Made by a program: the position numbers and the translations under genes
In this document: piece by piece, positions 1 through 48,057 of the stretch
How positions within the stretch are numbered: the stretch's first letter is position 1
Layout of the letters: every line of letters starts with the position of its first letter
The notes under the pieces: model-generated
Told to the model about the DNA's origin: nothing
Seen by the model: the letters and a program-made list of their open reading frames with translations, nothing else
Databases searched by the model: none
Assembly: GCA_021811155.1 (NCBI GenBank)
Contig: JAJZPO010000012.1
Location: 1-48,057 of the forward strand
Direction of reading: 5' to 3'
Length of the DNA stretch: 48,057 bases
Source: Bacillota bacterium
GTDB taxonomy: Bacteria > Bacillota > Desulfitobacteriia > Desulfitobacteriales > JAJXUE01

Positions 1-60
1 TCGGTGAACAAATTCCTCATTTACCGGATTCCATATTTCAGCTGTGGCGGTACCCTTTAA
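1..60 (-). pseudogene. Possible Kelch-type repeat fragment running off the window
   Basis: Directly after the stop of the M29 aminopeptidase, a different minus-strand frame stays open to the edge of the window and reads LKGTATAEIWNPVNEEFVHR. The TATAEIWNP pattern resembles one blade of a Kelch-type beta-propeller (compare TAEVYDP in such repeats). A TAA closes this frame upstream and no start codon is visible, so it looks like the broken 5' side of another gene rather than an intact one. Only 20 codons are visible, so the assignment is weak. Confidence 0.3.
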
Positions 61-1097
61 TTACTGGAAAATTGGCAGGGGGGTGCCGAATGTGGGTTAA
101 AAAATAGTATATTTTGCTTTGAGATCGGCGAATCATGAGGAACCAAAGCCACTTCACCGAGATAGTGGGAACCTTCGTCGGTTTCTATGATACTTTTTAG
201 GGCCTCAAAACCTCTCTCAGCGCTGAAATCCACAATCCTGCCGTCCTTAAACGTTAGGGAAAATTGCTCAATCAGGTTCCCGTTATAATTTAGCGGCATG
301 GAGCTTATTACTTTGCCGTTGACACCGGTCTTTTTGGGCAAAGTAAAAATTTCTTCCGTTGGCATGTTAGCCAGGAATTCCACACCCGCCGGTGTAAACT
401 CGGAACCCCCAAGCCAAAGATGATTTTCAGGCAGCTCAATTTTCAAATCCGTCCCCAGGGAATTTTTGTAGTGAAGAAACCTTAGCCTGCTTGAATTCAA
501 GAAGTCGATGTGTTTTTTCAGGTTGTGTTTATGGCTTTGCCAGGCGGCAACAGGGTCCGCTGCATCCACCCTGACAGTCTTAAAAATCACATCCCACAAT
601 TTTTCCACAGCCGCAGTTTCGGATAGGTCGGGAAAGACTTTTTTGGCCCAGGCCTTAGTGGGTATAGACACCACACTCCAGGCATTTTTGTTGCTCATAA
701 GCCCTTCCCTGTGCTCCTTAAGAGCATTATTCTGGGCTTTGTGGGCCCTTGAGATTCTATGGGGAGCAACATCCTGCATCAACTCGGGGTCAGAAGCGGA
801 AATACTCAGGAAGGCTGCCCCCTGGCGTCCGGTTGATAAATACATTTCCTTCTGCCACTGGGGGTATTCGTCAAAAACCTCTGCCGGGGCATGCAAAAAC
901 CGGATCCTGGATAACTGTTCATCCCTCCAGTTCACGACAACATCCCTTGCTCCCGCCTCGTAAGCAATCCGGGCTATAAGCCTGGTAAAGTCGGCGCACT
1001 CTATGGGAGAAATGACTACCAGTGTCTGGTCCTGTTGAAGGTTAATCCCGGTTTTTACTATGAGACGGGCATATTTTTCCAGCAACGTATCGTTCAC
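57..1097 (-). CDS. M29-family aminopeptidase (AmpS-like), C-terminally truncated
   Basis: The 346-residue product matches thermophilic-type (M29) metallo-aminopeptidases, which remove N-terminal residues from peptides in the cytoplasm using a dinuclear metal site. Family landmarks include GGSEFTPAGVEF and NMPTEEIFT near residues 230-256 and the DEGSHYLGEVALVPHDSPIS stretch near 309-327. Family members are about 410 residues and continue after ILFFN with a conserved TLFDENASCH segment that carries further metal ligands. Here the sequence turns into an unrelated 13-residue tail and stops. The catalytic site is therefore probably incomplete and this may be a recent pseudogene. The start is a GTG. 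It is the last gene of the mqnB-mqnD unit, starting 3 bases after mqnD ends. Confidence 0.75.
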   Translation of the reverse strand: MNDTLLEKYARLIVKTGINLQQDQTLVVISPIECADFTRLIARIAYEAGARDVVVNWRDEQLSRIRFLHAPAEVFDEYPQWQKEMYLSTGRQGAAFLSISASDPELMQDVAPHRISRAHKAQNNALKEHREGLMSNKNAWSVVSIPTKAWAKKVFPDLSETAAVEKLWDVIFKTVRVDAADPVAAWQSHKHNLKKHIDFLNSSRLRFLHYKNSLGTDLKIELPENHLWLGGSEFTPAGVEFLANMPTEEIFTLPKKTGVNGKVISSMPLNYNGNLIEQFSLTFKDGRIVDFSAERGFEALKSIIETDEGSHYLGEVALVPHDSPISKQNILFFNPHSAPPCQFSSN

Positions 1098-1100
1098 TCA

Positions 1101-1949
1101 CTAGACCCCCTTATACTCTAACAGCGGCTCCAAATCCACCTTGGGTACCAGACCCACCTGGGCTGCCCTGGTAAGCAGGGAAGCTATGGCCCGGTACCCC
1201 GTGTCACCTATATTCTCGGAAAAGTCGTTTACATAAAGTTTGATGTGGGCCTGAGCCACTTCGTAGGAAAGTTCCTGAGCATGGCTCATGACGTACTCCC
1301 GCGACTCCTGCGGGTGGGCCCACGCATATCTGAGCGACGCCCGGATCCAGTACGATATTTCAGGCTGGTTCAGGCTGCGGCGGGCAACAATCGCCCCCAA
1401 AGGAATCGGCAGGTTGGTATCGGCCTCCCACCAGCTGCCCAAATCCACTAACTGGGAAAGCCCATATAAAGGATAAGTAAAGCGTGCCTCGTGGATTACG
1501 AGCCCCGCATCTACCTGCCCATCCCGGACCGCCGGCATAATCTCGTTGAAAGGCAGGACCACTATTTCACCCACACCGCCAGGGATGTTTTGAGCTGCCC
1601 ACAGCCTGAACAGCAGGTATGCAGTGGAACGTTCACTGGGTACCGCCACCCTCCGCCCCGACAGCACCGCCGGGCCAGCGGCGCCGCTTGTTTTGGTTAG
1701 CACCAACGGCCCGCACCCCCTCCCCAGCGCGCCACCGCACGGCAGCAGCGCGTACTCGGACAATGCCCAGGGCAATGCGGCGTAGGAAATCTTGACTACG
1801 TCAGGCCCGTTAGAACCGGCCGCCAAGGTGTTGGTGATGTCGATATCAGCGTAGGTGACATCAAGCTGCGGCGCGCCGGGTATCAACCCGTGCACCCAAG
1901 CGTGAAAAATGAACGTGTCGTTAGGGCAAGGCGAGAAAGCAATTTTCAC
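1101..1949 (-). CDS. mqnD: 1,4-dihydroxy-6-naphthoate synthase MqnD
   Basis: MqnD converts cyclic de-hypoxanthine futalosine to 1,4-dihydroxy-6-naphthoate in the futalosine route to menaquinone, a cytoplasmic step. The 282-residue protein has the family N-terminus (KIAFSPCPNDTFIFHAW), the DIDITNTLA segment and the VIHEARFTY motif around residue 150, and folds as a periplasmic-binding-protein-like enzyme. The start is a GTG preceded by GGAGGTGCTCCC. It overlaps the end of mqnB by four bases, so translation is probably coupled. Its presence with mqnB indicates a respiratory quinone made without the classical Men pathway. The other mqn genes are not in the window. Confidence 0.93.
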   Translation of the reverse strand: MKIAFSPCPNDTFIFHAWVHGLIPGAPQLDVTYADIDITNTLAAGSNGPDVVKISYAALPWALSEYALLPCGGALGRGCGPLVLTKTSGAAGPAVLSGRRVAVPSERSTAYLLFRLWAAQNIPGGVGEIVVLPFNEIMPAVRDGQVDAGLVIHEARFTYPLYGLSQLVDLGSWWEADTNLPIPLGAIVARRSLNQPEISYWIRASLRYAWAHPQESREYVMSHAQELSYEVAQAHIKLYVNDFSENIGDTGYRAIASLLTRAAQVGLVPKVDLEPLLEYKGV

Positions 1950-2611
1950 GGGAGCACCTCCAATAAGACTGAACAGGCAGCTGTTAATATGTCCAGCGCC
2001 TCTTTAATTTGCCAGGCGGACCGGTCACGGGGACCGACCATATTTGAGATTGCGCGAATTTCCAACACCGGCAGCCCGAATTCACGGGCCGCAAGGGCAA
2101 CGCCATACCCCTCCATGCCCTCGGCAGCTGCCCCCTCTATGCGTGCAGCCAGTTCCAAGGCAGTTGCGGCTGTTCCGGTCACGGTCGATACAGTGAGCAC
2201 TGGTCCGGTATTCACCGGAAGCTTTGCCTCCAGCAGCGCCGCAGTTACCCGGTCCACGAGGCCGGGGTCAGCCTGCAGGCGGGTAAGGCCGAAGCCCAAG
2301 TCATCCAAGCTGCTGAACCCTTCCGGGGTCTCAACTCCCAGGTCGGCGGCAATCACCTCATTGGCCACCACCAGTGAACCCAGCTCTGCCCTGCCGGAAA
2401 AGCCGCCCCCGATGCCGGCGCTGACAACCATGCTGTACCCTGCTGCTGCCAAGGCTTTTACCGTACTGACTGCAGCTGATACTGCGCCGACCCCGCCAGC
2501 CAGCACCTCAAACCTTGAGTCGGAGCATAACCCCTGCAGCACGGCATCCCTCTCCGCCGGCACTGCTGTCACCACCAGGATGCGCCGCCCGGGTTCCTGT
2601 CTGAGATTCAT
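1946..2611 (-). CDS. mqnB: Futalosine hydrolase MqnB
   Basis: MqnB splits futalosine to hypoxanthine and dehypoxanthine futalosine in menaquinone synthesis. The 221-residue product is a nucleoside-phosphorylase/hydrolase fold protein: an N-terminal ILVVTAVPAERDAV strand, a glycine-rich VVSAGIGGGF loop near residue 60, and the substrate-loop signature AAEGMEGYGVALAA near residue 166, followed by EIRAISNMVG. The ATG follows AAGGGAGAAAAATAG. It is the first gene of the mqnB-mqnD-M29 unit and sits just downstream of a good promoter. Related nucleosidases (MTA/SAH) are alternatives, but the pairing with mqnD fixes the assignment. Confidence 0.92.
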   Translation of the reverse strand: MNLRQEPGRRILVVTAVPAERDAVLQGLCSDSRFEVLAGGVGAVSAAVSTVKALAAAGYSMVVSAGIGGGFSGRAELGSLVVANEVIAADLGVETPEGFSSLDDLGFGLTRLQADPGLVDRVTAALLEAKLPVNTGPVLTVSTVTGTAATALELAARIEGAAAEGMEGYGVALAAREFGLPVLEIRAISNMVGPRDRSAWQIKEALDILTAACSVLLEVLP

Positions 2612-2651
2612 CTATTTTTCTCCCTTTAGTTGTCTGTTGTTTCCATTACTT

Positions 2652-2680
2652 ATTATCTGTGAAGGCAAACAAATTGTCAA
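2652..2680 (-). promoter_or_regulatory. Promoter of the mqnB operon
   Basis: On the minus strand TTGACA is followed after 17 bases by GATAAT, close to the sigma-A consensus. Initiation would fall about 35 bases upstream of mqnB. The -35 box lies right behind the rlmH terminator, so the two units are tightly packed. Confidence 0.75.
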
Positions 2681-2685
2681 AAATA

Positions 2686-2708
2686 CCAGCCAACAGTGTG
2701 TTGGCTGG
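2686..2708 (-). terminator. Rho-independent terminator after rlmH
   Basis: A perfect 10-bp stem (CCAGCCAACA / TGTTGGCTGG) with a 3-base loop is followed on the minus strand by TATTTTT. It closes the walJ-htrA-CxxH/CxxC-rlmH unit. Confidence 0.88.
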
Positions 2709-2721
2709 CCCGGATTCATCA

Positions 2722-3201
2722 TTATTTATGGTACGGCTCATTATGCATAATCTTGAAGGCCCGGTATACCTGCTCCAGGAGCACCACCCGGATTAGCTGG
2801 TGCGGGAAGGTAAAGCGTGAAAAAACGAGCTGCAGGTCGGCGCGCGACAGGACCTCAGGGGCCAGGCCGAGCGACCCCCCAATCACGAAAGAGAGCTGGC
2901 TTTTGCCCCGCAGGCTTAGATCCGCCAAAAACCCGGCGAACTCCTCAGATGTGTACTCCATCCCCTGCAGGTGGAGGGCGATGACAAAACTACCCGGCAA
3001 AAGGGCCCGGATGAGCCGTTCCCCTTCCCGTTCCCGGACCCGTTCGGCCAGGGCGGGGGAAAGACTTTCCGGGCATCTTTCTTCCTCAACCTCTACTATC
3101 TCCACTTTGGCATAGACCCGCAGGCGCTTGAGATATTCGGATACCGCATCCTGCCAGTATTTTTCTTTCAGCTTCCCTACCGCCACTACCCTGACCTGCA
3201 T
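2722..3201 (-). CDS. rlmH: 23S rRNA (pseudouridine1915-N3)-methyltransferase RlmH
   Basis: RlmH is a SPOUT-class methyltransferase that methylates pseudouridine 1915 in helix 69 of 23S rRNA on assembled 70S ribosomes, using S-adenosylmethionine. The 159-residue protein has the standard length. Its SAM-binding knot motif FVIGGSLG lies at residues 105-112, SRFTFPHQLIRVVLLEQVYRA follows, and the tail NEPYHK is typical. The ATG overlaps by one base the TGA of the small CxxH/CxxC gene just upstream. The gene order walJ-htrA-small protein-rlmH is the same as in Bacillus relatives. Confidence 0.96.
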   Translation of the reverse strand: MQVRVVAVGKLKEKYWQDAVSEYLKRLRVYAKVEIVEVEEERCPESLSPALAERVREREGERLIRALLPGSFVIALHLQGMEYTSEEFAGFLADLSLRGKSQLSFVIGGSLGLAPEVLSRADLQLVFSRFTFPHQLIRVVLLEQVYRAFKIMHNEPYHK

Positions 3202-3368
3202 CAGACCACCAGGTACTCGGGCCGGTCACGGCAGAAGTCACAGGCAGCCGGGGCAGTCCAGGCAGTAAAGTGGATGTCCTGCAGCCGGTAAATGTCCGGC
3301 GGGGCCTCATAGACCTCGACGAACTCATCTATAGCACGGTCCAGATGCTCTGCACACACTACGTACAC
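3201..3368 (-). CDS. Small CxxH/CxxC protein (BA_5709-type)
   Basis: A 55-residue gene begins at a GTG preceded by GGGGAGATAGGAAC and ends with a TGA that overlaps the rlmH start. The product carries CAEH at residues 5-8 and CDFC at 43-46, the two metal-binding-like pairs that define the CxxH/CxxC small-protein family found between htrA and rlmH in Bacillus. The middle (FVEVYEAPPDIYRL) also fits that family. The function is unknown. Coordination of a zinc ion by the two pairs is inference. Its size and non-ATG start make it easy to miss. Confidence 0.9.
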   Translation of the reverse strand: MYVVCAEHLDRAIDEFVEVYEAPPDIYRLQDIHFTAWTAPAACDFCRDRPEYLVV

Positions 3369-3388
3369 GTTCCTATCTCCCCGCGGTC

Positions 3389-4528
3389 TTACTGGCCAGG
3401 CGGCAGTTCGGCCAAAGTGACGGTGGTTTCACTGCTCTTGCCGTTTCTGGAGTAACCGAGCTTGATTTGGTCATTGGCCTTGTACTTGAACAATTCATGC
3501 GTCAACTCGTAATAATTCGTAACAGCTTTGCCGTTGACACTGGTAATGATGTCGCCGGCTTTGAGGCCCGCCTTGTCCGCGGGCCCTCCGGCGGTTACGT
3601 CTACCACGAGAGCCCCGGCGGGCCATCCTTTGGCCTGGGCAAATTCCTCGTTATAACGTTGGTTGATTTGGACCAGCAGGCCGGCATGGCTGGCGCGGCC
3701 GGTTTTGATCAGTTGGGTAATCACGGGCCAGGCATCGGAAATCGGGATGGCAAAACCCATGCCCTCGAAGCCGGGCTCCTGGTTTTTGGCGGAATTTATG
3801 CCTATAACCTGACCCTGCCAGTTCACCAGGGCGCCGCCGCTGTTGCCCGGATTGATGGCGGCGTCGGTCTGGATCAGGTTGAAACTGGATTCGCCTGTAA
3901 GCTGCAGAAAACGGTTCAGTGCGCTTACAACCCCGACTGTTACGGAACGGGCAAATTCTTCTCCGCCGGGATTGCCGATGGCTACCACCGGTTCCCCCAC
4001 TTCGAGCTTGTTGGAATCTCCGATGGGAGCTGCCACCAGCCCCTGGGCGCCGGAAATTTTCACCACGGCCAAATCAGTACGGTCGTCCCGGCCCACGATC
4101 CGGCCCTCTGCGTTGCGGCCGTCTGCCAGGGATACTACCAGTTTCTTGGCGCCCTGAACCACATGGTTATTGGTAACAATGAAACCGTTAGCAGCATCGA
4201 TGATGATGCCTGAACCGCTGCCAACCTCTTCCAGGTCGCTGCCGCCAAACACATTGGCGGACTGGAAATTGGCAATGCCGACAATGGCCGGACCAACGCT
4301 CTTGGCGATGTTGACCACCTGAAAGGGGTTGGACTCCCCCCCTTTGGGAAGCGGCAGCGGCGCTGCCTGGTTGTAGGAGATGGACGGTGCTTGGAGCTGC
4401 TGAGGATAAATTTTTGGCGCCAGCGCAGCGACCAGCAGCCCGCCGATGATGGCGCTAATCAGCGCCACAAGTATGTAAGGCAAAAAACGCGGTCGCCTGC
4501 GCGTATAAAAATCATCAAAATATCCCAT
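3389..4528 (-). CDS. htrA: HtrA/DegP-like trypsin-type serine protease with PDZ domain
   Basis: This is a membrane-anchored S1C protease for quality control of exported proteins. The 379-residue product has one N-terminal transmembrane helix (about residues 16-37), a linker, and a protease domain with catalytic His122 (TNNHVV), Asp152 (DRTDLAVVKI) and Ser230 (GNSGGALV). A PDZ domain follows from about 285 to the end (GGPADKAGLKAGDIITSVNG). The active domain would lie outside the membrane. The ATG follows GAGAGGATTAGAGCC. It sits between walJ and the CxxH/CxxC gene, as in the Bacillus walK-walR neighbourhood, although the two-component genes themselves are not here. Confidence 0.94.
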   Translation of the reverse strand: MGYFDDFYTRRRPRFLPYILVALISAIIGGLLVAALAPKIYPQQLQAPSISYNQAAPLPLPKGGESNPFQVVNIAKSVGPAIVGIANFQSANVFGGSDLEEVGSGSGIIIDAANGFIVTNNHVVQGAKKLVVSLADGRNAEGRIVGRDDRTDLAVVKISGAQGLVAAPIGDSNKLEVGEPVVAIGNPGGEEFARSVTVGVVSALNRFLQLTGESSFNLIQTDAAINPGNSGGALVNWQGQVIGINSAKNQEPGFEGMGFAIPISDAWPVITQLIKTGRASHAGLLVQINQRYNEEFAQAKGWPAGALVVDVTAGGPADKAGLKAGDIITSVNGKAVTNYYELTHELFKYKANDQIKLGYSRNGKSSETTVTLAELPPGQ

Positions 4529-4558
4529 GGCTCTAATCCTCTCTTTCCCGGCTGGTAT

Positions 4559-5338
4559 TTAGAGTTCCCCCGCCGCCAGGGGAGTGTGCCGCGGCGCGGC
4601 GCGCATTTTCAGGCCAGGGGCTATGTCCGGGACACCGGAGTCTACCAGAATATCCCTGACAGTCTGCAGGGCCAGGTCAGGCAGGTTGTTTTCTTCGCTC
4701 AAATGGGCCAGCACCAACCGTTTGGTGTTCTTACTGATGATTTCAGCCAGGGCCTTTCCGGCATCGGCGTTGGAGAGATGCCCCGTGGAAGCAGCAATCC
4801 TCTTTTTCAAATAGTGCGGATATCTCCCCTGCCACAACATCTCTTCATCGTGATTGGCCTCAAATACCATGCCGCTGCAGCCCTTAAGCTTGCGGACCAT
4901 TTCCGCTGATACCATGCCCGTATCAGTGGCCAGCCCGACCTTTGTTTCCCCATGGAAACAGACCAGTCCTGTGCTGGCGGCGCTGTCATGAAAAGTCTCA
5001 ACAAGTTCCAGCTTTAATTCACCAATTTCCAGGTCTTCCCCCGCTGATAATATCTCAACCTGGGGCAGGGAACCCGCATCCAGGAGGGGAAGGCATTGTT
5101 CCAGGACATATACGGGCAGCTTGTGCCTGCGGGCCAGCACCCCGACCCCGTGGGTGTGGTCGCGGTGCTCATGGGTAAGCAAAATTCCGGCCAGAGATTT
5201 TGGTTCGATCTCCAAACTCTCCAGTCTCTGTTCTATTGCCTTGCCGCTCAGGCCGGCATCCACTAAAAGGGATGTGGACCCCCCTGAAATTACAGTAGAA
5301 TTCCCTGAGCTGCCACTCGCCAGGGTCGCCAGTCTCAT
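4559..5338 (-). CDS. walJ: WalJ/YycJ-type metallo-beta-lactamase-fold hydrolase
   Basis: The 259-residue product is a metallo-beta-lactamase-fold protein of the YycJ/WalJ type, a suggested double-stranded DNA exonuclease linked in Bacillus to cell wall and replication control. The N-terminus MRLATLASGSSGNST and the metal motif THEHRDH (His56, His58, Asp60, His61) are diagnostic. Later ligands lie in the DSAASTG and ATDTG segments. The start was placed at the ATG preceded by GGAGAAAAGGA. An in-frame upstream ATG would add 21 residues with no family similarity. It is the first gene of the unit that ends with rlmH. Confidence 0.9.
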   Translation of the reverse strand: MRLATLASGSSGNSTVISGGSTSLLVDAGLSGKAIEQRLESLEIEPKSLAGILLTHEHRDHTHGVGVLARRHKLPVYVLEQCLPLLDAGSLPQVEILSAGEDLEIGELKLELVETFHDSAASTGLVCFHGETKVGLATDTGMVSAEMVRKLKGCSGMVFEANHDEEMLWQGRYPHYLKKRIAASTGHLSNADAGKALAEIISKNTKRLVLAHLSEENNLPDLALQTVRDILVDSGVPDIAPGLKMRAAPRHTPLAAGEL

Positions 5339-5407
5339 TCCTTTTCTCCTAACTACAGCATTCGCAGAAAGGCCATGCCAGGGGAATCCCCAAGCCGACA
5401 CTAGTTA

Positions 5408-5436
5408 ATTATAGCAAATGTTGCCTTAAACCGAAA
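5408..5436 (-). promoter_or_regulatory. Extended -10 promoter of walJ
   Basis: The minus strand has TGCTATAAT, a perfect -10 with the TGN extension. The hexamer 17 bases upstream (TTTCGG) is a poor -35, which fits an extended -10 promoter. It lies about 70 bases upstream of the walJ start. Confidence 0.65.
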
Positions 5437-5470
5437 TAGACTGGCTGCCGGATAATTGGCTACCCCTAGT

Positions 5471-5521
5471 ATAACTACTTTCATCCCAAAGTATTAAGCA
5501 AATAGCGCCCTAAGGCGCCAA
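5471..5521 (-). repeat. 3' repeat element, copy 1 (behind the M3 peptidase gene)
   Basis: Directly behind the M3 peptidase stop, the minus strand shows a short GC-rich hairpin (GCGCC TTAG GGCGC) followed by TTTGCTTAATACTTTGGGATG and AAAGTAGTTA. The same block, with four substitutions in about 46 bases, recurs behind the TPR-cytochrome gene. A second small hairpin, TACTTT/AAAGTA, is present in both. Confidence 0.75.
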
Positions 5522-7222
5522 CTAGGAATCGCAGGATGTGTCATCGACCTCGTTCAGCCACTGCTCAATCGCACCGATCACAGACTCCACGCTGCCAGTC
5601 TCGAACGGAGACATCAAGTTAGCGAACTGTACCAGTTCCAGAAAAGATTTGCTTCCCCCAGCCTGGCAGAGGCGCAAATAGCCCTGCCAGGCCTTATCCC
5701 GGTTTTCCCGGGATTTTTTCCAGAATTGAAAAGCGCAGAGCTGGGCCAGGGTATAATCGATATAGTAAAACGGCGTGCGAAAAATATGCCCTTGCTGGTG
5801 CCAGTAACCGCCCCGCTCCAGGTATTCATTGTCGCCGTATTGCCTATGAGGCAGATATTTCCTTTCAATTTCCCGCCAGGCATTCTTGCGCTCCTCTGGG
5901 GTGGCTTCGGGATGGGTATAAACATAATGTTGGAACTCGTCCACGGTCACTCCGTAAGGTATGAAGAGCAACGCCTCACTTAAATGGGTGAAGCGGTATT
6001 TGTCCGCCCCTGCCAAAAAGAACAAGTCCATCCACGGCCAGGCGAAAAATTCCATGCTCATGGAATGTATCTCACAGGCTTCATTAGTAGGAAATTGGTA
6101 TTCTGGCAAAGCGTAGTCTCGGCTGGAATAGACCTGGAAGGCATGTCCGGCTTCATGAGTCAAGACATCCACGTCTCCCGATGTACCGTTAAAGTTTGAG
6201 AAAATAAAGGGAGATTGGTACTTACTGATATAGGTGCAGTATCCCCCACTGGCTTTACCCTTGTGGCTCACCAGATCCAAAAGCTCGCGGTCAGTCATAT
6301 AGTTAATAAATTCATCCGTCTCCGGGGACAATTCCCGGTACATGTTCTGGCCTTGGGCCAGTATCCAGTCCGGATCCCCCTGGGGTACGGCATTACCTGT
6401 AAGGAAACTCAACTTTTCGTCATAATACATCAGGTTATCCAGTTTCAGGCGGCGGCGCTGCCGCTCTCTCAGTTTGCTGGCAGCGGGCACAATATGTTCA
6501 GCTACTTGGTTGCGGAAATTGGCAACCATATCCGCTTGATAATCGGAACGCAGCATCCGGGCGTAGCCAAGTTCGACGAAATTGAAAAAACCAAGGGTCT
6601 TGGCAATTTTGGTCCGCACCTTGACCAGTTTGTCATAAATGTCATCCAGGGCTGCCTCATGCTCGGCAAAAAAGGCGTATTTGTCCTCATTGGCTCTTTT
6701 GCGCATGGCCCGGTCTTTGGACTGCTGAAAAGGTCCAAGGCCGGGCAGGTTGCGTTCTTCCCCTTCAAACATGATCTTGGCGGAGGCGATAAGTTTGGTG
6801 TATTTAGATACCAACTTGTTCTCCAGCTGCAAATCGGCGATAATCTCCGGCTTAAAGGTCTTTAGAGTCAACTCAGCAATGGTAAAGAGCTGTTTGCCCC
6901 ATTTCTCCTCCAGTTCACTCCGATACTGGGAGACCAATAAGGCCTGATAGAATTGGGAAACCAGCCCTTGATAGATGGGCATGTTTTCATCAAAATAGGT
7001 TTGCTCCTGCTTGTAATAACTATCGGTGGTATCAACAGTATGCCTGATATAGACAATTTGCGACATGGACTCAAACTCTCCCCGCATGGCGTTGATTTTC
7101 ACCATTGCCGCATCCTGCTCACTTAAGCTTGCTGCCTGGGAAAACTTATGCAGCAACTCCTCAAAAGCAGGCTTCATTTCTCCCATGTCCGGCCGGGTGT
7201 ATACGTAATCTTTGAATTTCAT
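5522..7222 (-). CDS. M3-family oligoendopeptidase (PepF-like)
   Basis: The 566-residue zinc metallopeptidase probably cleaves short peptides in the cytoplasm. The zinc signature HEAGH is at about residues 356-360, with a downstream glutamate in the ACEIHSMSMEFF segment as the likely third ligand. The N-terminal helical half (KFKDYVYTRPDMGE onward) matches the M3B oligoendopeptidase family. The start was set at the ATG preceded by AAGGAAGGTGAATCG. A longer frame upstream runs into the promoter and the 3' repeat of the previous gene. No signal peptide is seen. It appears to be a single-gene unit with its own promoter. Confidence 0.93.
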   Translation of the reverse strand: MKFKDYVYTRPDMGEMKPAFEELLHKFSQAASLSEQDAAMVKINAMRGEFESMSQIVYIRHTVDTTDSYYKQEQTYFDENMPIYQGLVSQFYQALLVSQYRSELEEKWGKQLFTIAELTLKTFKPEIIADLQLENKLVSKYTKLIASAKIMFEGEERNLPGLGPFQQSKDRAMRKRANEDKYAFFAEHEAALDDIYDKLVKVRTKIAKTLGFFNFVELGYARMLRSDYQADMVANFRNQVAEHIVPAASKLRERQRRRLKLDNLMYYDEKLSFLTGNAVPQGDPDWILAQGQNMYRELSPETDEFINYMTDRELLDLVSHKGKASGGYCTYISKYQSPFIFSNFNGTSGDVDVLTHEAGHAFQVYSSRDYALPEYQFPTNEACEIHSMSMEFFAWPWMDLFFLAGADKYRFTHLSEALLFIPYGVTVDEFQHYVYTHPEATPEERKNAWREIERKYLPHRQYGDNEYLERGGYWHQQGHIFRTPFYYIDYTLAQLCAFQFWKKSRENRDKAWQGYLRLCQAGGSKSFLELVQFANLMSPFETGSVESVIGAIEQWLNEVDDTSCDS

Positions 7223-7256
7223 CGATTCACCTTCCTTAATATTCCTTAACATTATC

Positions 7257-7285
7257 ATTGTAGTCCTTGGGATTTGGCTGAACAA
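7257..7285 (-). promoter_or_regulatory. Promoter of the M3 peptidase gene
   Basis: On the minus strand TTGTTC and TACAAT are separated by 17 bases. They lie about 35 bases upstream of the chosen start and immediately downstream of the second copy of the 3' repeat. Confidence 0.55.
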
Positions 7286-7286
7286 C

Positions 7287-7336
7287 TTAACTACTTTCAT
7301 CCCAAAGTATTAAACAAAAAGCTCCCTGAGGCGCTT
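7287..7336 (-). repeat. 3' repeat element, copy 2 (behind the TPR-cytochrome gene)
   Basis: The minus strand reads GCGCCTCAGGGAGC followed by TTTTTGTTTAATACTTTGGG and ATGAAAGTAGTTA. It is nearly the same as the block at 5471-5521 and sits in the same position, directly behind a stop codon. The weak hairpin plus T-run suggests it also acts as a terminator. Confidence 0.75.
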
Positions 7337-8165
7337 ATTGGGGACCCGGCGCTCCGGCCATGATCCAGCGTTCAATCAGGTCGATGGTTTCCGTCTTTTG
7401 CTTTACCGGGTGCCCGCTCTTCATTTTCTGCAGCAAGGGGCTTTTCGGGTCACCGGGGGTGACAAATTTCATTACCGTATAGTAGGTGTAAAGGGGGGCT
7501 CTGGCCATGACCCCGCCGGGTCCGTGGCAGGAAGCGCAGCCCTGGAAGAGCACCGGCTCGATATCATTGGTATAATTGGGCGCCCCGCCTTCGGTGGTAT
7601 CCGCCAGAAGGGTCCTGATCTTATTTCTGATATCCCCGGAGGGGTTTAACTGCAGGGCAGCGGTCAGTTGCTCCCGGGCGCCCTTCCGGTCCATGTGCTG
7701 ATAGAGCAGGAAGATACCGTAGTTTAAGCGGGCATTAATATACTTGGGATCCATGGCAACGGCTTTTTTGTAGGCAGCCTCGGCTTGGTCCGGTTGGCCG
7801 CTGTAGTAAAGCGCAGTACCCATGTCGGTTTCAATCCCTACCTGGTTGGGCTTCAAGTCCAGGGCCTTTTGGTAGACCGCGGCAGCCTTGGCAAAGAAGC
7901 TGTTGGCATCGTCGTTACTTCCGCCGTCCCTGAGGCTGGTGCCATAGTCGAAGTAGGCATTGCCCAGATTGGCTAACAGATCCGCATCATTGGGGTTTTG
8001 GGCAGCCTTCTGCTCCATTGCCTTGATATCCTGTAACGGATCCTGCTGCACATAACTGTGCATGGGCGGCTTGGCATAATAATAACCATAGGAAAAGGAT
8101 CCTGCTAATGCCGCCGCGGTACAAACCAACAGGATAGCCTTGAGGATTGCTGCCTTATTGAACAT
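7335..8165 (-). CDS. Membrane-anchored TPR protein with a C-terminal c-type cytochrome domain
   Basis: The 276-residue product combines an N-terminal membrane anchor (about residues 8-28), tetratricopeptide repeats (about 55-175, for example ADLLANLGNAYFDYG and INARLNYGIFLLYQ) and a C-terminal single-haem cytochrome c domain. The haem motif CASCH is at 210-214. The SPLLQKM segment (Met248) could supply the distal ligand and the WIMAGAP ending is typical of such domains. It would be exposed outside the cell membrane, with TPRs for protein binding and the haem for electron transfer. The ATG follows GGGGGCGAGGTAGC. The fusion is unusual, and its partner is unknown. A remnant of a molybdenum oxidoreductase gene lies just upstream. 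Confidence 0.82.
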   Translation of the reverse strand: MFNKAAILKAILLVCTAAALAGSFSYGYYYAKPPMHSYVQQDPLQDIKAMEQKAAQNPNDADLLANLGNAYFDYGTSLRDGGSNDDANSFFAKAAAVYQKALDLKPNQVGIETDMGTALYYSGQPDQAEAAYKKAVAMDPKYINARLNYGIFLLYQHMDRKGAREQLTAALQLNPSGDIRNKIRTLLADTTEGGAPNYTNDIEPVLFQGCASCHGPGGVMARAPLYTYYTVMKFVTPGDPKSPLLQKMKSGHPVKQKTETIDLIERWIMAGAPGPQ

Positions 8166-8179
8166 GCTACCTCGCCCCC

Positions 8180-8371
8180 TCAGTCAGGTAAATACTTGCG
8201 CAGCAAGCAGCGGCAATCGTAATAGGGCGCCTCGGCGCCCATGTCAGGCAGAAAAGCAGGGGTGAGAAGATTTACGCCGCCACCGGATTTGAGCCATTGA
8301 CCTTCCTCAATCAGAATTGTATCATCCCTCAAACGCGGGTTTAGTTTTGCCCGGCATATTAATTTCTTAAC
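8180..8371 (-). pseudogene. C-terminal remnant of a molybdopterin oxidoreductase
   Basis: Between scfB and the TPR-cytochrome gene, one minus-strand frame is open for about 63 codons and ends with TGA at 8180. It has no convincing start, and a TAG precedes it inside the end of scfB. Its translation includes DTILIEEGQWLKSGGGVNLL and then TPAFLPDMGAEAPYYDCRC. This resembles the C-terminal molybdopterin-dinucleotide-binding domain of the DMSO-reductase family, where a VNxLT motif precedes the last strands. The rest of the roughly 700-residue protein is absent, so this is probably the scar of a deleted gene. The weak GGGCGCC-type hairpin near 8225-8240 lies inside it. Confidence 0.6.
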
Positions 8372-9773
8372 CTACTGCCTCTTTGACCTTGATGTACATG
8401 GCGCATTCCAGCCGCTTGCGCTGCAGCTCACAGCCCAAACGGTAAGGCTTCAGGATGTCTGCGTTGAAATTATAGGCTGCGGCGTGGCAGCCTCCGCTGC
8501 AAAAGAACCTCGCCCAGCACTTGGTGCACTCCGGCTTGTTATAGACATGGGCGGAGCGGAACTTTTCCGCCATTGCCGCATCAACCTTGCCGCTAAAAAC
8601 GTCTCCCACCTTGAACTCTTCCTTGCCGACAAATTGATGACAAGGATAAAGGGAACCGTCGGGGGAAACCGCCAGGTATTCATGGCCCGCGCCGCAGCCA
8701 GAGAGCCGTTTGGGCAGGCACGGACCTTTTCCCAGTTCCAGGTTAAAGTGAAAGAAATTAAACTCTTCCGAGGTATTGCGCCTGGCCAGATAAGCATCAG
8801 CCAAGCGGTCGTAGGAGTCAGCCAGGACAGGCAAGTCTCCCTCCCGGAAGGCGTAAGGGTCGTCGGGCGCGGCCACCACCGGCTCCACCGAGACCTGCTT
8901 GCAGCCCAGACCGGCCATATGCAGCACATCCCGGTCAAAATCCAAATTGTTATGCGTATATGTGCCCCTGACATAGTAATAGGTCCCAACCGCATAGGGA
9001 GAAGGGTTTTGTTGGGCGGAAACAAACTCCTTGATGTTGCCGGCCACTTCCTGATAGCTGCCTGAGCCGTCCGCATAGGGGCGCATCCGGTCATTAACCT
9101 CAGGACGGCCGTCCAGGCTAAGTACCACACTGATATCATTCTCTGCCAGGAAGTCCCTTACCTGCCGGTTTAGGAGCACGGCATTGGTGGTAAGGGTAAA
9201 TTTTATTGTTTTGCCTGCTTTGGCCGCCTCCTGGCGGCCAAACTCAACCAACTCTTTGACCACGCGGAAATTCACCAGCGGTTCCCCGCCGAAAAAATCG
9301 ACTTCGCAGTGCCGGCGGTGGCGTGACTTTTCCAGCACAAAGCGGATGGCTTGTTTGCCGACCTCGCTGCTCATGAGGCTGCGTTCCCCGCCAAAATCCC
9401 CGGTTCCGGCAAAGCAGTACTCACACCTTAAGTTGCAGTCATGTGCCACATGCAGGCAGATAGCTTTGATCACGGGCTCCCTGGGATAGGCAGGCGCCAC
9501 AAAACCCGGATCAGCTGTAAAGAGGCTTTCTGCCTCAGCCAGCTGCTCCAGTTCCAGAAACACTTCTTCCGCTTCCATCTGGCCATATTTCGCGGCGATG
9601 AGCAGTATTGCCCGCTCCCAGTCCCCGCCGCACTCAGCCAACCGCTGCAGGGCCTCCCGTGCGGGCAGGTCGAAAGCATGCAGGGAGCCGCTGTTTACGT
9701 CCAGGACGATGCGCTGCCCGCCCTGCTCAAACCAATGCAGATTAGCCCCAAAGTCATAACTCCTGAGATCCAA
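8367..9773 (-). CDS. scfB: Radical SAM maturase of the SCIFF peptide (SPASM domain)
   Basis: This enzyme builds thioether cross-links between cysteines and neighbouring residues of the SCIFF precursor. The 468-residue protein has an N-terminal peptide-recognition-like region (about 1-90), a radical SAM core with Cys113, Cys117 and Cys120 (CNLRCEYC) for the SAM-bound 4Fe-4S cluster, FFGGEPL at 160-166, and a cysteine-rich SPASM region (Cys352, 360, 378, 416, 419, 425, 429, 448) for auxiliary clusters. The start is a TTG preceded by GAGGAGGAAC. Its precursor gene scfA lies 81 bases upstream with a hairpin between. The pairing makes the identification firm. The biological role of mature SCIFF remains unknown. 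Confidence 0.94.
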   Translation of the reverse strand: MDLRSYDFGANLHWFEQGGQRIVLDVNSGSLHAFDLPAREALQRLAECGGDWERAILLIAAKYGQMEAEEVFLELEQLAEAESLFTADPGFVAPAYPREPVIKAICLHVAHDCNLRCEYCFAGTGDFGGERSLMSSEVGKQAIRFVLEKSRHRRHCEVDFFGGEPLVNFRVVKELVEFGRQEAAKAGKTIKFTLTTNAVLLNRQVRDFLAENDISVVLSLDGRPEVNDRMRPYADGSGSYQEVAGNIKEFVSAQQNPSPYAVGTYYYVRGTYTHNNLDFDRDVLHMAGLGCKQVSVEPVVAAPDDPYAFREGDLPVLADSYDRLADAYLARRNTSEEFNFFHFNLELGKGPCLPKRLSGCGAGHEYLAVSPDGSLYPCHQFVGKEEFKVGDVFSGKVDAAMAEKFRSAHVYNKPECTKCWARFFCSGGCHAAAYNFNADILKPYRLGCELQRKRLECAMYIKVKEAVG

Positions 9774-9797
9774 AAAAGTTCCTCCTCAATATAAATC

Positions 9798-9828
9798 AAA
9801 GCCCGCGCCCTCATCAGGGCCGGGCTTT
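9798..9828 (-). terminator. Intercistronic hairpin between scfA and scfB
   Basis: A 13-bp stem with a single bulged base (AAAGCCCG plus GCCCT, loop CATC) lies between precursor and maturase genes, followed on the minus strand by GATTTATATT. The T-run is interrupted, so partial termination or RNA stabilisation of the scfA end is likely. This would give more precursor than maturase. Confidence 0.65.
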
Positions 9829-9854
9829 GGCATCTGGCGCAGTATTAGCCGGGA

Positions 9855-9995
9855 TTACTTGACGCAAACCTGGTTGCCCACGGTGCAGGAGGTCTTGCAG
9901 GCGGACTGGCAGGATGTCTGGCACTCGCCGCAGCCCCCGGTTTTAACCGTGTCTTTCAGGTTGGCTTTGGTAATGGTAACGATATGCTTAGGCAA
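9855..9995 (-). CDS. scfA: SCIFF ribosomal peptide precursor (six cysteines in forty-five residues)
   Basis: A 46-residue gene starts at TTG preceded by ATAGGAGGGTTACCT. The leader (PKHIVTITKANLKDTVKTGG) is followed by a core with six cysteines at residues 22, 25, 29, 33, 37 and 44, in the pattern CGEC-QTSC-QSAC-KTSC-TVGNQVC. This is the defining layout of SCIFF, the widely conserved Clostridia peptide modified by its radical SAM partner. Threonines 27, 35 and 38 are candidate cross-link acceptors. It is too short for most automatic length cut-offs and has a non-ATG start. A strong promoter sits just upstream and scfB follows. Confidence 0.95.
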   Translation of the reverse strand: MPKHIVTITKANLKDTVKTGGCGECQTSCQSACKTSCTVGNQVCVK

Positions 9996-10028
9996 AGGTA
10001 ACCCTCCTATAACCAAAATTCTCCGTAA

Positions 10029-10057
10029 ATTATATCACATGCCGGGTTTAGGGTAAA
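10029..10057 (-). promoter_or_regulatory. Promoter of scfA-scfB
   Basis: The minus strand has TTTACC, 17 bases, then TATAAT with an upstream TG. The -35 box overlaps the last codons of the SDR epimerase gene, so the SCIFF unit can be transcribed on its own. Initiation would lie about 27 bases upstream of the scfA start. Confidence 0.7.
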
Positions 10058-11544
10058 GGTCCAGAGACGGGCTGACCTCTTTTTACCTCTTCCATGAGCT
10101 GTACCTGGCGGGCCAGGGCCTGAATCATGCCGCTGAAAATAAACTTATGCACAGGGTAAAGCGCGTACCAGTACAGATGACCCATCAGGCCGCGCGGTTC
10201 GTAAAAAGCCGTTTGAATGATCAGTACCTTTTGTTCATCCATGGGGCCGATTTCATATTGCAGCCAGCCTTTGCCCGGCATCTTCATTTCAGAGCGCAGC
10301 CTCACCAGGTGCGTGTCCTTGTATTCCTTAATCTCTTCCACCCGCCAGAAATCAACCGGGTCGCCAACCCTTAATTCAAGGTAACAACGCCTGCCCCGGT
10401 AACCCACCCCGCCGAAGAGCCGGTCTAAAAGCGCCCTCAGCCCCCAGAGGGGATTGGCGTAAAGCCAGCCGTTATGGCCCCCTATGCTGATAACAGAGCG
10501 GTAAGCTGAGCTGGCTGAGGCCTGAATGACGATCTGCCTTTTTTCACTCACCATGCCTTCCACATTGCTGAGCTTGACTTCCGCCTGGTCCTTTTCGCCC
10601 AGAGAAGCAAGAGAACCGGACCAGATGGTCTCCACCTTGTCTTCCGCGTTGCGCTCAATTGCGAGCTCTATAGCCTGCTCATAGCTGATAGGTTCAAAAT
10701 CGAAGAGACGGCGGGCTGTGTCGTCCTTGACAATCACCTCGTTGCGCAGGCCGTAGATCAGGGGACGTCCGATGTTGGCGGGAATAGGGGTGAACAGGTT
10801 GAGAAAATAGGCAGAGATTTCCGGTGTCAAGAGCGGAATGACCACGATGCGGCGCTTCAACCCCCGCAGGCGCCCGTAAGTCAGCATCATTTGATCATAG
10901 CCGAGAATATCGGGGCCGCCGATCTCAATGATCCTGCCAATGGACTCTTGCACCTGCAGACAGTCCACAAGGTATCTCAATACATCCCTGACAGCAATGG
11001 GCTGGGAGCAAGTCCTTACCCATTTGGGACTGAAAATCACCGGCATGCGTTCCGTTATATAACGGATCATTTCAAATGATACGCTACCGGAACCGATAAT
11101 CTGGGCTGCCCGGAATTCGGTAACAGGTACGCCGCTTTCTCTGAGCTTGTCACCCGTAGCATGCCTGCTCTTCAAATGGTCAGAAAGCGTATCTCCTTCC
11201 CCCAGGCCACTCATGTAAATTATCCGTTTAACACCCTGCTCCCTGGCAGCACGGCCGAAATTTGCGGCGGCCTGCAAGTCGCGCTCATTAAAACCCATGC
11301 CTTCAGCCATAGAATGAACCAGGTAATAGACCGCATCCATATCCTTTAGCGCGGGCAGCAAGCTCTCATACTGCAGGACATCCCCCTCAAAGACAGTTAC
11401 ATCATCCCAGCCTCTGCCTTCAATCCGGGCAGCATTGCGTACCAGGCAGTGAACCTTGTAGCCTTTGTCCCTCAGGCGGGGGACCAGACGGCCGCCGACG
11501 TAACCGGTAGCGCCTGTGACCAGGACATTTTTGGGCTCAACCAT
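10048..11544 (-). CDS. SDR-family NAD(P)-dependent epimerase with C-terminal DUF2867
   Basis: The roughly 498-residue protein has an N-terminal Rossmann domain of the extended/atypical SDR type (NVLVTGATGYVGGRLVPRL, then YYLVHSM and YMSGLGEG), extending to about residue 290. A C-terminal DUF2867 domain of about 150 residues follows (RSVISIGGHNGWLYANPLWGLRALLDRLFGG). The YbjT/YwnB-like two-domain family has no firmly known substrate; nucleotide-bound sugar or quinone/lipid modification has been suggested. The start was set at the ATG 8 bases behind GGGAAG. A GTG three codons upstream is possible. It is not obviously co-transcribed with scfA, which has its own promoter. Confidence 0.85.
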   Translation of the reverse strand: MVEPKNVLVTGATGYVGGRLVPRLRDKGYKVHCLVRNAARIEGRGWDDVTVFEGDVLQYESLLPALKDMDAVYYLVHSMAEGMGFNERDLQAAANFGRAAREQGVKRIIYMSGLGEGDTLSDHLKSRHATGDKLRESGVPVTEFRAAQIIGSGSVSFEMIRYITERMPVIFSPKWVRTCSQPIAVRDVLRYLVDCLQVQESIGRIIEIGGPDILGYDQMMLTYGRLRGLKRRIVVIPLLTPEISAYFLNLFTPIPANIGRPLIYGLRNEVIVKDDTARRLFDFEPISYEQAIELAIERNAEDKVETIWSGSLASLGEKDQAEVKLSNVEGMVSEKRQIVIQASASSAYRSVISIGGHNGWLYANPLWGLRALLDRLFGGVGYRGRRCYLELRVGDPVDFWRVEEIKEYKDTHLVRLRSEMKMPGKGWLQYEIGPMDEQKVLIIQTAFYEPRGLMGHLYWYALYPVHKFIFSGMIQALARQVQLMEEVKRGQPVSGPLP

Positions 11545-11815
11545 TGCCACCACTTCCCATTCCCACTCAGCCTGTGTAAATAATTATATGCCATGATTGT
11601 TCGTTATTTTCAGCAAATCACCTGCCCGCAGGCATAAAGCAGTCAGGAATGTCATTTCCCGGTGAGCCATTAACGCTGCACCCGACAAATGCAAAGGCAC
11701 CTTCCCAAAGGAGAAGCGCCGTACAATTATGATTTTTTTATTTTAGGGTGTTAACCTGCTAATGTGCGTAAAAACAAAAAATCACCGCAGTGCTTTGCGG
11801 TGACTGAATTTCACA
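11545..11815. other. Gene-free stretch upstream of the SDR gene
   Basis: About 270 bases without a supported gene. On the minus strand a TATAAT lies around 11587 but without a good -35 hexamer; it may serve the SDR gene. The right end holds the tRNA-operon terminator described separately. No coding remnant was recognised. Confidence 0.5.
11782..11803 (-). terminator. Terminator of the tRNA operon
   Basis: An 8-bp stem TCACCGCA/TGCGGTGA with a 6-base loop is followed on the minus strand by TTTTTTGTTTTT. It lies 12 bases past the CCA end of tRNA-Gly. Confidence 0.92.
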
Positions 11816-11890
11816 TGGAGCGGAAGACGGGATTCGAACCCGCGACCCTCGGCTTGGGAAGCCAATGCTCTACCACTGAGCCACTTCCGC
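11816..11890 (-). tRNA. tRNA-Gly (anticodon CCC)
   Basis: Read on the minus strand, the 75-base gene starts GCGGAAGTGGCTCAG, has the anticodon loop TTCCCAA with CCC at positions 34-36, the T-loop GGTTCGAATCC, and an encoded CCA end. The acceptor stem GCGGAAG pairs with CTTCCGC. It is the last gene of the four-tRNA operon and reads GGG codons. Confidence 0.95.
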
Positions 11891-11954
11891 ATGTAACATA
11901 TATTATAACCCAACAGGCTTGGCTGTGCAAGTTCCAGCCAGGTTATTGGCAAGA

Positions 11955-12030
<76 letters not shown>

Positions 12031-12066
12031 AAAGACAGGAGAGAAATTTTCTCCCCGTTGTTTTCA

Positions 12067-12142
12067 TGGTGACCCATACGGGATTCGAACCCGTGTTACC
12101 GCCGTGAAAGGGCGGTGTCTTAGGCCGCTTGACCAATGGGCC
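12067..12142 (-). tRNA. tRNA-Glu (anticodon TTC)
   Basis: The 76-base minus-strand gene starts GGCCCATTGGTCAAGCGG, has the anticodon loop CTTTCAC inside CCGCC/GGCGG, the T-loop GGTTCGAATCC and an encoded CCA. It is second in the operon and is separated from tRNA-Lys by a TCGAA-rich spacer. Confidence 0.95.
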
Positions 12143-12146
12143 ATAA

Positions 12147-12228
12147 TCGATGTTCGATGTTCGAAGCACGAGGTTCGAAATCAAGATCTCAAATTTCGAA
12201 CTTCGACCATCGAATATCGAATTTCGAG
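12147..12228. repeat. Degenerate TTCGA-rich repeat in the tRNA spacer
   Basis: The spacer between tRNA-Glu and tRNA-Lys is made almost entirely of variations on ATCGA/TTCGAA. Several are inverted relative to one another (for example TTCGAAA and TTTCGAA around the centre), so the transcript could fold on itself. A related block lies at 18046-18112. Confidence 0.75.
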
Positions 12229-12230
12229 TT

Positions 12231-12306
12231 TGGTGAGCCATGTTGGACTCGAACCAACGACACCCTGATTAAAAGTCAGGTGCTCTACCGACTGAGCTAA
12301 TGGCTC
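12231..12306 (-). tRNA. tRNA-Lys (anticodon TTT)
   Basis: The 76-base minus-strand gene starts GAGCCATTAGCTCAGTCGG, has the anticodon loop CTTTTAA inside CCTGA/TCAGG, the T-loop GGTTCGAGTCC and an encoded CCA. It is the first gene of the operon, about 23 bases behind the promoter -10 box. Confidence 0.96.
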
Positions 12307-12328
12307 AAGTTGTCTATCACAGGATATG

Positions 12329-12357
12329 ATTTTACGGGATTTTAGCTGTTATGTCAA
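12329..12357 (-). promoter_or_regulatory. Promoter of the tRNA operon
   Basis: On the minus strand a perfect TTGACA is followed after 17 bases by TAAAAT. Initiation would fall about 15 bases upstream of tRNA-Lys. Confidence 0.85.
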
Positions 12358-12472
12358 TACGAAAAATCCTATCAATTTTGGTAAATTGGCGGTGAAAATA
12401 CAAATATTAAGTCGATTAAAAAGTAAGATTTCAACAAGTATCTGTACTATAAGTATATTTTCGTATGAATTT

Positions 12473-13348
12473 CTAAATATCTCCTGAATTACTACAATAG
12501 TCGCCAATCGCCTGCCTGAGGGCGGAATGAATTTGTTTGGTCAGCTCACCGGGCACACCTTTGCCGACGGTCCTTCCGTCCAAAGCCGTTACCGGTATCA
12601 CCTCACTGCCCGAATTGGTAAGGAATATTTCTGAGGCTTTGAATAACTCATCAGGTTTAAAACGGCCCTCCGTTAAAGGCAGTTGCAAAGCTTTAATCAC
12701 CTCTGCCACATACTTGCGGGTCACCCCCTGCAAGATCCCCACCTCGGCCGCCGGGGTAAACACATGATTGCCCCTGACGAAAAAAATATTGCTCACCGTG
12801 GTTTCACTCACCCAGCCTTCCTGGCTGAGCAGCAGGGCTTCTGTATACCCGGCTTCTTTGGCCCAGATCTTTGCCAGAATGTTGTTAAGAAAATTAGCGG
12901 ACTTTACTGCAGGCGGCAGGGCCAGGGGATGATTGCGCCGCACGGGGCAAATTCCCAGACTTACGCCTTCACTGTAAAGCTTTTCCGCCGCAGCAGGCGG
13001 CTTGGCCATTATAACCAGGGTAGGACGGGAACAAAGAGCAGGGTCGATGCCGATAGGTCCGGGCCCACGGGAGCAGGTAAGGCGCAGATAGGCATCAGCC
13101 AGATCGTTGCGCTTTACGGTCTCGTGCAGCAGGGCCCCCAGTTCAGCATCGCTTTGAGGTATCTGCAGGCGCAAAATTTCCGCGCCCTGCCGGAGGCGTT
13201 TCAAGTGTTCCTCCAGGGCAAAAACCCTACCCCCATAAGCCCGCATGGTCTCAAATACTGCATCTCCGTACAAGAAGCCATGATCCCAGACGGAAATCTT
13301 CGCGGCTTCAGCGCCGACAAAATCCCCGTCAATACACACTACATTCAC
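12473..13348 (-). CDS. pabC: Class IV PLP enzyme, probable aminodeoxychorismate lyase (PabC)
   Basis: The 291-residue protein is a fold-type IV pyridoxal-phosphate enzyme. PabC turns 4-amino-4-deoxychorismate into p-aminobenzoate and pyruvate for folate synthesis. Family features are WDHGFLYGDAVFETMRAY near residues 22-39, LRLTCSRGPG, the lysine-containing segment AVKSANFLNNIL near 147-158, and the cofactor-binding EGWVSETTVSNIFFV and LTNSGSEVIPV. Branched-chain or D-amino-acid aminotransferase cannot be excluded from sequence alone, but the position directly behind pabB (6-base gap) favours PabC. Confidence 0.85.
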   Translation of the reverse strand: MNVVCIDGDFVGAEAAKISVWDHGFLYGDAVFETMRAYGGRVFALEEHLKRLRQGAEILRLQIPQSDAELGALLHETVKRNDLADAYLRLTCSRGPGPIGIDPALCSRPTLVIMAKPPAAAEKLYSEGVSLGICPVRRNHPLALPPAVKSANFLNNILAKIWAKEAGYTEALLLSQEGWVSETTVSNIFFVRGNHVFTPAAEVGILQGVTRKYVAEVIKALQLPLTEGRFKPDELFKASEIFLTNSGSEVIPVTALDGRTVGKGVPGELTKQIHSALRQAIGDYCSNSGDI

Positions 13349-13354
13349 CGGCCA

Positions 13355-16128
<2,774 letters not shown>

Positions 16129-16235
16129 TTAGGCTGATCCAGCCTTGGCAAATACATCTTCTACATGCTGCAGCAATATTGGTAATCGAACAGAGAATCG
16201 ACTTCCCTGCCCGAGAGCAAGCTTGGAAATTACAT

Positions 16236-17642
16236 CTATTTGGCGGCGATGTCTCTGGCCACGACTATTCCGGTAGCGGAGGCCTGCATCAGACCCCGGG
16301 TGATTCCCGCCCCGTCACCAATAGTATACAGATTACGGATGCTGGTTTCAAAGTTCCCGGCAACTATCACCTTGGAAGAGTAGAATTTCACCTCAACCCC
16401 GTAGAGCAGGGTATGTTTGGAATAAAGTCCCGGAGCAATATTGTCAAAGGCTTTGAGGGTTTCCACCAGGGATGTCAGATATCTCTGAGGTAAAACGTAA
16501 CTTAAGTCACCCGGCACGGCAGTCTTCAAGGTCGGCACTGTGCTGGACTTGCGGATCTTGCTGTAATCCGTCCGCCTGCCGCGTAAAAGGTCGCCCAGGC
16601 GCTGCACCATGATGCCCCCGCCGGTGAGCATATTGGCCAGACGGGCTACATACCTGCCGTACTCTATGGGCTGGTTGAAAGGCTCGGTAAACCTGGTCGA
16701 GACCAGGAGCGCAAAATTGGTATTTCCAGTCTTCAGACTCTCATCGGCATAGCTGTGCCCGTTAACAACGGCCAGTCCGCCGTCATAATGCTCTTCTGAT
16801 ACTACGCCGCCGGGATTGACACAAAAACTGCGAGTCTTGAGGTCGAAAGTGTCCGAGAAATAGACCAGCTTGGGTTCATACAGTTCACGGGTGAGGTGGT
16901 CAAGAATAGAGTTAGGAACTTCAACCCGGACGCCGATATCCACTTCATTGTTCTCGGTTTTAATATTTAGTTTCTTGGTTTGGTCGGCCAGCCAGCCGGC
17001 GCCGCCCCGTCCGGGAGCCACTACCACCACCGGAGCCGGGATTTCCTGTTCCTCGCCAGCGCGGGTAAGCACGCGGACCCCTTTTACCAGTTCGTTTTCG
17101 ACCAGGATGTCACTGACCGTAACCAGTTCCCTGAATTCTACATTACCCCTGGATATCAGGTAATCGTACATCCGGGCGAGTACCTCTGCCGCAAGTTCTG
17201 TACCCAGGTGGCGGATTGGACAGTGAATCAGCTGGATCTGATATTTGGATGCTTCATAATTGATTTCGTCGAACTTTTTATTGTTAAGGCCGTGCACTAC
17301 AGACGATGCCCCGAAGTCGAGGTAAATGCTGTCGGCATAATCAATCAGTTCCTGGGCCTGGTCATCAGCCATGTAGTCCGTAATTCTGCCGCCTACGGCA
17401 GGGGAAAGGGAGAGCTTGCCGTCGGAAAAAGCCCCGGCGCCCGACCAGCCGCTGGTAATCCCGCAGGGTTTGCAGTCTATGCACCTGCCGCTCTTGCGTG
17501 CCGGACACGTTCTCTTGTCAATGGTTCGGCCCTTATCCAAAATGAGAATCTTTGTGCCGGGAGACAACTTTGTCAGCTCAAGGGCGGTAAAGATACCTGC
17601 AGGACCGGCTCCGACAATTACAACATCAAATCTGTCCAGCAT
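16236..17642 (-). CDS. FAD-dependent dehydrogenase (COG2509 type)
   Basis: The 468-residue flavoprotein starts with the dinucleotide-binding motif VVIVGAGPAGIFTALEL (GxGxxG near residues 11-16) and the LILDKGR strand end. A cysteine-rich segment follows (CPARKSGRCIDCKPCGITSG, about 47-66). The C-terminal NLYTIGDGAGITRGLMQASATG closes the FAD site. The family is annotated only as an uncharacterised FAD-dependent dehydrogenase. The four clustered cysteines could hold a metal or act in redox, which is inference. It is a single gene behind a long untranslated leader. Confidence 0.85.
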   Translation of the reverse strand: MLDRFDVVIVGAGPAGIFTALELTKLSPGTKILILDKGRTIDKRTCPARKSGRCIDCKPCGITSGWSGAGAFSDGKLSLSPAVGGRITDYMADDQAQELIDYADSIYLDFGASSVVHGLNNKKFDEINYEASKYQIQLIHCPIRHLGTELAAEVLARMYDYLISRGNVEFRELVTVSDILVENELVKGVRVLTRAGEEQEIPAPVVVVAPGRGGAGWLADQTKKLNIKTENNEVDIGVRVEVPNSILDHLTRELYEPKLVYFSDTFDLKTRSFCVNPGGVVSEEHYDGGLAVVNGHSYADESLKTGNTNFALLVSTRFTEPFNQPIEYGRYVARLANMLTGGGIMVQRLGDLLRGRRTDYSKIRKSSTVPTLKTAVPGDLSYVLPQRYLTSLVETLKAFDNIAPGLYSKHTLLYGVEVKFYSSKVIVAGNFETSIRNLYTIGDGAGITRGLMQASATGIVVARDIAAK

Positions 17643-17796
17643 CGTTCAGCTCCTTTCGGAAATCCCATCCAGCCAATCATAGACATAAAAATAACCCAAA
17701 TAGAAAGCCTTTTTGGCTGATTTCTCTTTGAGTGTACCTAAATCCCCTGTCCTCCGCGGATAGGCTGTCGGCTGATTAATTTTTTCTTTGACAAAC
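17643..17796 (-). other. Long structured 5' leader of the FAD dehydrogenase gene
   Basis: About 150 transcribed bases lie between the promoter and the start codon. Visible elements include CCTATCC GCGGA GGACAGG (a 7-bp hairpin with one mismatch), two copies of AATCAGCC and a GCC-AAAAA-GGC hairpin close to the gene. I compared it from memory with common riboswitch consensuses and could not match it to any. Confidence 0.45.
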
Positions 17797-17802
17797 ACCT
17801 TT

Positions 17803-17831
17803 ATCTTACCAGAGCACACCCATATAGTCAA
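17803..17831 (-). promoter_or_regulatory. Promoter of the FAD dehydrogenase gene
   Basis: The minus strand has TTGACT, 17 bases and TAAGAT, a good sigma-A type promoter. It lies about 160 bases upstream of the start codon. Confidence 0.72.
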
Positions 17832-18045
17832 TAAAATTACGAATAATAATATTGTATACAGAATTAATATTCGACTTTTTGTTCACCCGAACCAGTCTTT
17901 TTTTGTAATAGGTTGCTTATTCAAGCAAATTTTATTCCCGGATAACCTACTGCACCGTCAGCTCAGCCCCTCGGCAGGAAAGAGCATGGTTTTTCCAACA
18001 AGTCAAATAATATTCAACTTGATTATAGACCCCATAAACATGCCC
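17832..18045. other. AT-rich gene-free stretch
   Basis: Upstream of the FAD-gene promoter and downstream of dnaB. Apart from AT-rich sequence I see no gene, no convincing terminator and no recognisable remnant before the TCGAA/TCGG repeats begin. Confidence 0.5.
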
Positions 18046-18112
18046 GATTCGAACCTCGAAATTCTACCCGGTTCGAACATCGAACCTCGGACTTCGGACT
18101 TCGGACCTCGAT
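18046..18112. repeat. Degenerate TTCGA/CTTCGG repeat downstream of dnaB
   Basis: Repeated GATTCGAACC, GGTTCGAACATCGAACC and two tandem ACTTCGG units end exactly at the dnaB stop codon. The composition and periodicity match the block inside the tRNA operon. Confidence 0.7.
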
Positions 18113-19456
18113 TTACGCCGGCTGGTTATATTTGTGGTCCAGGTTGACGAATTTGGTGTACTCCTTGAGAAAGCCCAACTCCACCACGCCCACAGGCCCG
18201 TTGCGGTGCTTGGCGATGATTATTTCAGCCACTCCCTTTTTGCTGGATTCCTCTTTATTGTAATACTCATCGCGGTAAATAAAGGCAACCACGTCGGCGT
18301 CCGCTTCGATGGCTCCAGATTCCAGCAGGTCTGACATGATAGGTTTTTTGTCCTGGCGCTGCTCTACACCGCGGTTGAGCTGGGACAGGGCTATTACCGG
18401 AACGTTCAGTTCCCTGGCCACGGACTTAAGACCGCGGGATATCTGGGCTACCTCCTGCTGGCGGCTCTCGGTCCTCTTTGCCCCGCTCATCAACTGCAGG
18501 TAATCAATCACAACCAAACCCAAGCCGTGTTCCGCTTTCAACCGTCTGGCCTTTGCCCTTAGCTCCCCGACCGAGATCCCTACCGTATCGTCAATGAATA
18601 TAGGGGCTTCAGACAAGGGGCCAACGGCCAGCGCGAGCTGCGGCCAGTCTGTTTCCAGCAAATTTCCCGTCCTCACCCTTTGCTGGTCCACCATGGCCTC
18701 GGCGCAGAGCATCCTCTGAACAAGCTGCTCCTTGGACATTTCCAGGCTGAATATGCCGACTGGCACCTTTTGCCGTACAGCTGCGTTCTGGGCCATATTC
18801 AGCACCAACGCGGTTTTTCCCATCGAAGGCCGCGCTGCAATAATAATCAAATCCGAAGGCTGCCAGCCTGAAGTCATGTGGTCCAGGTCCGTGAAAAAAC
18901 TCGGCACCCCGGTAAGGTTACCTTTGTTGCGGTAGAGAAAATCAATTTTGTCAAAGGTGTCCATCAGGATGGAGCGGATACTGGTAAACCCCCCCTGCGC
19001 CTGGCGCTGGGAAATCTCCAGGATGGTGCGCTCTGCCTGATCAAGCAGGCCGCCCACTTCTCCAGAACTTTCATAGCCCATGGCGGCAATAGTGGTTGCA
19101 GCCTTAATCAGGCGGCGCAGCAGGGATTTCTCCACAACGATTTTGGCATGGTATTCCATGCCTGCTGCCGTAGGCACTGAGTTGGCCAGGGAAGCGATAA
19201 AGGGAATCCCGCCTGCCTTTTCCAGATTTCCTCTGCTGCGCAGGGCTTCTGCCACTGTAACCATATCCACAGGTTCGCCTTTTTCCGACAGCTCCTGCAT
19301 GGCTTCAAATACAAGGCGATGGCTGTCGTGGTAAAAGTCCTCTGGCTTAAGCAGCTCGGTGGCGGTAGTAACCGCTTCCCGGTCCAGCAGCATGGCTCCC
19401 AGAACTGAGAGCTCCGCTTCCAGGTTTTGCGGAGGTATTTTGTCAAAGTGAACCAT
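18113..19456 (-). CDS. dnaB: Replicative DNA helicase DnaB
   Basis: DnaB is the hexameric ATP-driven helicase of the replication fork. The 447-residue protein has the N-terminal domain (PPQNLEAELSVLGAMLLDREAV) and the RecA-like C-terminal domain with Walker A ARPSMGKTALVLNMA, the VVIDYLQLMSG Walker B region and the SQLNRGVEQRQDKKPIMSDLLESGAIEADAD arginine-rich segment. The start was placed at the ATG coding MVHFDKIPPQ. An upstream in-frame start would add seven residues without family support. It is the last gene of the rpsF-to-dnaB cluster, after lonC. Confidence 0.95.
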   Translation of the reverse strand: MVHFDKIPPQNLEAELSVLGAMLLDREAVTTATELLKPEDFYHDSHRLVFEAMQELSEKGEPVDMVTVAEALRSRGNLEKAGGIPFIASLANSVPTAAGMEYHAKIVVEKSLLRRLIKAATTIAAMGYESSGEVGGLLDQAERTILEISQRQAQGGFTSIRSILMDTFDKIDFLYRNKGNLTGVPSFFTDLDHMTSGWQPSDLIIIAARPSMGKTALVLNMAQNAAVRQKVPVGIFSLEMSKEQLVQRMLCAEAMVDQQRVRTGNLLETDWPQLALAVGPLSEAPIFIDDTVGISVGELRAKARRLKAEHGLGLVVIDYLQLMSGAKRTESRQQEVAQISRGLKSVARELNVPVIALSQLNRGVEQRQDKKPIMSDLLESGAIEADADVVAFIYRDEYYNKEESSKKGVAEIIIAKHRNGPVGVVELGFLKEYTKFVNLDHKYNQPA

Positions 19457-19565
19457 GAAACAGCTTCCTCCACTCAAGGCCGTTGCAAACGTCCAGATTA
19501 TATATCCTACTGTTTTTTACGGCCTTGTCGTTCTGAACGACCTTGGTCTTGGGCAATCTTAAAAC

Positions 19566-21491
19566 CTAACCTACCAAGGTCTGCGCCCCTGCCTCAAACA
19601 CATGGGTCATAGCCTCTTCTATGCTCTGCACGGAGATTACATTTATTCCCCTGAGGCCGGCCGGTACGTCTTTGGCGTTTTCTGCCGGAATCAGGACAGT
19701 ATTGACCCCAGCCTGCTTTGCTCCATAAATCTTTTCATACACACCGCCCACGGCTTTGACCCTGCCCCGGATGGAGATCTCGCCGGTGACGGCGATGTCC
19801 TGACGCAGGGGAATGTTCTGCAGGGCGCTGTACACAGCCAAAGTGATGGCCAGACCGGCTGAAGGGCCGTCAATCCTTCCCCCACCCACTACGTTGATGT
19901 GCAGGTCAAAATCCTGCAGATCCTTGCCAACCAGACGGCGGAGAACAGAAGCAGCATTGAATACCGAGTCCTTGGCCATGCTTCCCGCGGTATCGTTGAA
20001 ACGGATTGTGCCTTTGCCGTTGCGGTCCGGAAAAACTTCAGCCTCAATCTCCAGTACAGATCCCAGGAACCCAGCCACGCCAAGCCCAAGGATTTTGCCT
20101 GCTTCAAAGGACTGGGAAGCTTTTTGGGTTACATACGGACTAAGGCGGGCAGCTCTCAGCACCTCATAAACATGCTCTTCCCTGATAACCAGACCTTGTG
20201 CTTCGTCCTGATGGAAGAGAGCCAGTCCGTAAGCGTCGGAAAGAATATTGTTGGCTTTGCGCCCTTCAATCGTGTACTCCCCGATAATCGCTGCAACGCC
20301 GGGTTCCAGTTCCACTCCCAGCTTTTGCGCCGCATTGACTACAATCTGCTGGATGTCCTGGGGTGTCAAGGGTTCGAAGAAAATTTCCGCACACCTGGAG
20401 CGCAAGGCTGGGTTGATATCCTGGGGTTCACGCGTGGTGGCGCCGATCAGGACGAAGTCTGCGGGTGCTCCTTCATCAAAGATTTTTTTGATGTACTGCG
20501 GCACATTCGAGTCATGCGGGTCATAGTAAGAGGATTCGAAATGCACCCGTTTATCTTCCAGCACCTTCAGCAGCTTATTCAAGAGCATAGGGTCCATCTC
20601 GCCGATTTCGTCAATGAAAAGTATGCCCCCGTGGGCATCACTCACCAGGCCCAGCTTTGGTTCGGGAATGCCGATATCGGCCAAGTCCCGCCGCGCCCCC
20701 TGGTAAATAGGATCATGCACAGACCCCAGCAGAGGGTTGGTTGCATCCCGCAGGTCCCAGCGCAGGGTAGTCCCGTCCACCTCGATAAAAGGGGCATCTT
20801 TGCCAAAGGGGCTGGACTCCCGCTGCTTGACAGTATCAAGCACCAGCCTGGCTGCAGTAGTTTTGCCTACGCCCGGCGGGCCGTAAATCAAAATGTGCTG
20901 GGGAAAGGGAGCAGCCATTTTGGCCAAAAGGGCGCTCACAGCTCCTTCCTGTCCGACAATTTCCTCCAGGGTGCCAGGGCGCAAAAACTCCATGGCCGGC
21001 TGGGCCAGCTTGATGGTTTCCATCTTTTCAAGCAGGGCCAGCTTTTTCAAGGTTTGAGCGTTTTCCGGACCTGAAGATTCCTTCAGTACCTGCAGCTTAA
21101 TTTCCTTGACATACTCCTCATGCCGTTCCTGCATCTTTTCAGCAATTCTTTTTTCCAGCTTGTCCTCGATGGAGCGCCTGGCAATCAAATCCGCCAGTTC
21201 TTCTTCGATATCGTCAATAATAGCCGGAATCTCCTCAAATTGAGGCATGCGGGCAATAGTCGGGTCTTCGGAGACAAGTTTCTGCAGACCCAAAACCCGC
21301 TGCTCCAGGAATTCAGAGCGCATCAGTTGCAGGGCTTCCAGTTTGCTGGCCCGCAGTATCAACTTGTCTGCACCGTAAAGGTCAGACATGAGACCGTAAA
21401 GGGCATCGACCTTGCGCCGCAACTGCCCTTCTTCAACTTCTTTGTCTGTTACCGCGGTGCCGCGGACAAATTTGTGTATGAAGTGTTTCAT
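19566..21491 (-). CDS. lonC: LonC-type ATP-dependent protease
   Basis: The 641-residue AAA+ serine protease belongs to the sporulation-associated LonC branch rather than classical Lon. It lacks the large Lon substrate domain and instead starts with a coiled-coil helical region (about 15-160). The ATPase core has Walker A GPPGVGKT at 204-211 and Walker B LFIDEIGE at 291-298. The C-terminal protease domain has the Ser-Lys dyad at Ser544 (DGPSAG) and Lys587 (EKIYG). It would degrade or process proteins in the cytoplasm. Placement between rplI and dnaB is seen in spore-forming Clostridia. The ATG follows AAAGGGGCTTCCA. Confidence 0.88.
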   Translation of the reverse strand: MKHFIHKFVRGTAVTDKEVEEGQLRRKVDALYGLMSDLYGADKLILRASKLEALQLMRSEFLEQRVLGLQKLVSEDPTIARMPQFEEIPAIIDDIEEELADLIARRSIEDKLEKRIAEKMQERHEEYVKEIKLQVLKESSGPENAQTLKKLALLEKMETIKLAQPAMEFLRPGTLEEIVGQEGAVSALLAKMAAPFPQHILIYGPPGVGKTTAARLVLDTVKQRESSPFGKDAPFIEVDGTTLRWDLRDATNPLLGSVHDPIYQGARRDLADIGIPEPKLGLVSDAHGGILFIDEIGEMDPMLLNKLLKVLEDKRVHFESSYYDPHDSNVPQYIKKIFDEGAPADFVLIGATTREPQDINPALRSRCAEIFFEPLTPQDIQQIVVNAAQKLGVELEPGVAAIIGEYTIEGRKANNILSDAYGLALFHQDEAQGLVIREEHVYEVLRAARLSPYVTQKASQSFEAGKILGLGVAGFLGSVLEIEAEVFPDRNGKGTIRFNDTAGSMAKDSVFNAASVLRRLVGKDLQDFDLHINVVGGGRIDGPSAGLAITLAVYSALQNIPLRQDIAVTGEISIRGRVKAVGGVYEKIYGAKQAGVNTVLIPAENAKDVPAGLRGINVISVQSIEEAMTHVFEAGAQTLVG

Positions 21492-21516
21492 TGGAAGCCC
21501 CTTTCTCCCCGAGAAT

Positions 21517-21963
21517 TTACTCTCCTCTTACTGTCACCTTCAAGCTGGCCTGGACCTCAGGGTGGATCTTGACATTGAGCTCATACTCGCCCAGGCTCTT
21601 GATCGGTTCCTTAAGTTCAACCTTTCTTTTATCCAGCACAATTCCATGGCTCTGCTGCAAGACATCACTGATCTCCTTGCTGGTGACAGAACCAAACAGC
21701 CTGCCGGACTCCCCCATCTTGGTCTTGATAACCAGCTGAACCTTTTCCAAGCGGGAAGCCAGGTCTTGGGCGGCAGCCAGTTCTTTGGATTTTTTTTGGG
21801 CATCGGCAGCCTGCTGCTGGGCCAGGATTTTAATGTTTCCGCCCGTAGCCTCAATGGCCAAACCACGGGGCAGGAGATAGTTGCGGCCGTATCCTTCCGC
21901 CACTTCAATCACCTGGCCCTTTTTGCCCAAGGTCTTAACATCAGCCTGTAAGATTACTTTCAT
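21517..21963 (-). CDS. rplI: 50S ribosomal protein L9
   Basis: L9 binds domain V of 23S rRNA at the base of the L1 stalk. The 148-residue protein has the classic N-terminal MKVILQADVKTLGKKGQVIE and AEGYGRNYLLPRGLA, a long connecting helix (about 41-75), and a C-terminal domain (KMGESGRLFGSVTSKEISDVL). Length is normal. The ATG follows AGGAGTGAGCTTGC. In Bacillus the gene order is yybS-yybT-rplI; here yybS and rplI are adjacent and the c-di-AMP phosphodiesterase gene yybT/gdpP is missing. Confidence 0.97.
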   Translation of the reverse strand: MKVILQADVKTLGKKGQVIEVAEGYGRNYLLPRGLAIEATGGNIKILAQQQAADAQKKSKELAAAQDLASRLEKVQLVIKTKMGESGRLFGSVTSKEISDVLQQSHGIVLDKRKVELKEPIKSLGEYELNVKIHPEVQASLKVTVRGE

Positions 21964-21980
21964 GCAAGCTCACTCCTCTG

Positions 21981-22928
21981 CTACGTAGACTCAGGAATCT
22001 TACGAAAATTCAACACCAGGTCAAACAGTCCCAAAGCCGCTATCATAATCAAGCCATACACGCTTAAAAACACCATAACCAGCAGTAAAATTTTTACAAA
22101 GCGAGGCACCCTGGCCGAAGTAAACAGGTAACTGGTTATGGCTGTGCCAAGGACCAGACAGACAACAAAATAGACAAAACCAATGTTTAGACCGGTATCT
22201 GTCAGCCAAACTATATTCCAGTTAGCGCCGGCCAGGTAGGCCGCAAGTCCCAGGATGGCGCCCCAGATGGCATACCAGGGGAGGGTCCATTCCCGGAAAG
22301 GGCCTATTCTGGTCTTGATGCCCAAGCCCTTTTGCACCACATATCTGCTGAGCAGAAAATTGCCTCCCACCACAGCAATACCGTTAAGGAACAGGACGGA
22401 GGGAAATACGGTGGCGCCGATCTGACTGTATTGCAGCAAAGCGTCCTTGGCTTGGCTTGCGTCTATGCCCCAGGTATTCTGCATAACCTGCAGCATGTTT
22501 GCCTGCTGAAACATATCGGCATAAGCCTTTTGCAGCTGGCCGATGGGATCTGGTCCTATTACATACAAGCTGAACAGCACATAGGGCAGCCAAACCAGGG
22601 AACCCCAATACAAGGTTTTTCCCGGTTTCCAGGCCCTCTTGAAACCGGTAATCAGCGCGAAGGACACACCCAGGAGCAAAAGCCCCTTGCTGACTGCTGT
22701 AAATGCGGACTGGGTGATAAAATAAACCCCTGCGACTGCCAGGAGAGCTGTGAGCACAGCATAGATTTCGCTGCGGCGCAGCCCCAGCCAGACAAAGGGG
22801 ACAATAACCAAGATGTCTGCCAAAAATCCCCAGGCATCAAAGCTTGCTGCCAGGAGAGGAATTCCCAAAGCAGCTGCAACGGCCAGGACATCTTTGGTCT
22901 TTTCCTTAAATGTCACCGGCTTGTTCAC
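21981..22928 (-). CDS. DUF2232 multipass membrane protein (YybS-like)
   Basis: The 315-residue protein has about eight hydrophobic segments, for example residues 13-30, 35-50, 55-75, 78-95, 105-122 and several near the C-terminus. It fits the DUF2232/YybS family, whose function is not settled; some members resemble substrate-binding parts of transporters. The GTG start overlaps the stop of the MazG-like gene. The position next to rplI, as in Bacillus, supports the family. Confidence 0.85.
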   Translation of the reverse strand: MNKPVTFKEKTKDVLAVAAALGIPLLAASFDAWGFLADILVIVPFVWLGLRRSEIYAVLTALLAVAGVYFITQSAFTAVSKGLLLLGVSFALITGFKRAWKPGKTLYWGSLVWLPYVLFSLYVIGPDPIGQLQKAYADMFQQANMLQVMQNTWGIDASQAKDALLQYSQIGATVFPSVLFLNGIAVVGGNFLLSRYVVQKGLGIKTRIGPFREWTLPWYAIWGAILGLAAYLAGANWNIVWLTDTGLNIGFVYFVVCLVLGTAITSYLFTSARVPRFVKILLLVMVFLSVYGLIMIAALGLFDLVLNFRKIPEST

Positions 22929-23242
22929 CTCTTCTTAGCCTCCAAATAGGCCCTAAGGGCTGACAAATCCCCATACCACTCTTCGATCTCATGCGAGGCG
23001 TTGATACTGGATTTTAAATTCTGTTCCATTTTTAGCTCAATTCTGGCAAAACTGAGCCCCAGACGCCGGCCCAGGAGGTAGGTGCTGGTAATGATCCGGG
23101 CCAGGCAATCTGTTACCAGGTCTTCCCCGCCAGCGATTATGGCCTTGAACAACCCACCTACGGCGCTAACCATTTCGGCCTTCAGCCATTCAATCACCCG
23201 GTGGTTCTTTACCACATCTATTTCTTCAGTGGGCAGGCTCAT
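22925..23242 (-). CDS. MazG-like family protein
   Basis: The product of about 105 residues (MSLPTEEIDVVKNHRVIEWL onward) is all-alpha and fits the short MazG-like family (Pfam MazG-like) found beside rpsR in Clostridia. A role in nucleotide-pool cleaning is suggested only by the family name. Catalytic acidic residues typical of true MazG are not clear to me. The start is uncertain: an ATG three codons upstream is also possible, and the frame extends further without family similarity. Its stop overlaps the yybS-like start by three bases. Confidence 0.75.
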   Translation of the reverse strand: MSLPTEEIDVVKNHRVIEWLKAEMVSAVGGLFKAIIAGGEDLVTDCLARIITSTYLLGRRLGLSFARIELKMEQNLKSSINASHEIEEWYGDLSALRAYLEAKKR

Positions 23243-23344
23243 TATCTCCATCCCCCAATCGAAACTTTTACCATAGTTATTTCGTTGAATTGGCGGATTT
23301 TCCTTCAAAAGCAGCAGTCGCCAATTTTTAGCGCGCATAAATTA

Positions 23345-23368
23345 AAAAGGGGCCCCAGGCCCCCTTTT
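23345..23368 (-). terminator. Terminator after rpsR
   Basis: An 8-bp stem AAAAGGGG/CCCCTTTT with an 8-base GC-rich loop ends in a T-run on the minus strand, 14 bases past the rpsR stop. It may be partial, since the downstream genes have no obvious own promoter. Confidence 0.75.
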
Positions 23369-23381
23369 GCGTAGCGGTATC

Positions 23382-23612
23382 TTACTCAGTGGTAAAGGGC
23401 AGCAGAGCAATAGTTCTTGCCCTCTTGATGGCCAAGGTTACCTGGCGTTGGTGTTTGGCACAGTTGCCGGAAATCCGTCGCGGCAGAATCTTGCCGCGCT
23501 CGGTAATATATTTGCGCAGTTTGTTTGCTTCTTTGTAATCGATACTTTCTACCTTATCGACACAAAAACTACAAACGCGTTTGCGTGGCCTGCGACCGCG
23601 TTCACGCTTCAT
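23382..23612 (-). CDS. rpsR: 30S ribosomal protein S18
   Basis: S18 forms a heterodimer with S6 on the platform of the 30S subunit. The 76-residue protein has the conserved [20 protein letters not shown] and [19 protein letters not shown] segments. Cysteines in CSFC and near SGNC give a zinc-type form. It follows ssb by 14 bases in the standard rpsF-ssb-rpsR operon. Confidence 0.97.
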
Positions 23613-23626
23613 AAGTTTTTCCCCCC

Positions 23627-24031
23627 TTAAAATGGGATGTCATCATCATTAAAACTAATCTCGTTGCCCAGCGAAGCGGTTGAGGAAAAGGAATTGCCAC
23701 CGGAGGTACCTTCTTTGGGGCTCAAAAATCGGACATTGTCGGCCACAACTTCTGTCACCCAGCGCTTTTGTCCGTCCTGACCGTCAAAGCTGCGAATATG
23801 CAGTTCCCCTTCAACAGCAGCCAGCTTGCCTTTGCTAAGGTAATTTGCGCAAAGTTCCCCCAGTTTTTGCCAGGCTACAATATTGATAAAGTCAGTCTCC
23901 CGTTCGCCCTGGGCATTTTTCCGGTTGCGGTCTACGGCCAGAGTAAAACTGGCCACTGCCGCCCCGTTTGGGGTATAGCGCAGTTCAGGGTCCCTTGTCA
24001 GCCTGCCGATAAGTATTATCCGGTTAAGCAT
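23627..24031 (-). CDS. ssb: Single-stranded DNA-binding protein
   Basis: SSB coats single-stranded DNA during replication and repair. The 134-residue protein has the OB-fold start [20 protein letters not shown], the [13 protein letters not shown] segment and the acidic C-terminal tip DDDIPF, which recruits partner proteins. It is shorter than many because the linker is brief. It lies between rpsF and rpsR. Confidence 0.97.
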
Positions 24032-24062
24032 TCTCTATCCACCCACTCCATAAATATCTAGG

Positions 24063-24350
24063 CTATTCTTCTTTGCGGGTAATCAGGTAGCGCAGAACTT
24101 CGTCGGTAATTTTCAATACCCGTTCGAGTTCCTTGGCTGTAGCGGCCTCGCCGTTGAAATTCACCAGAGTGTAAAAACCCTCCCGGCGATCATCAATTTC
24201 GTAGGCCAGCCTGCGCTTACCCCACTTGTCAACGCTTACAACCTCGCCCCCATTGTTGGAGATCAGGGCTGTGAATTTTTCAACAGCGCCGGCAGTGGCT
24301 TCTTCATCAAGCTCAGGCTTGAGAATGAAGATAATTTCGTAGGCTTTCAT
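24063..24350 (-). CDS. rpsF: 30S ribosomal protein S6
   Basis: S6 pairs with S18 in the 30S subunit. The 95-residue protein begins MKAYEIIFILKPELDEEA and has the KWGKRRLAYEIDDRREGFYTLVNF core. The start follows GGGAGGAGGTGCGTTA. It opens the rpsF-ssb-rpsR operon. Confidence 0.97.
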   Translation of the reverse strand: MKAYEIIFILKPELDEEATAGAVEKFTALISNNGGEVVSVDKWGKRRLAYEIDDRREGFYTLVNFNGEAATAKELERVLKITDEVLRYLITRKEE

Positions 24351-24430
24351 TAACGCACCTCCTCCCTATGGACTGATGGCCCCAAGTCAAAGCATGGAGC
24401 AGGGAGGCAACTTAGAATTAAGCTGCCGTT
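24351..24430 (-). promoter_or_regulatory. rpsF leader with a stem-loop
   Basis: The transcribed leader begins with a 9-bp stem GGCAGCTTA/TAAGTTGCC (one G-U pair, loop ATTC) and continues with pyrimidine-rich sequence to the ribosome binding site. Leaders of this operon in many bacteria bind an S6:S18 complex for autoregulation. I cannot confirm the exact S6:S18 motif here. Confidence 0.4.
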
Positions 24431-24435
24431 TATCC

Positions 24436-24464
24436 AGTATACTACAAATTTACATTAGAGACAA
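24436..24464 (-). promoter_or_regulatory. Promoter of rpsF-ssb-rpsR
   Basis: The minus strand has TTGTCT, 17 bases and TATACT, directly behind the ychF stop codon. Confidence 0.75.
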
Positions 24465-24467
24465 GAA

Positions 24468-25565
24468 TTAAACATTGAATCGAAAATGGACCACGTCTCC
24501 GTCCTGCATCACGTACTCTTTTCCCTCCAGCCGCACCAGTCCCCTGTCCCGGGCCGCGGCCTGAGAGCCTGAGGCTATCAAGTCAGTGTAGCTGACAACT
24601 TCAGCCCGGATGAAACCACGTTCAAAATCCGTATGAATAACCCCGGCCGCCTGGGGGGCTTTGGTCCCCTGCCGTATAGTCCAGGCCCGGACCTCAGGCG
24701 CTCCGGCAGTAAAATAGGTCATCAAACCCAAGAGATGAAAGGCTGCCCTGATTAAGCGGTCCAGACCGGACTCACTCAGACCCAAATCCGCCAGAAACAG
24801 GGCCTTTTCCTCCTCGTCCAGTTCGGCAATCTCAGCCTCCAGCTTGGCGCAGATTAAGACGACTTCCGCCTCTTCCTTGCTGGCTCTCTCCCTGACCTTG
24901 GCAACCAGAGGGTTATCCGAACCCGCAGCCTTGTCTTCCTCAACATTGGCGGCATAGAGCACAGGTTTGGCTGAAAGCAGCGGGAAGGACTTTAGCAGAG
25001 CCTTTTCGTCCTCCGAGAAGTCCAGGGTGCGGGCCGGCCTTCCCTGGTCAAGCGCCTCTTTCAGGCGGTCCAGCAGGGCCAGTTCCGCGAGAAATTTCTT
25101 GTCCCCGCTCTTCAGCATTTTTTGGGTTCTTTCCCGTCTGCGCTCAACACTTTCCAGATCCGCCAGGACAAGTTCCAGGTCAATGGTCTCAATATCCCGC
25201 AGCGGGTCCACGCTTCCTTCCACGTGGACCACATTGCTGTCTTCGAAACAGCGCACCACATGCACTATGGCGTCCACTTCCCTGATATGGGACAAAAATT
25301 TGTTGCCCAGGCCCTCGCCTTTGCTGGCGCCACGCACCAAACCGGCGATGTCCACAAATTCTACCGTGGCGGGAACAATTTTCTGCGGATTAACCATTTC
25401 GGCCAGTTTTTGCAGCCTGGTGTCTGGCACATTGACAATCCCTACATTGGGGTCTATGGTGCAAAAGGGATAGTTGGCGCATTCGGCCCCTGCCTGGGTG
25501 ATGGCGTTAAACAAAGTTGATTTACCCACGTTGGGCAGGCCCACGATTCCACAGGTTAAACCCAA
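24468..25565 (-). CDS. ychF: Redox-regulated ATPase YchF
   Basis: YchF is an Obg-family P-loop ATPase that binds ribosomes and affects stress responses. The 365-residue protein has the P-loop GLPNVGKST near residues 7-15, [20 protein letters not shown], and a C-terminal TGS-like domain ([29 protein letters not shown]). The start was placed at a TTG preceded by GGAGGAG, so the protein starts MGLTCGIVG as in relatives. An ATG ten codons upstream lies in sequence that looks like leader. It is a single gene with its own promoter. Confidence 0.95.
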
Positions 25566-25600
25566 ATTAAACTCCTCCGTTACAAGACGCTTCACGCCTG

Positions 25601-25629
25601 ATTATATAAAAATGCGCTTTTTTTGGCAA
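25601..25629 (-). promoter_or_regulatory. Promoter of ychF
   Basis: The minus strand has TTGCCA, 17 bases and TATAAT, ending about 35 bases upstream of the chosen TTG start. Confidence 0.78.
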
Positions 25630-25817
25630 ATTCCTTTTTCCTCTTATTGACAACTACATTAATTGGAATGTTCAACGCAGTCTAACGCCCAAAACCATTT
25701 GAGTCCAGAGCTGGGGTTCGAAAAACGCTGTCTTGGGTCGTCTGTGGCAGTCAGATGAACATTTCTTCCTCCCTGAAGCCGCAATATCTCCTAAATAGCG
25801 TTTTTCTTTCTCACCTG

Positions 25818-26018
25818 TTATTCTTCGGGCGGTTGGACTTGCTTAATGAAAGCTTTGAAGCTTTTTTCGAATTTCGGCCTGGGCACCATGACCCGGTGGT
25901 CACAGCCGAGGCATCTGAGCCGGAAATCCATGCCCACACGGGTAATCTCCCACTCAAAGCTGCCGCACGGGTGGGATTTTTTTAATTTGACCACGTCCCC
26001 CACATTAAACTTGATCAT
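25818..26018 (-). CDS. DUF951 family small protein
   Basis: The 66-residue protein (MIKFNVGDVVKLKKSHPCGS onward) fits DUF951. This small SH3-like family in Firmicutes is often next to mscS and ychF. Conserved features are KKSHPCGSFEWEI, the RCLGCDHRVMVPRPKFEK segment with a CxxC pair, and the basic tail. The function is unknown, with nucleic-acid binding suggested by the fold and charge. The ATG follows GAGGGAGGAAAGA and lies inside the last codons of mscS, a 14-base overlap. Confidence 0.9.
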   Translation of the reverse strand: MIKFNVGDVVKLKKSHPCGSFEWEITRVGMDFRLRCLGCDHRVMVPRPKFEKSFKAFIKQVQPPEE

Positions 26019-26901
26019 TCTTTCCTCCCTCTGGGCTGCGGGATTCAACATAGACCTTTCTGAGATTGGGTACCCTGATGCCTTCCCGGGCCAGGGCCTT
26101 GACAATGCGGCGCCTTAGTTCCCGTTCTATTTCCCATTGCTGCATCGGCTCGGTATAAGCCAGAATCCTCACAACCACAAAACTCTCGCCCAGGTTGATG
26201 ATGCCCTGGACCGTCGGGCCTTCTACGATTTTTTCCTTGAATTCAGAGGAAACCTCCCGGCCCACCACTCCAATCAATTCCATGGCTTTTTCAATATCTT
26301 CATCATACGGCAGATTGATGTCGACCATAGCTCGCATCTTGCCGCGGTTAAAGTTGGTCACCGAAGTGATGGTGCCATTGGGGATGATGTGCAGTTCACC
26401 GCCCCAGTCCCTGAGCTTGGTGGCCCTGAGGCCAATCTCTTCCACAATTCCCTCATATTTGTCCGTTTTGACGTATTCTCCTACGGCATACTGGTCTTCA
26501 AACAGAACGAAGAAGCCGGCAAATGTGTCTTTGACCAGGCTTTGGGCGCCAAAGCCCACCGCAAGACCGAGAACTGTGGCGCTGCCCAAAAGGGCGGTAG
26601 TGGAAACCCCAAACAGGCGCAGGATACTGATTAGAAGAAAAAAGGAAATCGCATAAAACAGGATACTACGCAGCAATGGATAGAGAGTCTTAGCCCGGCG
26701 TTCCTGCAAGAGGAAAGTGCCCCCGGCTCTTTTGATAATTACTTTTTTTAAGGCTTTATCCAAAAACCAATACAGCAGCCTGGCTATAATCAGGTACAAA
26801 ATCGCCCAAAAAACATTCGCAGCCAGCCAATAGATATCAAAATGGTAAAATACCTTACCGGCAAACTCCCGCAAACCAGCTGTCACCTCAATCATCTCCA
26901 T
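26005..26901 (-). CDS. Small-conductance mechanosensitive ion channel (MscS family)
   Basis: The 298-residue membrane channel opens on osmotic down-shock. The N-terminal region has transmembrane segments near residues 25-46, 70-92 and a pore helix (TTALLGSATVLGLAVGFGAQSLVKDTFAGFF, about 100-130). The cytoplasmic beta domain follows (YVKTDKYEGIVEEIGLRATKLRDWGGELHIIPNG), then the C-terminal alpha/beta part. The start could be the first or the third codon, both ATG; no strong ribosome site separates them. It follows the HEAT gene by five bases, so the two are probably co-translated. Confidence 0.9.
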   Translation of the reverse strand: MEMIEVTAGLREFAGKVFYHFDIYWLAANVFWAILYLIIARLLYWFLDKALKKVIIKRAGGTFLLQERRAKTLYPLLRSILFYAISFFLLISILRLFGVSTTALLGSATVLGLAVGFGAQSLVKDTFAGFFVLFEDQYAVGEYVKTDKYEGIVEEIGLRATKLRDWGGELHIIPNGTITSVTNFNRGKMRAMVDINLPYDEDIEKAMELIGVVGREVSSEFKEKIVEGPTVQGIINLGESFVVVRILAYTEPMQQWEIERELRRRIVKALAREGIRVPNLRKVYVESRSPEGGKNDQV

Positions 26902-26906
26902 GCAGA

Positions 26907-27713
26907 TTAATCAATCCCGTTTAAGGCAGCAGCAGCAGCCCGGACAATTTTTGGGTCCTGGCTCTCCAGTTGTGATTGTAGGACTGCCCGTGCCGGCTCA
27001 AACCTTATTTTACCCAAAAGCCGGATTAACTGCAGCCTGGTCGGCAAATCTTCTTCTTGGGCCAGAGCCTTTAGGGCTTCCGGCCCATAGGCCAGGTCAG
27101 AAAAAGAAAGCAGAACCCCGGCAGCCTTTCTGCGCACCTGGGGGCTTGCATCATAAAGGAGTTGTAAGACTATTTCCCGGGCCGCCGGTGTATTTATCTG
27201 CTCCAAGATTTCCACTGCATTGAGCCGCAGCCTGTCCTCGGGGTTCGAAGCCAATTCAGCCAGGAATGGCAGACTGGCTTGGCCCATGCTGCTAAGAGCT
27301 TCGGCAATTCGAGCCGGCAGCCACCTGTCTGTACTCAAACCTGCAATTAGCTGCCTTGCCACGCCGGAACTCTTCATCTGGCCGAGGCTCCTCGCGGCCA
27401 GGAGCTTTATTTCTTCGTCTTTGTCACCCATACCTGCAAGCAGCCTGGGAATCCGCAGCTCAGCCGGCAAAAAGTTGGCAAGCTCCACAGCCCAGAGCCT
27501 TATCACCGCATCGGTTTGAGCCTGCAAGAGGTCAAGAAATTTCGTCCCTTTACGGGTTGCCAGGTTTCGTTCCAGTTCCCGTCTGAGAGATTCCTCTAAT
27601 TTACCGTAATCTGCAGCCAGAAAGGAGCTGAAATCCTTACCGCCCATAAGAAAGGAATTAAGCCCCTCCCGGTCTTGAGGCAGGTTTTTCAACATCGAAA
27701 CCCATTTTTGCAT
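26907..27713 (-). CDS. HEAT-repeat protein
   Basis: The 268-residue protein is all-helical. From about residue 85 it shows HEAT-like repeats: IPRLLAGMGDKDEEIKLLAARSLGQM, LIAGLSTDRWLPARIAEALSSMG, LAELASNPEDRLRLNAVEILEQI, LLYDASPQVRRKAAGVLLSF and a last repeat to the end. Such solenoids bind protein partners. No catalytic motif is visible. The ATG follows GGGGGAGAACCTTC. Its position directly in front of mscS suggests a functional or regulatory link, which is inference. Confidence 0.8.
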   Translation of the reverse strand: MQKWVSMLKNLPQDREGLNSFLMGGKDFSSFLAADYGKLEESLRRELERNLATRKGTKFLDLLQAQTDAVIRLWAVELANFLPAELRIPRLLAGMGDKDEEIKLLAARSLGQMKSSGVARQLIAGLSTDRWLPARIAEALSSMGQASLPFLAELASNPEDRLRLNAVEILEQINTPAAREIVLQLLYDASPQVRRKAAGVLLSFSDLAYGPEALKALAQEEDLPTRLQLIRLLGKIRFEPARAVLQSQLESQDPKIVRAAAAALNGID

Positions 27714-27729
27714 GAAGGTTCTCCCCCGG

Positions 27730-29109
27730 TTAGCTTGAAGACCCGAAAAACGCGCTATAGGCCAGGTAGGTCATGAAAATATCCCCGACGCTGGCTAATT
27801 CAAAGGGTGAATGAATGGAAAGCAAGGCCGGTCCACAGTCCAGCACCTCCATACCGTAGCGCGCCATGAATTGGGCAATTGTGCCGCCGCCTCCCTGGTC
27901 CACCTTCCCCATTTCCCCGGTTTGCCAGACTACTCCAGCCTGGTTTAAGATACTCCGCACCTCGCCCACAAACTCAGCGTTAGCATCGCTGGTATCGTAT
28001 TTGCCGGCTATGCCTGAATATTTCATTATTGCTACCCCTTTTCCCAGACAAGCTGTATTCTGCTTGTCTGTAACATCGGGGTAATTGGGGTCAAAGGCTA
28101 CCGCCGCATCAGCCGAAAGAGCCTGTGACCTGCGCAGTGCCCGGCGCACGCCAATCCCGTCAGAACTGCCAGAGACCAGATAGATTAATTCAGCCACAAA
28201 ATCCTCCAGCAGGTTGGACTTCATGCCTGTGGCCCCGTCACTGCCTGTCTCTTCCTTGTCGCTGAACAGGGCCAAGGCGGTAAAGTCAGGGTTCTCCATG
28301 TCCAGCAAAGCCATGAGGGAGGTATAAACACAGGCCCTGTCATCCTGTCCGTACCCGCCGATCAAGCCACGGTCCAGCCCCACCATGCGGGCCGGGCCCG
28401 CAGGCACTGCCTCCAGCTCCGCACTGACCAAATCTTCTTCCGTAAAGCCGTGTCTGCTCTCAAGCGCCTGCAACAAGTTAGCCTTGACGCGCTCTTTGAC
28501 TTCCTGCCCGGCTAAGGGAATACTGCCGAGCAAAATGTTCAGGCCTTCTCCTTTAACTGCCTCCCGGATTTTTTTATCCATTTGTTCTTTCGCCAGGTGC
28601 GGCAGCAAATCGGTAATGGTAAAGACAGGGTCAGCTTCATTCTCCCCAATCTCAACCTTAACCCGGTCCCCCGCCTCAGTAATCACCACCCCATGCAGAG
28701 CTAAGGGAACAGTGGTCCACTGGTATTTTTTGATGCCGCCGTAGTAATGGGTTTTGCCGAGGGCCAGGCCCGCTTCCTCATACAGGGGGCGTTGTTTCAG
28801 ATCCAACCTGGGAGAATCGAGATGGGAACCGATTATCCTCAAGCCCAGGTCGAGGGGCTTCTTGCCTAGGACCGCCAGGCAGAGGGCCTTGCCGCCAAAG
28901 CTGTAATACAGCTTGTCTCCTGGTTTGGCGTCTTTGACTTCTTCAATTGAATGAAATCCCCTGCTTTTCGCCTGGCTGATGATAGCTTCCACTGCCAGGC
29001 GTTCTGTTTTCGCCCGGTTAAGAAATTGGCGGTAACCGTCAGCAAATTCGAAGGCTTTATCCCGCTGCTTCCCGTCAAGCACATCCCAAACAGTCTTTTC
29101 TTGTTCCAC
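27730..29109 (-). CDS. M18-family zinc aminopeptidase
   Basis: The roughly 459-residue cytoplasmic metallo-aminopeptidase removes N-terminal, often acidic, residues from peptides. Metal-site segments are IIGSHLDSPRLDLKQRPLY (His and Asp), FSDKEETGSDGATGM (the Glu-Glu pair) and the C-terminal LLSIHSPFELASVGD (His). The start is placed at a GTG 6 bases after AGGAGG, so the protein begins MEQEKTVWDVL. An ATG ten codons upstream has no ribosome site. With the M29 and M3 enzymes it is one of three peptidases in the window. Confidence 0.92.
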   Translation of the reverse strand: MEQEKTVWDVLDGKQRDKAFEFADGYRQFLNRAKTERLAVEAIISQAKSRGFHSIEEVKDAKPGDKLYYSFGGKALCLAVLGKKPLDLGLRIIGSHLDSPRLDLKQRPLYEEAGLALGKTHYYGGIKKYQWTTVPLALHGVVITEAGDRVKVEIGENEADPVFTITDLLPHLAKEQMDKKIREAVKGEGLNILLGSIPLAGQEVKERVKANLLQALESRHGFTEEDLVSAELEAVPAGPARMVGLDRGLIGGYGQDDRACVYTSLMALLDMENPDFTALALFSDKEETGSDGATGMKSNLLEDFVAELIYLVSGSSDGIGVRRALRRSQALSADAAVAFDPNYPDVTDKQNTACLGKGVAIMKYSGIAGKYDTSDANAEFVGEVRSILNQAGVVWQTGEMGKVDQGGGGTIAQFMARYGMEVLDCGPALLSIHSPFELASVGDIFMTYLAYSAFFGSSS

Positions 29110-29189
29110 GAAAAACCTCCTGAAAAAAACTATTCCCATAATTAGTTTTCCAATTCCATAGAGCTATCCTGCATTCTATAAAAAAAAAT

Positions 29190-29218
29190 GTGCCGAAAGG
29201 GCACCCCGGCGGGTGCCC
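29190..29218 (-). terminator. Terminator after cvpA with two alternative hairpins
   Basis: On the minus strand GGGCACCC GCCG GGGTGCCC forms an 8-bp stem. Its right half can instead pair as GTGCC CTTTC GGCAC, which is directly followed by ATTTTTTTTT. The second, shorter hairpin is the better-placed terminator. Confidence 0.85.
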
Positions 29219-29223
29219 TACTC

Positions 29224-29940
29224 CTAGTTCAATGAGTAACTCAACCAATGGGTTATACCTGTAAAAACCTGCCGCAAATATGGAATCAGGAATGAAGTCT
29301 GGGCCAGCTGGGAAAAAGTTTGCAGCAAGCCCGGACCGTGATTAAAGGAAAAAATCGGCCCCGAAAATCCAAACAGGACGGACACAGACAGCAGGGACGC
29401 CGCCACTCCCGCCAAAAACCCCCCAAAGCTATTGATACTTCCGACCAGGCCTTTACCTATACCCCCGGTCAGGCTTTTCCCCAAGAACCGCAGCAGCCAA
29501 TTGCAGATAAAAAAAATCAGGAAAAAGGAGATCATACTGACAACGACCAAGGTGATATATCCGATCATTGCCTCCCCAATATTCTTGATAGTGGCGCCGG
29601 CAGAGGATTTCATCATCTCGATGAACATGGCATCAAGTTCGTTCTGCATTGGTTTTGGCAGCAGCTTGGTAAGAAGAGCCAACTGATCAAGACCATTTCC
29701 CTTGATCGGCTGGCCCTGGGCAGCAGGCAGGGACATGACGCTCTTGACCGCTCCCTGGACCATTTTCCCCAGGCCCAGATTCGCCACAACCGGTGTAAGC
29801 TTTTTATAGGTGGAAAAGGCTATAACAAAAGATATAAAAGAAGCGGCCAACCCAATTGCAGCGTTAATCAAACCCTTTCTGTACCCGGCCAGCCCCCCTA
29901 ACAATAACAGGCCAACGATAACCAGATCTAATAAGTTCAT
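29224..29940 (-). CDS. CvpA-family membrane protein
   Basis: The 238-residue protein has about four transmembrane segments (near residues 1-18, 22-45, 125-150 and 170-195) and the family start NLLDLVIVGLLLLGGLAGYRKG. CvpA was named for colicin V production in E. coli; in other bacteria its role is general envelope maintenance and is poorly defined. The ATG follows GGGGGGAAGGA. It appears to be a single gene with a strong terminator. Confidence 0.85.
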   Translation of the reverse strand: MNLLDLVIVGLLLLGGLAGYRKGLINAAIGLAASFISFVIAFSTYKKLTPVVANLGLGKMVQGAVKSVMSLPAAQGQPIKGNGLDQLALLTKLLPKPMQNELDAMFIEMMKSSAGATIKNIGEAMIGYITLVVVSMISFFLIFFICNWLLRFLGKSLTGGIGKGLVGSINSFGGFLAGVAASLLSVSVLFGFSGPIFSFNHGPGLLQTFSQLAQTSFLIPYLRQVFTGITHWLSYSLN

Positions 29941-30152
29941 TCCTTCCCCCCCCGAACCTTATGTTCAGCCTATATTATTCTATTTTTCAACAAAATATCC
30001 TTCTATTCGATTTAAGAGGTGTTTGTCAGTTAATTACCAAAACTTGTTGGTGGACGTCGTGAAAACCTTCACTTATACTTATACTAAGCCGGACAACCAG
30101 TGGATTCCTGTGATTCCGCTCATGTTTGGCTTTTTATTGTATTGGGAGGGAG

Positions 30153-30848
30153 ATGGAATGGAATATGAAAAAGGCATTTAGTGTTCTTGCTGTATTGATG
30201 CTGGCGGTGATGATGGGCCTTGCTGTGGCTCCTGCCGCCAAGGCTGCCTTAGGGGACACCCTGCTCAAGGTAGGCTCATATGGTCCGGACGTGTCGGCCC
30301 TGCAGGCCAAACTAAACTATCTTGGTTACCCAGTGGGCAAAGCGGACGGAATCTTCGGCAATTTGACCAGGCATGGAGTAGTATCTTTCCAAGCTGCCAA
30401 CAACCTGGCTGCGGACGGCATTGTTGGCCCTCTTACAGCAAATGCTTTAAACAAAGCTTACGCTGCCCAACAGCGCCAGGACAAAGTCAACGCAATTCTG
30501 GCTACGGCCAAACAGTATATCGGGGTACGCTACCAATGGGGCGGAAGCACTCCGCAAACAGGATTTGACTGCTCAGGCTTTACCTCTTATGTTTTTGCCC
30601 GCAACGGCATCACCCTGCCCAGGATGTCAAGGGACCAATATACCGTAGGCAGCCCGGTGTCTTTCTCCAATCTGCAGCCTGGCGACCTGGTGTTTTTCTC
30701 TTTTGCCAAAAACGGTGTTGTGGACCACGATGGAATATACCTGGGGAACGGACAGTTCATCAACGCCTCCAGTTCCAAAGGTGTAACCATCTACACCATG
30801 GGTCCCTACTGGCAATCCATTTTTATGGGCGGTCGGCGCGTTTTCTAG
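30153..30848 (+). CDS. Secreted NlpC/P60 endopeptidase with peptidoglycan-binding domain
   Basis: A cell-wall hydrolase that would cut peptide bonds in peptidoglycan stems. It has an N-terminal signal peptide (MKKAFSVLAVLMLAVMMGLA, cleavage near AKA), a PG_binding_1 domain (SYGPDVSALQAKLNYLGYPVG with DGIFGNLTRHGVVSFQ) and a C-terminal NlpC/P60 domain. The catalytic Cys is in DCSGFTSY, the His in VDHDGIYLG, and a likely third polar residue is the Asn in FINASS. The start is uncertain between ATGs at 30153 and 30165; GGGAGGG lies very close to the first. It is one of only two plus-strand genes in the window and is followed by three stem-loops. Confidence 0.9.
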   Translation: MEWNMKKAFSVLAVLMLAVMMGLAVAPAAKAALGDTLLKVGSYGPDVSALQAKLNYLGYPVGKADGIFGNLTRHGVVSFQAANNLAADGIVGPLTANALNKAYAAQQRQDKVNAILATAKQYIGVRYQWGGSTPQTGFDCSGFTSYVFARNGITLPRMSRDQYTVGSPVSFSNLQPGDLVFFSFAKNGVVDHDGIYLGNGQFINASSSKGVTIYTMGPYWQSIFMGGRRVF

Positions 30849-30880
30849 GCACGGACGACTTTACAACTTAGGAACATCAA

Positions 30881-30920
30881 GAAATGCGCGCGCTTCGTTT
30901 TTCCTCAGCGCGCGCATTTC
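30881..30920 (+). terminator. Perfect 13-bp stem-loop downstream of the NlpC/P60 gene
   Basis: GAAATGCGCGCGC and GCGCGCGCATTTC form a perfect stem around a 14-base loop that contains a T-run. It is the first of three consecutive stem-loops. No T-run follows the stem, so it may be a barrier or stabiliser rather than a standard terminator. Confidence 0.6.
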
Positions 30921-30926
30921 CCTGCC

Positions 30927-30958
30927 GAGGCTGAGACATGCATGTTAGTCTCAGCCTC
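30927..30958 (+). repeat. Second stem-loop downstream of the NlpC/P60 gene
   Basis: GAGGCTGAGAC and GTCTCAGCCTC pair over 11 bp around the loop ATGCATGTTA. No T-run follows. Confidence 0.6.
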
Positions 30959-31030
30959 TCTAGGACTAGGACCGCGCTAGCCCCGGCCCTTCTTTTGGGT
31001 TTGCGCGATCCGTCGCAGCACCCCGTGATC

Positions 31031-31061
31031 GATATACTCGGCTAAAGTTGCCGAGTATATC
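31031..31061 (+). terminator. Third stem-loop, likely plus-strand terminator
   Basis: GATATACTCGGC and GCCGAGTATATC form a perfect 12-bp stem with a 7-base loop, followed by CTTTTCTG. It is the most terminator-like of the three stem-loops for plus-strand transcripts. Confidence 0.65.
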
Positions 31062-31076
31062 CTTTTCTGAGGTACA

Positions 31077-31104
31077 AAAAAGGATGCGTAACAGCATCCT
31101 TTTT
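31077..31104 (-). terminator. Bidirectional terminator behind tRNA-Sec
   Basis: GGATGC/GCATCC extended by A and T runs forms an 11-bp stem with a 6-base loop. On the minus strand it ends in TTTTTT, nine bases after the CCA end of tRNA-Sec. Confidence 0.88.
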
Positions 31105-31112
31105 ACTTTCTG

Positions 31113-31210
31113 TGGCGGGGAAGTGTGGGAATCGAACCCACCTTGGACAGGACCACTGCCCAACACGTGGATTTGAAGTCCAGGCCAGCCACCAGGCCAG
31201 ATCCATCCCC
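31113..31210 (-). tRNA. selC: Selenocysteine tRNA (anticodon TCA)
   Basis: The 98-base minus-strand gene has the anticodon loop CTTCAAA with TCA, a long variable arm with an 8-bp stem (TTGGGCAG/CTGTCCAA), the T-arm GTGGG-TTCGATT-CCCAC, discriminator G and an encoded CCA. The acceptor stem GGGGATGG/ACTTCCCC has five clean pairs, then a U-U and a G-A opposition, so it is slightly irregular. The selB gene lies just upstream. It decodes UGA as selenocysteine at SECIS-marked codons. Confidence 0.93.
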
Positions 31211-31259
31211 AAAAACAAAAATGAAAATTGAGCAGGTCTATTTTTTTGTTACAGCTAAG

Positions 31260-31288
31260 ATTATAGCATTTAAAGTTTGCCGAGGCAA
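31260..31288 (-). promoter_or_regulatory. Own promoter of tRNA-Sec
   Basis: The minus strand has TTGCCT, 17 bases and TATAAT with an upstream TG. It lies about 50 bases before the tRNA, so the tRNA does not depend on selB transcription. Confidence 0.72.
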
Positions 31289-31290
31289 AC
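31275..31290. promoter_or_regulatory. Palindrome over the tRNA-Sec -35 box
   Basis: GTTTGCC GA GGCAAAC is a perfect 7-bp inverted repeat that covers the -35 hexamer. It has the shape of an operator, but the binding protein, if any, is unknown. Confidence 0.4.
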
Positions 31291-31427
31291 TAAACAAATT
31301 GGCAAGTGTCCTTAGCCACATTCGGCAAGCGCGCGCCTTACTTTGTGTTTGCGTTTGGTCTGAATGCGTCGGTGCGGTAAAAAACAATTAATCCGAAGAC
31401 CAGAGTAAAATCTACAACTGTAAACTT

Positions 31428-33326
31428 CTAGAATTTGACGCGCTTGTCATTAAGCCGCCTGGTTAGTTTTTGACTGTCAAAATACTCCAGCAGGGGAATC
31501 AGGTACTTTCTGCTTGTATTCAGCCGTTCTTTGGCCTCCGAAGCAGAAAACTCGCCCCGAGCGGCTAACAATTCCAATACGGCCTCTCTGGCCGTTTTTA
31601 TGACGTTTGCCTCGAAATAAAGATTTGGGGCGACTTTAATCAGGCTTCCCTGACGCAGCAAAAACTGGAGCAGCTCTTCACCGCCGGCGGCATCAAGCTG
31701 GTGCCGCTGCAGCGCTGCACTCCAGTCGGGCGGAGTCAGTCCTGCCCTGGCGTACTCCACCAGCACAGCGTCGGTGGTATGCCGCAGCTGGCCTTGGGGT
31801 CCCGGCTGGTAACCCGGCAAGAAGACAAAATTACCGGAAAGACTCAAGCTGCCCGTATCCTGCAAATAAATCAGAAAGGCGGAAAAATGCTTGGCGCTCC
31901 AGCCTGAAAAGAACTTGGACTTGAACTCCTCCTTGGGAAGTCCCTGCCGCAAAGGATATTTGGCTTGGAAAGCGGCCAGGGTCTCCCTAACCCCTTTAGT
32001 CCAATGGTCTGCCCGGGCCCGCGAGAGCCAATAATCCTGCCCTTCCGACCTGGCAAGGGCCGCTTTGTCGCCCAAAAGAGCGAGGGAGCCCTCGACTTCA
32101 CCCCTGTTCAAGCCGGAAATCCTGGCAATCTCAGGCGCTTCCATCGGTTGGACTGCAGCCTGGAGAGCAGCATAGACCAAATCCTCCGGTGTACCCTTTT
32201 CCTTCACCGCCAACCGCCTGACTGCGTCTGTGTCAAAGCGCTTGTACTTTCTCTGACCTGAATCCAACACCGTGCCGCCGCCAATCGTCTGGGCAGGGGA
32301 GTAGCGTCGAACCACAAACTTGTCTCCCCGTGCAGCAATGACCGGTTCCTCCAGCAATATTTGCATGTAGGCTGTACTGCCAGGTTCCAACTCTTCCCGG
32401 CCCAAAAGGTGTACCCTGCCCAACACTTCCTTGGTACCGATGTGAAATCTTACCCGCTGGCGCTGCTGCATGGGCGCGGCGGCGCTGGACAGGTAGCGGA
32501 AGGACAAATCGAGAGTTTGCACAGGGGCCAGATAATCCGGGCTGAGCATGGTCGCTCCGCGTTGGATATCCGCAACCTCCAGGTCGGGAAGATTTGCAGC
32601 TACCCTCATCCCGGCGGCGGCAGCCTCGACTTTGGACCCATGAACCTGGAGCGAGCGCACCCGTGATGTCAGACCACCCGGCTCAATCACTACCGGTTCG
32701 CCCACCTTAATGCTGCCATGATAAACTGTTCCCGTAACTATAGTGCCAAAACCCGGCAGGGAAAAAACCCTGTCTACCGGCATGCGGCAGGACCCAATGG
32801 ATTCCCTTGGGGTAAGCCGGGCCAGTTCACGGTCAAGCAGATTTACCAGTCTTGCTATCCCCTGTCCCGTTACGGCTGAAACCTCCACAATCTCAGCTCC
32901 AGCCAGGACAGTATGCTGCAAGGTTTCTTCAATTTCGAGCTTCACCAGGTCACACCAGTCCTGCTCAACCAGATCAATCTTGCTTAGCACCACTATACCC
33001 TTGCGAATTTGCAATAGGTCGATAATCTCCAGGTGTTCCCTGGTCTGTGGCATGACCCCTTCGTCGGCCGCAATTACCAGCAGGACTAAATCAATCCCGC
33101 CAATACCCGCCAGCATCTGCCGGACGAATTTTTCATGACCCGGCACATCAACCACTCCGGCCCTGGCCCCGCTGGGCAGATTGAGGGAAGCGAAGCCCAA
33201 TTCAATAGAAATGCCTCTTTCTTTTTCCTCTTTTAACCTGTCGGTCTCTTCTCCGGTTAATGCCTTGATTAACTGGGTCTTGCCGTGATCAACGTGTCCG
33301 GCGGTGCCAATTATGTAGTAACTCAT
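31428..33326 (-). CDS. selB: Selenocysteine-specific elongation factor SelB
   Basis: SelB carries Sec-tRNA to ribosomes stalled at UGA by binding the SECIS hairpin. The 632-residue protein has an EF-Tu-like GTPase domain (GTAGHVDHGKTQLIKALTG at residues 7-25, VDVPGHEKFVRQML, SKIDLVE), beta-barrel domains II and III, and a C-terminal array of winged helices (about 390-632) for the mRNA hairpin. The ATG follows GGAGGTCACC. tRNA-Sec lies 217 bases downstream. selA and selD are not in the window, and I saw no selenoprotein gene here. Confidence 0.96.
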   Translation of the reverse strand: MSYYIIGTAGHVDHGKTQLIKALTGEETDRLKEEKERGISIELGFASLNLPSGARAGVVDVPGHEKFVRQMLAGIGGIDLVLLVIAADEGVMPQTREHLEIIDLLQIRKGIVVLSKIDLVEQDWCDLVKLEIEETLQHTVLAGAEIVEVSAVTGQGIARLVNLLDRELARLTPRESIGSCRMPVDRVFSLPGFGTIVTGTVYHGSIKVGEPVVIEPGGLTSRVRSLQVHGSKVEAAAAGMRVAANLPDLEVADIQRGATMLSPDYLAPVQTLDLSFRYLSSAAAPMQQRQRVRFHIGTKEVLGRVHLLGREELEPGSTAYMQILLEEPVIAARGDKFVVRRYSPAQTIGGGTVLDSGQRKYKRFDTDAVRRLAVKEKGTPEDLVYAALQAAVQPMEAPEIARISGLNRGEVEGSLALLGDKAALARSEGQDYWLSRARADHWTKGVRETLAAFQAKYPLRQGLPKEEFKSKFFSGWSAKHFSAFLIYLQDTGSLSLSGNFVFLPGYQPGPQGQLRHTTDAVLVEYARAGLTPPDWSAALQRHQLDAAGGEELLQFLLRQGSLIKVAPNLYFEANVIKTAREAVLELLAARGEFSASEAKERLNTSRKYLIPLLEYFDSQKLTRRLNDKRVKF

Positions 33327-33447
33327 GGTGACCTCCAGGTCAAAATTTATACCTTTTTATTATATCCGCCGGCGCCAGGGTTCAACTCGTCATGTGCGGT
33401 CGGCTCTTTCATTGGGCCAAATTCGACGGCAGAGCAAGAAATTCCTT

Positions 33448-34473
33448 TCATCTTGTCCGTCTGAGCAACAGGTAAATTAACGGACCCAGAGTTAGCAACC
33501 CGATATAGCCGAACAAGGGATAGACTACGGAGACTAAGGAAGAGAACTGGAAATGAGCCAAGGGGACTGCCGCGGCCAGTGCCCCGAGCGAAGCGGCCTG
33601 GTATGGCACAGCAGAAATACGGGTGACCCGTTTTATGAAGCTGAAAGCATTACCCACGGCCGCCGTAATCATAGCAAACCAAAGCACCAGGAGGTAGAAG
33701 ATTCCCATCTGGGGGCTGACCCGGAAGGCAATGTTCACCATAGGCACCTGATACGCCCCAACCGCGGGATAATAACGCAATAAGGCCAGACCGATGGCAA
33801 GGGCAAAAATTCCCAGCCCTATACCCCCCAGCGCCCCGCCTGCCACATTGCCGCGAATTTCTCTGCCCAGGGAGGAAAGTACCACCAAGGCAAAAGTCAT
33901 GTTAAACGAAACATAAAGCACCGCCGAAACAAACCACGGACGCGAAGGAACTGCGAGTGAGTCCACAGCGTCCGGCTGCGGTGGGGCTGCTGATAAAACC
34001 GCATAGCTGACCGCCAGGCAGATCAACAGTTTGAGCGGGATGAGGACGGTATTTATCCAGATGACCCCCTCACCCTTGCTGGCTAAAGCAATCCATACGG
34101 CCAAAGAGGTAAGTAAAATTCCCAGCGTCGGGGCCAAGCCAAAGTACTCCTGAAAAACCGCCCCGCTCCCTGACAGCATTATTACCAGTCCCGCAAACAG
34201 GAACACCGTAATCAGGATTTCACAGGTTCCGCCCAGGCGCCGCCCCAGCAGGATCAGGAACAGCTCCTGGTAGGAATTGACACGGTGCTTTTTGATTAAG
34301 CTGAGGGCTCCAAAACCCAATAACGCAAAAAGGCTTCCTGCCAGCAGAATACCCAGGATGCCCTTTTCCCGGTAAACTATGAAGAATTGAACAATCTCCT
34401 GCCCGGAGGCAAAGCCCGCCCCCATCACCGCCCCGATGTAGGTGGCTGCAACCCGCAGGTTGGACCGCGACAT
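33448..34473 (-). CDS. YkvI-like multipass membrane protein
   Basis: The 341-residue membrane protein has about ten hydrophobic segments. The N-terminus LRVAATYIGAVMGAGFASGQE is characteristic of the YkvI family, distantly related to amino-acid/sodium symporters. The substrate is unknown. The start is set at the ATG preceded by GGAGGGGTGATGGA; an in-frame upstream extension of 45 residues lacks family similarity. It diverges from yyaC and lies upstream of selB, with a 121-base gap. Confidence 0.82.
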   Translation of the reverse strand: MSRSNLRVAATYIGAVMGAGFASGQEIVQFFIVYREKGILGILLAGSLFALLGFGALSLIKKHRVNSYQELFLILLGRRLGGTCEILITVFLFAGLVIMLSGSGAVFQEYFGLAPTLGILLTSLAVWIALASKGEGVIWINTVLIPLKLLICLAVSYAVLSAAPPQPDAVDSLAVPSRPWFVSAVLYVSFNMTFALVVLSSLGREIRGNVAGGALGGIGLGIFALAIGLALLRYYPAVGAYQVPMVNIAFRVSPQMGIFYLLVLWFAMITAAVGNAFSFIKRVTRISAVPYQAASLGALAAAVPLAHFQFSSLVSVVYPLFGYIGLLTLGPLIYLLLRRTR

Positions 34474-34545
34474 TCCATCACCCCTCCAGTCTTTAATTGT
34501 TATGCTCTCAGGCTGCTGCACTGAACATCTTTGCAGTCCAACCAG

Positions 34546-34574
34546 GCATAAAATTTGACCGGCTGGGTATATTG
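34546..34574 (+). promoter_or_regulatory. Possible SigF/SigG-type promoter of yyaC
   Basis: GCATA followed after 14 bases by GGGTATATTG approximates the forespore consensus (GYWTA, GG-R-A-A-TR) with two mismatches. It lies about 27 bases upstream of the yyaC start. In Bacillus yyaC is expressed in the forespore, which agrees with this reading. Confidence 0.4.
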
Positions 34575-34600
34575 AACTAGACGGTTTAGGGAGGGTCCCC

Positions 34601-35203
34601 ATGTTCAATTTTAATCTGTCCGGGCATCAGAGCAGGCAGGAGGAAAAGCTCAGATTTCATATGGATGACCAGCAAGGGGTTTCCCGCCTAACCTCCTCTC
34701 TGGCCGGTCTTATCTCTGGCGCCGGCACCAACCACAGGCTGGTGGCCCTCTGCATCGGCACGGACCGGTCAACCGGCGATTGTCTGGGTCCACTGGTTGG
34801 CTCACAGCTCCGGGAAGGAATGGGCCGGGAATTGGTTGTCTATGGCACCCTTGACAATCCCGTTCATGCCAGTAACCTGCAGCAAACCTTGGCGGAGATG
34901 CAAGATTCTTATCCTGACGCCTTCATCGTGGCCATAGACGCCTGCCTTGGGCGCCTGGAAAGCGTAGGGTATATCAGCCTTTGCCGCGGATCCCTTAAGC
35001 CCGGCGCCGGAGTACACAAGAACCTCCCTATGGTGGGGGAGGTCCACATTACCGGTATTGTGAATGTAGGCGGCTTCATGGAATACCTGGTGCTGCAGAA
35101 CACCCGGCTTAGCGTAGTCATGAAAATGTCCAGGCAGATCAGCAGAGTGATCATGGATGCCTGTCGTATGTCTCAGGAACGTCCTGCTACCGGAAAAATC
35201 TAA
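34601..35203 (+). CDS. yyaC: Spore protease-like protein YyaC (DUF1256)
   Basis: The 200-residue protein matches the YyaC family, related in fold to the germination protease GPR, and is found only in spore formers. Landmarks are ALCIGTDRSTGDCLGPLVG, the VYGTLDNPVHASNL segment, IVAIDACLGR and the GSLKPGAGVHKNLPMVGEVHITGIVNVGGFME stretch. The role is thought to be processing in the developing spore and is not firmly shown. The ATG follows GGAGGGTCCCC. It is transcribed against replication and shares a terminator with the DUF4446 gene. Confidence 0.92.
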   Translation: MFNFNLSGHQSRQEEKLRFHMDDQQGVSRLTSSLAGLISGAGTNHRLVALCIGTDRSTGDCLGPLVGSQLREGMGRELVVYGTLDNPVHASNLQQTLAEMQDSYPDAFIVAIDACLGRLESVGYISLCRGSLKPGAGVHKNLPMVGEVHITGIVNVGGFMEYLVLQNTRLSVVMKMSRQISRVIMDACRMSQERPATGKI

Positions 35204-35240
35204 AGTGAATGACGTCCTCTATGAGGGCGTCATTCACTTT
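35202..35240. terminator. Bidirectional terminator between yyaC and the DUF4446 gene
   Basis: AAAGTGAATGACG and CGTCATTCACTTT form a 13-bp stem with an inner CCTC-TAT-GAGG hairpin. The A and T runs on both sides serve converging transcripts. It overlaps the last bases of yyaC and ends five bases before the DUF4446 stop. Confidence 0.9.
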
Positions 35241-35244
35241 TGGC

Positions 35245-35754
35245 CTATTTTGCGCTTCTCGTCATAGCCTGACTGATGGCATCTTCTTCTTCCCTGGAAA
35301 GATGGTAACTGGAAGTGCGGCCGGAAACAGGTTTTGCATAGACCCGTGATTCTTCCCTGCTGTTGATAGAACTAATCACCAAGCCGTCTCCGTTCATATC
35401 CAGAAAGGCGGCGGCAAAGCTCAAATCGCTCCCCATATTTTCAAAGGCGTTAAACCGTACAAGGGCGACGTTCTGCAATGATTTCCTGGCGTAACTTGAT
35501 AGCTTGTGGCAAATTTCCTCCAGTTCCTTTACCTGAACTTCAGCCGCATGCACTTTGCCGAGGTATGACTCCAGCAGTTCCTCCAGGTTCAACCCGTCCA
35601 TGCCTGATATCAAGGATTTGTGCCTTTTGGTTAAGCGACTAAGGCGGACAAACAGCGCCAAAAGCAAAATCAGCACTACGACTAGCGCCGCCAGAAAAGC
35701 CAGAGCGAGTGATAACAAATTGGATGATAACCAGGCCGCCAAGGTATTGAACAA
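35245..35754 (-). CDS. DUF4446 membrane-anchored protein
   Basis: The 169-residue protein has one N-terminal transmembrane helix (about residues 12-36), a coiled-coil linker (about 38-80) and a C-terminal domain (VALVRFNAFENMGSDLSFAAAFLDMNGDGLVISSINSREESRVYAKPV). This matches DUF4446, a family of unknown function often beside parB in Clostridia. The start is a TTG after ATAGGGGGTTGTTTCC. It follows the DUF554 gene in transcription order. Confidence 0.85.
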   Translation of the reverse strand: MFNTLAAWLSSNLLSLALAFLAALVVVLILLLALFVRLSRLTKRHKSLISGMDGLNLEELLESYLGKVHAAEVQVKELEEICHKLSSYARKSLQNVALVRFNAFENMGSDLSFAAAFLDMNGDGLVISSINSREESRVYAKPVSGRTSSYHLSREEEDAISQAMTRSAK

Positions 35755-35787
35755 GGAAACAACCCCCTATAGCTTAGATGCGTTACT

Positions 35788-35815
35788 ATTATACTACAAC
35801 ATTTACAGCGCCCAA
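35788..35815 (-). promoter_or_regulatory. Probable promoter of the DUF4446 gene
   Basis: The minus strand has TATAAT with TTGGGC 16 bases upstream. It lies about 35 bases ahead of the TTG start. Confidence 0.5.
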
Positions 35816-36007
35816 AATAAAATTTGCTCTAAAAACTAACATAGATTGAGAGAAATTCAGTAACTTTATACCAAATATCCTCAGATTATACCATATATAA
35901 CGAACATCTGTTTGAAATATTTCCGAATGAAATATGGATGGGTAACCTAACTCACGACTGAAGTCACGAGTGTGCGGTTGCCGGGCATCAAACGATAGTA
36001 GATTTTG
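35816..36007. other. AT-rich gene-free stretch
   Basis: About 190 bases upstream of the DUF4446 promoter. I see no gene, no clear repeat and no recognisable remnant. Confidence 0.5.
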
Positions 36008-36045
36008 AGCCAAACTCCCCCTGGGTGTCCAGAGGGAGTTTGGCT
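36008..36045. terminator. Stem-loop at the end of the DUF554 gene
   Basis: AGCCAAACTCCC and GGGAGTTTGGCT pair over 12 bp, with an inner TGG/CCA. The structure overlaps the DUF554 stop codon. It lacks a good T-run on the minus strand, so termination would be weak. Confidence 0.55.
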
Positions 36046-36739
36046 ATAACTTTAAGATTTGAAACAGATAAGTAAAACCTATGGCTGCAAATATCGCCGG
36101 CAAAAGGTTACCGACCTTGATTTCCTTGATTTGCAGGATATTGAGGCCGATGCCGATTATCAGCAGTCCCCCGGTCGCGCTCATTTCCGCGACTACCTGA
36201 CTGGACAGTATTCCCTGCAAAAAGCCGGCGGAGAGGGTAATAGCTCCTTGGTATAGAAAGACAGGGATTGCCGAAACTGCCACCCCTATGCCCATGGAGG
36301 AGGCGAACACAATGGACGAAATCCCGTCCAGCATCGATTTGGCGTAGAGTATTTGGTGGTTACCTCTCAGGCCGCTTTCCAGGGAACCCATGATGGCCAT
36401 GGCCCCGACACAGTAAATGAGGCTGCAGCTTACGAATGCTTTGGTGAATTCTCCGCCCCCGCTTCCATTGCTGAATTTGACCTCCATCCACCGGCCCAAA
36501 TTATTGAGCCGTGCCTCGATATCCACCAACTCCCCCAGGATCCCTCCCACTACCAGGCTGGAAATTATGATTAGGGGGTTTTGTGTTTCAGCGGCCATTT
36601 TGCCGCCGATGAGCACGACGGCCAAACCGATGCCCTGGATGATAGTAAACTTGATTTTGTCCGGAAAACCGCGGCGGAAGAACAGGCCCAAAAGAGCCCC
36701 GCCAATGATAGCCAGGGTATTTACCACTGTTCCCAACAA
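36044..36739 (-). CDS. DUF554 membrane protein (YdfK/YqgA-like)
   Basis: The 231-residue protein has about six transmembrane helices and the family signatures GTVVNTLAIIGGALLGLFF (start), VCVGAMAIMGSLESGL-like CVGAMAIMGSLESGL near residues 110-124, and KSMLDGISSIVFASSMG. DUF554 proteins are possible transporters of unknown substrate. The start is a TTG behind AGGAGTGGAGAAGTT. It lies between the cysteine-desulfurase gene and the DUF4446 gene, all reading away from the origin. Confidence 0.9.
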   Translation of the reverse strand: MLGTVVNTLAIIGGALLGLFFRRGFPDKIKFTIIQGIGLAVVLIGGKMAAETQNPLIIISSLVVGGILGELVDIEARLNNLGRWMEVKFSNGSGGGEFTKAFVSCSLIYCVGAMAIMGSLESGLRGNHQILYAKSMLDGISSIVFASSMGIGVAVSAIPVFLYQGAITLSAGFLQGILSSQVVAEMSATGGLLIIGIGLNILQIKEIKVGNLLPAIFAAIGFTYLFQILKL

Positions 36740-36815
36740 ACTTCTCCACTCCTAGTCCATATAGTATTTAGGTTTGTTATTGCTCCGTCATTGGTTTGAA
36801 AGACGCTGATTTTTC

Positions 36816-37964
36816 TTATCCCTGTAATTCTTTGGCTATTTCAGACATAGCCTGGACCGCGCTGGCAATATCCTGCTCAGAGGTAAAGCTGGAGGGGCTA
36901 AAACGGATTGTCCCCTGCCGCAGTGTACCTATGGTATGGTGAGCCTGGGGGGCACAATGCAAACCTGACCTGACCGCGATGCCGAAGGCCCGATCCAAGA
37001 TAAAGGCTATCTCGTTAGCATCAACCTGGCCTAAATTGACTGATACCAGGGGCGCCCTCTCTTCCCTGGCACGAGGGCCGTAAATCTTGATACCCGGCAC
37101 CTTCTCCAGACCTGATATGAGGGATTGGCAGAGAAGAGTTTCCCGTTGGTAGCTCTTGTCCAGGCCCTCAGAAAGTATGTACTCCAGCCCGGCGCCCAGA
37201 CCGGCTATCCCCACCGTATTCAACGTGCCGCTTTCATACCGGTCAGGCAGGGCTTCCGGCTGAAATTCCAGCTCCGAGCTGCTTCCTGTCCCGCCTTGAA
37301 TCAGGGGCTCCAACGTCACCCTGGGTCCAACGAAAAGGCCGCCTGTCCCCTGCGGCCCCAGGAGTCCCTTATGCCCTGGGAAAGCTAAAAGGTCAATCAT
37401 ATATTTTTCAACGTCAATCGGTATGACGCCTGCGGTTTGGGCGGCATCGACCATATAGAAAATTCCATGTTCCCGGGCAATCTTTCCTATTTCCTCAATT
37501 GGCATTACAGTACCTGTGACATTGGATGCATGAGTTGTAATGATCAGCTTTGTATTTCTTTTTATAGCCGATTGGATGTCCGCCGGATTGAGTTTTCCTT
37601 CATGGTCACAAGCTACCGCCTCAAGTTCAACGCCCCGGCGTTCCAGGTACTTTAGGGGGCGCCAAACCGAGTTGTGTTCCATCGATGTGGTAATAACATG
37701 GTCTCCTGTCTCCAACATGCCATAAATTCCCATATTCAGGGCTTGAGTGGCGTTACCGGTAAACACTATTCGGCTAGGGTCCGGCACACCGAAAAGCTGC
37801 GCTAGCAGCTCCCTGGTACGGAGCACCAGGCGCCCTACCCCAAGGGTACCCTGATGGGAACCCCTTCCTGGGTTGGAGCCAAAGTCCAGCATTACCTTTT
37901 CCATGGCTTTAACTACCCCCTCGGGTTTGGGCCAGCTTGTGGCTGCATTGTCCAAATAGATCAT
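36816..37964 (-). CDS. Cysteine desulfurase-like class V aminotransferase
   Basis: The 382-residue PLP enzyme would release sulfur from cysteine as an enzyme-bound persulfide, or act on a related substrate. It begins MIYLDNAATSWPKP, and has TTSMEHNSVWRPL, the cofactor histidine and aspartate in YMVDAAQTAG, the PLP-lysine in FPGHKGLLGPQGTGG and the reactive cysteine segment RSGLHCAPQAHHT. It matches the EF2568-type family rather than NifS/IscS. The ATG follows AGGAGAAAAGACGGA; an upstream in-frame ATG gives eight extra residues. It is the first gene beyond the parS region. Confidence 0.88.
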   Translation of the reverse strand: MIYLDNAATSWPKPEGVVKAMEKVMLDFGSNPGRGSHQGTLGVGRLVLRTRELLAQLFGVPDPSRIVFTGNATQALNMGIYGMLETGDHVITTSMEHNSVWRPLKYLERRGVELEAVACDHEGKLNPADIQSAIKRNTKLIITTHASNVTGTVMPIEEIGKIAREHGIFYMVDAAQTAGVIPIDVEKYMIDLLAFPGHKGLLGPQGTGGLFVGPRVTLEPLIQGGTGSSSELEFQPEALPDRYESGTLNTVGIAGLGAGLEYILSEGLDKSYQRETLLCQSLISGLEKVPGIKIYGPRAREERAPLVSVNLGQVDANEIAFILDRAFGIAVRSGLHCAPQAHHTIGTLRQGTIRFSPSSFTSEQDIASAVQAMSEIAKELQG

Positions 37965-38202
37965 TCCGTCTTTTCTCCTTTTAAGCATACTCCTGACGAC
38001 GCTGTGAACCTGCGTCCGGTCATGTCAGGTATGGACTGCGAATAAGATATACTTTTCTGTTGGTGCAAAACCCGGCAATTTGTTGCTTTGAGCGGACCGG
38101 CAGATGTGCTGAGCTGCAGAAAGGCTTCGCTCTTCGCCACAATGTTAATTATATAGCTTCCTGTCCATGGAGAACAGGTTTTTGACGCCACAAGACCACA
38201 AA

Positions 38203-38218
38203 TGTTCCACGTGGAACA
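38203..38218. promoter_or_regulatory. parS: parS site 1 (perfect)
   Basis: Perfect 16-base palindrome TGTTCCACGTGGAACA. It opens duplicated block A. Confidence 0.93.
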
Positions 38219-38308
38219 TCTCTTTCAACAGCAGCTTCTCAATACTGGTCCGAAAAAACCAGAGCCGCCTCGGGAAGTTCTTGCGCAATTGCGATCGGGC
38301 CGACCTGA

Positions 38309-38324
38309 TGTTCGACGTGGAACT
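38309..38324. promoter_or_regulatory. parS: parS site 2 (degenerate)
   Basis: TGTTCGACGTGGAACT, two mismatches to the other sites. Its position, 106 bases after site 1, matches the perfect site 7 in block B. Confidence 0.7.
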
Positions 38325-38491
38325 TTCTTTCTCCGCTCCCTATGGAACAGATCCTTACAGCACAGACAAGAACCTTAAGACTGGACAATCCGAAAGCTGC
38401 ACATTTACCCTGGTAGTCACATTGAATATTACCGGTTCAAACCCGTGTCAAGTCGATGAAAAAATATCACCATCCCAGGAATTTGAGGATA

Positions 38492-38507
38492 TGTTCCACG
38501 TGGAACA
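38492..38507. promoter_or_regulatory. parS: parS site 3 (perfect)
   Basis: Perfect palindrome; end of block A, corresponding to site 8 in block B. Confidence 0.93.
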
Positions 38508-38659
38508 TTTTTTTGCGTGACCAACTCTCGAGGCATTAAAAGGTTTACATGTCTGCCCGCATTACCCTTGAAAACTCAGTCGATAGACCGGACGCAGCCT
38601 ATGCTTAAGATTCGATTTTTACACTCACAGCTTATGGCCATCTCATGAACTAAGTGCAA

Positions 38660-38675
38660 TGTTCCACGTGGAACA
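38660..38675. promoter_or_regulatory. parS: parS site 4 (perfect)
   Basis: Perfect palindrome in the single-copy part of the array between the two duplicated blocks. Confidence 0.93.
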
Positions 38676-38908
38676 ATCCATCACCAGTGCATCCCCTTGG
38701 TTGAAAACGCATGCTCCACAGACCTGGACAACCAGTGGCTCCAAGGCCTCGGACCTCCCTTGACGAACATCACGCCCGTTTGTGTGTTCCCCGCCTTGTT
38801 TGCATTTTCAGCCTGGCACGCACATGCCAGCCAAAAACGGAGCTCACGGCCGCGCCTAGAAAAACTCTTGCTTCCGGCCCACTCTGCAGCATATATCCCT
38901 CCAAGCCC

Positions 38909-38964
38909 AGACTAACCGTCGCAATAAATGTTCCACGTGGAACATTTATTGCGACGGTTAGTCT
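38909..38964. repeat. parS: 56-bp perfect palindrome centred on parS site 5
   Basis: The parS core at 38929-38944 is flanked on each side by 20 further bases that are exactly complementary (left arm starts AGACTAACCGTCGCAATAAA). The whole 56 bases have no unpaired centre. It can form a 28-bp hairpin or cruciform. Confidence 0.95.
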
Positions 38965-39115
38965 TCGATCCGCATCCCAATTCTTGTGACACAATGGTTT
39001 AGTCGAGAGAAAGCAATCTGCAAGCCCACATATTCGAAGCTGTCACTCCGGTTATAACAAACTGGTCTGGGTTGCAAATAGCATGCAAGAGAACATGAGT
39101 CAATTCCCAAGAAAA

Positions 39116-39131
39116 TGTTCCACGTGGAACA
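39116..39131. promoter_or_regulatory. parS: parS site 6 (perfect)
   Basis: Perfect palindrome; opens duplicated block B, matching site 1. Confidence 0.93.
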
Positions 39132-39221
39132 TTTCTATTAGCCGTAAACTTGTCAGCAATTGGTCCGAAACACCGTAGCCGCAGTCTAAAGTTTTTTTCT
39201 ATCGCGAACCGACCGTCCTAA

Positions 39222-39237
39222 TGTTCCACGTGGAACA
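39222..39237. promoter_or_regulatory. parS: parS site 7 (perfect)
   Basis: Perfect palindrome 106 bases after site 6, the intact counterpart of degenerate site 2. Confidence 0.93.
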
Positions 39238-39401
39238 TTCTCTCTTCGCTCACTATTAAACAGGTTACTTACACCACAGACAAGAGCCTTAAGAGTGGAC
39301 AGCCGGAAAGCTACAGGAACACGCAGGTAGGTCAGCTCAGTATTAGCAGCGCAACCCGTGTCTTGGCCAATGAAAAATATCACCATTCCAGAAAGCTCGT
39401 A

Positions 39402-39417
39402 TGTTCCACGTGGAACA
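39402..39417. promoter_or_regulatory. parS: parS site 8 (perfect)
   Basis: Perfect palindrome closing block B, matching site 3. Confidence 0.93.
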
Positions 39418-39631
39418 TTCTTAAGATACTGGGAACAAATAGCCAACAATTCCGGGTATATTATTTGCCAACCTTCTGGCCTAAGCATGTAAGTGACGAA
39501 CCCTACCTCTCTTCATCGGAGCAAGCAGGGTCTGAACGTCCTCATGCCAGCCTCATTATCCCTGGTACCGGCTTATAACAGGCAACAGCTCCACTAATAC
39601 TGCTAATACTGCTTCCCGTCCGATCCAAAAT

Positions 39632-39671
39632 AAAGATGTCCAATGTTCCACGTGGAACATTGGACATCTTT
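39632..39671. terminator. parS: 40-bp palindrome: parB terminator containing parS site 9
   Basis: The parS core at 39644-39659 is extended by 12 complementary bases on each side (AAAGATGTCCAA). On the minus strand the stem is followed by ATTTTGG and the last stem bases supply more T, giving a terminator-like hairpin 46 bases past the parB stop. On the plus strand TTTTT also follows. Confidence 0.85.
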
Positions 39672-39717
39672 TTCGTCAGGGGCAGAACCCCAATCTTCTA
39701 GTTTTGCTGTAAGCACT

Positions 39718-40584
39718 CTAACTCAGTTCACCAAGCAAAGTGTCAACAATCTGATTTAACTCCTCTTTGCTATAATACTCAATCTCTATTTTGCCTTTCG
39801 CACCCAACGCCTTAATTTTCACCTGGGTGCGCAGCAGGCCGCGCAGCCTGTCTTCAATCTGGGCAACAATCGGGTCAACTTCTTCCTGCTTCGGAGTTTT
39901 TTCCTTTTGCTGCTCCGGCTGGGTCTTGTCCAAGATGCTCTTGACCAGCGCTTCTGTCTCCCTAACAGATAAGCCAGACCTAACAACCTTTTCTAACGCA
40001 AGCATCAACAAAGATTTGTCCTCCAAGGCCAACAAAACCTTTGCATGGCCGACGGAGATTTTCCCTTCAGCCAGATAACGCTGCGCCTGCACCGGCAGTG
40101 TCAGCAGCCTTAACAAATTGGCAACAAAAGGACGGCTCTTGCCAATGCGCGAGGCCAGGCTTTCCTGGGTAAACCCATACTCCTCGATTAAACTCCTGCA
40201 AGCATTAGCTTCCTCAATCGGATTTAAGTCCTCCCGCTGAATATTCTCCAGCAGGGCAATCTCCGCCATTTCTGCGTCACTGCATTCCCGCACGAGGGCG
40301 GGTACAGTTTTCAGGCCTGCGAGCTGGCAAGCCCTGAAACGGCGCTCACCCGCAACTATTTCAAACCTGTCAGGGCCTTTCGAACGTAGCACTATCGGCT
40401 GAACTACACCATGCGCAGAGATCGATTCCGCCAATTCCTGCAGTTTGGCGGAATCAAACTGCCTGCGCGGCTGCCGCGGATTTGACTCAATCCGCTCTAA
40501 CAGAATTTCCCTAACTCCCTGGTCCTGAACCTCGGGAGCGGGAATCAAGGCCTGAAGACCTCTGCCAAGACCCTTTTTACTCAA
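39718..40584 (-). CDS. parB: Chromosome partitioning protein ParB (Spo0J)
   Basis: ParB binds parS, uses CTP to clamp and spread on DNA, and organises origin segregation; in spore formers it also counteracts Soj. The 288-residue protein begins MSKKGLGRGLQALIP, the ParA-stimulating N-terminus. It has the CTP-binding box VAGERRFRACQLAGL with NIQREDLNPIEEA, a helix-turn-helix (TQESLASRIGKSRPFVANLLRLL) and a C-terminal dimer domain. The start is a TTG overlapping the last codons of parA. An upstream extension of 20 residues is not family-like. Nine putative sites lie just downstream. Confidence 0.95.
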   Translation of the reverse strand: MSKKGLGRGLQALIPAPEVQDQGVREILLERIESNPRQPRRQFDSAKLQELAESISAHGVVQPIVLRSKGPDRFEIVAGERRFRACQLAGLKTVPALVRECSDAEMAEIALLENIQREDLNPIEEANACRSLIEEYGFTQESLASRIGKSRPFVANLLRLLTLPVQAQRYLAEGKISVGHAKVLLALEDKSLLMLALEKVVRSGLSVRETEALVKSILDKTQPEQQKEKTPKQEEVDPIVAQIEDRLRGLLRTQVKIKALGAKGKIEIEYYSKEELNQIVDTLLGELS

Positions 40585-41338
40585 GCTCCAAGACCTCCTT
40601 GGCCAATTCCCTGTATAGCTCGGCTCCCCTGGACTTGGAGTCATAGGAAATTATCGCCTGACCATGGCTGGGGGCCTCACTCAACCGCACGTTACGAGGA
40701 ATAATACTCCTGAAAACTTTACCGGGAAAATGTGCTTTAACTTCATCCACCACCTGAATTGACAGGTTAGTCCTGGCATCAAACATTGTCAGCAGCACAC
40801 CCAGGATCTCCAGCGCAGGATTTAAATGCTTTTGCACCAGGTTAATGGTGTTCATCAACAGTGATAAACCTTCCAAAGCATAATATTCACACTGAATCGG
40901 AATTAGAGCTTTGTCAGCGGCGGTCAGTGCGTTAAGGGTTAATAAACCCAATGAAGGCGGACAGTCAATAAAGATATAGTCAAAATTATCACGCACGCTG
41001 TCAATGGCCCTTTTTAATTTGTGCTCACGGGAAATGGCGGAAACAAGCTCAATTTCGGCTCCGGCCAGCTGAATCGTTGCCGGAGCCACTTTTAGGCCAG
41101 GGGTTTCCGTCTGCAGAATAACCTCTTCAAGCGGCTCCCCCTCAATAATAACATTATAGAGGCACTGACTCAGATTATCACGTTGAATTCCCAAGCCGCT
41201 GCTGGCATTCCCTTGCGGGTCATTGTCTACTATCAGGACCTTGTTCCCTAATTCAGCCAAACAAGCCCCAAGGTTTATAGCAGTTGTAGTTTTGGCTACA
41301 CCGCCTTTTTGATTCGCAACAGCAATTATCTGTCCCAC
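40577..41338 (-). CDS. parA: Chromosome partitioning ATPase ParA (Soj)
   Basis: ParA is the deviant Walker-type ATPase that works with ParB in origin segregation and, in Bacillus, tunes DnaA activity. The 253-residue protein has the deviant Walker A KGGVAKTTTAINLG near residues 10-23, the Walker B-like DYIFIDCPPSLGLLT, and VLLTMFDARTNLS. The start is set at a GTG coding MGQIIAVANQKGG, with GGGAGAGGG about 8 bases upstream. parB overlaps its stop by eight bases, indicating coupled translation. Confidence 0.95.
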   Translation of the reverse strand: MGQIIAVANQKGGVAKTTTAINLGACLAELGNKVLIVDNDPQGNASSGLGIQRDNLSQCLYNVIIEGEPLEEVILQTETPGLKVAPATIQLAGAEIELVSAISREHKLKRAIDSVRDNFDYIFIDCPPSLGLLTLNALTAADKALIPIQCEYYALEGLSLLMNTINLVQKHLNPALEILGVLLTMFDARTNLSIQVVDEVKAHFPGKVFRSIIPRNVRLSEAPSHGQAIISYDSKSRGAELYRELAKEVLELE

Positions 41339-41457
41339 ATCAATCGCCCTCTCCCACAGCATCTACTCTATATTCCACGCGCTGTACTGTTGTTCCTTCT
41401 CCCAGGCCAAACTTCCGGCTGTCAATCTATGGTTTTAGTCTATTCGGGGAGACAACA

Positions 41458-41480
41458 AAGGAACCCGGCTCAGGTTCCTT
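41458..41480 (-). terminator. Terminator at the end of rsmG
   Basis: AAGGAACC/GGTTCCTT with a 7-base loop, followed on the minus strand by TGTTGTC. The rsmG stop codon lies inside the hairpin, so it separates rsmG from parA. Confidence 0.75.
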
Positions 41481-42189
41481 CCAGCGGCTTTTTTTCGGGC
41501 AGCCCCGCTTTTCGCGGGTACTGAACAGGCGTTGAATTGATCTTCTCGATAATTGCTATGGTTCTGACATCCGGCTTACCTGGCAGTCTGGTCTCAATGA
41601 TCTCAACCAATTTGCCACCCAGTACCCGGATAGCGCCCATGGCCTCCTGGACTTCCTGATTGACCCCCGGCCCTTTGGCCGCAATAAACCTGCCGCCCAC
41701 CTTAACCAGAGGCAGGCAATACTCACATAGCACGCTCATGCGCGATACTGCTCTGGCCGCTACACTGTCAAACCCTTCGCGCATTCCCTTAATTTTTCCT
41801 GCGTCTTCAGCCCTGGCATGTAAGACCTTTACACCTTGCAGTCCAAGTTCAGACACCACAACTTCGAGAAAACCAACGCGTTTCGCCAGAGAATCGACCA
41901 GCGTAACATTCAATTCCGGATACAAGATCTTTAAAGGCAGACCGGGAAATCCGGCCCCTGTGCCCACATCGGCCAACGTACCGCTGGGCGCTACGTATGC
42001 AGCCAAAAGCAGGGAATCCAGAAAATGCTTCACCACTATTTCTCCTGCCTCGGTAATTGCCGTGAGATTAAACTTATTACTCCACTCCTGCAGCAATTCC
42101 AAATAGCGGATAAAGGCGGAAACCTGGCCTGCAGTAAGCTCAAAACCAATTTCCCTCGCACCCGTCAGCAAAATCTCTTGCGCTGTCAT
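41470..42189 (-). CDS. rsmG: 16S rRNA (guanine527-N7)-methyltransferase RsmG
   Basis: RsmG methylates G527 in the 530 loop of 16S rRNA with SAM. The 239-residue protein has the start [32 protein letters not shown], the SAM motif [17 protein letters not shown] near residues 71-87, and [21 protein letters not shown]. Loss of this enzyme gives low-level streptomycin resistance in other bacteria. It overlaps mnmG by four bases. Confidence 0.96.
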
Positions 42190-44090
42190 GCCTGAACACC
42201 CCGGCGACGCTGTTCCAGATAAACCATCAAGACTGATATGTCCGCCGGCGTAACCCCACTGATGCGGGAGGCCTGGCCCAAATTGAGCGGACGCACCGAA
42301 ATCAAACGCTGTTTCCCTTCCGTAGACAAACCGGCGACCAGTTCATAGTCCAAATCCATGGGCAGCCGACGCCGCTCCATTTTCTGGAACCTGGCTATCT
42401 GGGCGCCCTGTTTTTCAATATATCCTTCATACTTCAACTGAATTTCCACCTGTTCCGCCACTTCCCCCGTAACAACCTCGGAGAAGGGTACGAACCGGGC
42501 CAAATCAGCGAACGTCAGTTCCGGCCGGCGCAGCAGGTCCAATAAATTCATCGGCCCGCGCAGTTCAGAACTCTCCTTCTCCCGCAGCAAGGCCTGAAAC
42601 TCCACCTCCGCCGGGCTGACAACTCTTGCTGAGAGGGTTTCCTTCACGCTTGCAATCTGCCGCTGCTTCGCTGCAAATTTCCTGTAACGTTCGTCCCCGA
42701 CCAAACCCACTTCCCTGCCCAGCTCAGTAAGGCGCAAATCTGCGTTGTCCTGACGCAGCACCAATCTGTATTCAGCGCGGGAAGTAAGAATCCGGTAGGG
42801 TTCGGTTATTCCCTTTGTTACCAAATCATCTATCAAAACGCCGATATAGGCATCGGACCTGGAGAGAATCAACGGGTCCCTGCCCCGGGCTTTTAGGGCA
42901 GCGTTAATACCGGCAATCAAGCCCTGAGCGGCTGCCTCCTCATACCCTGAGGTGCCGTTGATCTGTCCCGCCGAAAAAAGACCGGGAATATTTATGACCT
43001 CCAGAGACAGGGACAGTTGATACGGCTTGATGTAATCGTACTCTATGGCATAACCGGCCCTGAGCATTTCGACGTTTTCCAGGCCCGGAATGCTGCGCAG
43101 CATACTGATTTGAACATCTTCCGGCAAGCTCGTTGACAACCCGGCCACATACATCTCCTTGGTTTCCCAGCCTTCGGGCTCCAAAAAAATCTGATGTCCT
43201 TCCTTGCCGGCAAACCTGACAACTTTGTCCTCGATTGAAGGACAATAACGAGGCCCGGTTCCCTCAATAATGCCGCTGTACAAAGGGGCACGGTAAAGGT
43301 TTTCCCTGATAATTGAGTGGGATCCTCTTGTAGTATATCCCAGCCAGCAGGGCAGCTGCCGTTCTGCTTTTCCCTGTAAAAAAGGATTATAGGTAGGCAA
43401 GAAAGAAAAATGAGGCAGCTCTGCGTCCCCGGGCTGGATGGCCAGCTTGGAAAAATCCACTGAATCCCTGTGAATTCTCGGCGGAGTGCCGGTTTTAAAC
43501 CGGCCCAACTCTACGCCACAGTCCAGCAAGGACTGGGAAAGTCCCATGGCCGCCAATTGCCCGTTGGGACCAGCAGTAAGCGTTGTAGAACCGATGATAA
43601 CCCTGCCCTTTAAATATGTACCGGTCGTAACCACCACACTTAAGGCGTCAAACCTGGCCCCCGTGGTGGTTACGACCCCTTGAATGCGCCATCCCTCAAC
43701 CAACAGCTTTTCCACCTGGGCTTGCTTTACGTCCAGTCTTGGCTCGTTCTCTAAAACCCGGCGCATGGAAGTCATATAAGCCTTCTTGTCTGACTGGGCC
43801 CGCAACGCATGAACAGCCGGACCCTTGCCCTTGTTAAGCGTGCGGACCTGAATAGCGGTTTTGTCGGTATTGATCCCCATTTCACCGCCAAGAGCATCAA
43901 TTTCTCTCACCAAATGACCTTTGGCAGGACCGCCCACAGACGGATTGCAGGGCATTAAGGCAATATTATCCAGGTTAAGTGTCAGCAAAAGGGTATTACA
44001 ATTCATCCTGGCTGCGGCTAACGCCGCTTCACATCCGGCATGGCCTGCACCGACAACAATTACATCATATTTTCCAGCCGAATATTCCAT
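42186..44090 (-). CDS. mnmG: tRNA uridine-5-carboxymethylaminomethyl modification enzyme MnmG (GidA)
   Basis: MnmG, an FAD protein, works with MnmE to modify the wobble uridine (position 34) of several tRNAs. The 634-residue length is standard. Motifs are [20 protein letters not shown] at the N-terminus, [21 protein letters not shown], the [16 protein letters not shown] segment, and [21 protein letters not shown] near residue 375. The ATG follows AGGAGTAGAGC, ten bases after the mnmE stop. Confidence 0.97.
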
Positions 44091-44099
44091 GCTCTACTC

Positions 44100-45458
44100 C
44101 TACTTCCCAATGCAAAAACGAGAAAAAATTTCATGCAACAAATCTTCCCCAACGGTCTCACCCGTTATCTCACCCAACAATTCCCATGCTGCACGCACAT
44201 CGATTGAAACCAGGTCGGGTGGAACTTTGTCCCTTAACGAGTTGACAGCATCTCGTACTTTGGCGGCGCTCCCCTCCAAGGAATTTATGTGCCTGATGTT
44301 GCTGACCACTGCGCTTTCAGCGCTTTGCTTGCCGCTTGCAAGTTCGATGATGCCATCTTCCAACTCATTAATACCACGCCGTTCAAGGGCGGATACATAG
44401 AAAGTCGGTCCATCTACAGGCGGCCGCCAATCCGGATCCAGGTCTATCTTGTTAACCACTATAACAAGTCGTTCCTGGGAAATCCCATGCAGCAGCTTCT
44501 TCTCGTCTGAAGTTAAACTTCGGCCCGCTTCCACAACGAACATAACCAAATCAGCCTTTTCCAAAGCCTGCAAGGCCCTGTCCACGCCCAAACGCTCCAC
44601 TATGTCTTCCGTGGTCCTGATCCCGGCAGTGTCAATCAGCTTCAGCGGAATGCCCTTGATGCTGATATATTCCTCCAAAACATCCCGGGTAGTGCCGGGA
44701 ATGTCAGTTACTATTGCCCTTTCTTCTCCCAAAAAAGCATTGAGCAAACTGGACTTGCCCACATTTGGCCAGCCGATAATAGCGGTACTCAACCCATCCC
44801 GCAGAATCTTGCCCCGCTTCGAGCCCTTTAGCAGTTCTTGGATACGCGACAATATGCCGCGCAGCTTTTCCGTCAAAACCTCACTGCTGTCCAAATCCAG
44901 GTCTTCCTCCGGAAAATCAATTCCAGCCTCAATTTGAGCCAAAACCTCCAAAAGGGCATTTCTACATGCCGCAGTCTCTCTCGAAAGCCGTCCCCGCAGT
45001 TGTTCCAGCGCGGACGAGGCTCCAAGGGATGTTTTGGCCCTGATAAGATCAATTACAGCCTCAGCCTGAGCCAAATCAAGTCTGCCGTTGAGAAAAGCCC
45101 GTTTCGTAAATTCTCCCGGCTCTGCCAACTGTGCTCCCAACCTCAGCAACAGAGCCAAAATATCGCGCTGGGCAATTAATCCCCCATGGCAGTTGATTTC
45201 AACAACATCCTCGCCGGTAAAGGAATTAGGCCCGCGCATAATGCTTACCAGGACCTCATCGATGCTGCTGCCGGAATCCGGCTCAACCACCTGCCCATAA
45301 TAGAGGCGGTACCCCAATCCCTTGGCGAATCTTTCAGGATTCTTGGCACGAAAGACTTTTCTTACGATGTCAATCGCCTCGGGGCCGCTGACTCGCACTA
45401 TGCCTATGCCGGCTTCACCCATGGCGGTTGATACAGCAGCTATCGTGTCCACAAACAC
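44100..45458 (-). CDS. mnmE: tRNA modification GTPase MnmE (TrmE)
   Basis: MnmE is the GTPase partner of MnmG. The protein of about 452 residues has the N-terminal folate-binding domain (DTIAAVSTAMGEAGIGIVRV), the G domain inserted in a helical domain (GWPNVGKSSLLNAFLG, then DIPGTTRDVLEEYI and NKID), and the C-terminal catalytic-cysteine motif CIGK. The start is set at a GTG preceded by GAGGTGAATGCA. Further upstream in-frame starts exist but add cysteine-rich sequence without homology. Confidence 0.95.
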   Translation of the reverse strand: MFVDTIAAVSTAMGEAGIGIVRVSGPEAIDIVRKVFRAKNPERFAKGLGYRLYYGQVVEPDSGSSIDEVLVSIMRGPNSFTGEDVVEINCHGGLIAQRDILALLLRLGAQLAEPGEFTKRAFLNGRLDLAQAEAVIDLIRAKTSLGASSALEQLRGRLSRETAACRNALLEVLAQIEAGIDFPEEDLDLDSSEVLTEKLRGILSRIQELLKGSKRGKILRDGLSTAIIGWPNVGKSSLLNAFLGEERAIVTDIPGTTRDVLEEYISIKGIPLKLIDTAGIRTTEDIVERLGVDRALQALEKADLVMFVVEAGRSLTSDEKKLLHGISQERLVIVVNKIDLDPDWRPPVDGPTFYVSALERRGINELEDGIIELASGKQSAESAVVSNIRHINSLEGSAAKVRDAVNSLRDKVPPDLVSIDVRAAWELLGEITGETVGEDLLHEIFSRFCIGK

Positions 45459-45529
45459 TGCATTCACCTCAATCACAATATGCCCCGAGCAAGTGCAATC
45501 CACCCAATAAAAAACGCTGCAAAAGCGCT

Positions 45530-45632
45530 CCAGGCTGTTGAAAAACTCCGCACAGCATCAGCCTGTACCGACTTAATGTCCAGGTACAGACGAATGGAAC
45601 CCCTTGCTAATGCGCGTTCTTAAACAGCCTGG
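45530..45632. mobile_element. MITE-like element with terminal inverted repeats
   Basis: A 103-base unit between jag and mnmE begins CCAGGCTGTTGAAAAAC and ends with the reverse complement of CCAGGCTGTTTAAGAAC, 15 of 17 positions matching. The end GGCTGTTGAAAAAC resembles known insertion-sequence termini. An internal hairpin CTGTACC/GGTACAG lies at 45562-45588. There is no open frame. A target duplication is not clear. Confidence 0.5.
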
Positions 45633-45688
45633 TCTAAAAGAAACTGAACTCTCATTTCAACATCACAGAGGCCAGCCAAACGCCCTCT

Positions 45689-46318
45689 TTAGTGTCTGTT
45701 TTTCAGGGAAATAACTACTTTACGGTAAGGCTCGTCACCTTCGCTAAATGTATAAACCTTTAAATCGTCCTGCAAAGCGGTATGTATAATGCGCCTTTCC
45801 TGTGGGTTCATGGGCTCCAATACCACTTTCGCGCCTGTCCGCTTCACCTTTTCCGATAAACGTTTGGCCAACCTGACCAAGGTTTCTTCCCGCCGCTGCC
45901 TATACCCTTCAACGTCCAAAATTATGCGGGTCCGTTCACCAAAATGCTTCTGAGCAGCCAGGTTTACCAGATACTGCAAAGCGTCAAGGGTGTCCCCTCT
46001 CCGCCCAATTAATATCCCCAGGTCAGGACCGGTAATATTCACCATGAATGCGCCGGGCTTCTGGGAAGTTTCGAAACTAGCAAACACCCCCATGGCTTCA
46101 CATACCTTGTCCAGGAGGTTGACAACCATTTCTTCCGGACTGTCCTGATACACTATTCTAACTTTCGCTGACTTACTGCTTAAGAAAGAAAAAATACCCT
46201 TTTTAACTTTTTCCTCTAGTACTTCAATTTTAACCTGATGACGCTTTACCCCTAACTCCTGCAAACCAAGTTCTATAGCCTCTTCAGCCGTCTTTGCTGA
46301 CTTTTCAACGATCTTCAA
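45689..46318 (-). CDS. jag: Jag/KhpB RNA-binding protein
   Basis: The 209-residue RNA-binding protein is linked to YidC/SpoIIIJ and, in other Firmicutes, to cell division and small-RNA biology. It has the Jag-N domain (KSAKTAEEAIELGLQELGVKRHQVKIEVLEE), a KH domain with GRRGDTLDALQYLVNLA near residue 110, and an R3H domain at the C-terminus (LSEKVKRTG, MNPQERRIIHTALQ). The start is a TTG after GGGGGAGACGTT. It follows yidC directly. Confidence 0.94.
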   Translation of the reverse strand: MKIVEKSAKTAEEAIELGLQELGVKRHQVKIEVLEEKVKKGIFSFLSSKSAKVRIVYQDSPEEMVVNLLDKVCEAMGVFASFETSQKPGAFMVNITGPDLGILIGRRGDTLDALQYLVNLAAQKHFGERTRIILDVEGYRQRREETLVRLAKRLSEKVKRTGAKVVLEPMNPQERRIIHTALQDDLKVYTFSEGDEPYRKVVISLKNRH

Positions 46319-46341
46319 AACGTCTCCCCCCTCAGCCGGAC

Positions 46342-46986
46342 TTAAGCCTTTTGCGCGTTAAGCTTGCCTATTCTTTTGTTAATCCATAACTGCTGCAAAA
46401 CGCTCATCAAATTCATCGTTACCCAGTACAGGGCCAGACCAGCGGGAACAGTATAACTTATGTATCCCAAGAAAATAGGCATCATATACAACATGGTCTT
46501 ATATGTCGGATCATTCGGATTGGTTCCAGACAGCTTACTCTGCAAATAAGTGGTGCCTGCAGCCAGAAGAGCAAGGACTATATCGTTCTTTTGCGTTAGA
46601 TTGACCCAAAGAAACTGTGCGTTTGCGCCAAACTGGAAAGACAACAGGGCACGATACAAACCGATAAAAATAGGCATCTGGACAATAAGAGGCAGACAAC
46701 CGCTAAAAGGATTCACCTTGTGTTCCTTGTACAGTTCCATGACCGCAGCGTTGGCTTTTTCCGGTTGAGACTTGTATTTGGCCTGCAATTCCTTGATCTT
46801 GGGACCGAGGTCAGCCATCTTGCGCATGGAAACCATCTGTTTGTAGGTTAACGGAAATAATATCATTTTTACAATTATGGTCAGCAATATAATAGCCAGG
46901 CCATAATTAGGTATTCCCAATGTTGCAGTAAGTTGATAAAGAAAATCAAGAGAACTCTTTAAAAACCCGACCAAAGTGTCAAACAA
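46342..46986 (-). CDS. yidC: Membrane protein insertase YidC (SpoIIIJ/Oxa1 family)
   Basis: YidC inserts and folds membrane proteins, alone or with Sec. The 214-residue form is short and lacks the lipoprotein signal seen in Bacillus. It has the five-helix core with GLAIILLTIIVKMILFPLTYKQM near residues 29-51, the cytoplasmic loop KIKELQAKYKSQPEKAN, the GCLPLIVQMPIFIGLYRAL helix (the hydrophilic-groove region) and the final TVPAGLALYWVTMNLMSVLQ. The start is a TTG after GAGGAGGTAAATTTAT. Confidence 0.95.
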   Translation of the reverse strand: MFDTLVGFLKSSLDFLYQLTATLGIPNYGLAIILLTIIVKMILFPLTYKQMVSMRKMADLGPKIKELQAKYKSQPEKANAAVMELYKEHKVNPFSGCLPLIVQMPIFIGLYRALLSFQFGANAQFLWVNLTQKNDIVLALLAAGTTYLQSKLSGTNPNDPTYKTMLYMMPIFLGYISYTVPAGLALYWVTMNLMSVLQQLWINKRIGKLNAQKA

Positions 46987-47000
46987 ATAAATTTACCTCC

Positions 47001-47207
47001 TCAAATAGGATCATAACCACCGGGATGAAAGGGATGGCATTTGAGAATTCTTTTCACTGCAAGAAAGCTCCCCTTCATGACACCGTATTTCTCAAGCGCC
47101 AAGACAGCGTACTGCGAGCAGGATGGGTAAAAGCGGCAGCTTTGCGGCAGAAACGGAGATATGAATTTTTGGTAACCCCTTATGCTCAAAACAAGCAATT
47201 TCTTCAT
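47001..47207 (-). CDS. yidD: Membrane protein insertion efficiency factor YidD
   Basis: The 68-residue protein helps YidC-dependent insertion. Conserved features are [34 protein letters not shown], with three cysteines, and [16 protein letters not shown] at the end. It lies between rnpA and yidC, starting four bases after the rnpA stop. Confidence 0.96.
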
Positions 47208-47211
47208 CGCT

Positions 47212-47553
47212 TTACCTATCCAGCAAACGGTATTTTCCCAACAATTTTACCAAACTTTGTTCGACTTCTGTACTCTTAATTCCTTTAATGGCCCTCCTGG
47301 CGATCAAAATAATATCAACGCCAGGGACTAGTTCACCCAGGTGATGCCGCACAGCCTCCCTCAGAATGCGTTTCGCCCGGCTGCGCACCACAGAACCGCC
47401 GATTTTTTTCGAAACAGAAATCCCTATGCGAGTTTTCTGCCGGCGGTTCTGTTTAAAATAAAGCACAACGAACTTGCTTGGCACAGATTTTCCCTGTTGA
47501 TAGACCTTTTTAAACTCACTGTTTTTTCGCAGCCGGTATTTCCTTTGCAACAT
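47212..47553 (-). CDS. rnpA: Ribonuclease P protein component
   Basis: RnpA is the protein subunit that supports the RNase P ribozyme in 5' tRNA processing. The 113-residue protein has the start [22 protein letters not shown], the RNR-like motif [15 protein letters not shown] near residues 58-72, and [13 protein letters not shown]. It sits between rpmH and yidD as in nearly all bacteria. Confidence 0.96.
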
Positions 47554-47675
47554 AACACACCATTTTACGCAAGCGTCTAAAGACTAATTGTAAACAGCTC
47601 TGCGGTGAAATATACAATACTTCGAACAATAGGTGAGAAATCGTCTAAGACAGTTAAAGGCCACGAAACGCGGCC

Positions 47676-47810
47676 TCATGCTGAAAGCTTCTTTCTACCT
47701 TTTAAACGCCTGTTCCTAAGCACCCTGCGGCCGGTAGGGGAACTCATCCGGCTAAGAAACCCGTGAACTCTTTTATGCTTCCTGTTTTTCGGCTGATACG
47801 TTCTTTTCAT
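47676..47810 (-). CDS. rpmH: 50S ribosomal protein L34
   Basis: The 44-residue protein begins [20 protein letters not shown] and continues with [24 protein letters not shown], the standard L34 sequence. The ATG follows AAAGGGGGTGTATAT. It is the first gene on this side of the replication origin. Confidence 0.98.
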
Positions 47811-47865
47811 ATATACACCCCCTTTAGCGAGCGGGTAGGGACAGATAAACAGACACTCTTACAGG

Positions 47866-47895
47866 ATTATAACTTATCCGTTTTTTCCGTGTCAA
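47866..47895 (-). promoter_or_regulatory. Promoter of the rpmH-rnpA operon
   Basis: The minus strand has perfect TTGACA and TATAAT hexamers separated by 18 bases, about 55 bases upstream of the rpmH start. Confidence 0.88.
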
Positions 47896-47936
47896 GCCAA
47901 TCGGGTGGAATGCCGCAAATCTTCTGTTAGCAAACT

Positions 47937-47945
47937 TGTGCATAA
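47937..47945 (-). promoter_or_regulatory. DnaA box TTATGCACA
   Basis: A full match to TTATNCACA on the minus strand, 14 bases from a second, weaker box. It marks the origin/dnaA regulatory region. Confidence 0.8.
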
Positions 47946-47958
47946 GGGCTAAAATACC

Positions 47959-47967
47959 TGTTGATAA
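47959..47967 (-). promoter_or_regulatory. DnaA box TTATCAACA (one mismatch)
   Basis: Differs at one position from TTATNCACA. It covers the -35 hexamer of the rightward promoter, the arrangement expected for DnaA autorepression. Confidence 0.6.
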
Positions 47968-47989
47968 CTTCTGGAAATCTTGGTATCAT
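47961..47989 (+). promoter_or_regulatory. Rightward promoter, probably of dnaA
   Basis: TTGATA, 17 bases, TATCAT on the plus strand. In related genomes dnaA diverges from rpmH, and it would begin outside the window. Confidence 0.65.
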
Positions 47990-48002
47990 GATTGTACGAT
48001 GT

Positions 48003-48032
48003 CCTAAAAACCTTGGGTTTTTAGGCTTTTTT
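48003..48032 (+). terminator. Terminator-like hairpin in the leader of the rightward transcript
   Basis: CCTAAAAACC/GGTTTTTAGG, a perfect 10-bp stem with a 3-base loop, is followed by CTTTTTT. It begins only about 7 bases after the expected start site, with no gene before it. Confidence 0.6.
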
Positions 48033-48057
48033 CAGCCTTTTGCCCATATTAATCTTA

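Follow-up and report, generated by a model that had tools for sequence, protein, structure and literature searches.

The window analyzed here, a stretch of 48,057 nt (contig JAJZPO010000012.1 of the Bacillota assembly GCA_021811155.1), carries a parS site that lies at the centre of a perfect palindrome of 56 bp. This raises the question of how a 16-bp ParB-binding core could have come by complementary flanks of 20 bases on each side. We consider it rather probable that parS seeds a hairpin from which fold-back template switching starts, in which the sequence on one flank is mirrored onto the other, and that such events have recurred across the Bacillota.

The parS array and neighboring genes

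The minus-strand genes of the window include, in order, mnmE, mnmG, rsmG, parA (40577–41362; Pfam AAA_31) and parB (39718–40644; Pfam ParB_N, HTH_ParB and ParB_C), followed by noncoding DNA (about 38000–39717) and, on its far side, a class-V aminotransferase-family gene (36816–37988; Pfam Aminotran_5). As listed, the parB frame begins inside parA, with which it shares 68 bases (40577–40644); translation of parB probably starts a little further downstream, or else the two genes are translationally coupled. All matches to parS in the genome, allowing up to two mismatches, fall within 38203–39659, adjoining parB and parA. They make up a noncoding array of 1.46 kb with eight exact sites (38203–38218, 38492–38507, 38660–38675, 38929–38944, 39116–39131, 39222–39237, 39402–39417 and 39644–39659), whereas 1–4 are usual in the order, and one degenerate site with two mismatches (38309–38324, TGTTCGACGTGGAACT). 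Three open reading frames within the array (38167–38520, 38711–38989 and 39186–39488) gave no Pfam match, and were treated as noncoding. The exact 16-bp core, its clustering beside the parAB operon and the three ParB domains are those of chromosomal ParABS systems with the known ParB/Spo0J site (TGTTNCACGTGNAACA); what differs is the perfect mirror symmetry that here reaches 20 bp past the core on both sides of one site.

Two parts of the array are related to each other. Unit A (38199–38511) contains three parS, one of them degenerate, and unit B (39112–39421), also with three parS, is a diverged direct copy of it, the two being 73% identical over 317 alignment columns (E 8e-41) with nearly equal parS spacing. 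Part of the array has thus grown by segmental duplication. The degenerate parS of unit A is the counterpart of the intact site at 39222 in unit B, and, judged by this alignment, is probably a decaying site.

A 56-bp perfect palindrome centred on parS

The palindrome (38909–38964) sits between units A and B, about 750 bp from parB and with no gene end adjacent to it. A repeat search returned inverted arms at 38909–38939 and 38934–38964 that overlap and are 100% complementary, and a direct scan gave an arm of 28 nt around the centre without a spacer. The middle is occupied by an exact parS core (TGTTCCACGTGGAACA, 38929–38944), so that the description in the initial annotation, with 20 further perfect pairs on each side of the 16-bp core, is exact. 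At a GC content of 0.52, the chance of 20 further pairs is about 0.25^20, or 1e-12 per site and about 1e-11 over nine sites, and a chance origin was rejected. As a control, 277 kb of other sequence from the source genome was scanned and contained no spacerless palindrome with an arm above 12, while 200 kb from each of two relatives (G021 and G062) contained a few long spacerless palindromes away from parS, a point against the seed model proposed below, though some of them resemble a repeat element. A dispersed repeat or mobile palindromic element was likewise rejected, as a search of the genome with the arm sequence returned self matches only and no second copy.

Folded as a single DNA strand, the palindrome is predicted to be a hairpin (−29.9 kcal/mol, z = −14.5) whose stem has 26 bp and whose loop has 4 nt. 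No Rfam family matched at its gathering score, the sub-threshold matches being to microRNA families only, as any long hairpin would give. Features of a terminator were sought at the site: there is no T-run on either side (at most two T in eight), and it is absent from the predicted terminators.

Recurrence of extended parS in related genomes

The order was sampled in 58 genomes with 123 parS sites. Of these sites, 22 have at least six perfectly mirrored bases past the core, against 0.05 expected. A null model in which the left flank of one site was paired with the right flank of another gave 0.75 sites at a score of 7 or more, where 18 were observed among the 117 distinct sites. Long perfect arms surround parS in a genome of the same genus (G001, 42 bp), in G017 (50 bp) and G062 (44 bp), in the three related species G021, G025 and G033 (46 bp), and in G044 (also 46 bp), and G056 has a 44-bp palindrome that is perfect except for a single mismatched pair in the middle of the parS core. 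Further cases were found in the class and phylum samples. The initial annotation had proposed looking in related strains for the same palindrome, and perfect palindromes centred on parS do recur, but their arm sequences are unrelated from site to site. Most parS in the window array and in the relatives have no arms.

The effect extends to other symmetric cores. In more distant Bacillota, 8 of 96 sites with another perfect-palindrome variant, TGTTTCACGTGAAACA, are extended (0.04 expected), and none of the 11 asymmetric cores in the same loci is. When perfect and imperfect cores are compared as seeds, the difference (30/200 versus 1/31, p = 0.09) is a trend only. The binding sites of Noc (ATTTCCCGGGAAAT) were taken as a control palindrome, and were too few across four genomes. 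A 52-bp palindrome in G002, a genome of the same family, has the core CATATG, a symmetric change at the two central bases (TGTTCCATATGGAACA). This genome has no exact consensus parS, its best sites (L062:1421 and L062:1650) being TGTTCTACGTGGAACA and the palindrome with core TGTTCCATATGGAACA. A search for relatives among parB-bearing viral contigs found none.

Polarity and persistence of the arms

The arms of extended sites are perfect and then stop: past the first mismatch, the match rate falls to background (57/219, 26%). The window palindrome shows the same perfect reverse-complement arms and abrupt end, as would be left by a template switch. In several relatives, the direction of copying can be read from a new arm that a related genome lacks. 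In the family f2, parS usually lies 0–8 nt past the parB stop codon, as seen in many species (loci L184, L086, L200 and others), and the end of parB is sometimes inside a palindrome arm. The spacer between stop codon and parS is 12 nt in G044, compared with 0–8 nt in related species, and alignment places an insert of 9–10 nt here, a mirror copy of the far flank. Its final 4 nt also occur in the original sequence, which makes a single microhomology at the return junction. In G021, G025 and G033, and in G062, it is the distal arm that mirrors the last parB codons and the stop codon.

To polarize the event at the window palindrome itself, the array was searched for a paralog of the arm that had not been mirrored, and none was found. 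The relatives were searched for both flanks; none covers them, the contig of G001 ending about 760 bp past parB. The aminotransferase gene was used to look in G001 for the other end of the array, and its match there is on a different contig from parB.

The palindrome of the parB-proximal parS in the G021 group, 46 bp long, is identical in the three species while the surrounding DNA is about 88% identical, and such lengths are therefore tolerated. The view that long perfect palindromes are unstable and usually lost, as in the initial annotation, is thus overstated. Palindromes that are lethal or strongly unstable in Escherichia coli are much longer, from about 150 bp upwards. The annotation's suggestion of a recent origin is the one we favor, given arms that are perfect, end abruptly and differ between species, together with the mirror-copied insert in relatives. 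At the second site that the group shares, decay by indel is visible in G021. A gapped comparison detected hardly any imperfect long palindromes, essentially all of those found being perfect; by calculation, about 70% of detectable palindromes would be imperfect under neutral decay by substitution.

Proposed origin and alternatives

The spacerless parS palindrome of 16–20 bp would allow the growing strand to fold onto itself during replication. The polymerase would then use the flank it has just synthesized as template for about 20 nt, before switching back to the proper one. The return would leave perfect arms with an abrupt end, the outcome of fold-back or quasipalindrome template switching. 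Each event at a perfect-palindrome parS would use whatever sequence happens to flank the site, and the product would still present one normal parS to ParB. The arms may be kept perfect by recency or by repeated templated correction, though selection for pairing would account just as well for the lack of aged palindromes. We infer the polymerase steps themselves. Since none of the relatives covers the flanks and no paralogous arm exists, we also infer, by analogy with the relatives, that the 56-bp palindrome arose in the same manner.

Quasipalindrome template-switch mutation is established in E. coli (PMC7202029), and template switching has been proposed for both the birth and the upkeep of hairpins (PMC8794818). 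The parS cases resemble the former (the Ripley model, studied with lacZ and thyA reporters in E. coli) in that arms are perfected by copying an arm or flank across. In known cases, the switch mostly repairs a quasipalindrome that is already there, whereas at parS a functional palindrome bound by protein seems to be the seed of new arms, up to 20 nt long, in unrelated flanks. With the template-switch hairpins (PMC8794818) they share perfect stems that would arise in one event and be maintained without mismatches; those hairpins are in RNA genes, while the seed here is centromere DNA and most cases give no sign of an RNA role.

Several other explanations were weighed. The palindromes might be selected hairpins, with parS at the tip of an RNA structure that ends transcription and with pairing of the flanks favored whatever their sequence. 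T-runs after several clostridial cases, the perfection of the arms and the palindrome next to parB (described below) speak for this, whereas the 56-bp palindrome lacks a T-run and is remote from parB, many of the extended sites lie away from gene ends, and T-runs are not clearly commoner at 30 extended sites than at controls (33% versus 25%). Termination would therefore explain a subset only, and is unlikely to be the source of the palindromes as a whole. A mixed history, in which a template switch creates the arms and selection on pairing for a weak stem function then maintains them, would account for the near absence of imperfect palindromes and for the identical 46-bp palindrome in three species; the indel decay in G021 goes against it, templated correction would also restore perfection, and we think it quite improbable. 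We favor mirror copying over gradual selection, given the arms that are perfect and then stop, the polarity seen in relatives and a mechanism that is already established for quasipalindromes in E. coli.

Very improbable, in our assessment, is a special centromere element in which cruciform extrusion or additional ParB contacts make a stronger loading site, even though a stable hairpin is possible and the site occupies a central position among densely packed parS. Arms without a common sequence cannot be read by ParB as a motif, most parS in the array and in relatives lack them, and, going by the folded structure, extrusion would place the central ACGT of parS in the loops and so destroy the duplex site. 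No paper linking parS and cruciforms was found in the literature search, and the cruciform or special nucleation function put forward in the initial annotation finds no support here. The 56-bp site is presumably an ordinary functional parS, one more in the array. That the palindrome is an artefact of assembly or amplification is hardly credible: the source genome is a draft of 149 contigs, yet the site is interior to its contig, a read is longer than the 56 bp in question, and similar palindromes are present in the closed genome of G021 (one contig) and in G062, where parS is on a 5.66-Mb contig spanning essentially the whole genome.

Both parS and the mutational mechanism are known, and the novel element is parS as a recurrent seed. 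A search of the literature, mostly outside subscription journals, found no such pattern of parS palindromes and nothing relevant on parS together with terminators, hairpins, cruciforms or template switching. More broadly, and as a tentative proposal, centromere sites may be recurrent seeds of mirror-copying mutation, such that parS neighborhoods in the Bacillota are constantly being turned into perfect palindromes. Forks that are stalled or bound by ParB would perhaps favor folding back, and some products may become terminators. If true, natural genomes would offer a large data set on the birth, upkeep and loss of spacerless palindromes around a fixed, known seed. Template switching at parS would also help to explain the fast turnover of parS flanks, would be one route by which terminators arise, and would serve as a warning that long parS palindromes need not signal a special centromere function.

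The palindrome beside parB and other repeats

An addition to the initial annotation is a second perfect palindrome, of 40 bp (39632–39671), around the parS nearest parB (39644–39659). It is 58 bp past the parB stop codon and terminator-like on the minus strand, with a stem followed by a T-run near a gene end, and probably doubles as the parB terminator. G001 has a different palindrome, of 42 bp, at the same distance from parB and followed by TTTTTGC. In stem and T-run, this pair resembles intrinsic (rho-independent) terminators; the 56-bp palindrome, lacking both a T-run and an adjacent gene end, does not.

Other long palindromes, spacerless or nearly so, were seen in order-level relatives (L226:11713, L229:16654, L236:18047 and L188 at about 1300–1550). 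They share the flanking motifs ctggggatt and gggatt and resemble a small dispersed palindromic element, one member of which seems to be inserted in the parS array of G048. In class-level relatives, parS occurs as a centromere-like tandem satellite with periods of 67, 69 and 71 bp (G078:C54:26346-26892, G079:C70:14186-14744 and G085:C1:809927-810498).
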